The position numbers were made by a program, and so were the translations under genes. From assembly GCA_028820655.1 (NCBI GenBank), contig JAPPIK010000042.1:1-64000 (forward strand): 64,000 nt of DNA, read 5' to 3'. Below, in pieces: positions 1 to 64,000 of this stretch (the stretch's first letter is position 1; every line of letters begins with the position of its first letter). The DNA is from Candidatus Poribacteria bacterium. Lineage in GTDB: Bacteria > Poribacteria > WGA-4E > JAJDTR01. A model generated the notes under the pieces. That model was not told the DNA's origin, did no database searches, and worked only from the letters and a program-made list of their open reading frames with translations.

Positions 1-294
1 AGCCAGTCCAGTTCTACCTTCAACTGACCGATCTGGCGATACAGTTCAGACACTAGCTTGTCGTTGTCGGAAGCCGTTTTTGAACGTCCATTGGCGAAGA
101 GTTGAGGAAATTCCTCAAAAACCTGTTTTTTCCATTGGCTAACTTGAGGGGATCTCTATCGCACTCGCTATTCGCTCGCTTGATGGATTGACACCGTATT
201 CACTGGCAATCTGACTGATGGTCTGCTCGTTCTTGATAGCTTCAAGAGCCACTTGCGCTTTGAATCGGCCATCACGCTGTTTTCTAAGGGACAT
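1..294 (-). pseudogene. IS3-family transposase OrfA fragment, interrupted and cut by window edge
   Basis: Read on the minus strand from the ATG at 292-294, the first 38 codons give an OrfA-type helix-turn-helix start (MSLRKQRDGRFKAQVALEAI, then ...ISQIASEYGVNPS). This is typical of IS3-group OrfA proteins, which bind insertion-sequence ends. A 34-bp extra segment at 148-181 then shifts the frame and brings in a TAG. Beyond it, in the shifted frame, the family pattern resumes (QVSQWKKQVFEEF...), so the gene was intact before the insertion. The 3' part and any OrfB lie outside the window. I infer a dead copy; whether the rest of the IS is present cannot be seen. Confidence 0.85.
148..181 (-). 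repeat. Family A short repeat inserted in the transposase gene
   Basis: On the minus strand this reads tcaagcgagcgaatagcgag followed by tgcgatagagatcccc, with a few flanking bases shared at the junction. The same modules (aagcgagtgaatagcgag, cgatagagatc) recur many times at 34.2-37.0 kb. Aligning the interrupted OrfA with its expected reading frame gives an added length of 34 bp, not a multiple of three. Confidence 0.75.
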
Positions 295-296
295 AG

Positions 297-617
297 TGGA
301 GAAACTCCTTTCATTTACTTGGCGTTCCCGAGTCCTATTTTCGCTCAGATGATGACCATTTTTCTAGTCGAAAAGATTACTTATCTAACTGTCTAGTTTT
401 TGGGGGTAATTACAATATTCCTGAATACATAGATGTATTAAATCCCTTAGAGCCAAAATCAATAAGGATTGTTTCAGATAGAGATAAAGAAAAAGTGATA
501 GTTAGGGATGTAAAACTTCTTGAGTTTTTAGGTATACCAAGAAGGTTATTTATGATACAAGAGCTATGTGTATTTAACACTAATAAGTTGGCATCTACTT
601 ATTCCGTTGATTTTTAG
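297..617 (+). pseudogene. AT-rich gene fragment of unknown origin, 3' end only
   Basis: One plus-strand frame is open from the TAG at 294-296 to the TAG at 615-617 and reads like protein (for example FGGNYNIPEYIDVLNPLEPK and LLEFLGIPRRLFMIQELCVF). It has no credible start or ribosome binding site. Codon use is far more AT-rich than in neighbouring genes. It abuts the transposase start, so the likely reading is the 3' end of a foreign gene truncated when the insertion sequence arrived. I do not recognise the family. Confidence 0.4.
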
Positions 618-716
618 TCTTTCAGATCGCGTTTCAGAATGTTGATTGGGAAGTGAATCTCGTATACATTCATGGAAACATCAAAGACAGCAGGTTAATG
701 GTGGTGAAGAAACCGT

Positions 717-2300
717 TCATTCTTCAATGGCTTTTATGAGCTTTCGAACCGATTCCGTGAAAGCCGGAACACTCATTAACCCCATGGCATCGGCTACGTA
801 TTCGCTGCGCTTCATGCCGTTCAACGCTACCGACACGCCTGGGGATGAAGTAACAAAGTTCAGCGCTTTCTGCGATAGCGTCAACTTTCTCTGTTCGCCA
901 GTCAGCACTTGATCCAATGCCTCTGAAATCGGTTCCGCTTGTAGCGACGCCATACGGTTGAAACGTCCGGAGACGAGGGAAAGCAACCTTTTGATTGCTC
1001 CGACATACTCCTGCTGCATATCATTCCACTCTGCTTGATTGGGATTTGGGCATGCTTCAATTGTTTGTCCCAAATAGTTGTAAATTAGGGGAATAATGTA
1101 CTGTTGGGCGATTTGCTCCCAGTGGTCGCGGTTTTGAATTTGGGGCAAGAATCGGGGAAGTTTTTGAGCGACGTCAAAAAACAGAGTCGAGTTGGCGGAC
1201 TCACTCAACTGAGAAAAAATTCCCCAATCCTTCAGCGTTGTTCGCAACCGGTTCTCAGTCTCACCAAGCACTTCGACTTCTCTATCGATCGCGCCTTGAT
1301 AGTCAAGATCAGGATTGTAGGGGTATTGTGCCAAGCGTACCATCTGATTGCCCTGGACAGCATTAAGCGGACGGTTCACCAACACGCCAATCCCAAGCGA
1401 TTCTGCTCCTTCAAGCACCGTCATATTCTGCCCGTTGATTGTGTTGTTGACCTCCAATAGTGCAGAATGTTCAAATAGATTATACGGGAGTTGAATCACC
1501 TTGAAATGGTCTGCGTCCTGTGCGCCGTGTACCGATTTCGATGCTTCGCAAGCGGCGTCATAACAGCGCCGGAGGGAGACGTGTTCAAAGTCCGCCTTTG
1601 GAGATGGGAAGGTGTTGGATGATATCCCGTAGTAACGAACTTTGCCCTCGGCTACGAAACGCTCCATCTGTACGAAGGCGCGGTAAATACGGTCATAAAA
1701 GGTGTCTCGGATCTCCTCAAGATTCGCGCGAGGGCTCCGTTTGTGAAGATCAGAGAGAAAATACTCCGGGTTGTGCAACAGATAAACGTCAATGGTTTCT
1801 AGTTGCAGTCGATCCGAACTGCGCTTCCACTGATCCACGAGAAAATCGGGGTGAATACAGTGCCAGCAACCATCCATGTATTTGACAACCTCTTTCCAAG
1901 ATTCTCCTTCTCGCTCACGGCGCATGGCTTCTTCCAGGTTCTGTCCTTGTATGTATCCAACCTTCGAAACAACGATTATCTCGCTTCGTTCAATCTTCCC
2001 TCCCGCAATCTGCTCGCTCAAGACATTTCCAATCAACGTCTCACTGCCGCCGTCCGTGTAGTTGCTTGAAGTATCAATCAGATTACAGCCGGATTGGATC
2101 GCTTCATGAAGCGTTGCGGCGTGTTCATCAAATCGGTGGTCGACCCGATAGGAACCGTAACCAATCTTCGACGTGGTTAAATCCGTGCCGGTGAGTTGGC
2201 GGAAAGCCTCCGGTTCGAAAGAGGGATTACGCTCTCGTATTCGGTCGGCAAATTTCCGCGTATTGAGAGCGTCGGCGCATCCCGTTATTTTGGTGTTCAT
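717..2300 (-). CDS. Aldo/keto reductase-family protein with long C-terminal extension
   Basis: 527 residues. The aldo/keto reductase barrel (about residues 30-350) catalyses NAD(P)H-dependent carbonyl reduction in the family. The usual tetrad can be placed at D76 and Y81 (LIDTSSNYTDGG), K113 (VVSKVG) and H176 (VYLLHNPE). Most family members are 280-340 residues; here there is a central insertion and about 150 extra C-terminal residues of no recognised domain. The segment near 465-515 (LTLSQKALNFVTSSPGVSVA) matches the usual barrel end, so the extra material is inserted before it. The start ATG is at 2298-2300. The substrate is unknown. It lies 58 bp downstream of the TPR gene on the same strand and may share its transcript. 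Confidence 0.85.
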   Translation of the reverse strand: MNTKITGCADALNTRKFADRIRERNPSFEPEAFRQLTGTDLTTSKIGYGSYRVDHRFDEHAATLHEAIQSGCNLIDTSSNYTDGGSETLIGNVLSEQIAGGKIERSEIIVVSKVGYIQGQNLEEAMRREREGESWKEVVKYMDGCWHCIHPDFLVDQWKRSSDRLQLETIDVYLLHNPEYFLSDLHKRSPRANLEEIRDTFYDRIYRAFVQMERFVAEGKVRYYGISSNTFPSPKADFEHVSLRRCYDAACEASKSVHGAQDADHFKVIQLPYNLFEHSALLEVNNTINGQNMTVLEGAESLGIGVLVNRPLNAVQGNQMVRLAQYPYNPDLDYQGAIDREVEVLGETENRLRTTLKDWGIFSQLSESANSTLFFDVAQKLPRFLPQIQNRDHWEQIAQQYIIPLIYNYLGQTIEACPNPNQAEWNDMQQEYVGAIKRLLSLVSGRFNRMASLQAEPISEALDQVLTGEQRKLTLSQKALNFVTSSPGVSVALNGMKRSEYVADAMGLMSVPAFTESVRKLIKAIEE

Positions 2301-2358
2301 GCTGTTTTCTCTTAATGGGTAAACGGTGTTAAATGGCGGTGGGGTTTTAGAGATGGGT

Positions 2359-2850
2359 TCAATTCAGCTTTGCCTGTAGTTTTCTCATCGCTACGAACGC
2401 TATTTTGTAGTCGGGACTTTCCTCCAACGCCCGCTTGTAGCTCGCTATGGCTTTCGACCACTCGAATCGGTGTTCGTAGACGCGGCCGAGATTCATAAAA
2501 GGGTGTGCACGAGCCTCATAGCGAGGAGCAGCAATCGCTTTTTCAAGCCAAGGTATTGCGGCGTCGTGTTTGCCGAGTTGAATTAGAGATGCGCCGATGT
2601 CGTTGTATGGATTGCCGAAATCGGGATCGATTGAAATAGCCGTTTTACACTCGGCAATCGCGTCGTAAATTCGTCCCATCATAGAATACGTCCAGCCGAG
2701 ATAGGTGTGTGCCTCAGCCGTAGGAAAAAGTTGGATGGATTTCAGGTATAACTCAATTGCGTCGGCAAATTCACCGCGCATTTGATACTCTAGCGCCTCC
2801 TGCCAATACAGCAGTGCCTCCTCCTTTGTCTGTTTCTCATCCATATTCAT
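2359..2850 (-). CDS. TPR-repeat protein
   Basis: 163 residues, almost entirely tetratricopeptide repeats: about four 34-residue helix pairs starting near residue 10 (for example YLGWTYSMMGRIYDAIAECK and MNLGRVYEHRFEWSKAIASY). There is no signal peptide or membrane segment, so it is probably cytoplasmic. TPR proteins act as protein-binding scaffolds; the partner cannot be read from sequence. It lies upstream of the aldo/keto reductase on the same strand. A second in-frame ATG two codons downstream is an alternative start. Confidence 0.85.
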   Translation of the reverse strand: MNMDEKQTKEEALLYWQEALEYQMRGEFADAIELYLKSIQLFPTAEAHTYLGWTYSMMGRIYDAIAECKTAISIDPDFGNPYNDIGASLIQLGKHDAAIPWLEKAIAAPRYEARAHPFMNLGRVYEHRFEWSKAIASYKRALEESPDYKIAFVAMRKLQAKLN

Positions 2851-3096
2851 CGCCTACATTCGTTTTCTACGAAATCCTGTTGACATTTATGTATAGGATA
2901 TGTGTATTTCCACGGAGGCACCAAACAGGGTTGGCGAAATCTATGAAGAAATTCTATCACACTCGATAGCTAGTCGCATTTTCCCAACCCTTACGGACGC
3001 CAGCGATTGTCTAACAGGTAAGAGTCCATGCCCCGCTTGAAATCTCAAAGATGCGATTGTTGCGGAAGATCATCATTCGCTCTTCGAAAATCGCAA

Positions 3097-4446
3097 TCAA
3101 ACCAGGCCATCTTCTTTGATCCACCCAATAGTCTTTTCAAATGCGGCAACTGTTTGTTGAATATCTTCATCCGTGTGAGCCGCCGTTGTCATTCCGTTAT
3201 TGGGGAAATCAATTCCATTAAGCAACATACCGCAGCGGAGGTTCATCTGCAGATCCGGTTGACTCGCGGTTTTCAGCCTACGATAGTCCCATTCATGAGG
3301 ATTGAAGTCTTTTGCAGGCATCCTCTCCCCGTGTCCGAGTACCGTCTTGATGCACGAAAACTCACCGTAAGTTGCCCAATCAAGCCCGTGGCTGTCTATG
3401 ACATCATTAAATCCGTCTCGCAAGTTGTCAGCCGTGCGGTTTACGTGTCGGTGCGGTTCGCCTGTTTTCACAATGTTTAGCATTGCGATTGCGGCAGCCG
3501 CAGTTAAGGGATTGGCGTTGAACGTTCCGGGATGAGGCATTTTCTTGTGTTCTTCGGATGCCTCCTCCTCCTTGATTGATATCAGGTTCAAGATTTCCTT
3601 CTTTCCCACCAGAGCGCCGCCGGGTAGACCACCAGCCACAATCTTGGCTAAACTCGTGAGATCCGGTGTCACACCGTAATGACCTTGTGCACCTCCGGGC
3701 GCCACTCGAAAACCGGTAACCACCTCGTCAAAGAGCAAGACAACACCGTAATGATGGGTAACATCACGCAGTTGACGTAAAAATTCACCTTTGGTCGGAA
3801 TCGTTCCTGAAGATCCGCCTGTCGGCTCCAAGATTATACATGCAATGTCTGAATCTGTTTTCAAACACCTTTCAACTGCGGTGATGTCGTTTGGCGGGCA
3901 AACCACGGTCGTGTTCAATACCTCCGCCGGGATTCCGGGGACAGCTTTCCCGAAGGGTGGATATGCATCCTGAATGACAAAATCGTGCCAACCGTGAAAA
4001 TGTCCCGCGAATTTTAGCAGCTTATTTTTACCGGTAAAAGTGCGGGAAAGGCGTAATCCCATCAATGTGGCTTCGGTGCCCGAGCTCACGAAGCGCACCC
4101 GTTCGGCGGACGGGATCAGGTCCATCACCAAACCTGCCCACTCAATTTCAAGTGGATGACATGCGCCATAGTGAGTGCCGGATTCCATTTGGCGCTGCAC
4201 AGCGCTGACAATTGCTGGATGACCATGACCTAGCAACAGGGCGCCATGACCAGCCCAGTAATCGATAAACTCTTTTCCATCGACGCCCCACTTCTTCGAG
4301 CCGTCTGCTCGATCGACATAAATAGGAAATGGATCCGCATGCCGACTATCGTGTGTGACGCCGTCGGGGAAGATCTGCCCCGCTTGGCGTGCCAGTTTTT
4401 CGTGCTGCTGAAACGCTTCCGCATATCTTTCCAGAATTGTTGGCAT
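3097..4446 (-). CDS. Class III PLP aminotransferase, glutamate-1-semialdehyde aminomutase-like
   Basis: 449 residues. The class III aminotransferase fold is clear: SSGTEAT at 121-127 (phosphate and substrate binding), D240 in LLFDEV (pyridoxal nitrogen) and the Schiff-base lysine K268 in LAKIVAGGLPGG. It resembles HemL, which converts glutamate-1-semialdehyde to 5-aminolevulinate. However, the N-terminus (RYAEAFQQHEKLARQAGQIF) and the absence of neighbouring haem genes also fit the broader set of aspartate-aminotransferase-family proteins in catabolic loci. I therefore give no symbol. It precedes nothing obviously related and is followed downstream by the TPR/aldo-keto pair. Confidence 0.88.
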   Translation of the reverse strand: MPTILERYAEAFQQHEKLARQAGQIFPDGVTHDSRHADPFPIYVDRADGSKKWGVDGKEFIDYWAGHGALLLGHGHPAIVSAVQRQMESGTHYGACHPLEIEWAGLVMDLIPSAERVRFVSSGTEATLMGLRLSRTFTGKNKLLKFAGHFHGWHDFVIQDAYPPFGKAVPGIPAEVLNTTVVCPPNDITAVERCLKTDSDIACIILEPTGGSSGTIPTKGEFLRQLRDVTHHYGVVLLFDEVVTGFRVAPGGAQGHYGVTPDLTSLAKIVAGGLPGGALVGKKEILNLISIKEEEASEEHKKMPHPGTFNANPLTAAAAIAMLNIVKTGEPHRHVNRTADNLRDGFNDVIDSHGLDWATYGEFSCIKTVLGHGERMPAKDFNPHEWDYRRLKTASQPDLQMNLRCGMLLNGIDFPNNGMTTAAHTDEDIQQTVAAFEKTIGWIKEDGLV

Positions 4447-4536
4447 TCACTGTCTCCTTGCACAGAAGATATTCTTTTTGGTGGCCGTGATTCCGATGTC
4501 TTCCGGCTACTCTTCCAATGATATCCCTATTTTGTA

Positions 4537-5079
4537 TTATTTCTTCAGCGTGTTAAACAGATCCTCCAGAATCTGATAATCATGGTCAAATGCAAGTTCC
4601 GGCAGGGACTTAATATCAAACAATCGAGCGTCAAGCGCTTCGGCGCTGCCCTTTGGGACGCCGGAGACTATCCTGCCGACATACACAATTAACACAACCG
4701 TCCGATCCGTGTCGGAGTAAACACCCAAGAGCCGGACTAAATCCACGTCGACATTCGATTCCTCTTTGGCTTCACGAATGGCTGTCTCTTCCGGTGTGTC
4801 ACCGATGTCGATGTACCCGGTTGGAAAACTCCAGAAACCGTGTTTAGGTTCGTTTCCGCGCTGAATCAACAGGATCTTTCCGTCTTTCAGCGCTAAGGTT
4901 CCCGCTACCGGTTTCGGATCTCGGTAGTAGATAAAATCACATTCCGAACACGCTTGGCGAAGGCGTTGTTCAATATACCGATTTCCGAGCCGAGCTGCGC
5001 ATTTAGGGCAGTATTGAAACGGGGACTCGGCATCATCATGGGTAAGTGATTTTTCGACGTGTGGGGCGGTCACGGTCAA
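4537..5079 (-). CDS. NUDIX hydrolase with N-terminal zinc ribbon
   Basis: 180 residues. An N-terminal zinc ribbon (CPKC at about 24-27 and CSEC at about 44-47) precedes a NUDIX domain that hydrolyses nucleoside diphosphates linked to another moiety, with metal ions held by the Nudix box. The box is GYIDIGDTPEETAI followed by REAKEESNV. The first glutamate of the consensus is aspartate and the late glycine is asparagine, while the metal-binding REAKEE core is intact. Zinc-ribbon NUDIX proteins include NADH pyrophosphatase NudC, but this protein is shorter. The substrate is unknown. Confidence 0.88.
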   Translation of the reverse strand: MTVTAPHVEKSLTHDDAESPFQYCPKCAARLGNRYIEQRLRQACSECDFIYYRDPKPVAGTLALKDGKILLIQRGNEPKHGFWSFPTGYIDIGDTPEETAIREAKEESNVDVDLVRLLGVYSDTDRTVVLIVYVGRIVSGVPKGSAEALDARLFDIKSLPELAFDHDYQILEDLFNTLKK

Positions 5080-5367
5080 ATTCCTAGGACTGTTTTGCAG
5101 AGCAATGATACATCAATCGCGATGGGATGTCAAACCGGTAATATCAATAAAGGCCTGTTGAGATGTTGTCGGACGGTGCCATTCAACCCCGGGTTCCATC
5201 CTCACGGGGGCGGTGCAATCGCAAGGTGATTCGATGTAGAGATGTGAGAAAGCCTTTGCATAAAGAGATCGGTTCATGGCAACAACCGCACGGCCTGTTG
5301 CTAGTCCTGTATTTGAAGGATTGCCGTGATCATCCGATTCGGTTTGTCTGTTCAGTTAAACATAGAG

Positions 5368-5379
5368 TATCATATGATA
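5368..5379. promoter_or_regulatory. 12-bp perfect palindrome upstream of TPR gene
   Basis: tatcatatgata is a perfect palindrome 142 bp before the ATG at 5521, in the spacer between the divergent NUDIX and TPR genes. It could be a regulator site, but an AT-rich 12-mer may also arise by chance. The rest of the 5080-5520 spacer shows no clear promoter or gene. Confidence 0.25.
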
Positions 5380-5520
5380 AGATCGCATGCTGTAAGCTAG
5401 GGGAATTTTCGGTTGAACGAAGGCAGTTCCCCTGAATCACCGCAAACCGATTTCCATGGGAACCCTCACGTTGAATTCGTTTCACACTGTTGCAGGCTAT
5501 ATGTCGCAAAAGGAGCACTG

Positions 5521-6423
5521 ATGCGCGCGCTAATTTGGATCATGACGCCCCTGTTGATTATTTGTGTGCTGCTAGCCTCACGGTTTGTCAGTTGGGATCG
5601 CCTCAAAGGGGAGGATCCGGTTGTCGTGGAATATGTCAATGAGGGGACCTCCCTACTGGAAGGAATCAACCCGGATCATCAAGGCGCAGTCGCCGCTTTT
5701 ACCCGCGCGATCGAAAGAGATCCCAAATGTGCTCTTGCCGTGATCCGAAGGGGACTGGCATTCCATTACCTTGGCGAATACGACCAGGCAATTGCCGATT
5801 ATGATCGGGCGATCAAATTGCGGCGGTACGAAGCGGAAGCGTACTATAGCCGAGGCGATGCCCACCGGGAATTGACAAATTACCCTGAAGCCATTGCGGA
5901 TTACACAGCATCATTGGAGAAAAGGTGGGCGGCGTTTGTCATATGGAAAAGAGCGGACGTCTATTTGCAAATCGGTGAAGAGCAACGTGCGCTTGCCGAT
6001 TATACCGCTGTGATTCAGCGCAAGGGTGGCGCAGCCGGATATTATCAACGGGGAAGAGCCTATGTGCAGCTACAAGAGAACGAACTAGCACTCGATGATT
6101 TCAACACGGGGATAGAGATAGAACCGAAGTTTGCGGAGGCGTACCTTAGTCGCGGCGAAACTTATGAACGCTTGAATCGGCAGCACGATGCTAAATCAGA
6201 CTATCTCAAAGTTGTTGAACTGGCAGATGCAGAGATTCAGATGTGGGAAAAAGATCATCCGATTCTAGGGCCGGTGTATTATCGAAGAGGCATTGCTCAT
6301 GAACGATTGGGGAATATCGAACAAGCGAGAGCAGACTTTCAGACGGTGGCTAAAATTACGCCTAGCGAATTGATCGGAAGAGAGGTAAAGTCAAGATTAC
6401 GTATGCTCGTGCCGCATCATTAA
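5521..6423 (+). CDS. Membrane-anchored TPR protein
   Basis: 300 residues from the ATG at 5521, chosen because AAAGGAG lies 5 bp upstream (an upstream TTG at 5413 has no such site). An N-terminal hydrophobic stretch (IWIMTPLLIICVLLASRFV, about 5-23) is a signal anchor. The rest is about six TPR units (AFTRAIERDPKCALAVIRRG and so on) with the DYDRAI-type spacing common in prokaryotic TPR proteins, predicted to lie outside the membrane. It is convergent with the TIGR01777 gene. The binding partner is unknown. Confidence 0.85.
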   Translation: MRALIWIMTPLLIICVLLASRFVSWDRLKGEDPVVVEYVNEGTSLLEGINPDHQGAVAAFTRAIERDPKCALAVIRRGLAFHYLGEYDQAIADYDRAIKLRRYEAEAYYSRGDAHRELTNYPEAIADYTASLEKRWAAFVIWKRADVYLQIGEEQRALADYTAVIQRKGGAAGYYQRGRAYVQLQENELALDDFNTGIEIEPKFAEAYLSRGETYERLNRQHDAKSDYLKVVELADAEIQMWEKDHPILGPVYYRRGIAHERLGNIEQARADFQTVAKITPSELIGREVKSRLRMLVPHH

Positions 6424-6437
6424 CGCAAGGGGAGCCG

Positions 6438-6470
6438 CCGGTCACTGAAAGGTTTCAATTCACGGACCGG
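6438..6470. terminator. Possible hairpin between convergent genes
   Basis: ccggtc at 6438-6443 pairs with gaccgg at 6465-6470, with an inner tgaaa/tttca pair, in the 61-bp gap between two convergent genes. There is no T-run, so the terminator call is tentative. Confidence 0.35.
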
Positions 6471-6484
6471 TGTCTGCCAGATTT

Positions 6485-7411
6485 TCAACGCAAAGATGCC
6501 TGCAAAGCCGATTCGAGGTTCGCGTAGCGGAATTCGTATCCCAGTGAAAGGGTTTTATCCGGAAGAACACGCTGACTCATGAGCACAAAGTCGGTAAACT
6601 CGCCATAGCGCAGCTTTAAGGCAAAAGTCGGTACAGGAAGGAAGGTTGGTCGCCGGATAACGCGACCCAGCGTCTTAGTGAACTCGACGTTTCTAACAGG
6701 CATTGGTGATGTGGCATTGAGTGCGCCGCTTACGTTTTGGTTTTCGATGGAATGCAGTATGATTCCCGCAACATCGTCATTATGAATCCATGACATCCAC
6801 TGCGTACCACTTCCTAGCCTGCCTCCCAGACCCATATAAAATGGAGGGAGCATCGTCTTAAGTAATCCTCCGTTTTTTCCCAAGACGTGGCCAAACCGGA
6901 CTCGGACCACCCGTATTCCCAGATCTTCTGCCTTTTGTGCTTCCGACTCCCAATCTTGGCAGACTTCGGCAAGGAAATCATTGCCTGGAGGAGAATCCTC
7001 CGTGAATTCTTCATCTCCACTATCACCGTAAAATCCAATTGCCGAGGCACACACCAACACCTCGGGTTTTGGCTCAACCTTCGATAGGGACTCTACCAGT
7101 CGATTTGTCGAATTTACGCGACTTTCTCGAATTCGCTGCTTCTTGTCAGCGTTCCATCTGGCTCCAATGGTCTCTCCGGTTAGATGAATGATCGCTCCGA
7201 TGTCGGCCAAGGCTGAAGGGGGTACGAGTTCCGTATCGGGTTTCCAAGCTTCCACCCTATTCACTTGAGGGAGCAAGGCGGCGGCAGCGCCCGGCGCACG
7301 GGACAGTGCCACAACACCGTATCCATTGTCAGCCGCGGTACCGCACAGCGTCCTCCCCACGAAACCGCTGGCACCGGTAACCAATAGTGTTGGTTTGTTT
7401 TGGTTTTCCAT
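6485..7411 (-). CDS. TIGR01777-family NAD-dependent epimerase-like protein
   Basis: 308 residues. The N-terminal Rossmann motif GASGFVGRTL (about 14-23) marks the extended SDR fold. The pattern IIHLTGETIGARWNADKKQR and the later CASAIGFYGDSGDEEFTED are hallmarks of the TIGR01777 family (YfcH-like proteins), whose physiological substrate is not established. Length matches the family. No functional partner is evident next to it. Confidence 0.9.
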   Translation of the reverse strand: MENQNKPTLLVTGASGFVGRTLCGTAADNGYGVVALSRAPGAAAALLPQVNRVEAWKPDTELVPPSALADIGAIIHLTGETIGARWNADKKQRIRESRVNSTNRLVESLSKVEPKPEVLVCASAIGFYGDSGDEEFTEDSPPGNDFLAEVCQDWESEAQKAEDLGIRVVRVRFGHVLGKNGGLLKTMLPPFYMGLGGRLGSGTQWMSWIHNDDVAGIILHSIENQNVSGALNATSPMPVRNVEFTKTLGRVIRRPTFLPVPTFALKLRYGEFTDFVLMSQRVLPDKTLSLGYEFRYANLESALQASLR

Positions 7412-7619
7412 CCTTAATTCACTCTTCGTCAGTGCTCAGTTACCTTTACAATCTACGGATTTGGCCTGTCAAGGATGAATTGCAATCTTCATGTCGGAAG
7501 TGCGATATCCCGTTTTTTGGTGAGAACGTGCTGTTTTAGTCGCGGCTTGATTGTACGGCGAAAATTGTTCAAACATGTCGCATGACGTTCATTTGCGCCC
7601 GTAGGCCCGCTGAACCGTC

Positions 7620-8156
7620 TCATTCAAACTGTATTGTCAGTGCGGCAGCTATTTTTTTAACGATGCCGTTAGCGCGATTCCGAATCTGATCCGAGGTTAG
7701 ACTTTGTATCGGATGGTCGACAGTTATTGGTTCGAGGTCATCATAACCGAGTGCTTTCGCTTGGACCTTTCCAGCTGCAAAAAACACCTCCGAACAGATG
7801 GCAACTGATGGGATTCCGCGTTCCTCCAAGGCTGCTCCGTCGTGCATACTGCACGAAATGCATGAGCCTCAGTCGGCAAGCCCTTCAACGACGAAGTCGC
7901 AGCGATTGGCAAGCTGGACTATCAATTCGTCGGGAGCAGGCCGCGTGAATGTCGGTTTGTTGACGCGGACAACCTCCGCGACATCAAACTCTTCCCGCAT
8001 CAGTTCTTCCATGCGTTCGAGGAAGACATCGCTCCCATTCTTCCCGATGTTGAGCAAACCCATCGTCTTGTCGTTGAGGGTATCAAGGCGAGGGGCAAGA
8101 TACTTTGTGATCATTCCGCCTTGATCTTGCGGATTAAGTAGACTGACGGTTTCCAT
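7620..8156 (-). CDS. UGSC-family selenoprotein, UGA at 7869-7871 read as selenocysteine
   Basis: Ordinary translation stops at a TGA (7869-7871) after 95 codons, but the same frame continues for a further 82 codons to a normal stop. Across the TGA the protein reads VVEGLAD-U-GSCISCSMHDGA, which is the defining UGSC motif of the UGSC (seleno)protein family, with Cys99 and Cys102 nearby for a redox pair. The full product is 178 residues, with U at 96. The start ATG at 8154-8156 follows aaggagagg. A perfect hairpin 12 nt after the UGA fits a bacterial SECIS element. Translation would need SelA, SelB, SelC and SelD, none of which is in this window. The biochemical role of the family is not known to me; a thiol-redox function is inferred from the motif. 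Confidence 0.88.
7840..7856 (-). promoter_or_regulatory. SECIS-like hairpin after the UGA codon
   Basis: On the minus strand tcgtgca-gta-tgcacga forms a perfect 7-bp stem with loop GUA, starting 12 nt downstream of the UGA. Flanking ggctc and gagc...gcc segments can extend pairing. Bacterial SECIS elements sit just 3' of the UGA with a small G-containing apical loop, so position and form agree. Confidence 0.7.
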
Positions 8157-8296
8157 TATCCTCTCCTTAGTAGTGTGAAAAACAGGACATCTTTACTCTC
8201 GGTGCACTGGTGATAAGCTATCGATTTGAGATAGATTGCGAGACAACACGGATTGTACAGAGCTTGTTAGAATGCCTCACCTGGTTCTCATTGCGG

Positions 8297-9094
8297 TCAA
8301 GGCTGAATCTGGTCGAGCTTGTCCACACATTCCTCATGAAGTTTGCCATTGGTCGCCAAAAAAGGCACGCTGGCGCCGCGGTATGCGGATGAGTCAGTCG
8401 ACAATGGAAAAATAGGTTCTCCGCTCGGGAGTGACACACGTCCACCCGCCGCCTCCAATATGGCTGTCGCAGCGGTCACGTCCCATAGTTTTGTCGTATA
8501 ATCAAGACTACCGTCAAAATGTCCCGCAGCGACTCCGCAGATGTGAAGAGCAGCCGAACCGAGTGACCGTCCCTTTGCAAGATTCTGCATAAAGGGGTTT
8601 AGAGCTTTCATTACCTCGGAGGAAAATCCAAATAGGCCAATGGGGTCCAATTCTGCTCGTCTGTTGGCTTGGATAGCTTTACCATTGAGTGTCGCAGCAC
8701 GATCTTTCGTCGCACTAAACATCCTGTCTGTGTTGGGGTCGAAGACGACCCCTAGAATCGGGCTCCCATTGGCCAACAGTCCTATAGCCACCGAAAAGAT
8801 GGGCAATCCCGCCGCATAATTGGCAGTTCCGTCTAGAGGATCGGTAACCCAACAATTTTCGGACTCCACGTCCGACAACCCAAACTCCTCTCCGAGAGTA
8901 GAGTCATTTGGGAATAGTGACTCGAGACTCGCTTTGATGAACTGTTCAGAGGCCTTGTCCGCCTCCGTCACAATGTCGCCGATGCCCTTATACTCCACTT
9001 TGGAAATCCTGCCAAAATAATCCATTAAGATTTCGCCGGCATCCCGTGCTATATTCTCAACAGATTCCAGCATTTCCGCAGGATCGTTTGTCAA
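8297..9094 (-). CDS. Inositol monophosphatase-family phosphatase
   Basis: 265 residues. It has the metal-dependent sugar/inositol phosphatase signatures: GEEFG (about 73-77), WVTDPLDGTANYAAGLP (about 87-103, the metal-binding DPLDGT) and LWDVTAATAILEAAGG near 208-223. These enzymes remove phosphate from inositol-1-phosphate or related phosphates (3'-phosphoadenosine phosphate, fructose-1,6-bisphosphate) with Mg2+. Sequence alone does not choose among SuhB-, CysQ- and histidinol-phosphatase-like roles. It lies 140 bp upstream of the selenoprotein on the same strand. No signal peptide is seen. Confidence 0.9.
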   Translation of the reverse strand: MTNDPAEMLESVENIARDAGEILMDYFGRISKVEYKGIGDIVTEADKASEQFIKASLESLFPNDSTLGEEFGLSDVESENCWVTDPLDGTANYAAGLPIFSVAIGLLANGSPILGVVFDPNTDRMFSATKDRAATLNGKAIQANRRAELDPIGLFGFSSEVMKALNPFMQNLAKGRSLGSAALHICGVAAGHFDGSLDYTTKLWDVTAATAILEAAGGRVSLPSGEPIFPLSTDSSAYRGASVPFLATNGKLHEECVDKLDQIQP

Positions 9095-9180
9095 TAGTCC
9101 TGTTTCCTATGGTCGCAAAGTCGTTCAAATTGTGAAGTGGGAGAATCTTCCAAGTCGCAGCGTCAAGCAGCCATTATGAA

Positions 9181-11349
9181 TTATTCAAGTTCCGCACTTG
9201 AATCGGTACTCCCAATTCTGGATCTCAACTGCTTCAGGCGCTGATTGATGTTTTTATTGTATCTGTTCCCTTCTACATATGTTTCCCATACAGCCAATGC
9301 CTCGTCATCATAACCTTGGGAGAGGTAATACTCGCCGAGGGCTACCGGGGCAAAGTCGGAGTGTGGGGCTTTCTCAATGGCTTTCTTGAAGGATTCGATG
9401 GCAGTGCCGGTATCGCCCTTTATCAAAGCGATTTCTCCCTGTCCGTAGGGTACAAGCGGGTGATCGGGAAATCCGGCAACCAATTCATCCATCAGTTCCT
9501 TCGCTTGGTCTTCTTGTCCGAGTTTAAGAGCCGCCATCGCGGTACGAATCGTCGAATAAACAATTCTTTTTTCTCGCTTTCGCTTTTCTTCCCGCACTAC
9601 CGCCCTTTGTACCGCTATTCTTTCTCGAATGGGTTCTAGTCTTTGCTCATTTATTCCCTCGACACGAAGCAAATCGTCAACGCCTTCATATGGCCGTCCC
9701 GCCACGATGGCATTTGCCAAAGTAGAGCCAATCCCGGGCAAATTGGTCAGGCGGTCAACAGAGTCCATATTTATGTCGACTTTGCCGCCGCGTTTGGCGT
9801 TCCGCAATGCCGCGGAATAGTTTGATTTGGCTCTTCCATAACTTTCGTACTTGTAACAAACGTCAGCAATCGCCATCTTGTTCTCATAGATATCCCCCTT
9901 GCCTACAACAATGTTTTGAAAGGTAACCGCCCGTGTTCGATTCTTCATGCGTTTGTAGACATCCGGAAGCCATTGCAGCGCGTCCATGAAGTCTGGTTTG
10001 ACAGCAACGGCGCGCTCGAAGGATTCACGCTCCATATCCAGGTTTCCCATCTTTTGGTAAGCGAGACCGAGCCGAAAATAGACTTCGGCATCCTTGCTTT
10101 GATTGAAGCCTAATACGGAGTTATAGACTGCTATTGCTTTTTCGTAAGATTCTCGCCTATCATCTTCTGAATCCATAATCTTGGCATCACTGTAATGATT
10201 CTGTCCCGTAGTGATGACGGCATCAAGAACGCGGCGGTCCCTTTTTACCGCCTCTCTGAGCATCTCTTTAGCTCGTTTGTGCATGCCCAATTTGCGATAG
10301 CAGACGGACAGGCGCACATAGGAATACGGATCAATTTTGGCATTGTCGGCTTTCGCCCGATGGATGGCGTCAAACAAAAGGGCTCCCGCATCGCGATAGT
10401 ATTCATCTCCATAGAGAAATTCCGCAATCATAAGTTCTGCATCGTAGTAAGTACCATCTTGATCGGCTTGTACGCCGCGCTGGCCGCCAAAATTTCGCAT
10501 GACCTCTTGTGCGCTAATGCCAAAACCGGAATCCGGTATTTGGGCGGTAGTACCCATGGCGCGGCTTTTCTCAACGCCGCCACGCGGACGGTTCATTTCG
10601 CGGCGATTGTTTTGCCGCTCAATGGCACGCCCCACTTTGGTTGAGGAGGGGTCGTCAGGTTTAGGGATACTCGCGCCGATTTCGGTCAGTTCTTTTTTTG
10701 CTTCACTGATTTGATCTTCAACGCCTTCGAGTCTACCATACTTCTTTACAATTGATTGGTACGTTCGTTTGGCTTCTTGTTGGTCCTTTAGATTGTTCTT
10801 TTGAATTCTGGCTTTATTGACAAGTGCTAGGGCCGCACGGTTGCTCGTTGGATGGCGATTCGCAAAGTTATCATATATCTCCGCAGCTTGTTTGTAGTCC
10901 TTTGCTTCTTCAAAACTCTTGGCAAGCATGAGTTGTGCACTGTTACTTAGTTCTAATTCGGCGAAACTGTTCACAACCGTATCAAACTGTTCTTGTGCAG
11001 ATTTATAATCCTTAGATCGAAAATGATGCATACCCAATTCATAATGGGCATTCGCCGCTTCTTGACTCTTTGGTTCGGATGAGATTACCTCCCGATACAA
11101 TGTCACACCTTGATCCGGTTGATTCAACTTTTTGACGTAGAGCTTCGCCATCTCAAGTTGGGCCTCACGAGCTTCGACAGTTCCGGGTTTTGCATCGACA
11201 ACGGTTTGGTATACCTCGATGGCACCGTGGTAATCCTTCGCTTCGATTAATTTGTCGACTTTGTTAGAGACACCTCCCGAGATGCAAGCGGCGTGCGATA
11301 GGACGACTAAGCAACTTAGAATTAAAATACAGCGTTTCGCAAATTTCAT
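9181..11349 (-). CDS. TPR lipoprotein with embedded ComEA-like helix-hairpin-helix
   Basis: 722 residues. The N-terminus has a signal sequence ending in a lipobox-like SHAAC (Cys22), predicting a lipid-anchored envelope protein. TPR units fill about residues 30-220, 300-515 and 590-715. The first block resembles BamD/YbgF-type repeats (AHYELGMHHFRSKDYKSAQE). Between TPR blocks lies a ComEA-like helix-hairpin-helix (about 528-575: LTNLPGIGSTLANAIVAGRP, then LLRVEGINEQRLEPI), normally a DNA-binding fold. A basic, low-complexity stretch (about 225-285) separates the first two blocks. Function is unknown. It is the last gene before the sdh operon on the same strand, 215 bp away. Confidence 0.82.
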   Translation of the reverse strand: MKFAKRCILILSCLVVLSHAACISGGVSNKVDKLIEAKDYHGAIEVYQTVVDAKPGTVEAREAQLEMAKLYVKKLNQPDQGVTLYREVISSEPKSQEAANAHYELGMHHFRSKDYKSAQEQFDTVVNSFAELELSNSAQLMLAKSFEEAKDYKQAAEIYDNFANRHPTSNRAALALVNKARIQKNNLKDQQEAKRTYQSIVKKYGRLEGVEDQISEAKKELTEIGASIPKPDDPSSTKVGRAIERQNNRREMNRPRGGVEKSRAMGTTAQIPDSGFGISAQEVMRNFGGQRGVQADQDGTYYDAELMIAEFLYGDEYYRDAGALLFDAIHRAKADNAKIDPYSYVRLSVCYRKLGMHKRAKEMLREAVKRDRRVLDAVITTGQNHYSDAKIMDSEDDRRESYEKAIAVYNSVLGFNQSKDAEVYFRLGLAYQKMGNLDMERESFERAVAVKPDFMDALQWLPDVYKRMKNRTRAVTFQNIVVGKGDIYENKMAIADVCYKYESYGRAKSNYSAALRNAKRGGKVDINMDSVDRLTNLPGIGSTLANAIVAGRPYEGVDDLLRVEGINEQRLEPIRERIAVQRAVVREEKRKREKRIVYSTIRTAMAALKLGQEDQAKELMDELVAGFPDHPLVPYGQGEIALIKGDTGTAIESFKKAIEKAPHSDFAPVALGEYYLSQGYDDEALAVWETYVEGNRYNKNINQRLKQLRSRIGSTDSSAELE

Positions 11350-11564
11350 GTCTGTCTTCTCCTTTGTCCTTTAAATACACTTCATTTTGACTTATGTTCA
11401 TCCGAAATGGAGTAGAAGTAAATCATCAAGAATACAAGCAACGTCGACTTTTCCATTCAACAGGGTAGAGAGAGCGGGTGGATCGATAAACGGGTAAAGC
11501 GAATACCGACAAACTGCATCCGGTAAGTTTAACGTTAGTCATCAAGGCTCGGTTGGCAATAAAC

Positions 11565-12314
11565 CTAGGTTCGCGATCGGAAAATTCGGAAAAGTTTTCT
11601 CAGCGGGTCGTAAAACTGATCGACTACGCGTTCCTTGAGCGGAATGATGGCGTTATCCGTGATCGTAATATGTTCAGGGCAGACCTTCGTGCAGCATTTC
11701 GTAATGTTGCAATAGCCGATTCCATCCGATTCCTTCAGCTCTTCAAGGCGGTTTTCGGTGTCGAGAGGGTGCATTTCCAAGGCGGCGTTATGGACAAAAT
11801 ATCGAGGTCCAATGAACTCTTTGTGGAGATGATGATCGCGGAGTACGTGGCAAACGTCTTGGCAAAGAAAGCACTCGATACATTTGCGGAATTCTTGTAC
11901 CCTGTCTATGTCTTCCTGCGCCATCCGCCAGGTGCCGTCTTCCGCGTCGGGGGGACGCGGGTTGAACTTCTTTATCTTCGTCTTGACTTCAAAATTCCAT
12001 GACACGTCCGTGACAAGGTCTTTAATTAGTGGAAACGCGCGCATCGGTTCAATGGAAATTGGTTGGTCTAGCGGCAATTCGTTCAATCGAGTCATGCACA
12101 TCAATTTGGGATTGCCATTGACTTCGGCGGAACAAGAACCGCATTTTCCGGCTTTGCAGTTCCACCGAACCGCGAGATCGTTCGCCTGCTGCGCTTGGAT
12201 CTGATGCACCGCATCGAGCACAACCATCCCTTCGGAGACCTCGCTTTCATAATCGACGAACGCCGCGTTGTTGGCGTCGCCGCGCCAAATCTTGAACGTT
12301 GCCGTTGCCATCAA
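11565..12314 (-). CDS. sdhB: Succinate dehydrogenase/fumarate reductase iron-sulfur subunit
   Basis: 249 residues. The N-terminal ferredoxin-like domain has the [2Fe-2S] ligands in WNCKAGKCGSCSAEV (about 52-66) with a further Cys in LMCMTRL. The C-terminal domain has the cluster motifs CIECFLCQDVC (about 140-150) and CNITKCCTKVCP (about 197-208), which carry the [4Fe-4S] and [3Fe-4S] centres. It passes electrons from the flavoprotein to the membrane subunit. The start ATG overlaps the sdhA stop by 4 bp, indicating translational coupling. Confidence 0.95.
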   Translation of the reverse strand: MMATATFKIWRGDANNAAFVDYESEVSEGMVVLDAVHQIQAQQANDLAVRWNCKAGKCGSCSAEVNGNPKLMCMTRLNELPLDQPISIEPMRAFPLIKDLVTDVSWNFEVKTKIKKFNPRPPDAEDGTWRMAQEDIDRVQEFRKCIECFLCQDVCHVLRDHHLHKEFIGPRYFVHNAALEMHPLDTENRLEELKESDGIGYCNITKCCTKVCPEHITITDNAIIPLKERVVDQFYDPLRKLFRIFRSRT

Positions 12315-14134
12315 CCCATCTCCTCTATTATCGCTTGAAGGTCATCGCGAACTGGCGGTATCGGCTCGCGCCTGACCTCCATAGTGCCATCCTCACTCTT
12401 CTGTACGACCGTGTTATATTTTCCTGCGCCCGGCTCTTCTTTTTCGGGATAGTCGTCGCGTGAATGTGCACCGATGCTTGCTTTTCGTTCTGAGGCTGCA
12501 AGCGCAATCGATTCGGACACGGTCATCAAACTATGCAAGTCTAAAGCCGTATGCCACCCAGGATTGTATTCTCGATTTCCCCCAATGCTAATCTGCTCGG
12601 ACTGATCCATTAGATTTTGAATCTGAACTCGTGCGTTGTTCAGTCCCTCCTCGCTCCGGGCGATTCCCACAAGTTCCTGCATCAGATCTTGAAGGTTGTA
12701 TTGAATTTGGAATGGGTTCGCGCCATTGGAATCGGCGTCACTATTGAAAAATCGCAATGCCCAACTTGCCGACGATTCAATCTCCGTGCCGCTGAGTGTA
12801 GCTTCACTGTTTTCTTTTGCAAACTTTGCAGCGTACTCTCCGGCACGTTTCCCAAGAACTAGGAGGTCGGAAAGTGAGTTTCCTCCAAGTCGATTAGCTC
12901 CGTGTAGCCCCGCGCCACATTCACCGCTGGCGAACAAACCGGGTACGCAAGTCATCTGAGAATCGCCATCGACTCGTATTCCACCCATAATGTAGTGAGT
13001 AGTAGGACCGACCTCCATTGGTTCTTTCGTTATGTCAAGATCGGCCAATTGCATAAATTGATGGTACATACTCGGCAATTTGCGTTTGATGTGGACTTCC
13101 GAATTTGACAACTTTTCCTTAATCCATGAAATGTCAAGAAACACGCCACCGTGCGGACTACCTCGTCCTTCTTGAACTTCGCTAACAATGCATCTCGCCA
13201 CATGATCGCGGGTAAGTAACTCAGGAGGTCGTCGCGCATTTCGATCGCCTTGCGTATATCGCCAACCCTCCTCGGGATCGTCGGATGTCTGATTGACATA
13301 GAGTTCGGGAATATGGTCGAACATAAAGCGCTCACCTAGATTGTTTTTCAGAATCCCACCTTCTCCCCGTACTCCTTCTGTAACCAATATTCCGCGCACA
13401 CTCGGAGGCCATACCATGCCCGTAGGATGAAACTGAACAAACTCCATGTCGATAAGTTCGGCGCCTGCGTGGTAGGCAAGCGAATGGCCATCGCCGGTAT
13501 ATTCCCAACTATTGCTTGTGATCTTGTAAGCTTTGCCCACACCGCCGGTCGCGAGCACAATTGCCTTCGCACAAAACAGTTTGAATCGTCCCTTCTCTCG
13601 TTCGTAACCAAACGCCCCCGAAATGCGATCACCGTCTTTAAGAATGGAGACGACGGTGCATTCCATATGCACATCGACGCCTTGATGGATCCCATGATCT
13701 TGGAGAACTCGAATCATCTCCAAGCCGGTTCGGTCACCGACGTGAGCAAGTCGCGGATATTGATGTCCGCCGAAATTGCGTTGTAGGATGCGACCATCGG
13801 AAGTGCGGTCGAAAAGCGCGCCCCAAGCTTCCAATTCACGCACCCGATCAGGCGCCTCTTTGGCGTGGATTTCAGCCATACGCCAATTGTTGAGATACTG
13901 TCCGCCTCGCATGGTGTCGGCAAAGTGAACTTTCCAACTATCCCTTTCATCCACATTAGCCAACGCCGCGGCGACGCCCCCTTCCGCCATTACAGTGTGC
14001 GCCTTACCCAATAGAGACTTGCACACCAATCCCACGGACACCCCGGCCGAAGACGCTTCGATTGCGGCGCGAAGCCCTGCGCCGCCGGCGCCAATCACCA
14101 ATACATCATACGTGTGTGTGTCGTATTGGCTCAT
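12311..14134 (-). CDS. sdhA: Succinate dehydrogenase/fumarate reductase flavoprotein subunit
   Basis: 607 residues. The FAD-binding motif VLVIGAGGAGLRAAIEA (about 11-27) and the histidine in KAHTVMAEGG (about 44-53, the usual site of covalent FAD attachment) are present. So are the active-site region QFHPTGMVWPP and the capping/arginine region HGANRLGGNSLSDLLV. It oxidises succinate to fumarate in the TCA cycle and respiratory chain, or the reverse. The gene lies between the membrane subunit (1-bp overlap) and sdhB (4-bp overlap). The pairing with a five-helix membrane protein resembles the actinobacterial-type complex. Confidence 0.95.
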   Translation of the reverse strand: MSQYDTHTYDVLVIGAGGAGLRAAIEASSAGVSVGLVCKSLLGKAHTVMAEGGVAAALANVDERDSWKVHFADTMRGGQYLNNWRMAEIHAKEAPDRVRELEAWGALFDRTSDGRILQRNFGGHQYPRLAHVGDRTGLEMIRVLQDHGIHQGVDVHMECTVVSILKDGDRISGAFGYEREKGRFKLFCAKAIVLATGGVGKAYKITSNSWEYTGDGHSLAYHAGAELIDMEFVQFHPTGMVWPPSVRGILVTEGVRGEGGILKNNLGERFMFDHIPELYVNQTSDDPEEGWRYTQGDRNARRPPELLTRDHVARCIVSEVQEGRGSPHGGVFLDISWIKEKLSNSEVHIKRKLPSMYHQFMQLADLDITKEPMEVGPTTHYIMGGIRVDGDSQMTCVPGLFASGECGAGLHGANRLGGNSLSDLLVLGKRAGEYAAKFAKENSEATLSGTEIESSASWALRFFNSDADSNGANPFQIQYNLQDLMQELVGIARSEEGLNNARVQIQNLMDQSEQISIGGNREYNPGWHTALDLHSLMTVSESIALAASERKASIGAHSRDDYPEKEEPGAGKYNTVVQKSEDGTMEVRREPIPPVRDDLQAIIEEMG

Positions 14135-14931
14135 TAAAAAAATCTCCAGTCAGTCAAAATCTCCATAGAGCACAATCGAACATAGATGTCCGAAAACCCT
14201 ACCCAGCAGAGGCTCATCCATGCCCACATCATATGTCGGCGATTCAGACAACTGACGCAATTGTACGTTGACTGGCGCACCGGCGCGCTCGAAAGTCGGT
14301 CGAGAAATCCGCCAACAAGATGGCGAAGCGAGTGGCAGCCAAGTGTGTATCCGCCGAGAAAGAAAACGTTGCCAACGAGTATTAGGGAACCGATACCAAC
14401 CCCGAATGTCGTACCACTTCCGTCTTTGAACCAGAAACCCTTCCACGCATCATGAGAAAGAAAAATTAAAAAGAGTAAGGCAAAATAAAGGAAATAACGA
14501 TGCACATTCTGGATGATTAGCGGGAATGAATGTTCGCCACGATACCCCTTTCGAGGTTCGCCGATGGTGCATGAAAGCGGGTCTGCCCAAAACGCCTTGT
14601 AATACGCACCCCGGTAATAGTAGCACGTCAAACGAAAACCGAGCGGAGCCCACAGAATAAGAAAAGCAGGAGAAAACGGAAGCCAAAGCGGCCACCAACC
14701 GGGTTTATCTCCGAACCAACTGTGATATGAACTTCCAAAGAGCTCCGGCGAATAAAATGGAGATAGATACGGTCCAAAGGTGTAATGGGCATTCTGAAAA
14801 GCTGCCCAAGCCGAATAGATGCCAAACGTGGTCAATCCCAGGAACACGACCAAAGGTTGCAACCACCAAGCATCTTGGCGTGTCGTTTCGCCGAACCGTC
14901 GTTCCTCCAACGTTAATTCGGGATGCGTCAT
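14134..14931 (-). CDS. Succinate dehydrogenase membrane anchor-like protein
   Basis: 265 residues with five predicted membrane segments (about 23-45, 85-107, 143-160, 176-198, 234-255). It is the first gene of the sdh operon, and its last base overlaps sdhA. It resembles the large single-subunit membrane proteins that accompany SdhAB in some Actinobacteria and other phyla rather than short SdhC/SdhD pairs. Several histidines (for example CHSLRHL near 199-205) could ligate haem, but this is not established. Role inferred: quinone-reactive membrane anchor. Confidence 0.8.
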   Translation of the reverse strand: MTHPELTLEERRFGETTRQDAWWLQPLVVFLGLTTFGIYSAWAAFQNAHYTFGPYLSPFYSPELFGSSYHSWFGDKPGWWPLWLPFSPAFLILWAPLGFRLTCYYYRGAYYKAFWADPLSCTIGEPRKGYRGEHSFPLIIQNVHRYFLYFALLFLIFLSHDAWKGFWFKDGSGTTFGVGIGSLILVGNVFFLGGYTLGCHSLRHLVGGFLDRLSSAPVRQSTYNCVSCLNRRHMMWAWMSLCWVGFSDIYVRLCSMEILTDWRFF

Positions 14932-15164
14932 AAACAGTTTTTCCTCCGAATGGTTCCTATGTCTATGCAGGTTTTGAATAACCCGAAACTCTGGTTTCTC
15001 ATTGTGAACCGGCGTGCGATTGACAATTCTTACGAGAACCGGAAAGCCTTAAGTTAACACATGGGGGATTGGAAAATCAACTCTTTTTCCGTGCCTGCTT
15101 TCGCCATTATTACGCACATGTCATTGTAGAATTGGTTCAATCATACGGCTTCTTTGGCTGATGT

Positions 15165-16115
15165 CTAGTTAAACCTTGCAACCTGTTTCCTCAACAATTC
15201 TATGTTTTCCTCAATGTCCTCTCGATCAGGTGCGTTGCCTGCAATTCGCAAGTATTCCTCGAAAGATTTTAACGACTTGCCGTAAGCGCCGGTTTTGTAA
15301 TAGAGATAACCAAGATCATGATGTTCCTGTGCGAGATCGGGAAAGAGACTAGATATGCGCTCACAGGCCGCAACAGCACGAGTATATGCTTTCTCTCTGA
15401 AGTGGATTTGTTTGAGATTACGCAGGATTCTCGCCAGAATCTCCCTATTGCTGGTTTGTCTTAAGAATTCGGGTTTTAGTGGGGTAGGCTGTTGGAAAAC
15501 AGTTTCCAACTGTTCGAGCATCGCATCGTCGGACAGGATTCGCCCGTCGTGAAACGGATCAATATAGGTTTCAAGGTACTCACCCTTATGTTTGACTATG
15601 AAATGCCCGGGGAAACCGACACCAACGATTGGGAGTCCGATTCGCTTGCTCGTTTCGATGTACACAACCGAGAGGGTAATCGGGATACCGAGTTTCCGCT
15701 CAAGTACATCGTTAAGATAGCTATTTTGTGGGTTGTAATAGTCGTCTTTGTTTCCTTTAAACGATTTCTCGGCGAACAGGTAGTGATTTAACTGCGCGAT
15801 TTGCCGCCCCGGATTAGTAGCTTCCCCAATCTGATCCCTCACTTCCAGTGCCATTCGATCCAACTGTTCCATATAGGTACTCGTGTCAAGCCCAGGGTAC
15901 GCGTCTTTGGCAATTAGAAGCGCGCCTAAACCAAGGTCGATTTCCGAATCTTTGCATTGTGTAAGGGAGTAGAACAGGTCGTCGTGTTTTCTATCCATGT
16001 TATTGTTAATGCTAAGCAATCCAAACGTTGGGGGAGCTAATCTCCGCACGAATAGTCCCGGTGTTGTCCACGAAACCGAATCATGGATAATTATAAACGC
16101 CGTGTTTTTCCCCAT
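15165..16115 (-). CDS. SirB1/transglutaminase-like protein with TPR tail
   Basis: 316 residues if started at 16115, which overlaps the upstream gene by 35 bp. An ATG at 15996-15998 (MDRKHDDLFYSL) gives 277 residues and fits the family length better, though its ribosome binding site is weak. The core (about 110-200) has the SirB1 pattern LGIPITLSVVYIETSKRIGL followed by GVGFPGHFIVKH, a degenerate transglutaminase-like fold. The C-terminal third contains TPR-like helices (DLGYLYYKTGAYGKSLKSFE). Biochemical function is not established for the family. Confidence 0.82.
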   Translation of the reverse strand: MGKNTAFIIIHDSVSWTTPGLFVRRLAPPTFGLLSINNNMDRKHDDLFYSLTQCKDSEIDLGLGALLIAKDAYPGLDTSTYMEQLDRMALEVRDQIGEATNPGRQIAQLNHYLFAEKSFKGNKDDYYNPQNSYLNDVLERKLGIPITLSVVYIETSKRIGLPIVGVGFPGHFIVKHKGEYLETYIDPFHDGRILSDDAMLEQLETVFQQPTPLKPEFLRQTSNREILARILRNLKQIHFREKAYTRAVAACERISSLFPDLAQEHHDLGYLYYKTGAYGKSLKSFEEYLRIAGNAPDREDIEENIELLRKQVARFN

Positions 16116-17136
16116 CTTCCGTAACCGGCGATTCTGTTGAGTTTTGGTTGGCGTGAAATTCGCGGAGAATGCAATTTACAATTTCATCGTTATACGGCTG
16201 CGCGTTAATCTTTCCCTGATTGGCCTCCCATGCCATACGTGCCGCCGCCTCGAAATATTCGCCGTGCTTGTACGCATCCAATAAATCAATACCTCTGGAA
16301 AAAGTCCCGTGTCCGACCCAATAAAGAATATAGCGCATTGCGTTTTCCGGGTGGGAAGGAGAATCCTCCATTTTGAAGAGACGAAGACTCTCGTGAGATA
16401 GTTCCGGTATTCCCGGCGCCCGTTCTTGGACGAATCCGATTCCTCCACAGCCCTCGTACATTATTGGAGTTTCCGGCTCATAGCCCTTTAAAAAATCATA
16501 GAATCGCGATGGGTGTCCGTACTCAGTCCGAGAGATGAGATTCAGGAACTTTGGCTGTAGGTGGACCAAAGCTTTGAATCCATGTGTTTCCAATTGATCG
16601 AAGATTAGCATGTAGTGGAACATCTCGCTCGTTGGCCTAGTTGCGTTCTGTTTCTCCGATTTTAGCCGAGATGCCGATTGTGTGCCGAAACGCATGCGGT
16701 AATGGATTCCATCTGACTCCACTTCGACAATCGCCAAATTCAGCGCCGGATGTTCCAGCGAGATCATGTCCAGCCTTGCTCCGGATTTTGTAAATAGCAC
16801 GCGCCGTCCAGCCAAGCTAGGTACGGAAATCGTGCGTGGTAACGTGTATCGCGGCGATTCGACGTATGGGAGCAGACAATCGGGATCGATTGACTCATCG
16901 AGCAGCGCGCCCATGTTCCCCGCGGATCCCCACAAATACCCGTGGGTATGTGCATGACTCCCTACCCAACCCATCTGGCCTATGAAAACGCCGAGCTCAC
17001 TATCTGGTGAAATTGGCCGCAGATTGTGCTGATACCCTCGTGCACACCATTGGCGGTCTCGAAAACTCCGCGGCGGTGGGGGCGATAGGTCCCTTGTAAG
17101 GAATGGGTTAGCCAAGGAATAGTCACTCATAACCAT
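16081..17136 (-). CDS. Conserved-looking protein of unknown function
   Basis: 351 residues (or two fewer from the second ATG, which is better spaced from AAGGTG). I do not recognise the family. It is soluble with no signal peptide. Notable segments are VGSHAHTHGYLWGSAGNMG (about 58-76) and YEGCGGIGFVQERAPGIPEL (about 238-257). The histidine-rich HAHTHG could bind metal but is not a known signature. It overlaps the SirB1-like gene if that gene uses its upstream start, and is divergent from fumC. Confidence 0.75.
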   Translation of the reverse strand: MVMSDYSLANPFLTRDLSPPPPRSFRDRQWCARGYQHNLRPISPDSELGVFIGQMGWVGSHAHTHGYLWGSAGNMGALLDESIDPDCLLPYVESPRYTLPRTISVPSLAGRRVLFTKSGARLDMISLEHPALNLAIVEVESDGIHYRMRFGTQSASRLKSEKQNATRPTSEMFHYMLIFDQLETHGFKALVHLQPKFLNLISRTEYGHPSRFYDFLKGYEPETPIMYEGCGGIGFVQERAPGIPELSHESLRLFKMEDSPSHPENAMRYILYWVGHGTFSRGIDLLDAYKHGEYFEAAARMAWEANQGKINAQPYNDEIVNCILREFHANQNSTESPVTEDGEKHGVYNYP

Positions 17137-17222
17137 TTCACCTTGATAGTTCGCGAATCTTAGTCAGAGAATATATCATGCTGCACGAGGACTTATCAAC
17201 CCAAATCCTCACCAAATTCGAT

Positions 17223-17252
17223 TGAGCAACACAGGTGGAAAGTGCTATAATA
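17223..17252 (+). promoter_or_regulatory. Sigma-70-type promoter for fumC
   Basis: TTGAGC (17223-17228), an 18-bp spacer and TATAAT (17247-17252), ending 48 bp upstream of the fumC start. Confidence 0.65.
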
Positions 17253-17300
17253 CGCGATGGTTGTTAACTCTGTTGAACGGCATATCGGAGCAGAATTACG

Positions 17301-18695
17301 ATGAAAACAAGAATCGAATTGGACAGTATGGGCGAAATTGAGGTGCCTGCCGATCGGTATTGGGGCGCACAAACACAAAGATCGCTACAGAACTTTGAAA
17401 TCGGAGAAGAGCGTTTCCCGCGAGAAATGCTGTGGGCGCTAGGGATTGTCAAACAAGCGGTTGCCGAAGTCAATTCGCAACTTGGGTTGCTTGAGCCGGA
17501 CACGGCCGGAGTAATTGTGCAGGCAGCTCAGGAGGTGATAAACGGTGAATTGGACGACCACTTTCCGCTAGTTGTATGGCAGACAGGAAGCGGCACCCAG
17601 ACCAACATGAATACGAATGAGGTGATTGCAAACCGGGCGATTGAAATGCTCGACGGCGCTCCGGGAAGCAAAGAACCTATCCATCCCAACGATCACATTA
17701 ACAAGTCGCAATCCACCAATGACGCGTTTCCGACAGCTATTCACGTGGCTATTGTCGATCGCGTTTACAATCACCTAATACCAGAAGTGACATCGCTGCG
17801 AGATGCATTTTCGGATAAAGCTGAAGCGTTTTCCGATATAGTAAAGACAGGGCGAACCCATTTAATGGACGCCACTCCTTTGACTTTAGGGCAAGAATTT
17901 GCCGGTTATGCACAACAATTGACCAACGCGATACGAGCTATCGATCATGTGTCACCGCATTTGCATGAGTTACCGATCGGCGGCACAGCCGTTGGGACGG
18001 GACTAAATACCCACCCGGAATACGCCAATCGGGCGGTTGCAGCAATCAACGAACGTACGGGAATGCAATTTGTATCGGCGCCCAGTAAGTTTGAAGCCCT
18101 AGGTGCGCGCGACGCAGTTGTTGAAGCCAGCGGAGCATTCAAAGTGTTGGCAATTTCGCTGTTCAAAATCGCCAATGACATCCGGTGGCTGGGCAGCGGT
18201 CCCCGTTGTGGACTAGGGGAACTGTTTTTGCCCGAAAACGAGCCCGGAAGTTCCATCATGCCAGGGAAAGTTAACCCTACGCAGTGTGAGGCAATGCTAA
18301 TGGTTTGCGCCCAAGTGATTGGTAACGACGCGGCAATCGCGTTTTCCGGAGCGTCAGGTAACCTCGAACTGAATGTGTTCATGCCCGTTATTGCGTTTAA
18401 TGCGCTACAATCCGTTCGTCTACTGGGAGATGCTTGTAGTTCGTTCCGTAAGAACTGCGTCGTCGGTATCGAACCAAATCGGAAACAGATTGAAAAGTAT
18501 CTGAACGAGTCCTTAATGTTGGTAACAGCGCTGAATCCCCACATCGGTTATGACAATGCGGCTCGAGTCGCCAAAAAAGCGCACAGTGAAGAAAAGACGC
18601 TGCGCCAAGCAGCGCTCGAACTGGAACTTCTGACAGGACCGGAATTCGATGCGATTGTGGTACCGCAAAAAATGCTTGGACCCAACGTAGGTTGA
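17301..18695 (+). CDS. fumC: Class II fumarate hydratase
   Basis: 464 residues, the usual FumC length. It interconverts fumarate and malate in the TCA cycle without an iron-sulfur cluster. Class II landmarks are clear: [18 protein letters not shown] (about 94-111), [18 protein letters not shown], the [11 protein letters not shown] segment, and the superfamily signature [17 protein letters not shown] with the catalytic serine loop. It has its own promoter and is separated from sdh by two unrelated genes, so it is not co-transcribed with it. Confidence 0.96.
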
Positions 18696-18749
18696 AGGGT
18701 GTAGACGCTGTTCATTGACGTCTGATACCATACACATTAACCATTCCTA

Positions 18750-19568
18750 ATGCCGATCTATCGAGTCGATAAACTCATTTCTGACTTTGATGAAACAATC
18801 TCGCAGAAGGACACGATCCAGACTATAGTCGGCATCGCGATGCAAAATCGCACTGCCAATGAGCCCCCGACCGTAGAAGAATGGAAACAGATGGCTGGGT
18901 GGTACACCTCTCGCTATTCTCGCAGATGCAACAAATGGCTAAGCGTCCCCCGTGATCGAAGTCAAGAGACATTTACCGACTTCCTAAGCGACATTGAGTC
19001 TTTGGACGTGGATTCAATTGGCAGGGTCATGAAGAAAAACTTCTTGGCAGGGCTGAGACAAGATCAACTGCGCAAGGCGGGCAGCCAAGTTCAGACACGA
19101 GAAGGCGTGAAGGAATGTCTATCGGAGATGCGTTCTGCGGGGGTTGTCGTTGAGATTCTGTCGGCGAATTGGTCACAGACGTTTGTCAAGGAAGCGGTAT
19201 TGGGGTTCTGTGATTCGGTGGTAGCAAATCGCTTACTATTTGATAAACGCGGATATTCGACCGGTGAACTTAAGTTGCGAGTTGTTTCCGCCCACGACAA
19301 GTTGAGACATTTCAAATTTCGTCGGTCGAAGACTGGGCTAACAGGGTTCGTTGGCGACTCCATATCGGATCTACGTGCAATCCTTGAAGCCGACGTGGGC
19401 ATACTCGTGGGTGACAACGAGATTTGCCTAAAAACAATTGACCACTACAAAATCCCGATTAAACGCGTTTCTCAAGGTGTGAATTTCCAGGAAGCACGCT
19501 CTATGAACAAACAAATTTTACACGCTGACTCTTGGGAAACGATCAATCGCTTGTTGAAACAAAAATAA
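18750..19568 (+). CDS. HAD-superfamily phosphatase-like protein
   Basis: 272 residues. HAD motif I is SDFDETIS with D12 (nucleophile) and D14 (acid/base); motif II is the serine in EILSANWS; motif IV is GFVGDSISDL. A helical cap inserted after motif I (about 20-110) resembles C1-capped phosphatases. The substrate is unknown. It starts 54 bp after fumC and probably shares its transcript; transcription would end at the hairpin at 19589-19619. Confidence 0.82.
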   Translation: MPIYRVDKLISDFDETISQKDTIQTIVGIAMQNRTANEPPTVEEWKQMAGWYTSRYSRRCNKWLSVPRDRSQETFTDFLSDIESLDVDSIGRVMKKNFLAGLRQDQLRKAGSQVQTREGVKECLSEMRSAGVVVEILSANWSQTFVKEAVLGFCDSVVANRLLFDKRGYSTGELKLRVVSAHDKLRHFKFRRSKTGLTGFVGDSISDLRAILEADVGILVGDNEICLKTIDHYKIPIKRVSQGVNFQEARSMNKQILHADSWETINRLLKQK

Positions 19569-19588
19569 ACTTTAATGTCAAAATTCGG

Positions 19589-19619
19589 CGACAGGGTTCT
19601 TGAAAGAAGAATCCTGTCG
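19589..19619. terminator. Long hairpin shared by HAD gene and rpoC
   Basis: cgacagggttctt pairs with aagaatcctgtcg (13 bp, one G-U wobble) around a GAAAG loop, centred in the 70-bp gap between convergent genes. No long T-run follows on either strand, but stem length and position support a bidirectional terminator. Confidence 0.7.
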
Positions 19620-19638
19620 TGCTCTCCTCAACGACACT

Positions 19639-22600
19639 TTAGTCAGCAGCTCGGTCATCTTCGTCAACGCTAGTCAGCATTGTGTCTTCCACGCTTGGCA
19701 ATTCTTCAGATTCCGGATACACCTCAATCTTTCGAAAATTAGGCACACCGCTCCCCGCCGGAATCAGCCGACCCATGATGACGTTTTCCTTAAGGCCTTT
19801 AAGATAATCCTTTTGCCCAACAACCGAGGCCTTGGTCAACACATTTGTAGTTTGCTGGAACGAGGCAGCCGAAATGAAACTCTCCGTGCTTAGCGCCGCC
19901 TTCGTGACGCCTTGCAATATTGGGTCGGCGATGGCTGGCTGACGCCCTTCTTCTTCAGCCCGACGGTTGACTCGATGGAAGACCGACCTATCCACTTCAT
20001 CGTCTTCAAGAAACTCTGTATCTCCCGCCGAGAGGATTCTCACCTTATTCAACATTTGGCGAACAATCACTTCAATATGCTTATCGTTGATGTGTTCCCC
20101 TTGGCTACGATAGACATCCTGCACTTCATTAACCAGATAGGATTGGACTTCCTCTTCACCCTTTATTTTTAGAATGTCGTGGGGATCGAGAAATCCGTCC
20201 GTCATGCGGTCACCCGCCTCGACCCAATCGTTCTCGTGAACTACGAGGTGTTTTCCAACGGGAATACGGTAGAGACCGCTTGCCACATCTCCGTGCTCAA
20301 TGCGAAGCAAGCGCATACCCCTGGAAATACCTTCCAGTTTCACATATCCCTCAATTTCTGCGATAATCGCTCTGTCCTTTGGTCTTCGGGCCTCAAGGAG
20401 TTCCGTTACGCGAGGCAACCCGGTTACAATGTCTTGGCTCGTGGCACTTTTTTCTGGCAATCTCGCCAACACCGTTCCAGCTTCCACTTCTTCACCATCG
20501 GAAACGGACAGATGAGCGCCTGTCGGCATCAAGTAACTCGCTAATACGTCGCCGCTGGCGGTCTGAATCTCCATACGAGGTTGGTCTTCACCCTTGTATT
20601 CCACAATCACCCGTTCTGCAAGTCCCGACGCTTTATCTTCTTGAACGGTATGCCCCTCGACAATATCCCTGAATACAACTGTTCCGTTATGTTCCGTTAG
20701 AATTGGTACACGATATGGATCGCGTTCAAGCAAAAGGGTAGGCGGCGGATCGCTTGTCTCCGGGTTTCCTTTTGTCACCTTAGCGCCGTCTTCGACACAA
20801 AGCGTCGCTCCAATCGGTACTTGATGGCGTTCAACTACCCTGGCGTTTTCGTCAACGATTAACAATTGTCCATTGCGAGAAAGTACAACTCTTTCCATTG
20901 CCTCGGACGCCGACGCGTCGGATGCGGAAACCCTTCGCTCCACATATTCAATTTTTTGATACTCAGCCCGTCCGTCGTGTCGCGCCTCGATTTGGGATTG
21001 GAATTGAAAATCACCCGCTGTAACGGTTCCCCCCGTGTGAAAAGTCCGCATTGTTAACTGCGTTCCCGGTTCCCCAATTGACTGGGCGCCGATAATGCCA
21101 ACCGCCTCACCGATATCAATGAACTGTCCCGTTGTCAAGTCAGCGCCATAACACTTGGAACAGACTCCATGTGAAGCTTCACATGTCAGGGCGGATCGTA
21201 CGCGGACTTCTGTGATCCCAACCGCCTCAATTTTCTCGGCGGTTAATGGGTTTATGAGATCGTCTCTGGCGACAATTACGCGATCATTGTTAGGATCTAC
21301 GATATCTTCGGCGGCAGTTCTGCTATGAATTCGTTCGGCAAGTGTATCATCTTCCGTTTCCCCTGCGATTTTCGTGATGCCGTTCAATGTGCCGCAGTCA
21401 GACATGGTTATCATGACATCCTGGGCAACATCGACAAGTTTGCGTGTAAGGTATCCGGAGGAGGCAGTCTTGATCGCTGTATCTGCCAGTCCTTTACGTG
21501 CCCCGTGTGTAGAGATGAAATACTCCAACACGCTAAGGCCTTCACGGAAGCAGGACTCAATGGGTTGTTCGATGATTGCACCACTGGGTTTTGTCATCAA
21601 ACCGCGCATGCCGCTAATCTGACGAATCGGCTCTTTTTTGGATCGTGCTCCACTGTCTGCCATCACATGTACGGGGTTGAACCCTCTAATTTCATCATCA
21701 CGTCCTTCTTCCAATGAATCAAACAACGCCGCTTCTACCGATTGAATCAACTGATGCCATACGTCAATCACTTGATTATATCGTTCTCCTTCGCTCATAC
21801 CGCCGCCTCGGTATTCTTTCTCGATTGCGTCCACTTTTTTTCTCGCTTCAGCGATTAAAGTCTCTTTTGCCTCGGGGATAATCAGATCTTCCATGCCAAT
21901 CGAGAGGCCTGAGAAAGTAGCGTAATGGAAAGCAATTCGCTTCAGTTCATCAAGGAACTCAACCGTTCGGCTATTTCCAAGTTCGTTGAAGCAGCGCGAG
22001 ACAAGACGGGAGAGATCTTTTGATCTAACCTCGTGATTGACAAAGCAGACTCGCTGGCCGGTTTTCAAATCGGTGAACTCAAGCTCTCTTGGAACAACCT
22101 GATTGAAGATGACCCGTCCAACAGTTGTTTCGATAGGTTCGTCTCCGTCATCAATATGCAACAGAATGGAATCGTGTAAACCTAATCTGTCACATGCGTG
22201 CGCCATTATGACTTCGTCGGAATTCCGATAGTGGCGCAGACCTGGAGCGTCTCGATCAGAAGCCGGTATGGATTTTGTCAGAAAACTACAGCCGAGCACC
22301 ATATCAAGTTCGGGAACTGCAATGGCACCTCCGTGAGCGGGTTTCAGTATATTCCTGGGCGCCATCATGAGGAGCTTTGCTTCGATCTGTGACTCCACGG
22401 ACAATGGGACGTGCACCGCCATCTGATCACCGTCAAAGTCTGCGTTGAATGCTTTGCAGACCAAAGGGTGTACGCGAATCGCTTTTCCTTCGACCAACAC
22501 GGGCTGAAATGCCTGGATTCCCAAGCGATGAAGCGTTGGCGCTCGGTTTAACATCACCAAGTGTTCGTCAATGACTTCCTCCAGTACCTCCCACACCTCT

Positions 22601-23862
22601 GGCGAGATCTGATCGGTCATATGCTTCGCGCGCTTGATCGTGTGCGCATAATCCTTTTCTTGCAGTTTCCGGATAATGAACGGTTTAAACAACTCAAGTG
22701 CCATCTCCTTCGGCAAACCACACTGGTGAAGCTGAAGGTCAGGTCCAACCACTACGACGCTGCGTCCCGAATAATCGACCCGCTTTCCAAGAAGATTCTG
22801 TCGGAACCTCCCAACCTTTCCTTTCAGCATATCAGCCAACGACTTGAGTGGACGGTTCCCGGGACCGCGCACCATCCGACCGTGTCTACCGTTGTCCAAT
22901 AAGGCGTCGACGGCTTCCTGCAGCATCCGTTTTTCGTTACGAATTATTACATCGGGTGCTCGTAATTCCATCAAGCGTTTCAGCCGGTTGTTACGGTTGA
23001 TTACGCGTCGGTATAGGTCGTTAAGATCGCTGGTGGCGAAGCGTCCGCCATCCAGTGCGACCAGCGGTCGGAGATCGGGCGGAATGACCGGGATGACCGA
23101 CAGGATCATCCATTCCGGCCTATTTCCGGACTTTTTGAATCCCAATACCAGCTTAAGCCGCTTTGCCAATTTTTTTGCCTTTTGCTTGCTGCCGGTTTCT
23201 TCGAGTTCGGTGCGTAGAGTTTCGATTTCCTGATTCAAATCAATACCGGACAACAACTCATTGACCGCTGCGGCGCCCATTCCAACACGAAAACCGTCCG
23301 GAAATTGTGTCCGGTTCTCATTGTACTCTTCTTCCGTCAATAGTTGCTTGAATTTCAACGGACAATTCGGATCGGAGACTTCCAAGACGATGAAGGCTTC
23401 GAAATACAGAACGCGCTCAACATCCCGCGACGATAAGTCCAAGAAAAGCCCAAGCCGGGAAGGGATCCCTTTGAAGTACCAAACGTGGGACACCGGCGCG
23501 GCGAGTTGGATGTATCCCATCCGTTCGCGGCGCACACGTTGATGCGTCACCTCCACTCTGCATCGGTCGCAGATTGTGCCTTTGTGCTTAATTCGCTTGT
23601 ATTTGCCGCATGCACATTCCCAATCTTTCTGCGGACCGAAAATCGCCTCGCAAAACAACCCGTCACGTTCCGGTCGAAATGTCCGATAATTTATGGTTTC
23701 AGGTTTGCGAACTTCGGCACAGGAACATTTGTTCATCATTGGACAAGGCCATATACCGTTGCTTCGTCGCTCGCACGAAGTCTGTTTTGCCCAACTCTTT
23801 ATCTGCTCTGGTGATGCGATGCGTATTGATATTACGTCGAAGTTGTTTAGATTCGCTGACAA
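19639..23862 (-). CDS. rpoC: RNA polymerase beta' subunit
   Basis: 1407 residues from a TTG start at 23860-23862, chosen because AAGGAG lies 7 bp upstream and the sequence then matches RpoC N-termini ([19 protein letters not shown]); an ATG 15 codons further upstream lacks this support. The zinc ribbon (CACGK...CDRC), the active-site [16 protein letters not shown] and the trigger-loop region [16 protein letters not shown] are present. A roughly 24-residue insertion with four cysteines sits at residues 26-49, just before [12 protein letters not shown]. Downstream of rpoB with an unusually long 335-bp gap. Confidence 0.96.
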
Positions 23863-24197
23863 GGCAATTCTCCTTAAATATGTGGAAAATGAGGCGATTG
23901 CTCTCACCTTCCGGTTTACGGGGTACCGTTAAGCCTCGTTACGCTTATCAATATGTCCATATGGGCGGGACTACTGCTCGAAATGATAGGTTTGGCTCAT
24001 TCGGACTTACAGCGCAACCACATTGGGAGGGGACGTGTTCCGCTGTCGTCATGTTTTGAGATTACTGCGACCGATCACGTGTGCTTCTCCCCGCATTAGA
24101 GCGCATCGCCAATTCTATTGGACGCAGCGGCGTTGATGCGGGGGTGTCAATTGCGCAGTGTTGAAGGAGCCGTCAGGCAACCTGATACAATCTTTAC
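23863..24197. other. Long spacer between rpoB and rpoC
   Basis: 335 bp separate the rpoB stop from the rpoC start, where most bacteria have a short gap. I see no convincing gene. A 33-codon minus-strand frame (MTTAEHVPSQCGC...) lacks a good ribosome binding site. No strong sigma-70 promoter or T-tailed terminator was recognised, so independent control of rpoC is possible but unproven. Confidence 0.6.
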
Positions 24198-27100
24198 TTA
24201 AGATTCTTCTAACCACGGCATTGCGGGGGTATTGTCAATATCATCGGATTGTGCGTCACGTTGCTCAAGGCCGACATCAAGTCCCAAACTTTGTAACTCT
24301 TTAACTAAGACGTTGAATGACTCCGGAGTACCTGGACTAGGCGCATTTTCGCCCTTAACGATTGATTCGTAAATCTTGCTTCGGCCCGCCACATCGTCCG
24401 ATTTAATGGTCAGCAATTCCTGAAGGGTATATGCCGCGCCATAGGCCTCAAGCGCCCAGACTTCCATTTCTCCAAATCGTTGGCCGCCCTGTTGTGCTTT
24501 TCCACCGAGCGGCTGTTGTGTCACCAAAGAATACGGCCCCGTACTCCGAGCGTGGATTTTGTCATCGACAAGATGATTTAGTTTCAGAATATAGGTATAG
24601 CCCACCGTGGCCTTCTGTGCAAAGGGGGCCCCCGTTCGTCCATCATAAAGCGTCGCTTTGCCAGATCCCGGAAGATTCGCCCTATTGAGGAGTTCGGAAA
24701 TTTCCGACTCCGTGGCACCGTCAAACACAGGAGTGGCAATGTGAAGTCCCAATGACTTGGCTGCCCAACCGAGATGAGTTTCAAGAATCTGCCCTACATT
24801 CATTCGTGAAGGAACACCCAACGGGTTCAGTACGATCCCAACCGGGCTGCCATCTTCAAGGTAAGGCATATCCTCTTGGGGAAGGATCTTGGCCACGACG
24901 CCCTTGTTCCCATGTCGCCCCGCCATCTTGTCACCAACAGAAATCTTCCTGCGATTAGCCACGTACACTTTGACGAGTTTGATTACGCCCGGTTTAAGTT
25001 CGTCACCTTTCCTAATCTTCTCTAGGTCCGCATCCTTTTCAACGGTACATTCTTGAATGCGGCCGTCGGCAAGCTGTTGGACGCGTTCAATGCGCTCCAT
25101 TGCGTCGGCATCATCGACCACAATCGATTCGAGCGCGATGTCGTGCTTTAATAGCGTTTCTGTGACGATTTCACCCTCTTCCCCAAGCTGATGGTCACCG
25201 TTAGATGCTGGCTGTGCCAAACGCTTGCCAAGTACGGCATGTCGTATCTCTTCATCCCTACGTCGATTAATGAGCGTACATTTTTCTTGCCACGTTTTCT
25301 CGATGGTTTTTTCCTTCGCGATTTCGCGCAGTTCTGTCTGTCTATCGTTCTCGCGCTCTTTGCGGGAAAACACCTTGACATCGATTACCACACCTTCCAC
25401 ACCGGGTTTGGCATATGTTGATGCATCGCGTACCTCGCCCACCTTCTCACCAAAAATGGCTCGGAGCAATTTCTCCTCGGGGCCCAAATCGCTTTCACCC
25501 TTTGGGGTAACCTTTCCCACAAGAATGCTCCCCGGACGGACAATCGAACCCACCCGGATGATTCCTTCCTCGTCAAGCTGGTTGAGAGCTTCTTCTGAAA
25601 GGTTAGGTATATCGCGAGTGATTTCCTCGCGCCCCATCTTAGTGTCGCGTGCCTCCACGTCAAATTCATCAATGTGGATAGATGTGAAAGTATCATCGGA
25701 CACCAATGACTCGCTGATGAGAAGCGCATCTTCAAAATTGTATCCTTCCCACGGCATGAACGCGACCAAAACGTTGTTGCCCAACGCAAGCTCACCGTCG
25801 TCGGTGGCAGTACCATCGGCGATGACTTGCTCTGCTTCAACGTGCTCTCCTACCGCAACACACGGGATCTGATGGATGCAAGTTCCGTTATTGGATCGCT
25901 TGAAGTTTGTCAGATGGTATACATCGTAGCCCATTTCAGAAAAGGACTGTTCGCCGCCATCTACGCGGAAAGCGTCGTCGGTACGGACAATTATCTCGGC
26001 GGCGGAAACACTTTCAACGATTCCGTCGCGTTTTGCGAGAACAACCGCACCGGAATCGCGGGCGGCTCTGAATTCCATTCCTGTTCCCACCATTGGAGCT
26101 TGAGGACGTACGAGGGGGACAGCTTGGCGCTGTTGATTCGCGCCCATTAGCGCGCGATTGGCATCGTCGTGTTCAAGGAACGGAATCAATGATGCGGAGA
26201 CACCCACAATCTGCTTCGAAGAGACGTCAAGGTAATCGACCTCCTTTGGAGCCATTCGCGGGAAATCCCCTTTGAAACGGGTCGACACCTGATCTTCGAT
26301 TATCTTACCCTTTCCATCAAGCTTTGTGTTTGCCTGTGCAATGACGAAGGCGTCCTCTTTGTCAGCGGTCATATGTGTAACCTCACCGGTGGCAACACCG
26401 TCTTTTACCTTCCGGTAAGGTGTCTCCAAAAACCCATATTCGTTTACGCGGGCGTACGTAGAAAGGGAAACAATCAAACCCACGGAGGGACCTTCGGGCG
26501 TTTCGATCGGACACACACGACCGTAATGCGTACGGTGTACATCTCGAACTTCAAACGTTGCTCGCTCCCGGTGCAATCCACCGGGACCTAGCGCGCTAAG
26601 TCGACGCTTGTGAGTCAGTTCGTCTATAGGATTTGTTTGCTGCATGAACTGGGAAAGCTGACTGGATCCGAAGAAGTCTTTGATTGCTCCTGTCAACGGC
26701 TTTGGATTTATCAGATCAGGCGGAGTGGCACTTTCTAGTTCCTGCGCCGTCATCCGTTCCCTCGTTGCACGAACAACTCGAATCAGTCCGGTGCGTATTT
26801 GATTTTGGAGAAGCTCGCCAATTGCTCGAACCCGACGGTTTCCCAGGTGGTCGATATCATCCATCTCGCCGTTGTTGTGTTGCACACGCATCAGATAGTC
26901 AAGTGTAGCAGCGATGTCCTCCCTTCGCAGAGTGCGAACACTTTCATCCGGAAGTCCATTTGAACCGGAGGGCTCATCGGGGGTACCATTTCGGTAGATG
27001 GGAAGTGCACCAAGTTTTTCGTTGAGTTTGTAGCGCCCGACACGTGATAGATCATATCGCGCAGGGTCGAAGATTAGCTTCTCGAAACGGCTGCGAGCGC

Positions 27101-28481
27101 TTTCTAGAGTTGGAGGATCACCAGGTTGAATTCTGCGGAAGATCTCGACCAGCGCTTGGTCTTGGATGTGTCCTTCTTTATAATCGGACTGAACGTCGCG
27201 CTGAAGCGAGTTTCGCAAAAACAGAATCCTTCGTGCATCATCTTCATCTAGAATTTCTATGGTTTCCACACCAGCTTCTTGAAGTGTCGCAAGTTCATCT
27301 TCTGCCAAGTCAGTGTTGGCCTCGAGCAACACCTCCCCGGTATTGGAATCGATCACAGGCGCTGCGAGAACTCTACCTACGAATGTTCTTAAGTGCTCAA
27401 TATCCCAAACTTTAATGATATTAACGCCAGCCTGCAAGAATTCCCTCAAGATTGTTTCAGTCAATTCAGCATCGGCTCCAATCAGCTCTTCTCCAGTGTT
27501 AGGATTGATGACAGAGGCCCCAAGAATACTGCCTTCAAGTGTTTTCAGTGCCTCTAAATCGTCAGGGTACAGCACTCTTAATTCTCTAATATTCGCCTGT
27601 CGGAGCAAACTCAGGTGTGCTTTGGTCAATACGGTATTGGCTTCAAGCAGTACGTCCTCGGTGCTGGGATTGACGACTGAATCAACGAGAATTGCGCCCT
27701 CCAACTTTGCAGAACTGGTGTTACTATCGGTCAAAATTGCTTCTTTGGGTTCTTCCAACACTACCTCGCTCGTGAGCGATACTAACTCTCCCTTCGCAAA
27801 TAATTTGAGTATCTGCTCATCCGTTTCCCAACCCAAGGCACGCAGCAAAATAGTCACGAGCATCTTCTTCCGGCGGTCCAAGCGCACGTAGATTTGGTCC
27901 TTGATATCGTATTCAAATTCAATCCAAGCGCCTCGATACGGAACGATCTTGGCGACAAATAGTTTGTGACCGCTTGTGTGATATTCTTCGTTAAAAGTGG
28001 CGCTGGGAGAACGATGGAGTTGACTGACGATGACGCGCTCCGCACCATTAATGAAAAAGGTGCCCTTCTCCGTCATCAGCGGAATCTCACCCATGTAGAC
28101 ATCGGACTCCTTAATGTCGATGACCTGTTTGTCTCCGGTGTCTTTGTCTAACTCGCGCAGTATAAGCTGGACACGAATCTTCAACGGTACACCGTATGTG
28201 AATCCGCGGTATTGACACTCGTTGATATCGTATTTTGGGTCGCCGAGGGAGTAACTTACAAACTCAAGGCTCGAGGTTTCTGAGAAGTCGTGGATAGGGA
28301 ATATCTCGTTAAATACAGCATGCAAACCTTCATCTTTGCGTTTGTCGTCGTCTATGTTTACTTGAAGAAATTCGTGGTAGGAGGATTTCTGAATCTCGAT
28401 CAAATCCGGGAGATTCATGATTTCTGGTGATTTCGCAAAGGAGAGTCGTTCGCGTTTCCCAAACTTGACTACATCGGGCAT
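24198..28481 (-). CDS. rpoB: RNA polymerase beta subunit
   Basis: 1427 residues. Conserved blocks include [20 protein letters not shown] (about 140-159), the rifampicin-region segment [26 protein letters not shown], and C-terminal [19 protein letters not shown]. The beta2 lobe carries three tandem copies (about 261-305, 316-360, 368-411) of a module with core [18 protein letters not shown]. coli RpoB has related sequence but less of it. Residue 614 is Gln where E. coli has Asp516. Upstream is a divergent helicase gene, not rplJ/rplL. Two likely promoters lie 126-215 bp upstream. Confidence 0.97.
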
Positions 28482-28606
28482 ACTTTCACCGTTTACCTTT
28501 TGTGGGACACACTTTGCAGTTCATCACTTAACAATGCGTCGGAGGGAATTAGAGGGACAACATTGATGGCGATCATCGATTAGCCCTAAAGTAGGCGCAA
28601 CAGGAT

Positions 28607-28636
28607 ATTATATAAGAATTCACATTAGACTGTCAA
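28607..28636 (-). promoter_or_regulatory. Main rpoB promoter
   Basis: On the minus strand TTGACA (28631-28636), an 18-bp spacer and TATAAT (28607-28612): both hexamers are perfect consensus, ending 125 bp upstream of the rpoB start. Confidence 0.75.
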
Positions 28637-28667
28637 GTGAATTTTCAAATAATTCCGAAAAAAATGA

Positions 28668-28696
28668 ACTATCTTAAGTGCTTATCGGACTGTCAA
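28668..28696 (-). promoter_or_regulatory. Possible second rpoB promoter
   Basis: On the minus strand TTGACA (28691-28696), a 17-bp spacer and GATAGT (28668-28673). The -35 is perfect and the -10 matches four of six positions. Confidence 0.4.
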
Positions 28697-28728
28697 CCAG
28701 TGCAATAAACTCAATCTACGCCACAACT

Positions 28729-28756
28729 GATTGAATCGCTAATCCGATTGAATCGG
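28729..28756. promoter_or_regulatory. Tandem dyad overlapping helicase promoter
   Basis: gattgaatcg occurs at 28729-28738 and again at 28746-28755, 17 bp apart. Each is a dyad around a central G, and the second extends to ccgattgaatcgg (28744-28756). The second copy covers the -35 of the promoter at 28748-28776, as expected for a repressor operator. Confidence 0.5.
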
Positions 28757-28776
28757 AAAATGAGTCGTGCTATACT
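28748..28776 (+). promoter_or_regulatory. Promoter for the RNase H-UvrD gene
   Basis: TTGAAT (28748-28753), a 17-bp spacer and TATACT (28771-28776), pointing toward the start at 28965 and leaving a leader of about 180 nt with no recognised gene. Confidence 0.6.
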
Positions 28777-28964
28777 ACCGGCGCATACCACAAGGGGCTC
28801 ACATTTCAAACGGCAGTTGCACGGTTCATTGCTTGGGAATGGTGTTTGCAATTCATGAATCCCTCAGAATGCATAATTTTGAGCCTCAATTTGGACGGCG
28901 CATGAGTTGTGATTTGTTAAGCGTTGCGGTGTCATCATTTACCATAGTTTATTGAGCGTACAGA

Positions 28965-31900
28965 ATGAATAGAAAGGAAGTGTCGATCTACACAAGGGGC
29001 GCTGCTGCAGCCCTCGATAGGCCGGGCTGCGGTAGTTACGCGGTCATATTAAGCTATAGTGACATCCAAAAACAGTTGTCTCGCAGATTTCGCTTTACAA
29101 CAGGAAGGCGTATGCATCTCATGGGGGCTGTCGCGGGATTAGAAGCGTTAAAAGCTCCTTGCATGGTGCAACTATACACAGATTGCGAACACTTGGTTGA
29201 GGCAATGACAAATGGGTGGCCCCAGGAATGGAAGGCAAACGGCTGGTGCTATGGCAACACAGCCGACCGTATCAACAAATCTAGAGTTGAAAATGCCGAT
29301 CTATGGGCTCGATTGTCTGAATTGTGTGACCGGCATACCGTAGAATTCAATTGGGTCGAGGATCCTTCCGCATGCAGCGGGTATAAGGAATCTGAAAGGG
29401 TCGAAAATGAAGCGGCCACCTCTAATGATCTTTCCAACGATGATGGGTATCTTAATGAAATCCTTGTTAGGCTTGACAACCGTAGCGCGTTAAATGTCCT
29501 ATTATCTGAACTTCCTCCGGAAATATTGCTGGATTATGCCGCAAAGGCTCGCGCATCTGGGCGGAATGAAAGGGCGCAAGAACTTGAAAGCAAGGGGAAA
29601 CAACGTGCAGCCGAGGAACTCCATGCAAAAGAAAAACGGACTTTGCTTGACAAGTTGAGATGGCACTTCAAGCATGACTTTCTTAGAGCGGATAGTTTTT
29701 TTCAGGGTCAGTGCAGCGCCCACATATCGTCCGAAGAGTATGATTCCGAAAAAGTCAAATTTGTGCGGTCTTGGGCGAAAAAAAATAAACTAGACCCAGA
29801 GCCAGACCTGGAACAAGCAGCGGCGATCGGCGCTGTCCACGGTAATATTCAGTTGGTTGCGCGGGCTGGCAGCGGCAAGACGGCGACGTTGGTCAATCGG
29901 GCGCGATTTCTGCAACAACACTGCGGGGTATCGCCTGATGAGATGCTACTCTTGGCGTTCAATCGCAAGGCGGCAGATGAGATGCGAGAACGCATCGTTT
30001 CATTTGTGCCAGATTCTACGCCTCACGTGATGACGTTTCACGCGTTGGCGTATGCCATAGTTCAACCTGAAAAAAGTATCATTGTGGACGAACCGGAAGG
30101 GCCGCAGAGTCAAAGCCGTGTTTTGCAAACCCAGATAGATCGATACGTGCGAGATCCTTGTTACTTTGATGAAGTCCGTGCTTTGATGATGGCATATTTT
30201 CGCTCGGATTGGGAACGCATCGTTACTGGCGGTTACGATAGGCCCCGAGAAGAGATGCTGCATTATCGCCGCGCATTGCTACGCGAGAGCCTTGATGGTA
30301 CGTACGTGAAATCCTTTGGCGAAAAGGTTATTGCTAACTTCCTATTTGAACACAATGTAAAATACCAATACGAGAAGAATTTTCAGTGGAACGGTGACAA
30401 TTACCGTCCTGACTTCACTATTTTCACTAGCGATAGCCGCGGAGTAGTCATTGAGTATTTCGGACTTGAAGGCGATCCTGACTATGACGATATGTCTGAG
30501 GCGAAGCGCGGCTTTTGGCGAAAAAAGCCGAATTGGACGCTGCTTGACTATTCTCGACGAGATCTAGCCGCGCACGGAGAAAAAGGCCTCTGTATTCGGT
30601 TGAAACAAGACCTTGAACGTCTTGAGATTTCCTGCGAAAAACTCAGCGACGATGAAATATGGAGTCGGATTAAAGATCGATCCATAGATAAATTCACTGG
30701 TGTTGCGAGGGGGTTTATACAACGCTGTCGAAAACTTTCCTTGACCTCAGAGGAACTCTCGGAAATGGTGAACAACCACGATTGCGATGACGATGTTGAG
30801 CAGCACTTCTTAAATCTTGCCCAAGTGTTTTATTGGTCTTATCTAGAGTACCTTCAAGCCACGGGGGAAGAGGATTTTGATGGGCTGATGCAGAAAGCTT
30901 CGGAGATAGTCGCCGCAGGGGAAACTAAATTCCGGCGCAAATCTAAAAAGGGTGACCTAAAACGTATGCAGTACGTTTTGATTGATGAATATCAAGATTT
31001 TTCGGAACTCTTTCATCGTCTAATACAGGCACTGCAAGCACAAAATCCCGGTGCACGTTTTTTCTGTGTTGGCGATGACTGGCAAGCCATCCACGGATTT
31101 GCTGGTGCCGATCTCCATTTTTTCAAAGAATTCAAGCATATCTTTCAGACCCCTCGGCAACTTCACATGGTTACGAATTACCGATCGGCTAAGATGATTG
31201 TTGATGTCGGTAACGCATTGATGAAGGATGAAGGTGAGCCTGGTCAGGCTCACAAGAAAGCTGGGAGGGGCAAGGTCGTAATTGCTGATTTAGCGGCTTT
31301 TTCTCCGACTCCACAAGAGAAGAACATAGACCTCGGAGACGACTCTACGTTAGCCGTGTTACGTCTCGCGAGAAAAATCATAGACGATGGCAAGAAAGTT
31401 GTCTTACTCAGTCGAACACATAGGGTGCCTTGGTACGTAAATTCTGGCAATCGGGTAAAATCGTCTGACAAAAGTGAGCTTGATCGATTTCTTACGGCGT
31501 TACAATCTCGGCTTTCCGCCAAACAAAAGGACAAAATCACAATTTCAACGGTTCACAGTTACAAGGGGCGTGAGAAAGATGCAGTAATCGTGCTCGATGC
31601 TACAGATAGACGTTATCCTTTACTGCACCCGGATTTGATTTTTACTCGCATTTTTGGTGATAGCCATGAGCATGTGGAGAAAGAAGAGCGCCGTCTATTT
31701 TATGTGGCATTGACCCGCGCTGTGGAAGAGTTGTATATTCTGACTGAGCAGGCCAATTTCTCGCCGTTTCTTGACGATTTGGTCGCAGATTCAGACGTAC
31801 CTACACTGGAGTGGTCGGATTTCCCCCCGCTGGAAGGCAAATCAAAGTATATCACCATCAGAGTAGGCAATCAAAAAGGACGCGGCCCTTACCCGACCAC

Positions 31901-32159
31901 GACAATCAAAGATAGGCTCAAGGCCGAGAATTATGACTGGGACGATAACTCGAAGACTTGGTACATGGTTTATCCTGCCCACGGGTTCTGCGTAACGGGC
32001 TTGACCGGTCTGGCAAGGTGGAGTAAATCGGCAGATGGCGTCGAAGTACGATTCCAAGACTATTTGGAGAATAACCTAGCAATCTATCATGTTGATGCGG
32101 GGGAATGGAAGTGCATCTTCGACGATATTCCGATATTGGAGAACGAACTGAAGGAATAA
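28965..32159 (+). CDS. RNase H-like / UvrD helicase / nuclease-like fusion protein
   Basis: 1064 residues. Residues 1-150 have an RNase HI-like fold (VSIYTRGAAAALDRPGCGSY, later VQLYTDCEHLVEAM), but of the four catalytic acids only D73 is clearly kept: R11, H51 and A150 or A151 stand at the others. From about 285 it is an SF1 UvrD-type helicase with Walker A ARAGSGKTATLV (301-310), Walker B VLIDEYQDFS (671-680), motif III VGDDWQAIHGFAGAD, NYRSA, motif V STVHSYKGRE and motif VI RRLFYVALTRA. Inserted at about 448-545 is a PD-(D/E)XK-like segment (RPDFTIF, D483; VVIEYFG, E497). A C-terminal region of about 100 residues is unassigned. A DNA repair or defence role is inferred. It is divergent from rpoB. 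Confidence 0.85.
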   Translation: MNRKEVSIYTRGAAAALDRPGCGSYAVILSYSDIQKQLSRRFRFTTGRRMHLMGAVAGLEALKAPCMVQLYTDCEHLVEAMTNGWPQEWKANGWCYGNTADRINKSRVENADLWARLSELCDRHTVEFNWVEDPSACSGYKESERVENEAATSNDLSNDDGYLNEILVRLDNRSALNVLLSELPPEILLDYAAKARASGRNERAQELESKGKQRAAEELHAKEKRTLLDKLRWHFKHDFLRADSFFQGQCSAHISSEEYDSEKVKFVRSWAKKNKLDPEPDLEQAAAIGAVHGNIQLVARAGSGKTATLVNRARFLQQHCGVSPDEMLLLAFNRKAADEMRERIVSFVPDSTPHVMTFHALAYAIVQPEKSIIVDEPEGPQSQSRVLQTQIDRYVRDPCYFDEVRALMMAYFRSDWERIVTGGYDRPREEMLHYRRALLRESLDGTYVKSFGEKVIANFLFEHNVKYQYEKNFQWNGDNYRPDFTIFTSDSRGVVIEYFGLEGDPDYDDMSEAKRGFWRKKPNWTLLDYSRRDLAAHGEKGLCIRLKQDLERLEISCEKLSDDEIWSRIKDRSIDKFTGVARGFIQRCRKLSLTSEELSEMVNNHDCDDDVEQHFLNLAQVFYWSYLEYLQATGEEDFDGLMQKASEIVAAGETKFRRKSKKGDLKRMQYVLIDEYQDFSELFHRLIQALQAQNPGARFFCVGDDWQAIHGFAGADLHFFKEFKHIFQTPRQLHMVTNYRSAKMIVDVGNALMKDEGEPGQAHKKAGRGKVVIADLAAFSPTPQEKNIDLGDDSTLAVLRLARKIIDDGKKVVLLSRTHRVPWYVNSGNRVKSSDKSELDRFLTALQSRLSAKQKDKITISTVHSYKGREKDAVIVLDATDRRYPLLHPDLIFTRIFGDSHEHVEKEERRLFYVALTRAVEELYILTEQANFSPFLDDLVADSDVPTLEWSDFPPLEGKSKYITIRVGNQKGRGPYPTTTIKDRLKAENYDWDDNSKTWYMVYPAHGFCVTGLTGLARWSKSADGVEVRFQDYLENNLAIYHVDAGEWKCIFDDIPILENELKE

Positions 32160-32279
32160 AACGAAAACCGCAATTTAACCCAACGAATGGATTGTCTGCG
32201 TCACGGGAATCACTGTTTTTGTTGCAACATATGTGATATCGTCAATGTTGTTTTGGCTAGCATATCTAAGTTCTAAATC

Positions 32280-32834
32280 GTGGGACAGATTAAACCGGCT
32301 TCGCCTGTTAAACTAATAGTTGGTGTCATTACCGCCAATGCGGCTCTTCTGGATGCCGTATACCTTAAACTAGAAGATAGATTTAGCGAAATCGACTTTG
32401 CGAGCCAATTCATGCCTTTTGACTACACAGCCTACTATTCCCAAGAAATGGGCAGAGAGTTACAACGCCAGTTCGTTAGTTTTGAGCAGCTTGTCCCGCC
32501 AGATGAGCTTGCCGCGGCAAAGCGTTTTTCAAACACGGTTGAATGCCAGTTTGCGGAAAGCGAGACAGCCCGGCGCCGGGTGAATCTCGATCCGGGATAT
32601 ATCTCTGCTGCAAAATTGATTCTTGCATCGACAAAGGATCACGCCCACCGTATTCATCTTCAGAACGGTATCTACGCCGAAAACACCTTGAGATTCCGTA
32701 ACAAAACCTTCCAACCATGGGAATGGACATACCCGGACTACCGCACACCCGCGTATATTGAAATTTTCAATCACATTCGCGAAATCTATCTGGGACAGTT
32801 AAAGGCAAGAGGATTGCGCGCACACCCGGATTAG
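32280..32834 (+). CDS. DUF4416 family protein
   Basis: 184 residues from a GTG start. It matches the DUF4416 pattern throughout: PVKLIVGVITANAALL near the start, the FDYTAYYSQEMGRELQRQFV segment (about 48-67), RRVNLDPGYISAAKLILAST (about 98-117) and WTYPDYRTPAYIEIFN near the end. The length is usual for the family, whose function is unknown. It is soluble. The following peptidase gene begins at or within 25 bp of its stop, so the two probably form an operon. Confidence 0.88.
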   Translation: MGQIKPASPVKLIVGVITANAALLDAVYLKLEDRFSEIDFASQFMPFDYTAYYSQEMGRELQRQFVSFEQLVPPDELAAAKRFSNTVECQFAESETARRRVNLDPGYISAAKLILASTKDHAHRIHLQNGIYAENTLRFRNKTFQPWEWTYPDYRTPAYIEIFNHIREIYLGQLKARGLRAHPD

Positions 32835-34031
32835 TTGAAGGATCATTTCATTCACATGCAAATTCGAAATCTTTATGTCGCAGCATTCTGCTCCATAATC
32901 TCACATCTCATTTTCTTATCTGAATGTCAAAGCGAGTTGTCGGCCTCCAAATCAAGGTTCTCCGCACGTGATCTTGGAATTCGGATAGGAATGCACAATC
33001 CGGGAAGACATAATGCAATCACGGATGTCGCCGGCGTGAAAGTCGGTCACGTTACCTTATTCGTCGGCGAGAATGTCCGCACCGGAGTCACCGCAATAAT
33101 CCCGCGTGATGACATTTGGTCAAAAAGAGCTTTTGGCGCTGCTTACGTGATCAATGGAAACGGCGAAGCGACCGGGCTTGCTTGGGTCAACGAATCCGGA
33201 TTGGTTGAGTCGCCTATCATGCTGACCAATACACTCAGTGTCGGGGCAGTCCACGACGGGGTAGTGCGATATATGATTAAGAGATATCCACGATCTCACA
33301 TTGTATTGCCTATCGTCGCTGAATGTTATGATGGAGGGTTGAATGACATTAGCGGGCTTCATGTAACTGCCGAACACGCAATCGAGGCAATCGAGAGTGC
33401 TGCCGGTGGTCCTGTGTTACAGGGATGTGTCGGTGCAGGTACGGGAATGCGTTCATACGGATTCAAGGCAGGAATCGGAACCGCCTCACGAATTCTGAAT
33501 GTAGCGGATCAGACGTACACCTTGGGAGTGTTGGTCAACGCTAACGGCGGTCGCCGCCATCAACTACGAGTTAACGGCGTTCCTATTGGAGAGGAAATTA
33601 CGGACCTGAGACCTGAACGCCATCGAGACGGTTCATTCATAATCATTGTTGCTACTGACGCGCCGCTAGTGCATCGTCAGCTATCGAAAATTGCTCAGCG
33701 AGCAACGCATGGTCTGGCGCGGACCGGCACACCCAGTACAATGAGCAGCGGTGAGTTCGTTGTAGCTTTCTCCACTGCCAACACGGTGCCCTCGTCCTCC
33801 GAGACTAGCCTATTGTCGGTCAATATGCTTCGTAACAATCGAATAGACGTCTTCTACGAAGCTGTTATTGAAGCAACGGAGGAGGCAGTCATCAACTCCA
33901 TGACGATGGCAGTTACTACTGTCGGAAGAAATGGAAATGTCGTTCACGCAATCCCTCTCGATCGTTTGTGTGAATTGATGAAGAAGTACAATAGACATAC
34001 TCAAGATGAGGGAAGATCAACGCCGCACTGA
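32835..34031 (+). CDS. P1 family (DmpA-like, S58) peptidase
   Basis: 398 residues from a TTG directly after the previous stop; an ATG at 32856 gives 391 and begins a signal-like sequence (NLYVAAFCSIISHLIFLSEC), so it is probably exported. DmpA-type aminopeptidases self-cleave before a serine that then acts as nucleophile. Here the site is DGS with S267, in the conserved context FIIIVATDAPLVHRQL. Other landmarks are NAITDVAGVKVGH (60-72), GNGEATGLAWV and GCVGAGTGMRSYGFKAGIG (197-215). Substrates are likely small peptides or amides; not determinable here. Confidence 0.88.
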   Translation: MKDHFIHMQIRNLYVAAFCSIISHLIFLSECQSELSASKSRFSARDLGIRIGMHNPGRHNAITDVAGVKVGHVTLFVGENVRTGVTAIIPRDDIWSKRAFGAAYVINGNGEATGLAWVNESGLVESPIMLTNTLSVGAVHDGVVRYMIKRYPRSHIVLPIVAECYDGGLNDISGLHVTAEHAIEAIESAAGGPVLQGCVGAGTGMRSYGFKAGIGTASRILNVADQTYTLGVLVNANGGRRHQLRVNGVPIGEEITDLRPERHRDGSFIIIVATDAPLVHRQLSKIAQRATHGLARTGTPSTMSSGEFVVAFSTANTVPSSSETSLLSVNMLRNNRIDVFYEAVIEATEEAVINSMTMAVTTVGRNGNVVHAIPLDRLCELMKKYNRHTQDEGRSTPH

Positions 34032-34215
34032 TCAGAGTAGTCTTCCGAGTTAAATGTGCGAATCTGATTTGCTTTAAACTTTAACAAGGTGCATGTTCCC
34101 AATGCATTCAGATTTAATAGACATCTTTCCGAAATAGCTCGTCGCAGATATGGTATCCTTGCAGAGTAGATTTACGATACTATTTGATGCCTTCTCGAGG
34201 GACGCCTTTAGAGCC

Positions 34216-34240
34216 TGTTTGAAAAGTACATTTGTAGGGT
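34216..34240 (+). repeat. Family D repeat, copy 1
   Basis: tgtttgaaaagtacatttgt followed by agggt; matches copy 2 (35699-35723) at 24 of 25 positions, and both are followed by a family A array. Confidence 0.7.
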
Positions 34241-34259
34241 GTGCACCGGCATTTAAAAG

Positions 34260-34270
34260 CCCCACAGGGG
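34260..34270. repeat. Family C hairpin variant, copy 1
   Basis: cccc-aca-gggg, a 4-bp stem with a variant loop, between family D copy 1 and the following family A block. Confidence 0.4.
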
Positions 34271-34340
34271 ATCGAGCGAATGGATAGTGAGTGATAAAGT
34301 GACCGGATAGGGAACGCGATAGAAATCCCATAGAGATCTT
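34269..34340 (+). repeat. Family A repeat block
   Basis: Contains gatcgagcgaatggatagtg, then ggaacgcgatagaaatccca and tagagatc: the same two-part layout (GAGTGGATAG-type modules, then CGATAGA..TCCCATAGAGATC) as the other A blocks. Confidence 0.65.
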
Positions 34341-34377
34341 GAAGGTGTGTAGAAACGCCAAAACCCCGTGTACCCAA

Positions 34378-34390
34378 GCCCCAGCGGGGC
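34378..34390. repeat. Family C hairpin, copy 2
   Basis: gcccc-agc-ggggc. Same AGC loop as copies 4 and 5 but a different stem sequence, with pairing kept; followed by gacatgtgtaca. Confidence 0.6.
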
Positions 34391-34685
34391 GACATGTGTA
34401 CAACAAGTCACGGCAGAAACATGACACATTCCTTCTCAAATGACAAATAGGCCCTTGGCACCTATTATTCAATCAGGTTCTTAGCGATGTGAAAAATCTT
34501 ACATCCTCTGACGATTTGCTCACGGTAACCATCTTGTGGCGTCAACTGTCGTTTGAATTACCTTTTCCCTGTATCAAGCGCTGGCTCCGATGTTTCTTGA
34601 TGGGCCTGGGACATACAGTTTGGCTGTGCCTTGACAGCCGCTGTCAAGTTGACTCTTCTTCCCTTCCGCAACTTGAAAATTTACA

Positions 34686-34714
34686 TTGACAACTTAACAT
34701 GTATGTGGTATATT
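34686..34714 (+). promoter_or_regulatory. Isolated consensus sigma-70 promoter
   Basis: TTGACA (34686-34691), 17-bp spacer and TATATT (34709-34714). No gene follows for about 2.7 kb on this strand. Confidence 0.6.
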
Positions 34715-34723
34715 TTAACATAG

Positions 34724-34752
34724 CGCCAGTCATGGCGGCGAAACTTTTTTTT
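34724..34752 (+). terminator. Hairpin and T-run just after the isolated promoter
   Basis: cgcca-gtca-tggcg (34724-34737), then gcgaaac and eight T (34745-34752). The stem is short and the T-run is 7 bp away, so the termination call is tentative. Any transcript from the upstream promoter would be about 30 nt if it stops here. Confidence 0.35.
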
Positions 34753-34894
34753 CCGTTGGCATCTTGTTAGCATCACGATTCCTGAAAATCCGCACCGTTA
34801 AAGGGATTCTCCAATCTAAATGACTCTAACACGTCGCTTAAACCGGCGCTCCGTTAGCATCTCTTTCCACTAAATCGCCTCAATAAAATACGGT

Positions 34895-34929
34895 GATCAA
34901 GCGAGTGGAAAGCGAGTGCGATAAGGATC
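34895..34929 (+). repeat. Family A repeat, short copy
   Basis: gatcaagcgagtggaaagcg followed by agtgcgataaggatc: nearly the same compact unit as that inserted in the transposase at 148-181. Confidence 0.7.
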
Positions 34930-35198
34930 AAAGCGTTCATTGAGTCAAGAGATGACCGAATCTGCTAGCAAATTGAGCGCCGCAAACTTTTGAACGCAAC
35001 ATTGCTTCCTAACCCGCCATCGAGGTGGTTCTCGAAAAGTGCGTCGAAAAATACGCGCCCAAAAGCGCACTCCCGTGGCGCGTGTAGTACATGGCTTCAA
35101 GCCTCTCCACGCAAGGCTTCAAGCGCAATCTCAGAGCGTGTCGAACTTGTGCGCTATAACCTCGTGCGAATGCGATAGAAGTCCATGAACCGATTCCC

Positions 35199-35227
35199 TG
35201 TAGGAGCGATCTCCAGGTCGCGATTCC
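35199..35227 (+). repeat. Family B hairpin repeat, copy 1
   Basis: tgtaggagcgatctccaggt then cgcgattcc. Core gcgatc-tcca-ggtcgc pairs over 6 bp with one G-U. Followed directly by family C copy 3. Confidence 0.75.
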
Positions 35228-35228
35228 C

Positions 35229-35243
35229 CACTCCGGCGGAGTG
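35229..35243. repeat. Family C hairpin, copy 3
   Basis: cactcc-ggc-ggagtg, 6-bp perfect stem, followed by caatgtgaatag. Confidence 0.7.
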
Positions 35244-35326
35244 CAATGTGAATAGAATTGCCATGCACACAATTCTCTCTTCTCCTTGAGAGAGCGGTCT
35301 CCAAATCGCGATTCCCTACTGTAGGA

Positions 35327-35372
35327 GATCAAGGGAATGGATAATGACCGCGATAGAACTCCCATAGAGATC
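35327..35372 (+). repeat. Family A 46-bp unit, copy 1
   Basis: Begins gatcaagggaatggataatg and ends cccatagagatc; 45 of 46 positions match the unit at 35786-35831. Confidence 0.85.
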
Positions 35373-35698
35373 CCATGGTAAATCCTGTGCCATGTGAGTT
35401 ATCGCTTGCGATAGACTTCCCAGAGGTTGCAACTTGTGTGAATCAAATCATGAATCTTCAGAGGCGCCAAGTAGGAAATCCAGTGGCTATGCAAGTTTGG
35501 AGGCACAGAAATACATCCTACTAATCTCTCGACCGTGCATTGCGCATTTGGTCGCTCAACACCGTGAAAAAAGTCTGATACGATTGACATTATTTTGGAA
35601 GGAAGTCCAATACAACTTGTCATCCGCATTAGCGAGCATCTAAAAGTTTAATTCCTCATGTGGCCGTATCGCGCACCCATTATTGACAGAAATGACCG

Positions 35699-35723
35699 TG
35701 TTTGAGAAGTACATTTGTAGGGT
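35699..35723 (+). repeat. Family D repeat, copy 2
   Basis: tgtttgagaagtacatttgt followed by agggt; one mismatch to copy 1 and again directly before a family A array. Confidence 0.7.
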
Positions 35724-35925
35724 AATCAAGCGAGTGGATAGCGAGTGATCAATGGAGCGGATAGATCAAGCGAGTGAATAACGAGTGATCAAGGGAATGG
35801 ATAATGACCGCGATAGAACTCCCATAGAAATCTTCGTGCGATAGAGATCCAGCAAGTGAGTGAATAGCGAACGATCAAGGGAGCGAATACATCAAGCGAC
35901 CAAATAAGAAACGCGATAGAGATCT
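35724..35925 (+). repeat. Family A array, largest block
   Basis: At least four back-to-back modules of the aagcgagtggatagcgagtg type with gatc at their joints, the second 46-bp unit (35786-35831), and two cgatagagatc tails (35839-35849 and near 35913-35923). Unit spacing is irregular, unlike CRISPR. Confidence 0.75.
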
Positions 35926-35952
35926 TCTCCCGGTCGCGATTCCCTACGTCGT

Positions 35953-36019
35953 CTGTAGGAGCGATCTCCAGGTCGCGATTCTCTGGGTTGTCTGTAGGAG
36001 CGATCTCCAGGTCGCGATT
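35953..36019 (+). repeat. Family B hairpin repeats, copies 2 and 3 in tandem
   Basis: ctgtaggagcgatctccagg then tcgcgatt occurs at 35953-35980 and identically at 35992-36019. A partial copy (ctcccggtcgcgattccc) lies at 35927-35944. Confidence 0.8.
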
Positions 36020-36021
36020 CC

Positions 36022-36038
36022 CCGCTCCAGCGGAGCGG
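36022..36038. repeat. Family C hairpin, copy 4
   Basis: ccgctcc-agc-ggagcgg, 7-bp perfect stem directly after a family B copy, followed by aatgtcgatag. Confidence 0.7.
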
Positions 36039-36070
36039 AATGTCGATAGAAGGGCGAAAACTCAATTCTT

Positions 36071-36087
36071 GCACTCCAGCGGAGTGC
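36071..36087. repeat. Family C hairpin, copy 5
   Basis: gcactcc-agc-ggagtgc, 7-bp perfect stem, followed by catgtgaatag. Confidence 0.7.
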
Positions 36088-36766
36088 CATGTGAATAGAT
36101 TCCTTAGTTGCCGATTATAGTCTAAAATTGATGATGGAGGACAAAATCGGTCAATCAATCGGACTCGCGGTAGTATCTAGGCGGTTTTTGCTCGTTCGTG
36201 GAGATGTGATCCAAGACTAGTATGTGAGAATTCGAGATTTCATAAGTCTATAATGCGGAACGTAAGTACAATACTTCCCAATTTTGGATTGAATACTACA
36301 TACGTGTATAGTATAATATAGCCGGTTGGCACTTGTCGCCGCCGTACATCTGGATCGTCGGTCGCCGGGAGGGAAATCGCATGTGTCCCGAATGCACGCT
36401 GTTCACCCGCGCTGCCAAGGGCTTCCATTATCAATGCGAAAATAGGAAAAAACGCAGAATTTAATGTCGAATCTACTTCTGAGTCGTCTGTTCACCCCAA
36501 CTGTTCTTGTCCCATTTCCGCGCCGACTTTGCTTGGAAATGAGTGCATCTCCGCGTCGTCCGGCCTTAGTACCGGGCGCAGTTTTGGGCAGACATTTCAC
36601 CGCCGGGCGGCGGGAGGGAAATTATAATCGCAGGATTTCGCAGGATTTCGCATACTAATATTCCATGCAAAAAGCGGCACGGAGCCAAACTACGGGCGCT
36701 TCGACACCCATTTTGAGCCGAATCGCATTAACTGCGACACGCATTCAGACGATAACTTCGCGATTG

Positions 36767-36790
36767 GTAGGAGCGACCTCCCGGTCGCGA
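36767..36790 (+). repeat. Family B hairpin repeat, copy 4
   Basis: gtaggagcgacctcccggtc then gcga; core gcgacc-tccc-ggtcgc is fully paired (the wobble in other copies is here a G-C), and flanking attggt/accaat adds an outer 6-bp stem. Confidence 0.7.
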
Positions 36791-36916
36791 CCAATTAGCA
36801 GAGGAAATCTGTAGGGTGGAATCATTCGAATGGAAAAAGAGATGACGCCAATCGATGGACCAAGGAAAATAAATCGACCGATTATGGAGTGTGAGAGAGA
36901 CCTCAATAACGACTGA

Positions 36917-37002
36917 TTGAGCGAGTGAATAGCAAGCGCGATGGAGTTCCCTGCTCGATGGAATTCTCATAGAGTTCCATAGAAATATTGATAGAGATTC
37001 TC
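36917..37002 (+). repeat. Family A repeat block, divergent
   Basis: attgagcgagtgaatagcaa, gcgcgatggagttccc, then repeated catagagttc/catagaaat/gatagagattc elements: the A layout with more changes. Confidence 0.55.
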
Positions 37003-37265
37003 CGTTTTTCTCTACTGCCAAATTGAGCGGATTTTAGTCCTCGAAGGCATAGGTTGAAATGACTTCCCGCTCTTGACTCCGAAAAACCACGGAGTATTAG
37101 CAGGTTCCGTGACGACTGGCGATATTTACACACATCTAATGTATTACTTTCGACGTCAATTGTCTAAATTTCAAGCCAATTTGTTGAGCGGCGATTCTAG
37201 TAAATTCACTCGTCTAAACCCGCGCCACAGCCTTAATGAGGGGCGTACTAAAGATGAGGCGGCTG

Positions 37266-37295
37266 TTGACAAGAAATCGTCATTTGTTGTATTAT
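37266..37295 (+). promoter_or_regulatory. Promoter for the membrane protein at 37403
   Basis: TTGACA (37266-37271), 18-bp spacer and TATTAT (37290-37295), about 107 bp before the start codon. Confidence 0.6.
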
Positions 37296-37402
37296 ACATG
37301 CGGAAAAGTTTCAGAAACTTAAGTTCGAAGAAGATTTCGGTAAATTCATGTATTAAATCTGGATGAGAGATGAGTTTCCAATGACAAGAGAAGGAACTTC
37401 CA

Positions 37403-38590
37403 ATGAGCGAATTACACTTTGACTTTAGGGATGTTTTTCGAGCCGGACGCTACGGGTTTAGTAGCAAAAAACTCACCGTTCATCTCCTTGGTCTGGCACT
37501 CGCGTATCTGATTTACGAGGTGTTTGTGTATATTAGCCTCTTGATTGTTGGAGGAAGTGCCCTTAAGGATTTCTGGAATGAATATGCGTTGATTCCGGTT
37601 TGCCCCATTGTAGATTACGAGCTAAAACCCGTTACGGTCGGGGCGATGTGGTTAGGTTTGTTGGTATTCTTTGTTATCTTCTTTTCGACGAGCACCATGG
37701 TATCGAAAATCACGATACAACAGTTGCGGGGAGACAGTTTCTTTTCGATGAAGGAAGCCGCATTGTTCCTGAAGAAACGTTGGAAAGCTGTTTTTGGAGC
37801 GTTCATAGGAATAATCATTGTATTAGTTCTTTGTATGCTAGGTCCGATTGTCGTGGGTCTGCTTGGCAAGATTCCGTGGGCTGGAAAAGTTATCGTGACA
37901 CTTTCATCTTTGCTAATGCCTTTTGCATTTTTCCTCGGGTTACTCATGGTTTACCTGCTTGTAATTTTGAGTGTAAGTCTGTTGTTCGTTCCTGCGGTTG
38001 TTGCCGCCGCTGACACCGACACTTTTGAAACGATCTATCAGCATTTTTCTATCGTTTGGAACCAACCGTGGCGCATCGTGGTTTATGAATTCCTCTTAGT
38101 AGGCCTAAAACTAATCTGCATACCCGTTTGGATCATTTCTTCCTTGTTAGGACTCAGCTTGGTGATGTTGCCGATTCGCTATCTCCTACCCGAGGATATG
38201 ATTCTTTTTATGGGAAATGCCAACAAGTGGCTTGGTAAATTGATGGATGAAATACCTGCACTACCACTTCTCCGGGATTTAGGTGTATTTGACACGATCG
38301 CACCTTCGACTGCTGCTTCGACCCAGTTGTCAGCGTTTGATACCTTTTTTGTGGCTCTAACCTCAGTATTCATCACGCTGTCCCTACTCTTTGTTGCGGG
38401 TCTGATATTGGCATATCTCTTCTCAATCGCTTCGGTCGGAAACACAATCATCTATGTGATTTTGCGAAGACGGTGTGACGGTGAAAACCTGCTGGAAGCT
38501 GATGAGGAAGACGACTCTTTCCCGGACGATGAAGCACCGCAAGAGAAGGAAGCTAGCGAGGAATCAGTTGAAAAGAAGCCTGATGCATAG
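37403..38590 (+). CDS. Polytopic membrane protein of unknown function
   Basis: 395 residues with about six or seven hydrophobic segments (about 28-50, 80-97, 128-155, 160-200, 225-258, 322-355) and a very acidic C-terminal tail (about 361-395). The N-terminus (DFRDVFRAGRYGFSSKKLTV) and overall pattern are reminiscent of uncharacterised integral membrane proteins that handle no known substrate; I do not recognise a family. AAGGAAC 8 bp upstream supports the ATG at 37403. It is upstream of secA with a 252-bp gap that shows only a weak family-A-like scrap near 38645. Confidence 0.8.
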   Translation: MSELHFDFRDVFRAGRYGFSSKKLTVHLLGLALAYLIYEVFVYISLLIVGGSALKDFWNEYALIPVCPIVDYELKPVTVGAMWLGLLVFFVIFFSTSTMVSKITIQQLRGDSFFSMKEAALFLKKRWKAVFGAFIGIIIVLVLCMLGPIVVGLLGKIPWAGKVIVTLSSLLMPFAFFLGLLMVYLLVILSVSLLFVPAVVAAADTDTFETIYQHFSIVWNQPWRIVVYEFLLVGLKLICIPVWIISSLLGLSLVMLPIRYLLPEDMILFMGNANKWLGKLMDEIPALPLLRDLGVFDTIAPSTAASTQLSAFDTFFVALTSVFITLSLLFVAGLILAYLFSIASVGNTIIYVILRRRCDGENLLEADEEDDSFPDDEAPQEKEASEESVEKKPDA

Positions 38591-38842
38591 TCAGAAATCG
38601 CTGAATGGTGCCAAGTTATCGGTATTTCTTTCCTAGTTATGTTGCCGCGATAGAATTCGCTCGTGTAGGTGAAGGTGTGGGTCAACTGAATCCAATGATT
38701 TGTCAACCACGAGATGATAATTGAAATAATCGGGATTTGCTCCTTAGTTTTGGAGCGGGAACCTGACAAGTTGTAGGTGGGAATTTGATTTCCCACAAAC
38801 ATCGTTTCACCCGCGATGGGATTTAAAAGGGGATGATGTTTT

Positions 38843-41548
38843 ATGTTTCAGCAGATTCTCACTAAGGTTCTTGGAAGCAAACAAGATAGAGATCTCAAGC
38901 GATTTCAACCGATAATTAACGCGGTGAATCAACGAGAGGCCGAAACAAAACGCTTAACCGATTCCCAACTTCAGTCAAAGACGACACATTTTCGAGAGAA
39001 ATTTCACGCCGGAGAGCCACTGGACAATCTCCTTCCCGATGCATTTGCTGTCGTCCGAGAAGCTGCTGTAAGGACGTTGGGACAACGCCACTACGATGTA
39101 CAAATAATGGGCGGAGCCGCACTCCATCAGGGATGTATCGCCGAAATGAAAACCGGCGAAGGGAAGACTCTGACTTCAACGCTTGCTGTCTATCTGAATG
39201 CACTAACAGGAAATGGGGTCCATGTTGCCACCGTGAATGATTACCTCGCACGGCGGGATGCGGAATGGATGGGAAAAATTTACAACTTCCTCGGCCTGTC
39301 CGTTGGTTTGACCATTAGTATGATGCCACACGAGCAAAAAAAGCTCGGGTACAAAGCGGACATTACTTATGGAGTCCACAGCGAATTTGGTTTCGATTAC
39401 CTGTGGGACAACAAAGCATCGTACCTGGACGCAAAAGTACAGAGAGGTCATCACTATGCGATTCTTGACGAAGTTGATAGCATTTTGATTGATGAAGCCC
39501 GCGTACCGTTAATCATTTCGGAACCCTATGGGGAACCCGTCGAGTTGTACACGAAGATTAACCGTGCCGTAGTTCGGCTTAAGGCGGCTGCACATTATGA
39601 GATTGATGAGAAAAGTAGCAAGCGTGGATCCGTAGCGCTAACAGAGGACGGGGTTGAAGAGATGCAGCGCCTTATTGGTGTGACGGATCTGTATGATCAC
39701 ACGAACATGGAACTCGTCCATCATGTGAATCAATCATTAATCGCTCAACACCTCTATCAACGTGATGTGGACTATCTCGTCGAGCAGGGCGAAGTGATAC
39801 TTGTGGACGAATTCACCGGTCGAAAACAACCGGGCAGACGACTAAGCGAGGGACTTCATCAAGCCATTGAAGCGAAGGAACGTGTTCGAATTGTTCAGGA
39901 AAGCCAAACGGGAGCAAGTATCACTTATCAGAACTTTTTTCGAATGTACGGTAAACTCGCAGGAATGACAGGAACGGCCGAAACTGAGGCGGCCGAGTTT
40001 GGACATATCTACAAATTAGATGTTGTGGTTGTGCCCACAAATGAACCGATGATACGAGAAGATCATTCGGATCAGATTTACAAAACGGAGGAATCGAAAT
40101 ACCGGGCAATCATTGACGATATCGTAGAACAACATGAAAAGAAACGCCCGGTTTTGGTCGGTACCATTTCCATTGAGAAGTCTGAGAAATTGAGCAAATT
40201 GCTTAAGGCTAAACAGCGCGATGTGCGGCATCAGGTCTTGAATGCAAAAGAACATGCTCGCGAGGCAGAGATTATTTCCCAGGCTGGCACACCGGGGGCC
40301 GTCACCATTGCAACGAACATGGCGGGAAGAGGAGTCGATATTCTACTAGGCGGGAATCCCGACGGAATGGTTAAAGAAATTCTCCGCAAGCGTAATGGTG
40401 ACGCAGACGCGATCGACGAGGATTCAGGTGAGTGGAGAACGGCTTACGCGGAAGCGGAGGCTGCTTGCGAAGAGAACCGTGAAGCAGTCCTGCAGGCCGG
40501 CGGATTGCACATAATTGGCACCGAGCGGCATGATTCTCGAAGAATTGACAATCAACTGCGTGGTAGATCGGGACGACAAGGAGATATCGGTTCCTCCCGA
40601 TTTTATCTGTCGCTGGAAGATGATCTCATGCGCAAGTTTGGGTCAGACCGATTGTCCGGTATGATGGACCGGGTGGGTATGGAAGAGGATATTCCAATCG
40701 AACATCCCTGGGTCACCAAGGCCATTGAGAAGGCTCAAACTCGGGTGGAAGAGAGGCACTTCGAGATTCGAAAAAACGTGCTTAAATTCGATGATGTGAT
40801 GAACACCCAGCGCCAAACCGTTTACGATCTGCGTAATAGCATCCTTGAAGGCGAAAACCTAAAGACGACGATTTGGGCCATGATAGAGAATGTACTTGAT
40901 GACAGGTTACAAGTTGACGTGCCAATTGAAGGGACAGAAGAGGAATTAGAAAGCATCACAAAGTGGCTGGCGCAGACGTTTCCCGTTGATTTAAGGGCTT
41001 GGGGCAGTCCGATGACGGAGATGAACCTGCCGCAACTTCGGGAGAAAACGATTGAAGCGCTGCGCACGACCTACGAAAAGCGTGAAGAAGACATGGGGGC
41101 CGAGCAGATGCGGACCCTGGAACGGCTTTTGCTTTTGGATCGAATCGACAGCCACTGGAAGGATCATTTGTACAATATCGATTACATCGAGGAGGGGATT
41201 CACCTTCGGAGTTATGGGGGAAAGGACCCGATTGTGGTATTCAAGAATGAAGCCTTTAATGTTTTCGAAGCGATGTATCAGCGCATTGAAGAAGAGACGA
41301 GTGAATACATTTTTAAAGTGCATCTTGATGTAGAAGCACCTAGACGTACCGTACCACAACGCCGCTCGCCGCAATCTGGCGTCCCTCGTAGGCGAAGGTC
41401 GATGGCATCTAGTTCTAGGGAGGAAGACATTTCCTCATCTGCCGAATTCGCCAGCCGGGAAGCCATGGGAAGTATTCCTAAAGTTGGTCGAAATGAGCCC
41501 TGTCCTTGCGGTAGCGGGAGGAAGTTCAAGCGTTGTCATGGAAAGTAG
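38843..41548 (+). CDS. secA: Preprotein translocase ATPase SecA
   Basis: 901 residues, normal for SecA. It drives export through SecYEG using ATP. It has the nucleotide-binding [11 protein letters not shown] (102-112), the [13 protein letters not shown] motif (about 208-220), the motor region [14 protein letters not shown] and [19 protein letters not shown], the helical scaffold near [20 protein letters not shown], and a C-terminal SEC-C zinc motif [15 protein letters not shown]. Nothing is missing. Between about 845 and 880 is a variable Arg/Ser-rich linker. Confidence 0.97.
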
Positions 41549-41618
41549 CTGACGCAATACCGGCGATACCACATGAGGAAAGGGTGAGAGATTCCAATAT
41601 CGGCTCGAAATTTTATGC

Positions 41619-41646
41619 TTGATTTGTGCGTCCCAACTATTATAAC
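41619..41646 (+). promoter_or_regulatory. Promoter for the Trm112-like gene
   Basis: TTGATT (41619-41624), 16-bp spacer and TATAAC (41641-41646); an alternative TATAAT lies at 41650-41655. Confidence 0.45.
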
Positions 41647-41680
41647 ATGTATAATGCAATAATTTTTGGGGGAAACGGCA

Positions 41681-41872
41681 TTGACTTCGCAGGAAGAAAC
41701 AATCAGTCGCGAGTTGCTTGAAATATTGGCTTGTCCGGCTTGTAAAGGCGATATTGAATACGACAGTGAGAATCAAAAGCTAATATGTGTAGGTGAATGT
41801 GAGCGTCGCTATCCCATTCGGGACGGTATTCCCGTTATGCTCATTGACGAGGCTGAGACTCCGGTAGCCTAA
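41681..41872 (+). CDS. Trm112/YcaR-family small zinc-binding protein
   Basis: 63 residues from a TTG at 41681 (another TTG at 41666 adds five residues; no ATG is available). It carries the Trm112 pattern [16 protein letters not shown] followed by [15 protein letters not shown]. The CPAC pair and a later single Cys (GECERRYP) partly fit the usual metal site. Eukaryotic and archaeal Trm112 proteins activate methyltransferases; the role of the bacterial YcaR-like forms is unclear. It is 66 bp upstream of the glycosyltransferase. Confidence 0.85.
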
Positions 41873-41938
41873 ATTGTGCTAAGAAAGTGTCACCTTCACA
41901 AAAAGGCAAGCTATAGTTCTGTGTTTCTTTTTTCTCAC

Positions 41939-43117
41939 ATGAAGATTTTGTTCTTGAGCCTTAGATTTCCATACCCGCCCCATCGAGGAGATCGAATTCG
42001 CGCCTATCACTTCATTAAACAACTTGCCCAACATCATTCCGTCACTGTTGTCTCCTTTTTCGAATCAGATCAAGAGGTGGACTACGTCAAACACTTACAG
42101 TCTTTCTGTGATAGAGTCGAATCGGTGCGATTTCACCATGGCCGGGCTAGATTGAACTCTCTATTACATTGTTTGTCTAGTTGTCCTCTGCAGGTGTATT
42201 ACTGGTTTGTCCCCGAGATGCAGCGTGCGATTAACCGGTTGTTGAATCAGCACAGTTATGATTTGATCCATGCGCAGCTATTTCGGATGGGTCAATATGT
42301 TCCCCACGTCCGCGGTGTTCCGAAGATGTTGGATCTGTGCGATTCGCTTGGGCTTAACTTAAGTCGTCGTGCGGCTCTTGATAGAAGCTTAACGCGCACT
42401 CTAGTGAAACTTGAAGCAAGGCGAGTTCGTCACTATGAAGTTGAGATAATGAATTCGTTTGATTGGGGTACCGTCGCTGCATCAGTCGATAGGGACTATT
42501 TGCTAAAGCAGGATGAAAGGTTAAAATTGTCTGTGGTGCCGATGGGGGTCGATTTGGATCATTTTCAACCGGCGTCAAATGGATATCGACCTCACATACT
42601 ATTCACCGGAACTATGGACTATTTTCCAAATTGGGATGCCGTGCAGTATTTTCACTCGGAGATTTTCCCACTTGTTCAAGAGGCGCATCCGGAAACTGTA
42701 TTCTATGTTGTAGGCAGTTCGCCTACCAGTCGTGTCCGTAAGCTTGCCAATCATAAGAGTGTTGTTGTCACCGGGCGTGTACCCGACACGCGGCCATACT
42801 TTGACGAAGCTGCCGTATTTGTTTCCCCCATGCGTGCGGGTTCAGGCTTGCAAGTAAAAAACCTTGAAGCGATGGCGATGGGGGTACCGGTTGTAACCTC
42901 CTCACTGGGTGCTATGGGGCTAGATGCAAAAGTCGGAGAAAGCCTCCTGGTTGGCGACACACCCGAAGCCTTCGCAAAACAGATCATTGACTTAATCGAA
43001 TCTCCAGATTTCCGCCAAGCGGTTGGCACTTCGGGCAGACGACTCGTCGAGAGAAAGTATTGCTGGGATGTTTTGGTAAATCAACTGGAAGGAGTGTATT
43101 CCCAAATCTGCCACTGA
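41939..43117 (+). CDS. Glycosyltransferase family 4, TIGR03087-like
   Basis: 392 residues from the ATG at 41939 (MKILFLSLRFPYPPHRGDRI), preferred over an upstream TTG that adds 21 non-homologous residues. The N-terminal domain has the acceptor-side GDRIRAYHFIKQLA motif. The C-terminal domain has the donor-nucleotide region ILFTGTMDYFPNWDAV and SPMRAGSGLQVKNLEAMAMG with the E-x7-E-like glutamates of GT4 enzymes. The opening and GTMDYFPN motif match sugar transferases of PEP-CTERM/XrtA exopolysaccharide systems, but no exosortase is seen here. It transfers a sugar from a nucleotide donor at the inner membrane face. Confidence 0.88.
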   Translation: MKILFLSLRFPYPPHRGDRIRAYHFIKQLAQHHSVTVVSFFESDQEVDYVKHLQSFCDRVESVRFHHGRARLNSLLHCLSSCPLQVYYWFVPEMQRAINRLLNQHSYDLIHAQLFRMGQYVPHVRGVPKMLDLCDSLGLNLSRRAALDRSLTRTLVKLEARRVRHYEVEIMNSFDWGTVAASVDRDYLLKQDERLKLSVVPMGVDLDHFQPASNGYRPHILFTGTMDYFPNWDAVQYFHSEIFPLVQEAHPETVFYVVGSSPTSRVRKLANHKSVVVTGRVPDTRPYFDEAAVFVSPMRAGSGLQVKNLEAMAMGVPVVTSSLGAMGLDAKVGESLLVGDTPEAFAKQIIDLIESPDFRQAVGTSGRRLVERKYCWDVLVNQLEGVYSQICH

Positions 43118-43359
43118 TGTAATTTGGTGCAGGTCGAGTCCGATGACCTGGCAGTAGCGTACATGACGGTTTTGCCTTGCGATGTTAATGCGATGTTAAG
43201 TGGTGAACCATTGAAGACCGTTTCGTAGTAGTCGCGGAGCATTATCTTAATGTTTTGTGTGGATTCTATAGTCTGGTATATGAAAAAAATGTTCCATTAC
43301 AGTTAAAGCGGTAGAGACAGAATTGCATTTACGCGGTTCACTACAAGTAAGGATGTAAT

Positions 43360-45366
43360 ATGCCAAAATCCAGGAAAAGATTGATAACTTCGATTGTCTT
43401 TGATGTCTGTCTGATTAATCTTGCCTTCTCGGCAGCGTATTATTCGTGTAAATCGTTAGGCGTCGATATACTTGCCTCTTTTGTGCCGGAGGGGGAAGTT
43501 GAGCGTCTCCCACTACATGAGCATTCCTTTATAATCACCGCAGCGATTATCACCATTGTGCGTTTGGTAGCGTTCTTGATTTTCAGGCTCTACAAGCCGG
43601 TCTGGCGATACGCGAGCGTTCGAGAATTCCTATCCCTGATTGGTGCAATTATATGCGGGACCTTTGCGCTGATGCTTGTCCCCTATGTTGCACATCTCCT
43701 CCGAATTATCCAATACTCCGGTAACCTTCTCCATTCGTGGGTATTGTTTTCAATGGATGGATTTTATAATATTGTATTCATAGGATTGGCGAAATATTCC
43801 CTTCGAATAGTTGAGGAATACCGAAAAAAGCAAGTTGCAACGCCGTGGATTAAGGTTTTAATTGTTGGCACTGGGGAAGCAGGAATTGGAGTATTACGTG
43901 AAATTCGCAATCATCCGGAGAAAGGTTATTTGCCCGTCGGATTCATTACAGACAACCGTGAGAAGGTCGGACAGAGCATTCAAGGTCTCGAGGTTCTTGG
44001 CACCACCCGCGAGTTGGCTTATATTGTACACCGGCGCCAAGTAGATGAAATCGTTATTGCTATGCCGTCTGCATCGGAAGGAAAGGTTCGCGAAATTGTC
44101 CGACAGCACAAATATAAGGGGTGTAAGTTCAAAATTGTTCCGAGCATACACGCAATCCTTGATGGACACGTTAGCATTAGTCAGATTAGAGACGTAAGAG
44201 TCGAAGATTTGCTCAACCGCTCGACATCATCAATCGATTTGGCAGAGGTATCAAAATACTTGTCGGGTAGGCGCGTAATGGTGACTGGCGCCGGTGGGTC
44301 AATCGGATCCGAGTTGTGCCGACAAGTAGCAAAGTTCGAGCCTGAGTTGCTTATTCTCGTTGGAAGAGGCGAGAACAGCTTATACCACATTGATATTGAA
44401 TTAAACGAGTCTGACCCAAATGTAAACCGTGCGGTAATCGTCGGAGACATTCGTGACCGATCGAAGATTGATCGAATCATGGAGAAATATAGGCCGCATA
44501 TCATTTTTCATGCGGCGGCGCATAAACATGTAAAGTTCATGGAAACGCATCCTGATGAAGCCGTCAAGAACAACATATTGGGTACTAAGAGCCTGATTGA
44601 TGCCGCAATCAAGCATCATGTTCAGGCATTTATTTTGGTATCATCAGACAAAGCGGTCAATCCGACCAGCGTTATGGGGGCATCTAAACGCGTCACTGAG
44701 AAGTTGATTCAAAGTAAAGCTAAACGTAACGGTACCGATTTTATCGCGGTTCGCTTTGGGAACGTAATTGACAGCCGCGGAAGTGTTTTACCGAATTTCA
44801 AACGCCAGATAGCAAAAGGCGGTCCCGTCACGGTCACACATCGCGAGGTCACGCGATTCTTTATGACGATTCCCGAATCAGTACAGTTGCTTATTCAAGC
44901 TGGGGCTATGGGAAATGGGGGAGAGATATTTATTCTGGATATGGGAGAGCCGATCAAAATACTCGATTTGGCACAGGATTTGATTCGACTTTCGGGGCTT
45001 GAAGTCGATCAAGATATCAAGATTGAATTCACGGGTTTGGAGCCGGGCGAAAAACTGTACGAAGAGCTTTTAACTCCGAAAGAAGGGGTTACCGCCACCA
45101 AACATCAACGAATTTTCGTTGGGCAACTAGAGACAATTGAAGAAACTGAATTACTAGCTCAAATAGGCTCGTTAGAAGGTTTGGCGAATCGGCTCGATAC
45201 AGAAGGCATCATTGCCAAACTTCAGGAGATTGTCCCAACCTACAAGCCGCAAAGGACATACATCGACCAATTGGGCGATGAAAGATTGAGACAATCCGAG
45301 CCGCAAGTGATAAACCTTCCTATTGGGCGGAAACCCTATGAAAAGCCAGCAGTGGGAAGCTCTTGA
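43360..45366 (+). CDS. CapD/FlaA1-like membrane nucleotide-sugar epimerase/dehydratase
   Basis: 668 residues. Four N-terminal membrane segments (within about 10-150) are followed by a CoA-binding-like Rossmann domain (VLIVGTGEAGIGVL, about 166-179) and a catalytic extended-SDR domain starting at VMVTGAGGSIGSELCRQ (about 306-322). That domain has the VSSDKAVNPTSVMGASKRV segment typical of UDP-GlcNAc 4,6-dehydratases/C6-epimerases such as WbpM, PglF and CapD; the catalytic Tyr is replaced by Met in this motif, as is usual in that subfamily. A role in making surface-polysaccharide sugars is inferred. It overlaps the sugar transferase gene by 29 bp. AAGGATG lies 7 bp upstream of the start. Confidence 0.92.
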   Translation: MPKSRKRLITSIVFDVCLINLAFSAAYYSCKSLGVDILASFVPEGEVERLPLHEHSFIITAAIITIVRLVAFLIFRLYKPVWRYASVREFLSLIGAIICGTFALMLVPYVAHLLRIIQYSGNLLHSWVLFSMDGFYNIVFIGLAKYSLRIVEEYRKKQVATPWIKVLIVGTGEAGIGVLREIRNHPEKGYLPVGFITDNREKVGQSIQGLEVLGTTRELAYIVHRRQVDEIVIAMPSASEGKVREIVRQHKYKGCKFKIVPSIHAILDGHVSISQIRDVRVEDLLNRSTSSIDLAEVSKYLSGRRVMVTGAGGSIGSELCRQVAKFEPELLILVGRGENSLYHIDIELNESDPNVNRAVIVGDIRDRSKIDRIMEKYRPHIIFHAAAHKHVKFMETHPDEAVKNNILGTKSLIDAAIKHHVQAFILVSSDKAVNPTSVMGASKRVTEKLIQSKAKRNGTDFIAVRFGNVIDSRGSVLPNFKRQIAKGGPVTVTHREVTRFFMTIPESVQLLIQAGAMGNGGEIFILDMGEPIKILDLAQDLIRLSGLEVDQDIKIEFTGLEPGEKLYEELLTPKEGVTATKHQRIFVGQLETIEETELLAQIGSLEGLANRLDTEGIIAKLQEIVPTYKPQRTYIDQLGDERLRQSEPQVINLPIGRKPYEKPAVGSS

Positions 45367-46015
45367 CCTATCATTAGACGGTAGCAGTCTCAATCGCTCC
45401 GTTTTTCAGAATGTAGCAAAACGACTTCTGGATCTTCTATTTGCGACATTGGGTTTAATCTGCTTTCTCCCGTTAGTGGTGCTAAGTGCATTATTAGCGC
45501 GCATTCAGTCTCCCGGGCCAATCATCTATAGAGCAAAACGGGTTGGCCGTGGCGGGCGGATTTTTGAGATGTACAAATTCCGGACTATGGTCGCAAATGC
45601 CGAGTCACTTGGTACAGGATTGACGATCTACGGTGATTCGCGGATCACTAAACTGGGTCGGTTCTTACGGTGGACGAAATGGGATGAGATTCCGCAGTTC
45701 CTCAATGTCATCAAAGGTGACATGAGTATTATTGGCCCCCGCCCTGAAGCGCCGGCGTACGTGGAATATTATACTGAGGTTCAAAAGCAAGTCCTCCAAG
45801 TTCGACCTGGAATTACCGGTCCGGCGCAAATTGCGAATCGTGATGAAGAGAAGAAGCTGGAAGGTCAGTCTCATCCTGAACAGTATTACATCACCCAATT
45901 GATGCCAAAAAAGCTTGAAATCGATCTTGACTATATTGGAAATCAGAGCGTAGCCGCCGATTTACTGTGGCTGCTCAAGACACCTTTTGTGATTGTCTTT
46001 TCTCACAGGTGTTGA
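45338..46015 (+). CDS. Undecaprenyl-phosphate sugar-1-phosphate transferase
   Basis: 225 residues from the ATG at 45338 (a TTG 15 bp upstream is possible). One hydrophobic hairpin (LLFATLGLICFLPLVVLSAL, about 26-45) is followed by the bacterial sugar transferase catalytic domain: PIIYRAKRVGRGGRIFEMYK, FRTM, RFLRWTKWDEIPQFLNVIKG, and MSIIGPRPE. These monotopic enzymes attach the first sugar phosphate to undecaprenyl phosphate to start a polysaccharide repeat unit. With the upstream epimerase and glycosyltransferase it forms a small exopolysaccharide module. Confidence 0.93.
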   Translation: MKSQQWEALDLSLDGSSLNRSVFQNVAKRLLDLLFATLGLICFLPLVVLSALLARIQSPGPIIYRAKRVGRGGRIFEMYKFRTMVANAESLGTGLTIYGDSRITKLGRFLRWTKWDEIPQFLNVIKGDMSIIGPRPEAPAYVEYYTEVQKQVLQVRPGITGPAQIANRDEEKKLEGQSHPEQYYITQLMPKKLEIDLDYIGNQSVAADLLWLLKTPFVIVFSHRC

Positions 46016-46044
46016 TAGCGCGGTAGTAAGGAAAACATACTCAC

Positions 46045-46911
46045 ATGACGCGGAAGACAATCATAAAACTTCTCGTCTCCCTCGCAGCCTTAGTGATTCT
46101 TGTGCTTCTTGTAAGGACATTTGTGGGTGACGGGTCAATTGGAGGAAGAATCGCGGTAGTCGATATCATTGGGACGATAACAAAGTCGGACAAGGTCATT
46201 GAATTGATTCATCAATACCGCGACAATGGAAGTGTTAAAGCGATAGTAGTGCGAATAGACTCACCGGGCGGTAGTGTTGCACCAGTTCAGGAAATCTATA
46301 GTGAATTAAAAAAATTAGACAAACCGGTTGTTGCGTCACTTGGAGGAACAGCTGCGTCCGGAGGATACTACATTGCTAGCGCAGCCGATGAAATCTTTGC
46401 TAATCCGGGAACGCTGACAGGAAGCATAGGGGTCATTATGCAGTTCGTAAAAATGAAGGCGCTTTTCGACAAAGTAGGGGTAAATCAACAGACTGTAAAA
46501 AGTGGCGAATTCAAGGACACGGGATCACCCGTCCGCGATCTAACGCCAGAAGAGAAGGAACTATTGCAGGCGACAATTGACGATGTACACAGTCAGTTCA
46601 TAGACGCAATATTTGACACGCGAAAGGATCGACTGACTCGCAGCGAGGTGCAGGCATTAGCGGATGGGCGTATCTTTTCGGGGAATCAAGCATTAGAATA
46701 TAAACTCGTTGACAGATTGGGAAACCTTCCTGACGCTGTGGCACATGCCGCCGAACTCGCCGGAATTGAAGGAAAACCACGGATAACGCGCGTTAAACAC
46801 GAGCCTTCTTTGCTTGAACGGATAATCGGGATTTCCGGAACACATGCGTTAGAGGATTTTTTTGATGGCACGGGTGTTTTATTTCGGTACGAGTTAAGTT
46901 TTGCAGAATAG
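46045..46911 (+). CDS. sppA: Signal peptide peptidase SppA, short form
   Basis: 288 residues. An N-terminal membrane segment (about 7-27) is followed by a single S49 peptidase domain. The serine nucleophile is S105 (GTAASGGYYIA) and the general-base lysine K157 (KSGEFKDTGSP), the Ser-Lys dyad of SppA. The length matches the short bacterial form rather than the duplicated E. coli enzyme. It degrades cleaved signal peptides in the membrane. It starts 29 bp after the sugar transferase and may be co-transcribed. Confidence 0.92.
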   Translation: MTRKTIIKLLVSLAALVILVLLVRTFVGDGSIGGRIAVVDIIGTITKSDKVIELIHQYRDNGSVKAIVVRIDSPGGSVAPVQEIYSELKKLDKPVVASLGGTAASGGYYIASAADEIFANPGTLTGSIGVIMQFVKMKALFDKVGVNQQTVKSGEFKDTGSPVRDLTPEEKELLQATIDDVHSQFIDAIFDTRKDRLTRSEVQALADGRIFSGNQALEYKLVDRLGNLPDAVAHAAELAGIEGKPRITRVKHEPSLLERIIGISGTHALEDFFDGTGVLFRYELSFAE

Positions 46912-46945
46912 AGTCACACGAGTAGAAAAACCTCAGTTTTGTTGA

Positions 46946-48046
46946 TTGAGGATTTATACGGGAGCAATCGAGTGGTCAAGTTTCGACCCAATCTTGGAGA
47001 GTATGAAGGGTGATTATCAGGGGAACCATGATTGGGAACGTATTGCGCGAAGAATCATTCATCCCCAAGCGATTGTTCTTGTAATTGGTTCGGTGGACAC
47101 CGGCAAATCTACGTTTTGCCGATTCCTAGTTGAACAGGGCCTGGCTCGTGGCTTGACAGTAGGACTGGTTGATGCGGACTTAGGCCAGTCACAAATCGGC
47201 CCGCCGGCGACAATTGGCCTCAAGGTTTTGTCCCAAAACCCTGATTGGAATGAAATCGAAGCCGACGATTTATACTTCGTCGGCTGGATTTCTCCCGAAG
47301 GACATTCACTGCGGTGTGTCACGGGAGTCCGCCTAATGGTGGATACTGCCGTTCGAGCCGGTGTGGATTTTGTTGTGGTCGACACATCTGGCTATGTCAA
47401 GGGTAGGGGCGCCGTCACGCTTAAACAGCACAAAATCGAGATAATTCAGCCTCGCCATCTGGTTTGTATCCAGCGTTCGGGCGAGTTGGATGAAATCGTT
47501 GCAGGATTTGATGACATCCACCCCGTGAAGGTTCATCGGCTTGCCCCCCATCGCGCGTCCACTTCCAAAACCAGCGATTTCCGACGAAAATATCGTGAAT
47601 CCCGCGTCAATCGTTATTTTTCCGAAACAGTGGAAGCATGTCTACCGTTTGAGAGATTTCGTGGACAGAGGACTCCTTATTTCGTTGGTAGAAGTGCAAA
47701 TGCAAGAGAGTTGGAGATTCTTTCTGACCTGGCCGAAACCCGAGTCCTTTATGCAGAATGGGGTCATCGAACTCTGGCACTTGTAACTCAGGAAGTTTTA
47801 CCAGATTGTGTTCAGTCGCAATTGAAGCATCGGTTGAGCTTATCCAATTTGGTCGCGAGACCCCAGAGATATTTTGAGCGCCGATTTGTCGGTTTAATTG
47901 ATGCGAGGGGTAAGACGGTTTCAGTTGCAATCATCAAAGCAGTTGACTTTGAAGCAAATTGTCTTACGCTGCTTTGCAAACCGGATACAGCAGAGAACAC
48001 GAAGATTGTGCAATTTGGACGCTATAAGGATGAACAAGTCGGGTAG
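46946..48046 (+). CDS. Clp1/Grc3-like polynucleotide 5'-kinase family protein
   Basis: 366 residues from a TTG, or 347 from the ATG at 47003; neither start has a strong ribosome binding site, though the ATG is preceded by GGAGAG. The P-loop is VLVIGSVDTGKSTFCRFL (about 44-61). It is followed by a VDADLGQSQIGPP motif (about 75-87) and VVDTSGYVKGRGAVTLKQHK, which match the CLP1_P domain of Clp1, Nol9 and Grc3 RNA kinases. A C-terminal beta-rich region (about 260-360) follows. In eukaryotes these phosphorylate RNA 5'-hydroxyls; the bacterial role is not known to me. Confidence 0.82.
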   Translation: MRIYTGAIEWSSFDPILESMKGDYQGNHDWERIARRIIHPQAIVLVIGSVDTGKSTFCRFLVEQGLARGLTVGLVDADLGQSQIGPPATIGLKVLSQNPDWNEIEADDLYFVGWISPEGHSLRCVTGVRLMVDTAVRAGVDFVVVDTSGYVKGRGAVTLKQHKIEIIQPRHLVCIQRSGELDEIVAGFDDIHPVKVHRLAPHRASTSKTSDFRRKYRESRVNRYFSETVEACLPFERFRGQRTPYFVGRSANARELEILSDLAETRVLYAEWGHRTLALVTQEVLPDCVQSQLKHRLSLSNLVARPQRYFERRFVGLIDARGKTVSVAIIKAVDFEANCLTLLCKPDTAENTKIVQFGRYKDEQVG

Positions 48047-48096
48047 AGAGGAGGACGGTTACTATTACGGCCATAAATTAAAGTATTGGACCTGTC

Positions 48097-48819
48097 ATGT
48101 GGGATGAGACGTATTTGCTCTCTGAGTTGCCATCAGAAGACGAGACGAAGGAAGAAGCAGACTTTATCGTTGATGTGTTAAATCTTCAACCCGGGTCGAC
48201 TGTCTTGGATCTATGCTGCGGACAGGGCAGACATGGGCGGAAATTGGCGAATTTTGGCGTCGATGTCATTGGTCTTGATAACTCTCGGTTTCTGCTCAAC
48301 GAGGCGCAGAATAATACCGACGCAGATGGAGGTCGACTTCGACTCATTGAAGCGGATATGCGACATATTCCTCTGAAGTCGTCGTGTAATGCAGTCATAA
48401 GCCTATTCACAAGCTTCGGATTTTTTGAAGAAAAGGACAACACAAACGTCATTTCAGAAATCGCGTCGGTATTGAAGCCAGATGGTCGGTTGCTAATTGA
48501 CCACTGGAATCCATACGCGGTTGCCCAGCTTGACCATACGCGAAATTGGTGGTGGGTTTCAGAATCGACCCTCGCCTTGGCGGAGGTGGAATATCAGCCT
48601 CAATCGGGGCGGTTGTACGACTATCGCACGATCATAGAATTGCCCACAAAATCAATCCGCAAAATGGTCAACACTGTACGATTTTACTTCCCGACGGAAA
48701 TGGAGAGGTTGTTAAAGGCCGTTGGTTTGGGCATTCGGGCCACTTATGGCGATTTTGATGGCAGCGACTTCAATACCGGGTCGCGGCGCATGATCACAGT
48801 TGCGGAGAAGTCGACGTGA
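48097..48819 (+). CDS. Class I SAM-dependent methyltransferase
   Basis: 240 residues. SAM motif I is VLDLCCGQGRHGRKLA (about 35-50), with the acidic motif II residue in VIGLDNS and motif post-I around IEADMRHIPL. It resembles the broad Methyltransf_11/25 group, which includes small-molecule and protein methylases; the substrate cannot be assigned. Its stop overlaps the GTG start of the ABC transporter (GTGA), so the two are translationally coupled. Confidence 0.88.
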   Translation: MWDETYLLSELPSEDETKEEADFIVDVLNLQPGSTVLDLCCGQGRHGRKLANFGVDVIGLDNSRFLLNEAQNNTDADGGRLRLIEADMRHIPLKSSCNAVISLFTSFGFFEEKDNTNVISEIASVLKPDGRLLIDHWNPYAVAQLDHTRNWWWVSESTLALAEVEYQPQSGRLYDYRTIIELPTKSIRKMVNTVRFYFPTEMERLLKAVGLGIRATYGDFDGSDFNTGSRRMITVAEKST

Positions 48820-50630
48820 TACCGATCTTTGGGAGGTTTGTACGGTATCTGGCGCCATATTCTGTACAAATCTTATTTGCGGTACTTTGCGCGATTGTAA
48901 TTTCGATTTGCGAATACGGTTACTTTCACATTCTGGCGGAGACTACAGACCTCCTAGTATTGATTACAACAGAGGGGTTTGACGCGGAGCCTATCGTCGT
49001 TCGTTACTTTTACGTGGAAGGATTTTTTGACGGAATCCCCGAAATTGTATTGGTAGATTCTGGTGACGCACTGCAGCTTGTGGGTCTGGTTATCACAAGT
49101 ATTTTGATATTGGTGGTCGTGAAAGGGGTATTCACGTTTTGCAATGACTACCTTATGTCGCGAGTCGGACATAGATTGTTTGTCCGAGTTCGCAACGAAA
49201 TGTATGCAAAGATACTTTCTGCTCCATTAGGCGTGCTTAGGGAGCATCGGACTGGCGATTTGATGTCGCGAGTCACTGACGATGTTCGAACATGGCTCAA
49301 TAGTGTTGGAACAACTGCACCAACCATCCGTGCAATTGTCACTGTTCCTGTCTTTGTCTGTTTGCTGTTCGTTCGGAATTTTGAATTAACTGTCTTCGCG
49401 GTATTGGTGTTGCCACTATTGGCATACATCATTTCACGTGTAGGGAAGCGGGTGCGCCATGCGAGCATCGGAATTCAGCAGAGCACTGCAGACATTGTTT
49501 CACAACTAAAAGAGACTATCACTGGCATCAAAATCATAAAAAGTTTTACTGCTGAAGTGTTGGAACAGCAACGCTTTGAGACTGTCGGCAATCGTCAATA
49601 CCGCGTAGCAATGCAACGCGTTCGTCTTGTAGCAGCGCTACCACCGTCAATTGAGTTAATCAGTGCCGTTGGCTTTGGGGCAGTTTTTGGGTTTGGCTGT
49701 TGGCAAGTCATCCAAGGAACGCTATCTCCCGGATGGTTCATCGGCTACATCGGCATGATTGGTTTTATGTTCAAACCGATAAAAACCATCGGGCAGTTCA
49801 ACAACGTACTTCAGCAATGCCTCGCGTCAGCAGAGAGAATATTTTACATACTGGATTTTCAGGATGAGGAACCGAAGAAATCAGAGAAAACGCATCTTCC
49901 CGACGTAGTGGGTGATGTCAGGTTTTGCAATGTGTCCTTCGGTTATGATCAGCGGGTCGTCTTAAAAGACATTAATATACATGCCAAGCCGGGGGAAGTT
50001 GTTGCTTTGGTAGGGGCAAGTGGAAGTGGAAAAACCACGTTGCTTAATCTGTTGCCGCGGTTTTACGAGGTTGGTGCAGGAGAGATTCTGATTGATGATC
50101 ACTCCATTTCTGAAGTGACGGCACGATCCCTGAGGCACCAAATTGCGATTGTGCCGCAGGATACAATCTTATTTGATGGGACGGTCGGAGATAATATAAG
50201 CTACGGTTGTCCTGATGCGACTCGCGAGGAGGTGGTTGAGGCAGCGCAGCAGGCAAATGCACACGAGTTTATCATGCAGATGCCCAATGGTTATGACACA
50301 TCAATAGGTGAATCCGGATTGAAATTGTCCGGCGGGCAACAACAGCGTATTTCAATCGCACGGGCCATTCTGAAGAATCCCCGTATTCTCATTCTTGATG
50401 AAGCCACGTCTGCGTTAGACAGTACTTCGGAAGCGCTTGTTCAAGACTCTCTCGCAAAACTGATGAAAGGGAGAACGAGTTTTGTCATTGCTCATCGGCT
50501 ATCAACGGTTTCGCATGCGGACAAAATTGTCGTACTGGACCACGGCAAAGTAGTAGAAATCGGACCGCATGATGAATTGTTGAAACGGAAAGGTTTGTAC
50601 CAGAGTTTATGCAAAATGCAACTCCGTTAA
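48816..50630 (+). CDS. ABC exporter, fused permease and ATPase (MsbA-like)
   Basis: 604 residues from a GTG overlapping the methyltransferase stop. Residues 1-335 form the ABC type 1 permease with six membrane segments. The first extracytoplasmic loop is long (about 50-85, rich in acidic and aromatic residues). The ATPase has Walker A VGASGSGKTTLL (399-410), signature LSGGQQQRISIARAIL, Walker B ILILDEATSALDS and the switch His in IAHRLST. It functions as a homodimer or heterodimer that exports lipids, drugs or peptides; the substrate is unknown. Confidence 0.93.
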   Translation: MIPIFGRFVRYLAPYSVQILFAVLCAIVISICEYGYFHILAETTDLLVLITTEGFDAEPIVVRYFYVEGFFDGIPEIVLVDSGDALQLVGLVITSILILVVVKGVFTFCNDYLMSRVGHRLFVRVRNEMYAKILSAPLGVLREHRTGDLMSRVTDDVRTWLNSVGTTAPTIRAIVTVPVFVCLLFVRNFELTVFAVLVLPLLAYIISRVGKRVRHASIGIQQSTADIVSQLKETITGIKIIKSFTAEVLEQQRFETVGNRQYRVAMQRVRLVAALPPSIELISAVGFGAVFGFGCWQVIQGTLSPGWFIGYIGMIGFMFKPIKTIGQFNNVLQQCLASAERIFYILDFQDEEPKKSEKTHLPDVVGDVRFCNVSFGYDQRVVLKDINIHAKPGEVVALVGASGSGKTTLLNLLPRFYEVGAGEILIDDHSISEVTARSLRHQIAIVPQDTILFDGTVGDNISYGCPDATREEVVEAAQQANAHEFIMQMPNGYDTSIGESGLKLSGGQQQRISIARAILKNPRILILDEATSALDSTSEALVQDSLAKLMKGRTSFVIAHRLSTVSHADKIVVLDHGKVVEIGPHDELLKRKGLYQSLCKMQLR

Positions 50631-50778
50631 CAATTGCGGGTCTTGAAGGCCAATAAAATTGGGCTAAATTGCAAGGAATACGTAAACTTAACATTGGGTA
50701 ATCCCGTCTCATTTGGAACAAATCAATAGATAAAACCAATGCGCGAGTATTTCGAGTGTCTAAACTTCATTGATGAAG

Positions 50779-51354
50779 TCAATTACGCCCCTGTTTTATG
50801 ATGGCATCTTTGAGATCAGAGCGCTTGTACACAGCTTCTGAAAAGTCTACTTCATACAGGTAAGCGCTTGTAAACTTGGCTCCGTTAAAGATAACGCCTT
50901 GCGGCTTGGTTTCGCCAAATATGGTTCCCTCAAGATTTGCATTCTCAAAGCTTGTAAGCCTTCCAAACTGATCCGGCACAATCCAGCGAGGGCAACCAAT
51001 GGTTGCGCGACGTAGATCTGCATTACGAAAATTCGTGCCCGCGAGGATACTGCCGCCGAGAAATGCTCCTTGAAGATTTGTTCCTTCAATGTCTGTGTTC
51101 ACAAGATTGGACCCAACCAGATAGGCACCCTGTAATACGGCGTCTGACAAATCAGCGTCGGAAAGGTCTGTTTCATTAAGGTTAGCGTCGGTTAAATTGG
51201 TGTTTTTCAGTCTCGCGCCATTTAAATTTGCACGTGAAAAATCAATGCCGACCAATTGTTCACCAGACAAATCAATATTTGCGAGATTTTCACCCGCAAG
51301 AGATTTGCCATCTCGTATACGCTTCACTACATCAGATTTGCTAATTCGATTCAT
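50779..51354 (-). CDS. Pentapeptide-repeat protein
   Basis: 191 residues. After a short N-terminal helix (about 1-20), nearly the whole protein is pentapeptide repeats of A(D/N)LXX type (NLNGARLKNTNLTDANLNET), predicted to form a right-handed quadrilateral beta-helix. A break occurs near 120-130 (CPRWIVPDQFG). Some family members mimic DNA and protect gyrase (Qnr, MfpA), but repeat content alone does not show that. It is divergent from the NADAR gene across a 258-bp spacer. Confidence 0.92.
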   Translation of the reverse strand: MNRISKSDVVKRIRDGKSLAGENLANIDLSGEQLVGIDFSRANLNGARLKNTNLTDANLNETDLSDADLSDAVLQGAYLVGSNLVNTDIEGTNLQGAFLGGSILAGTNFRNADLRRATIGCPRWIVPDQFGRLTSFENANLEGTIFGETKPQGVIFNGAKFTSAYLYEVDFSEAVYKRSDLKDAIIKQGRN

Positions 51355-51541
51355 ATTTTACCCCGAGTCTTGGCTGAGAGGAATTTAATTTGTGGGGGAA
51401 TAAAGAGTATCTGGCTTTCGAAATTTCCGATTTTCATGAGGAAAATTGTCTTTCACACATAGATGAAGATAGGTATCAATCATTAGACAGATGAATGTGT
51501 CTGAGTTTGGTGCGGTTACGAGTAGAATGTCATTAATCTCG

Positions 51542-51570
51542 TTACATGTGATAGACCCACGATATAGTAT
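51542..51570 (+). promoter_or_regulatory. Promoter for the NADAR-DarT1-sigma operon
   Basis: TTACAT (51542-51547), 17-bp spacer and TAGTAT (51565-51570), or TATAGT at 51563-51568, ending 42 bp before the NADAR start. Whether the encoded sigma factor reads it cannot be told. Confidence 0.45.
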
Positions 51571-51612
51571 AGCACAAGATTGAGGGCATTACCAAAGTCA
51601 GGAACTAAATAG

Positions 51613-52287
51613 ATGGCACAACGCCCCATTTTTTCGCCGGATCCTAGCAAGTGTCCGTATGTTCGAGTCGTGAATGTCGACTTCCAATGGCATCCCGGGT
51701 TTGCGAAATCACAGCTTCAAAAATCTATCGAGTCATTGCACGATGCCGCTGAAAAACTAGGAATCGCCCCCATTCTGGAAATATCGGGAAAATCGACATC
51801 GCGACTTGGGGTTTCATTGAGCGCATTTAATTTAAAATTGATAACACCAAACGGTTCCTCAATAAGCGTGGAATGTGCTTACCAAGGAAGTAAGGTGTTT
51901 CGAAATGGCGGTCCGTTTAGCGATCTGTACTTCGTCGAATCAAGCCGAGCAGCAAAAAAGGATCTGAGGTTGACAACTTCGGGTACGTTAATAAGATTCG
52001 ACTACTTCGGGAAAGTCTTTCCAGCTGAACCCAAGACAGCTTTCTACGATTGGTTATATGTAAAAGCGCTGTGGCAAAATGACCCTGATCTGGCAAGAGA
52101 ACTCGCAAGGTTTGGGGGTTTCTCTGACATAGTCTTTAATCCCAAACGGTCCTTCAACTGTCAAGCGCGTGCTGCCGCACTTTTTGTGGCCTTGTCTCAG
52201 AATCAGTTGCTCAATCAGGAAATTTTGGAGGATAAGGACCACTACTTGGAACTGGTGGACGACACTGGGTTTTTTCCCATTAGGTAG
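51613..52287 (+). CDS. DarT1-associated NADAR-family antitoxin
   Basis: 224 residues. It matches the NADAR proteins that accompany DarT1 toxins: N-terminal RPIFSPDP and WHPGFAKSQLQKSIESLHDA (about 28-47), then SVECAYQGSKVFRNGGPFSD (about 80-99, with the conserved Glu of the NADAR active site), SSRAAKKDLRL, TAFYDWLYVKAL and FNPKRSFNCQARAAALFVAL. In published DarT1-NADAR systems this enzyme hydrolyses ADP-ribose from guanine bases in DNA, reversing the toxin. It precedes the DarT1-sigma gene by 78 bp with no terminator between, as expected for an antitoxin-first operon. AGGA lies about 10 bp before the ATG. Confidence 0.88.
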   Translation: MAQRPIFSPDPSKCPYVRVVNVDFQWHPGFAKSQLQKSIESLHDAAEKLGIAPILEISGKSTSRLGVSLSAFNLKLITPNGSSISVECAYQGSKVFRNGGPFSDLYFVESSRAAKKDLRLTTSGTLIRFDYFGKVFPAEPKTAFYDWLYVKALWQNDPDLARELARFGGFSDIVFNPKRSFNCQARAAALFVALSQNQLLNQEILEDKDHYLELVDDTGFFPIR

Positions 52288-52365
52288 ATTCCAAATTTGT
52301 CTATGATACTGCCGCAAGTTTGAGTGGAAACAGGAGTTTTCTTTAGGAGGATTAGAATCAGGAAT

Positions 52366-55221
52366 ATGTATGTTAGAGACCAACACGGGAGAAGTTCGAA
52401 ACGTGTCGCTCAAATAAAAGAGATTTGTAAGGAGCGCGACATTACAACACTTGTGCACTTTACCCGTGTCGATAACTTAAGCAGCATTCTACGGGACGGT
52501 TTGTTGAGTCGTGAAACACTAGAAGAACGCCGTCAAACGTTCGATTTCAATGATTCAGAGCGATTTGATCGTCAAAAAGACGCAATTTGTCTGAGCATAA
52601 GTTTTCCAAACTCAGAAATGTTTTATGTCACAAGGGAAAACAAACAGCAGGCTGAGGATGTGAGTCATTCGAAATGGGTCGTTTTGCTACTTGATGTAAA
52701 AGTCTTGTGGGAATTGGATTGCGGGTTCTGTCAGGAAAACGCTGCGGCTAAATGTATGCACGAGACTCCTTGGAAGGAGAAGACAAAACCCGAATCGTTA
52801 CAGAATATGTTCGTGGAAGTTGTAACAGACACCAAGGAAAAGGATTACCGGCGTGAAGATTTGCAAATACCTGATAACTATCCAACGCATCCTCAAGCGG
52901 AAGTGCTCGCGAAAGGACATATCCCGGCAAATTATATCAAGGAGATTTGTTTTCAAGATTCACGCGCTATGGAACGCTGGAAGTCCAGTATCACGGAGTC
53001 TGTTTCTCCCAAGTTGATCGCAGACAAGAAATACTTTATACCCAGAAGCAACAATACGTGCCCGCAAAATTACCAATACAATGGGGGTTACGAGGAAGCA
53101 GAAACTGTGGATAAGTCAAAAGCAGAAGAAGAGGTGGTTGAGACAAGAATTGGCGATGATTCGTTTGACCATGAACCAGATTATACGATGACTGAGAAGG
53201 AAGGTGGCAGATCCCAACACGGGAGATGCTCCAAACGTGTTGCCGAGATAAAACGGATTTGCGAGGAGCATGACATTGGAACACTTTTGCATTTTACCCG
53301 TGTCGATAACCTAAGTAGCATTCTACAGGACGGATTGTTGAGTCGTGGAACTTTGGAAGAACGCGGCCAAACGTTCTATTTCAATGATCCAGAGCGGCAT
53401 GATGGACACAAAGACGCAATTTGTCTAAGCATAAGCTTTCCAAACTCTGAAATGTTTCGTTCCAAAAGGGAATTCAAATCAAAGGCTGAGGGAGTGAGTC
53501 ATTCCAAATGGGTCGTTTTGCTTCTTGAAGTGCGTGTCTTGTGGGAATTTGATAGCGGATTTTGTCAGGTAAACGCTGCTGCAGATCGTATGCAGAAGAT
53601 TTCTTGGAAAAGGAAGAGCGAACCTGAAAAATTACATCGTATGTTTAAGGAAGTTGTAGAAGATGCTACAAAGTCGTATGACCGGTGTCAATTACAATTG
53701 CCCAGGGACTATCCAACGCATCCGCAAGCGGAAGTGCTCGTGAAAGGGCAAATCCCGGCAAAATATATCAAGGAGATTTGTTTTCACGATCAAAAGGCTT
53801 TGGATCAGTGGAAGACCGGTAATACGGAATATTGTCCTTCCATATTGTCCGCTGGCAGCCAGTATTTTGTACCCAGAAGCGATTATACTATCTTGAATCA
53901 AGTTAAATCAGCGAAAGAAGATGTAGATGAGAATAGTATTGACAATGATACGTGTGACCATGAGCCAGATTATGTGAAGAAAGACATCCCATTCCTGTCA
54001 TTGCCCACGGATGGATCAACTGATGATGATTTATATGGTAACACAGATAAAGATGACCACAATGAAGACGAAATCATCTCCTCGATTCGGAAGCCTCCCG
54101 ACGTGACGGACAGCACGAGGGATGAAGCTTTTTCTTACCTGCAAGAAATTGCTCGCACTCCCTTACTTAAACCCAAAGAAGAAGTTGATCTTTTCAGAAG
54201 GTTTGAAGATGGGAAAGCAGGTGTAGCTGAGCTATTGGATCAACTTCCGGAATCTATTCTGGCGGAAGTGCGTCCGAAGGCAATCAAGCGCCGCGGTGCA
54301 AGACAACAATCAGAAACTGAATTGTGGTGGAGCCCGATGAATCTCGGTAGTGTCTTGGACCAGGTTCGTAATATTATTGAGGCCACCCGCGTCACCGGAG
54401 TACAGGAAACTCAGTCAGCGGAGGCATATCTTGAGGAGCGAGAACGGCTTGCTACATTGTGGGGCAAATTACAAACCGCTGCCCAGAAAATCCACGATGC
54501 AAAGTTGAAGATAGTGGAAGCAAATTTGTTGCTTGTAGCGAGCATTGCCAAACAGCACAATTTCAACAGATCATCTCTCTCGTTTCTCGACCTGATGCAA
54601 GAGGGAAGTATCGGTCTAATGAAGGCTGTCGAGAAGTTCGACCTCAAGAGGGGATACCGATTCAGTACATATGCTACATGGTGGGTGATGCAAGCGATAA
54701 AGCGCGCTTTAGACCAGCAAAGTCAAACCATTCGCATTCCATGTTACGTCGGCGAAACTCGGAGGTCAATCAAACAAGCGCAATCCACCTTGGCAAAAGA
54801 TCTTGAGCGCGAGCCAGATATTAGGGAGGTTGCTAAAATCGTCGACATGCCTGAGAGCCGCGTGATTGAAATTCTGCAAAGCACAAAAGGTACGATTTCG
54901 CTGGATTCGCCACTCAGCGAAGCGTCGCCCGATGCGACCGTTTCAGACTTGTTGGCAGATGATTCGCAGATAACACCGGAAGACGAACTACTCTGTGTCT
55001 CGGAGAAGGAATCCCTTGAAAGGGTGCTCAATACATTGGCACCGCGCGAAACCCTTGTAATAAAACTCCGCTATGGATTGACGGATGGTACAGAGTATAC
55101 TCTTGCTGAAATTGGCCGACAACTTGGCATCAGCCGCGAGAGGGTGCGTCAGATTGAAGATGAAGCGCTTCGAAAGTTACGGCATCACACACGTGTGCAA
55201 TATCTCCAAGAGTTGCTATGA
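52366..55221 (+). CDS. Two DarT1-like ADP-ribosyltransferase domains fused to a sigma-70 factor
   Basis: 951 residues from the ATG at 52366 (AGGAGG 15 bp upstream; an in-frame GTG at 52324 adds 14). Domain 1 (about 6-215) and domain 2 (about 285-485) are DarT1-like: HFTRVDNLSSIL with H31/H309, FND..R with R66/R344 followed by SISFPNSEMF, and the catalytic Glu in THPQAEVL (E179/E456). Acidic linkers ending DHEPDY follow each. From about 586 comes a primary-type sigma factor: region 1.2 (SYLQEIARTPLLKPKEEVDL), region 2 (LDLMQEGSIGLMKAVEKFD, YRFSTYATWWVMQAIKR, TIRIP), region 3, and region 4 with helix-turn-helix TLAEIGRQLGISRERVRQIE. Nothing essential is missing in either half. Confidence 0.9.
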   Translation: MYVRDQHGRSSKRVAQIKEICKERDITTLVHFTRVDNLSSILRDGLLSRETLEERRQTFDFNDSERFDRQKDAICLSISFPNSEMFYVTRENKQQAEDVSHSKWVVLLLDVKVLWELDCGFCQENAAAKCMHETPWKEKTKPESLQNMFVEVVTDTKEKDYRREDLQIPDNYPTHPQAEVLAKGHIPANYIKEICFQDSRAMERWKSSITESVSPKLIADKKYFIPRSNNTCPQNYQYNGGYEEAETVDKSKAEEEVVETRIGDDSFDHEPDYTMTEKEGGRSQHGRCSKRVAEIKRICEEHDIGTLLHFTRVDNLSSILQDGLLSRGTLEERGQTFYFNDPERHDGHKDAICLSISFPNSEMFRSKREFKSKAEGVSHSKWVVLLLEVRVLWEFDSGFCQVNAAADRMQKISWKRKSEPEKLHRMFKEVVEDATKSYDRCQLQLPRDYPTHPQAEVLVKGQIPAKYIKEICFHDQKALDQWKTGNTEYCPSILSAGSQYFVPRSDYTILNQVKSAKEDVDENSIDNDTCDHEPDYVKKDIPFLSLPTDGSTDDDLYGNTDKDDHNEDEIISSIRKPPDVTDSTRDEAFSYLQEIARTPLLKPKEEVDLFRRFEDGKAGVAELLDQLPESILAEVRPKAIKRRGARQQSETELWWSPMNLGSVLDQVRNIIEATRVTGVQETQSAEAYLEERERLATLWGKLQTAAQKIHDAKLKIVEANLLLVASIAKQHNFNRSSLSFLDLMQEGSIGLMKAVEKFDLKRGYRFSTYATWWVMQAIKRALDQQSQTIRIPCYVGETRRSIKQAQSTLAKDLEREPDIREVAKIVDMPESRVIEILQSTKGTISLDSPLSEASPDATVSDLLADDSQITPEDELLCVSEKESLERVLNTLAPRETLVIKLRYGLTDGTEYTLAEIGRQLGISRERVRQIEDEALRKLRHHTRVQYLQELL
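52381..53973 (+). repeat. Tandem duplication of the DarT1 domain coding sequence
   Basis: Unit 1 (about 52381-53184) and unit 2 (about 53218-53973) are alike at DNA level over long stretches (for example ccaacgcatcctcaagcgga versus ccaacgcatccgcaagcgga). Both run from the QHGR.SKRV start to DHEPDY, so the linker was duplicated with the domain. Confidence 0.85.
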
Positions 55222-55237
55222 GTTGCGAACCCGCCAC

Positions 55238-55251
55238 AGCCCTTTAGGGCT
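55238..55251. terminator. Small hairpin between convergent genes
   Basis: agccc-ttta-gggct in the 101-bp gap after the sigma fusion and before the convergent DUF2851 gene. Short stem and no strong T-run. Confidence 0.35.
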
Positions 55252-55322
55252 AGTTAGTAATGTCTCTCCCTCGAATCCAATCATTGTATGTAAAATCCTT
55301 TGGCAATTCCCTCTATCGGATT

Positions 55323-56711
55323 TTAGATTGCACCACCGTTGATAATCGGGCACAGATCGCAAAGTCGGCTGCTGCAAAAGTTATTGTGAAGATAGATTGT
55401 GCCTTGTTGAGTCTTCGCAGCCGGTGAGACTATACTAAAAGGCTGCGTTTCAGAAAAAACTTGGGATTGAATCTTTCTGGTGATTCGGTTGTCTTGTAAT
55501 TTCGGACAGCTGCTATACAGTCGTTCCACAGCGTCGTGCAAAACGACACTTTGAGATTCCTCGGCCCATACAATTGCAATTGGCAGAAGTATGTTGACAA
55601 TTATGTCCAATGCGCGATCTGCTCCAATTAAAGTGGATCCAATTTGAGGCAACCCTTTTCCAAAATTAGAATGATCAATCCAGTAGCCCGTAGGTGCAGG
55701 TGTCAATTTCTCCACTAACTCCCGCCGGATTGCTCCCAATCTCTTTTTCCCTGCCTCCGCAGAGAGTTGAATAGTGGGAAGGAAGATCATCATCAGGCTT
55801 TCTTGGCAGTTGCCAATGAGTCGGCTGATAGCGGCAATTCGTCGAGTGGGATAGTTTCCCGGACGGGTTTTTGAGAATTGCCACTGCTCGGCAACCATTC
55901 GAGTTGGGGGCTTGGCTTGCTCAGATGCCTGCCAGATCGATTCTATCCGCTTTATGAATGACTTGTCAGTTTCGTCCAGATCAACAGAACGTTGAGATTG
56001 CGAGGGTAATAGACCTGCCGTACCGAACAGTATTCCCTGTATCTCTTCGTCTTCCTTACCGGCAAGAGATGCAAAGGGAACTCGCCGAGCTAACTCCCGA
56101 AAGGGTTCACGATTCTTGGCGTAGCCTAGCGCTTCCATGATACCCTCATACAGCAGTTGTTCAAAGTCCATCCGAATGCGGAGATTCTTCATTGCGTCCG
56201 CTTTTTCCATCAATCGTTCTCGACCTAAGTCTTCAAGGACCGATTTGAGCTTTCCAATATTAAGAGATTTGCCTGTAACTCGACAGAAGTCACCGGTCGC
56301 AACTCTTGCCGCTTCTGATTCGTCAAATAGGTCTCCGATAGGGGTGTTGAGTCGATTCAAGAGTTCAAGCGTTGGTATTCTCTGCCCATCCTGAAGACGC
56401 GTGCGCAAGTTTATATCATCGTTCAGGTATACGACGTGCAAAACAACACGATTGTATTTCGGATTTAGGTGATGCTCGTGAGCGTACCAATCTGACGAAT
56501 TGATATGGATCTCAACATCACCGATCGTAAGTTTCCCTTCAATGATGATTTCCGCCCGGACAAAATCTGGTCCTTCATCACTATTCCAGATGCCAGCCTT
56601 TAGAATACTTACCGACCGACCATCCGTAGTCTGCAGGTCAATGTTAAAAAAACTTTGATCGTTCCAGATATTCTGAAAGAATTCTTCGCTGATTTTCTTA
56701 GATTCGGCCAT
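55323..56711 (-). CDS. DUF2851 family protein
   Basis: 462 residues. The N-terminal third has the DUF2851 signatures: GIWNSDEGPDFVRAEIIIEG (about 41-60), IGDVEIHINSSDWYAHEHHL (about 63-82) and YNRVVLHVVYLND. The C-terminus has the typical CLQDNRITRKIQ-like and Cys-containing tail (SSRLCDLCPI), which may bind metal. The N-terminal pattern of conserved Asp/Glu (DEGPDF, DVEIH) recalls nuclease-like folds, but no activity is established. It is convergent with the sigma fusion and divergent from the Gfo/Idh/MocA gene. Confidence 0.87.
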   Translation of the reverse strand: MAESKKISEEFFQNIWNDQSFFNIDLQTTDGRSVSILKAGIWNSDEGPDFVRAEIIIEGKLTIGDVEIHINSSDWYAHEHHLNPKYNRVVLHVVYLNDDINLRTRLQDGQRIPTLELLNRLNTPIGDLFDESEAARVATGDFCRVTGKSLNIGKLKSVLEDLGRERLMEKADAMKNLRIRMDFEQLLYEGIMEALGYAKNREPFRELARRVPFASLAGKEDEEIQGILFGTAGLLPSQSQRSVDLDETDKSFIKRIESIWQASEQAKPPTRMVAEQWQFSKTRPGNYPTRRIAAISRLIGNCQESLMMIFLPTIQLSAEAGKKRLGAIRRELVEKLTPAPTGYWIDHSNFGKGLPQIGSTLIGADRALDIIVNILLPIAIVWAEESQSVVLHDAVERLYSSCPKLQDNRITRKIQSQVFSETQPFSIVSPAAKTQQGTIYLHNNFCSSRLCDLCPIINGGAI

Positions 56712-57122
56712 GAAATTGTCTGGAAGAATAACTCAATGATTGGTCGCGAGAATTCCAATCTCCCTAGATGTTGAGCATCATGTGAGCAATTCAGGCGCCG
56801 CAAAAAATAAAATCCTGCTCATAGATGAGTAAATGTTGAAAATCGAATCAACGGAATCTAGGAGGAGACCTCATCCAAGAACCAACAGTCTTGCGGTCCC
56901 GGCTTGAATTAACAAAATCTGCACATCAATATGATTTATCGATTGCCAACGCGCGTGGCCTATTAGATTAGTTACCGAATGCTAGAATCTATGAGACGAT
57001 ACTATATCAGAGATACAGTCGGTGTATCAAGCCCAATCCCTAAGGGAAACGTCGGGTATTAGCCTTGACATCAATTCCTGTATGGTATATTCTCTCCGAG
57101 TCTATAGATAAAACGTAAATTC
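56712..57122. other. Intergenic region between divergent genes
   Basis: 411 bp upstream of both DUF2851 (minus) and the oxidoreductase (plus). Apart from the promoter at 57065-57093 I see no gene, RNA or repeat. Confidence 0.5.
57065..57093 (+). promoter_or_regulatory. Promoter for the Gfo/Idh/MocA gene
   Basis: TTGACA (57065-57070), 17-bp spacer and TATTCT (57088-57093), or TATATT two bases upstream. It ends 29 bp before the proposed TTG start, which would leave a very short leader. Confidence 0.55.
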
Positions 57123-58199
57123 TTGGCAAATCACACCACAGCTAGCAAAGAAATCAAGAGAAGTTCGTCAAAGACGGTCACATTGGTGGGTAAATCAAAA
57201 AAGCATCAAAATGAAAAATTGCGTGTCGCCGTAATCGGTTGCGGTGCCATCGGGTCGTTGCACGCGCGGGCGGTCACTCAATCCCGACATGCCCAGATGA
57301 TGGCAGCCTGCGACGTTGAACCGAAACGCGCAGAAGCCGTTGCTGAATCAACAGGCGCGAACGTGTACGGAAATTTTGAAGATCTATTGTTAGCCGAGCG
57401 GTTGGACGTCGTCACAGTCGCAACCCCGGAGCACCTACACTTGGCTCCCGTAGTCAAATCAATGGAAGCTGGTTGTCACGTATTCTGTGAAAAGCCGATG
57501 GCGTCCACGTTGAAAGATGCAAAACGAATGGCCGATGTGGCGGCACAACTTGGTCGACATCTCGCAATCGACTACAACCGTCGATTCGGATTTGGTTATT
57601 TGAAAGCAAAAGATCTCTGTACTAGCGGTGCAGTTGGCGAAATCCGATATGTAATGATTCGTGTAACCGAACCGCTTACCGGTTCGAAGGATAACCTTAA
57701 AGAGTATTCAATAATAAAAAACGTGTTAGTCCATCATATTGATTTGATGCGCTTTTTCTGCGGCGAGATCTGTTCGATACACGCCTCTTTTCGCCCGCGA
57801 ACATGTTCTAACCTTGGACATGACGTTGCTATTTCACTTCAATTTGAAGGGGACGCACTAGGAACGCTTATCGGAGGGTGGCAGAACGTGCCGCGTTGGA
57901 CGCGGACGTCCGAGTGGACCGAGATTGGCGGCACAAACGGAACAGTAGTGATTGAAGATGTGATGCAGACCGTCAAATACTGGTCGGTTGACCCCGATCA
58001 GGTTGAGTGTTTTCGTCCCAATTACTTCAGAGGCCAATCCGCCTTTTATGATTCTTTGACAGATCATATCCACTGCTTTCTGAGTCGATTGGCGAACGGA
58101 AAATCGCCCGCGGTTACAGGGCAGGATGGCTTGCGCGGTCTAGAGATTGTGGATGCAGCAGTACAATCCAATAGAACTGGGCAAGTCGTACATGTGTAA
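57123..58199 (+). CDS. Gfo/Idh/MocA-family oxidoreductase
   Basis: 358 residues from a TTG; a GTG at 57186 is also possible and would lose about 21 residues before the Rossmann fold. NAD(P)-binding is shown by LRVAVIGCGAIGSLHARAV (about 32-50), and the CEKPMAS motif (about 122-128) carries the conserved catalytic-region lysine. The C-terminal alpha/beta domain follows with VLVHHIDLMRFFCGE (catalytic-site His). These enzymes oxidise or reduce sugars, inositols and related compounds. No neighbour defines the substrate. Confidence 0.9.
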   Translation: MANHTTASKEIKRSSSKTVTLVGKSKKHQNEKLRVAVIGCGAIGSLHARAVTQSRHAQMMAACDVEPKRAEAVAESTGANVYGNFEDLLLAERLDVVTVATPEHLHLAPVVKSMEAGCHVFCEKPMASTLKDAKRMADVAAQLGRHLAIDYNRRFGFGYLKAKDLCTSGAVGEIRYVMIRVTEPLTGSKDNLKEYSIIKNVLVHHIDLMRFFCGEICSIHASFRPRTCSNLGHDVAISLQFEGDALGTLIGGWQNVPRWTRTSEWTEIGGTNGTVVIEDVMQTVKYWSVDPDQVECFRPNYFRGQSAFYDSLTDHIHCFLSRLANGKSPAVTGQDGLRGLEIVDAAVQSNRTGQVVHV

Positions 58200-58617
58200 C
58201 CTCGCACTGACAAGCTTGGACACTCAATTTGGTTCCGGTTTCTATATTATGTGAACAGCGCCAGGCGAAACGGTTCAATCATTTCTGTTGATGTCCCTCC
58301 ACAACAGGTAGATGTGATTCGCACTAGACGTACAAAGATTAAAAGGAAATCGGAGGCTCTTCCAATGTTCAATTTTGGAACTCACGCATTATCCGCGGAA
58401 GATTTTTTTGCCGTATGAGGTCTGTCAAACACGGCACTGATCTTTCAGAGTTTCACGAATTTTCCTGCCATAACAATCCCTGTCATACTGTTAACGATAA
58501 CAGCAGCCATCAATAATTCCTAGGAGACCTATCCGAAATAGAATCAAATCCGAAGGCTGCCTTTAGTTTCTATTCTTGGCGCTTCTTGGAAGGACATTAT
58601 CGCTTTTAGAGGTAGCA
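58200..58617. other. Intergenic region upstream of CocE-like gene
   Basis: 418 bp. A 17-codon frame at 58365-58418 (MFNFGTHALSAEDFFAV) has GGAGG upstream, but nothing more supports it as a gene. No strong promoter or hairpin recognised. Confidence 0.45.
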
Positions 58618-60357
58618 ATGACACAACCGGGAATTGAAGAATCGCATCCTGTACACAAAGTGAAGATGCAATGCGATGTCAGGGTACCTATGAGAGATGG
58701 AATAACCCTATCCACGGATCTATTCATGCCTGATGTAGATTATCCCGTCCCCGTCATTTTGGTCAGAACCCCTTACGGTAACAACAGTGAGAGCGAGGTT
58801 GCGCAGGCATTCTATTTCGCTTCTTGTGGTTACACGGTAGCTGTCCAAGATGTGCGCGGACGGCACGATTCTGGTGGCGAATGGTATCCCTTCAAGCATG
58901 AGGCAAATGATGGATTTGATACGCACGAGTGGCTTGGAGTTCAACCTTGGTGTGATGGAAATATAGGGATGGTAGGCGATTCCTATGTGGCTTTGGTGCA
59001 ACTTCAGGCTGCGCCGATGCGGAGCAAATATTTAAAAGCGATAATTCCACGCGTCGGCTATTCGCATGCGTATCACAACTGGGCATACACCGGCGGTGCG
59101 TTCCAGCTTGGATTCAACCTACGCTGGGCTGCCGTGAAGATGCACACTCGCACGAATCAAGTACAGTATCTGTGGTTTCCCGAAGGTAATCACCTTTCAG
59201 ACCTTCATTGGCATCTCCCATTGAGAACCATGGATGAAGCGGCTGGCCGCACTAACAGAATTTGGAAGGACTGGATTGACCATCCGAGTTTTGACAAGTA
59301 TTGGAAAGAAATGCAATCGGTCGAAGATCGCTACGAAGACATAGAGGTTCCCATATATGGAATGGGCGGATGGTTTGATGTGTTCTTACAAGGTACACTC
59401 AACAACTTTATGGGGGTTAAACGAGACGGACGTGAACCCGGAAAGAGTCGACAAAAGGTCATCATTGGGCCGTGGATACACAACCTCGGCGGTCACGGCA
59501 CTGAAACCAAAGTAGGCGATATGGATTTCGGGCATGCAGTCTTAATTAACTTGCGACAAGAGTGCCTGCGTTGGTTTGACTATTGGCTAAAAGGAATCGA
59601 TACCGGAATCACTGACGAACCGCCGGTCAAGGTGTTCGTTATGGGTGCCAATGAGTGGCGCACTGCTTCAAACTGGCCAATACCGGGCACAGAGTATGTT
59701 CCTTACTATCTCCACAGTGAAGGAAACGCCAATTCGCTATTTGGTGATGGTACTCTAAATCCACACAAACCAAAAGTTGAGAAGCCGGACAGCTTCGTCT
59801 ATAATCCTAGCAACCCTGTCATGACACTTGGTGGGAGCACCTGCTGTGCTGAAGATGTGACACCGATCCCGATGGGTCCGCGAAATCAACAGTCTGTGGA
59901 GTGGAGACCGGATGTGCTTGTATATGATTCACCGGTCCTCCAATCAGATGTTGAAGTGACTGGTCCCGTGTCAATGGTATTATTTGCGGCTTCCGATGCG
60001 AAGGATACCGACTTTACCGCGAAGCTTGTGGATGTCTTCCCTGACGGGCGCGCCATAAACGTGGCACAGGGAATCATTCGCGCGAGGTACCGCGATTCTT
60101 GGGAGGAACCGACATTACTCGTGCCCGGGAAGATCTACAAATATACCATTGATTTGTGGTCCACATGCAATCGATTCTTGAAGAATCATCGAATTCGTGT
60201 TGAAGTGTCGAGCAGCAACTTTCCTCAATTTGATCGCAACCCGAACACCGGACGGCCTTTTGGGTTGGACACGGACCTTCAAATAGCAAATCAGACAGTT
60301 TACCATGATGTGGAACATTCATCACACATACTACTACCGATTATTCCCATATCCTAA
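58618..60357 (+). CDS. CocE/NonD-family alpha/beta hydrolase
   Basis: 579 residues from the ATG at 58618, chosen over an upstream TTG because GAGGT precedes it. The X-Pro dipeptidyl-peptidase-like hydrolase domain has VRVPMRDGITLSTDLFMP, VQDVRGRHDSGGEWYPF and the nucleophile elbow GMVGDSYVAL (usual form G-x-S-Y-x-G). The acid and histidine are probably in GGWFDVFLQGTLNNF and GPWIHNLGGHG. The C-terminal jelly-roll domain (from about 380) fits CocE. The family includes cocaine esterase, acylases and peptidases; the natural substrate is unknown. No signal peptide is seen. Confidence 0.9.
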   Translation: MTQPGIEESHPVHKVKMQCDVRVPMRDGITLSTDLFMPDVDYPVPVILVRTPYGNNSESEVAQAFYFASCGYTVAVQDVRGRHDSGGEWYPFKHEANDGFDTHEWLGVQPWCDGNIGMVGDSYVALVQLQAAPMRSKYLKAIIPRVGYSHAYHNWAYTGGAFQLGFNLRWAAVKMHTRTNQVQYLWFPEGNHLSDLHWHLPLRTMDEAAGRTNRIWKDWIDHPSFDKYWKEMQSVEDRYEDIEVPIYGMGGWFDVFLQGTLNNFMGVKRDGREPGKSRQKVIIGPWIHNLGGHGTETKVGDMDFGHAVLINLRQECLRWFDYWLKGIDTGITDEPPVKVFVMGANEWRTASNWPIPGTEYVPYYLHSEGNANSLFGDGTLNPHKPKVEKPDSFVYNPSNPVMTLGGSTCCAEDVTPIPMGPRNQQSVEWRPDVLVYDSPVLQSDVEVTGPVSMVLFAASDAKDTDFTAKLVDVFPDGRAINVAQGIIRARYRDSWEEPTLLVPGKIYKYTIDLWSTCNRFLKNHRIRVEVSSSNFPQFDRNPNTGRPFGLDTDLQIANQTVYHDVEHSSHILLPIIPIS

Positions 60358-60717
60358 ATTGCAATCCATGATCATTATTTCAGCAATCGACCCTCGATTT
60401 CGGCGCTGCCTTGTAGCCGGAAAATGCCTGCAAGATGGGTGGTCCGAGTCATGATACGTGGTAGTGGTGGAATCAAGGCCGGCGACCGAGAAGGCATGCT
60501 GTTACGCCCACCATTTTTTCTTGACATTCGGAGAAAACGTATGGATATTGTGTAATAAGTGAAAGAGGCAAATTGCGGTTCTGTTCACTTGAAGTTTCGC
60601 GAGATAAATGAAGTTGAGCGGTGGTTGATTCCTACTATGTCAAGCGAGTGTGGCTATTGTAAATGCCCCGATTAAGTATCGGGCTATTACGAATTTTGGT
60701 TTTAGGAAGGCATTTTT
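60358..60717. other. Intergenic region with hairpin
   Basis: 360 bp without a gene. cccgat-taagt-atcggg (60667-60683) forms a 6-bp hairpin 34 bp before the next start codon and could act in its leader. TTGACA occurs at 60522-60527 without a well-placed -10. Confidence 0.4.
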
Positions 60718-61326
60718 ATGTCGATTAAAGAGAGCCGGTTGGTCAATAAAATGTGGAAGGCGCAACACCTGATTTTATACAAACTTGGGTTACGGGATTA
60801 TCGGAGAGCGCACAGACCCATCATCAAGAACTGCCTACTTGAGGTGTTCAAAACAACTCCGCACCCAACTGTCATCGAAACAGGTTGTATTCGGGATGCC
60901 AATGAAGGAACAGAAAGTACCTTGACAATTGCGTCCACGCTGAACGAACGTGGAGCATTCTATACATTTGAGATTTGCAAAGAACACATCCACATTTGCC
61001 GGACAGTGTGCCGTGACTATAACGAACACATTAACTATGTTGAAGGCGACAGCATTGAAAACCTAAGAAATATGATTGACACTAATGTCTTGGATTCGAT
61101 TCATCTCGCCTTATTTGATTCCGTGAATGACGGAGATCACATTTGGAAAGAGTTTAAGAATTGTGAGGCGGCATTTAGATCGAACTCAATCGTCATTATC
61201 GATGATGTCTTGTGGGGGGACAAGGGTAGGGTCATAAAGCCATATCTGGAGGCATCGCCGGAGTGGCGGACAAGAATCTATAATGTGGAATACGGTATGC
61301 TCGTTGCCCAAAAGATTGGGGGTTGA
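60718..61326 (+). CDS. Class I SAM-dependent methyltransferase-like protein
   Basis: 202 residues; GGAAGG lies 8 bp upstream of the ATG. Motif I region is VIETGCIRDANEGTESTLTI (about 55-74) rather than a classical glycine-rich loop, followed by FYTFEICKEHIHIC (SAM ribose acid), INYVEGDSIENL and LALFDSVNDGDHIWKEF and IVIIDDVLWG. This arrangement fits the Methyltransf_24-type group often linked with glycan or antibiotic loci. The substrate is unknown and no neighbour helps. Confidence 0.78.
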   Translation: MSIKESRLVNKMWKAQHLILYKLGLRDYRRAHRPIIKNCLLEVFKTTPHPTVIETGCIRDANEGTESTLTIASTLNERGAFYTFEICKEHIHICRTVCRDYNEHINYVEGDSIENLRNMIDTNVLDSIHLALFDSVNDGDHIWKEFKNCEAAFRSNSIVIIDDVLWGDKGRVIKPYLEASPEWRTRIYNVEYGMLVAQKIGG

Positions 61327-61436
61327 TACTACAAGGAAGAAGTGCGCATGTGTGCTTCTACCTTGATGTTCGACCAGATTTGTCTCTTGGAAAATCCGTG
61401 ACCAAGTCGTTAATGAATATCCAACACATTAGGTGC

Positions 61437-62075
61437 CTATGGGGCGAGTTCCTGCTCTGGGGTAAGATTCCTCTCTACAACATCGGTACCACTGGCCTCA
61501 ATTTCGACAATTCGTGCCCGATGTTCTTCGACAGTACGTCCTCCACCTATTCGTAGCTTTCTTGTTTTTTTCTTGTCACCGCGCAAAACGGCTAAGCGGA
61601 GTTTGTCGATTTCGACAGGAACTAAGTTGAATTCATACCGACCACGGTTTGGCTTGCTGGGTGTCGGAGAATAGATATATCCTTTTCTTACTACCACAAG
61701 GTTGGTCCATCGATCTTCGGTCCAACATTGAAGGAGTGCTTCTCGCAATCCGTACTGTACACGCTTTTTTTAATAGTACGCATGGACGACATCTCTGTCA
61801 ATTCTCATGCAGCTAGGGAACACAACTTCAATCCACGCTGATTCGTCTTTATTGATTTCCCATTCCCAACGCCAAAAGGGCCTTCCTCGATAATCATACC
61901 ATCAATAATAGTAGGATCCGTATCCCGGACGGTAATATGCCGCCAGTCAAAATTTGGATTCCCAACCTTCCCCATTGTCCCAGACGTTCGAGTCAGTTAT
62001 TCCATTATTGACTGTTTCAGGTGGGTGGTCTCGGTTTGACTTTGGACATTTAATCATCGCGCCACTGCTTGCAAG
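61437..62075 (-). pseudogene. Degenerate F5/8 type C (discoidin)-like domain gene
   Basis: One minus-strand frame keeps a protein-like sequence across three stops: TGA (61947-61949), TGA (61902-61904) and TAA (61770-61772). Before the stops it reads GRLVDYALASSGAMI and HPPETVNNGITDSNVWDNGE. After them come WYDYRGRPFWRWEWEI, DESAWIEVVFPS, YGLREALLQCWTEDRWTNLV and LRLAVLRGD, ending at 61437. The order (unpaired loops, W-rich strand, YGLR..LQ.W, then LRL..L) resembles a discoidin domain, which binds carbohydrates on secreted proteins. The preserved frame suggests recent decay. The 5' end is not defined. Confidence 0.6.
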
Positions 62076-62319
62076 AGCGTAATCAACCAGTCGACCGTTC
62101 GCATTGCGTCGGTCTTGCACGTGATTGCCAAGAATTCCTTCCGCACCGAAGTGCCGCCGCCGGCTCTAAACTGTGCGCATCCGGACATGCCCGCACACAA
62201 AAATAGGGGGAGGTATATGTTCGCGATTGTACATTGTAAGGACGCCTTGAGATTTACTATGCTTCAAGGGTTAGCAATATTCGAAAACCGAATTCATTAT
62301 CCGCCGCTGTAGAGCAGAG

Positions 62320-62688
62320 TCAATTTGACTTGGGTACAGCAAACACTTCAACATCTTGGATGAATCCCATAGGGTCAGTAATTCTAACGGCGTCCCCTCT
62401 CGCCCTAATGTCAATGGCGGTAACCCCTTCAATCTTCCCTTTGACGTGCTTGACAATTTTCCACGTGTTCTCTCCCACTCTGACATAAATGTGCGTATTC
62501 CGCATCGGAAATAGCGTGTGAATGAATAACTGACGGATAATCCGCTGTTCCGCCAACTTGACAGCATACGATGTCAATACACGAGAAGACGTCGGAGCAA
62601 GAAAGAACTCCGCTTCAACTCGTTCGAGTGCACCCGGACCTTCTAGTATTTTGGCACAACCACAAATCGCACAAAAACTGATAAACAA
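62320..62688 (-). CDS. Small putative lipoprotein of unknown function
   Basis: 122 residues from a TTG; upstream CTG or ATT codons could also serve, and no ATG is available before a stop at 62724-62726 or so. The hydrophobic start (FISFCAICGC, preceded in frame by LTLIL) ends in a lipobox-like ICGC, suggesting a lipid-anchored export protein. The mature part has a VYVRVGENTW-like beta pattern (HIYVRVGENTWKIVKHVKG). The family is not recognised. It is downstream of the VWA-domain gene on the same strand with a 267-bp gap. Confidence 0.5.
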   Translation of the reverse strand: MFISFCAICGCAKILEGPGALERVEAEFFLAPTSSRVLTSYAVKLAEQRIIRQLFIHTLFPMRNTHIYVRVGENTWKIVKHVKGKIEGVTAIDIRARGDAVRITDPMGFIQDVEVFAVPKSN

Positions 62689-62955
62689 AATCAGTGTGAG
62701 ACCGTCTTCGATTTCGAAGTTGCATGGCTATTTTTTCCAATTGCACGATTTGGATTGAACGAAGTAACGTTCAACTCCGCACTAACGACTCTGACCTAAT
62801 TTACCTAATCTTGTTCATTCGATTCGACCCAAAAGTGTGCACCGCCACCGACACAGATTGCCATCTTTTCACGGCACCAAGATGCCTCGGAATCATCGCA
62901 GCGCGAGCCTCATTTTGGTAGGATTGGATCTTCAACTTGGTTGACTCAACGCTAT

Positions 62956-63999
62956 TCAATTCATGCCACGTTTATCTTTCACGGCATACTTTTGTAGCTG
63001 TTTATTGTCCAAGAGTGTAAATCTACCGTTGTTCTGTTCCGCAAGTTGAACAAGAAGCTCGGCCCCAATGGATTGCCCCAAAACAATTTCAAGTCCCACG
63101 ACATAAATGCTCGTGTTGTTTACGTTTTTCGCCTTCACTGCCTCAAGGATTTTATCGTTGTCAGTTTCAATGTTCATCTTGCCTTTTCTGTACACATTGA
63201 GTTGGCCGAGCTCCTTATGTATATAGAAAGTCCGTTCACCACTCATTACTTTCCACTGGAGATCTTTCGTCTCCATAATGAGTACGGCGTTCGGAGAAAT
63301 GGAAATTCCATTATTTTGGAACACTCCATTCAGTATTGCTATGCGGTTCTTGTTCAAATGGGTCTGGTATTTTAAATCTAGACTAAATAATCGCCTTTGC
63401 CTGTTCGCACCTGCAGTCGGAAGACCATCGGTCACCAAGACAATAACAGACGGATTCTTCTCAAGAGCTTTCTCGATCGCACCTAGCAGGTTCGTCTCTC
63501 GATTCCCCAGAATTCGATCGGAGTTGAACCCCTCAAGATATCTCGATGCTTCTGTGATGTTCTCCGCGGTCGCGGGCACGAGTTCTTGCTTTCGAGACTT
63601 GGCTTTGGCGGAGAACGTGATGATGTCGAAGTAACTTTCCTCAGTGAGGGTACGTAACGATTCCTTGATGGATTGAATCGCCAACTCGAGCTTTCGCAAC
63701 CCCGGTATATTCATACTTGCAGAGACGTCAAGACAATAGATGACCCGTTGGGGATTACCCGATACCTTCTCCTTTATAAAATCCACGATGCCCAATGGGT
63801 CCATCATTCCAGGGTTGCCGCCTCCGCCTAATAGACCGTCTTCCGAATCGCCATACGAATCGGTGAGGAAACGACCCATTCCGCGTCCTCTTACGCGTAC
63901 GCGACCCGTAACTACACCCCGACCGTCTGAACGCCCAGGTTGCGACACCAAGCGATTAAGATTCGAAGCTTCTGCGGTCCGAAGATCTGCATCCGTCAT
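62956..63999 (-). CDS. VWA (von Willebrand factor A) domain protein, 5' end at or beyond the window edge
   Basis: 347 residues visible. The last codon before the window edge is an ATG, but the true start may lie outside. A Gly/Arg-rich lead (about 25-65: RGVVTGRVRVRGRGMGRF, LLGGGGNPG) precedes a VWA domain with a full MIDAS metal site: DVSAS (about 91-95), the Thr in GNRETNLLGAI, and VTDGLPTAG. About 120 further residues contain a beta-rich insertion before IYVVGLEIVLGQS and a final NNGRFTLLDNKQLQKY. Such proteins bind protein partners through Mg2+, often at the envelope; the role is unknown. Confidence 0.85.
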   Translation of the reverse strand: MTDADLRTAEASNLNRLVSQPGRSDGRGVVTGRVRVRGRGMGRFLTDSYGDSEDGLLGGGGNPGMMDPLGIVDFIKEKVSGNPQRVIYCLDVSASMNIPGLRKLELAIQSIKESLRTLTEESYFDIITFSAKAKSRKQELVPATAENITEASRYLEGFNSDRILGNRETNLLGAIEKALEKNPSVIVLVTDGLPTAGANRQRRLFSLDLKYQTHLNKNRIAILNGVFQNNGISISPNAVLIMETKDLQWKVMSGERTFYIHKELGQLNVYRKGKMNIETDNDKILEAVKAKNVNNTSIYVVGLEIVLGQSIGAELLVQLAEQNNGRFTLLDNKQLQKYAVKDKRGMN

Positions 64000-64000
64000 C

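Follow-up and report, generated by a model that had tools for sequence, protein, structure and literature searches.

The UGSC proteins are an already known family, reported in the 2008 GOS survey (PMC2398784) and treated again in a 2026 review (PMC13188914), and are represented by Pfam family PF24696 and NCBIfam family NF041046 ('UGSC family (seleno)protein'). The 2008 survey also mentions a UGSC protein fused with a domain termed 'Unknown_1' (its Fig. S1A). A second group of described proteins, the GrdB/PrdB subunits of the glycine, sarcosine, betaine and D-proline reductases (TIGR01917, TIGR04483, PF07355), resembles UGSC in that the C-terminal selenocysteine (Sec) regions align, with UxxC, a helix, CT/CS and an HP motif in common, whereas the long N-terminal part of GrdB has no counterpart in UGSC.

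Here we describe a further UGSC gene, found in the window (the whole stretch of 64,000 nucleotides analysed, from a Candidatus Poribacteria genome), together with a second protein that accompanies the family. Relative to a preliminary description of this DNA, the partner protein, the relationship to GrdB and the predicted fold are new. The partner, the GrdB kinship and a link to thioredoxin turn a family of 'function unknown' into the testable hypothesis of an enzyme complex.

A UGSC gene masked by UGA

The window gene is another selenoprotein masked by UGA (Table 1). Its product (METVSLL...EGLAD-U-GSCISCSMHDG...TIQFE) matches PF24696 at 169.7 bits (cutoff 25, residues 9-174) and NF041046 at 158.5 bits (cutoff 125), and is one more member of the family, with which it has in common the whole protein, the U/C-G-S-C motif, the Sec/Cys column and a bacterial SECIS. 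Translation runs from an ATG at 8156-8154 to a terminal stop at 7622-7620. Since this codon, too, is TGA, the recoded UGA has to be distinguished from the terminator by the cell; the hairpin follows the first TGA, that is, the recoded one at codon 96. Under table 11 only a 95-aa 5' piece is obtained (7869-8156), and a 3' piece starting with the ATG at 7847 would comprise 75 aa, as read from the sequence. A single Pfam domain (PF24696, E 8.3e-50) nevertheless runs across the TGA.

Table 1. Features of the UGSC locus (window coordinates).
Feature	Position	Strand	Details
UGSC-family selenoprotein gene	7620..8156	minus	178 aa, Sec = residue 96; PF24696 and NF041046 matches, 47-sequence poribacterial alignment
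In-frame UGA read as selenocysteine U96 (strongly supported)	7869..7871	minus	TGA: 47/47 Poribacteria, 10 distant genes; Cys: 9 others
SECIS hairpin	7840..7856	minus	7 bp, GUA loop; loop begins 19 nt past UGA
AAGGAG, likely ribosome-binding site	8163..8168	minus	6 nt upstream of ATG; read from sequence

The preliminary description had given the gene its exact coordinates, to which we add the strand, had correctly named the family, and had recognized both that D-U-G-S-C straddles the TGA and that the two halves make one protein, as the domain spanning both sides bears out. It had also held that automatic calling yields false short genes. This is what database records of Sec-type UGSC genes on plasmids look like: that of Acidovorax sp. 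T1 (L103) is a truncated gene comprising the 5' half only, and that of Paracoccus ferrooxidans (L112) consists of two hypothetical fragments. On the latter plasmid, selB lies a few kb from the UGSC gene.

The nearest genomes are those of other Candidatus Poribacteria, whose UGSC proteins are 63-83% identical to the window protein; all 46 of these other poribacterial loci have TGA at codon 96 and the same ADUGSCISCSMHDG motif. Identity to the proteins of other phyla is ~20-38%, and the poribacterial branch further differs from the wider family in that the partner gene is usually not adjacent. Distant Sec-type genes occur in Acidovorax, Paracoccus and three further genomes (G108, G116, G131). 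Cys-type homologues, which the preliminary description had suggested as a comparison, were found in haloarchaea, Roseovarius, Arthrobacter, Variovorax and Embleya (nine plasmid genes with TGC or TGT at the Sec codon), and their sequence is conserved on both sides of column 96, still alignable downstream of it. Across 26 diverse members [U/C]-G-S-C is invariant. Neither UGSC nor the ~340-aa partner was found in the viral contigs searched.

A partner protein

A second protein of ~340 aa recurs beside UGSC, or fused to it, at 12 of the 12 plasmid loci examined as well as at the UGSC loci of G108, G116 and G131; fusions include those of Variovorax boronicumulans (545 aa) and G108. The partner matched no family in Pfam or NCBIfam, and PDB sequence searches with it and with UGSC gave no useful relative. 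Its alignment (25 members) contains invariant D29, G30, P36, T37, C80, N142, R147, E181 and several glycines. The Unknown_1 domain of the 2008 survey is probably this partner, UGSC being joined to a conserved domain in either case, and the part of that survey available to us makes no mention of genome-wide co-occurrence of the two.

Such co-occurrence is marked. Among 146 genomes, 64 encode both proteins, 78 neither and four only one (UGSC alone in G023 and G072, the partner alone in G036 and G066), with a Fisher p of 2e-36 that overstates the association because the genomes are related. For the 73 closest genomes the corresponding counts are 60, nine and four (p 3e-8, again with related genomes). 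Outside the order, copy numbers are equal, at 3/3 in G116, 3/3 in G131, 1/1 in G108 and 1/1 in G076. The presence of the pair does more than mirror the Sec trait, since among the nine Poribacteria with neither protein, eight (all except G034) have selA above its cutoff. Eight UGSC-positive genomes, mostly incomplete bins, had no selA above cutoff.

In Poribacteria the partner gene is mostly distant from UGSC, with adjacency in G006 and G009; no conserved operon surrounds UGSC in this phylum, and its neighbours are uninformative. The window genome (G000) carries the partner gene on contig C2 (~116414-117430), unlinked to UGSC. In that region (L166, 108000-126000) it lies near a PALP-family enzyme, a class III aminotransferase, a Rieske-TPP enzyme and a 2-oxoacid:ferredoxin oxidoreductase pair. 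On plasmids of the haloarchaea Halorientalis litorea (L104) and Halalkalicoccus jeotgali (L106), a single UGSC gene of the Cys type lies between two different partner genes, a hint that the complex may be heteromeric.

Kinship with GrdB and a possible thioredoxin-fed reductase

Sixteen of the 26 diverse UGSC proteins match the GrdB model TIGR01917 (best 2e-4), and others match GrdF, GrdH or PrdB. In hhalign comparisons UGSC scored 95.5% (E 1.5e-8) against a GrdB of genome G120, with Sec placed on Sec, as against 0.5% for a thioredoxin domain. The similarity to GrdB is limited to the C-terminal ~80 residues, the single-sequence HMM matches are weak, and a full-length family match falls far below the cutoff (13.2 bits for TIGR01917, cutoff 602.2); a PF07355 search of the window genome gave no match. 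As to the partner, we considered whether it might be GrdE (the pyruvoyl subunit, GrdE/PrdA-like), and this was ruled out (hhalign 0.1%); no similarity to GrdB was seen either. Thus the UGSC system is not glycine reductase, and the analogy with that enzyme holds for one subunit only.

In an AF2 model of UGSC (pLDDT 82.5, pTM 0.80), helices alternate with five strands, and Sec comes right after strand 3. Its 50 best PDB matches, with modest TM values of 0.3-0.5, include azoreductase, FMN reductase, TIR and similar proteins, and are mostly flavodoxin-like or otherwise Rossmann-like. A Foldseek comparison with viral models yielded nothing informative. UGSC is thus a distant GrdB relative whose predicted fold is flavodoxin-like and not thioredoxin-like.

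Two observations connect the pair with thioredoxin. First, in G009, where partner and UGSC are adjacent, the partner begins with a thioredoxin-like domain containing CPTC (L168:5669-5971), which matches PDB thioredoxins at E 0.002 and Pfam Thioredoxin_2 at 7e-4, under the gathering score. Second, trxB lies beside UGSC and the partner in Roseovarius, Arthrobacter (there with trxA) and Variovorax SRS16, just three annotated loci having thioredoxin-system genes adjacent. Taken together, the GrdB kinship, the fold model, the G009 fusion and the trxB neighbours point to a thioredoxin-fed reductase. The other plasmid neighbours of UGSC, comprising CoA transferases, lyases, PEP-mutase-like proteins, DUF6282 and TRAP/TTT transporters, suggest that the UGSC system is linked to small-acid metabolism.

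We therefore propose the following chain. SelB and Sec-tRNA almost certainly decode the UGA of codon 96, aided by the SECIS hairpin, and the resulting UGSC protein would most likely serve as the catalytic Sec subunit of a two-protein reductase, the ~340-aa partner being the other subunit. The selenol of U96 would attack a substrate, probably a small organic acid or related metabolite, positioned between the two proteins; C99 would then resolve the selenenyl intermediate, after which thioredoxin and thioredoxin reductase would restore UGSC. We infer the roles of U96 as nucleophile and C99 as resolving residue from GrdB-like chemistry and the invariance of both residues. The chain as a whole, with a Sec-bearing catalytic subunit, a second subunit and thioredoxin as the source of electrons, seems to us somewhat probable. 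The broader proposition, that UGSC and its partner together constitute a novel type of thioredoxin-dependent Sec/Cys reductase with two subunits, present in bacteria and haloarchaea, distinct from the glycine and D-proline reductases and acting on a new substrate, we put at an even chance.

Alternatively, the pairing could be real and the role something other than reductive bond cleavage, for example detoxification, selenium/sulfur handling or regulation. The mixed neighbourhoods, in which no single substrate pathway recurs, would fit such a role, as would the doubled partner genes of the two haloarchaea. On the other hand, the enzymes and transporters at many of the loci are typical of small-acid catabolism and Sec occupies the same position as in GrdB, so that we regard a non-reductive role as rather unlikely, albeit worth keeping in mind.

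Still less likely, and in our view quite improbable, is that the selenoprotein is instead a general thiol-disulfide oxidoreductase with a thioredoxin-like fold. This was proposed in 2008, when the fold was suggested as likely (PMC2398784), and the 2026 review likewise groups UGSC with Trx-fold selenoproteins (PMC13188914). UGSC does have the UxxC motif in common with thioredoxin-like selenoproteins, but its predicted fold differs from theirs and there is no profile similarity. The strand order of the model is not that of thioredoxin, no thioredoxin occurs among the 50 best PDB structure matches, and the profiles favour GrdB; both topology and matches thus argue against the published fold. A dedicated partner in equal copy number also suggests a specific enzyme.

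Recoding of the UGA

That the UGA at codon 96 is read as selenocysteine by SelB and Sec-tRNA, aided by the SECIS, is strongly supported by sequence comparison, and we consider it nearly certain. The open frame through the TGA is, on the evidence of the Pfam domain crossing it and of the TGA in the 46 homologous poribacterial loci, far beyond chance.

According to published rules, a bacterial SECIS has a loop of 3-9 nt with G in one of its first two positions, a stem of 4-16 bp, a distance of 16-37 nt from the UGA and an MFE of at most -7.5 (PMC13188914). The preliminary description had placed a perfect 7-bp hairpin 12 nt beyond the TGA and proposed scoring it with a bacterial SECIS model; its position and pairing proved exact (TCGTGCA-GTA-TGCACGA, 17 nt), it conforms to every one of these rules (3-nt loop, 7-bp stem, 19-nt spacing), and it also covaries. 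Folding the 53 nt after the UGA gives an MFE of -15.1 kcal/mol, and folding the 52 nt from the UGA gives -17.6, the latter with a z of -2.0. All seven pairs form in 57 of the 57 Sec genes examined. Among 13 diverse sequences three pairs are altered on both sides, and the covariation score was reached by none of 500 shuffles and was lost when partner columns were slid. In the 47 poribacterial genes the degenerate hairpin codons S101 (TCG), C102 (TGC), S103 (AGT) and H105 (CAC) have no synonymous variation, in contrast to those outside the hairpin, where 67 of 68 fully conserved degenerate codons do vary. Cys-type homologues retain between two and seven of the seven pairs, a partial retention to be expected of genes that encode similar residues. 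Rfam found nothing meaningful at the hairpin.

The Sec insertion system that had been predicted to lie elsewhere in the genome is there. In the window genome (5.88 Mb, 95% complete), selA (590.8 bits), selB (351 bits) and selC (tRNA-Sec, 76.6 bits, anticodon tca) are clustered on contig C51, with selD (363 bits) on contig C22, and all four exceed their cutoffs. The notion that the UGA is a true stop, the gene being a pseudogene or the sequence in error, has nothing but the table-11 ORF in its favour; it is already contradicted by this full machinery, by the TGA kept in every poribacterial gene with conserved residues past it and by frozen synonymous sites confined to the hairpin, and we give it practically no credence.

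Other genes with in-frame UGA

The selD gene of the window genome (L018, 246651-247577 on C22) has an in-frame TGA of its own, and SelD is probably itself a selenoprotein. Most Poribacteria, the window genome excepted, also carry a second UGA-hidden gene (L136-L153), encoding a small protein that resembles the C-terminal part of GrdB/PrdB. Here the table-11 ORF ends in ...FLTPV and is followed in frame by U-P-[LMT]-C-NQSVGLIQRA; this protein probably corresponds to the marine 'PrdB' selenoprotein seen in metagenome surveys.
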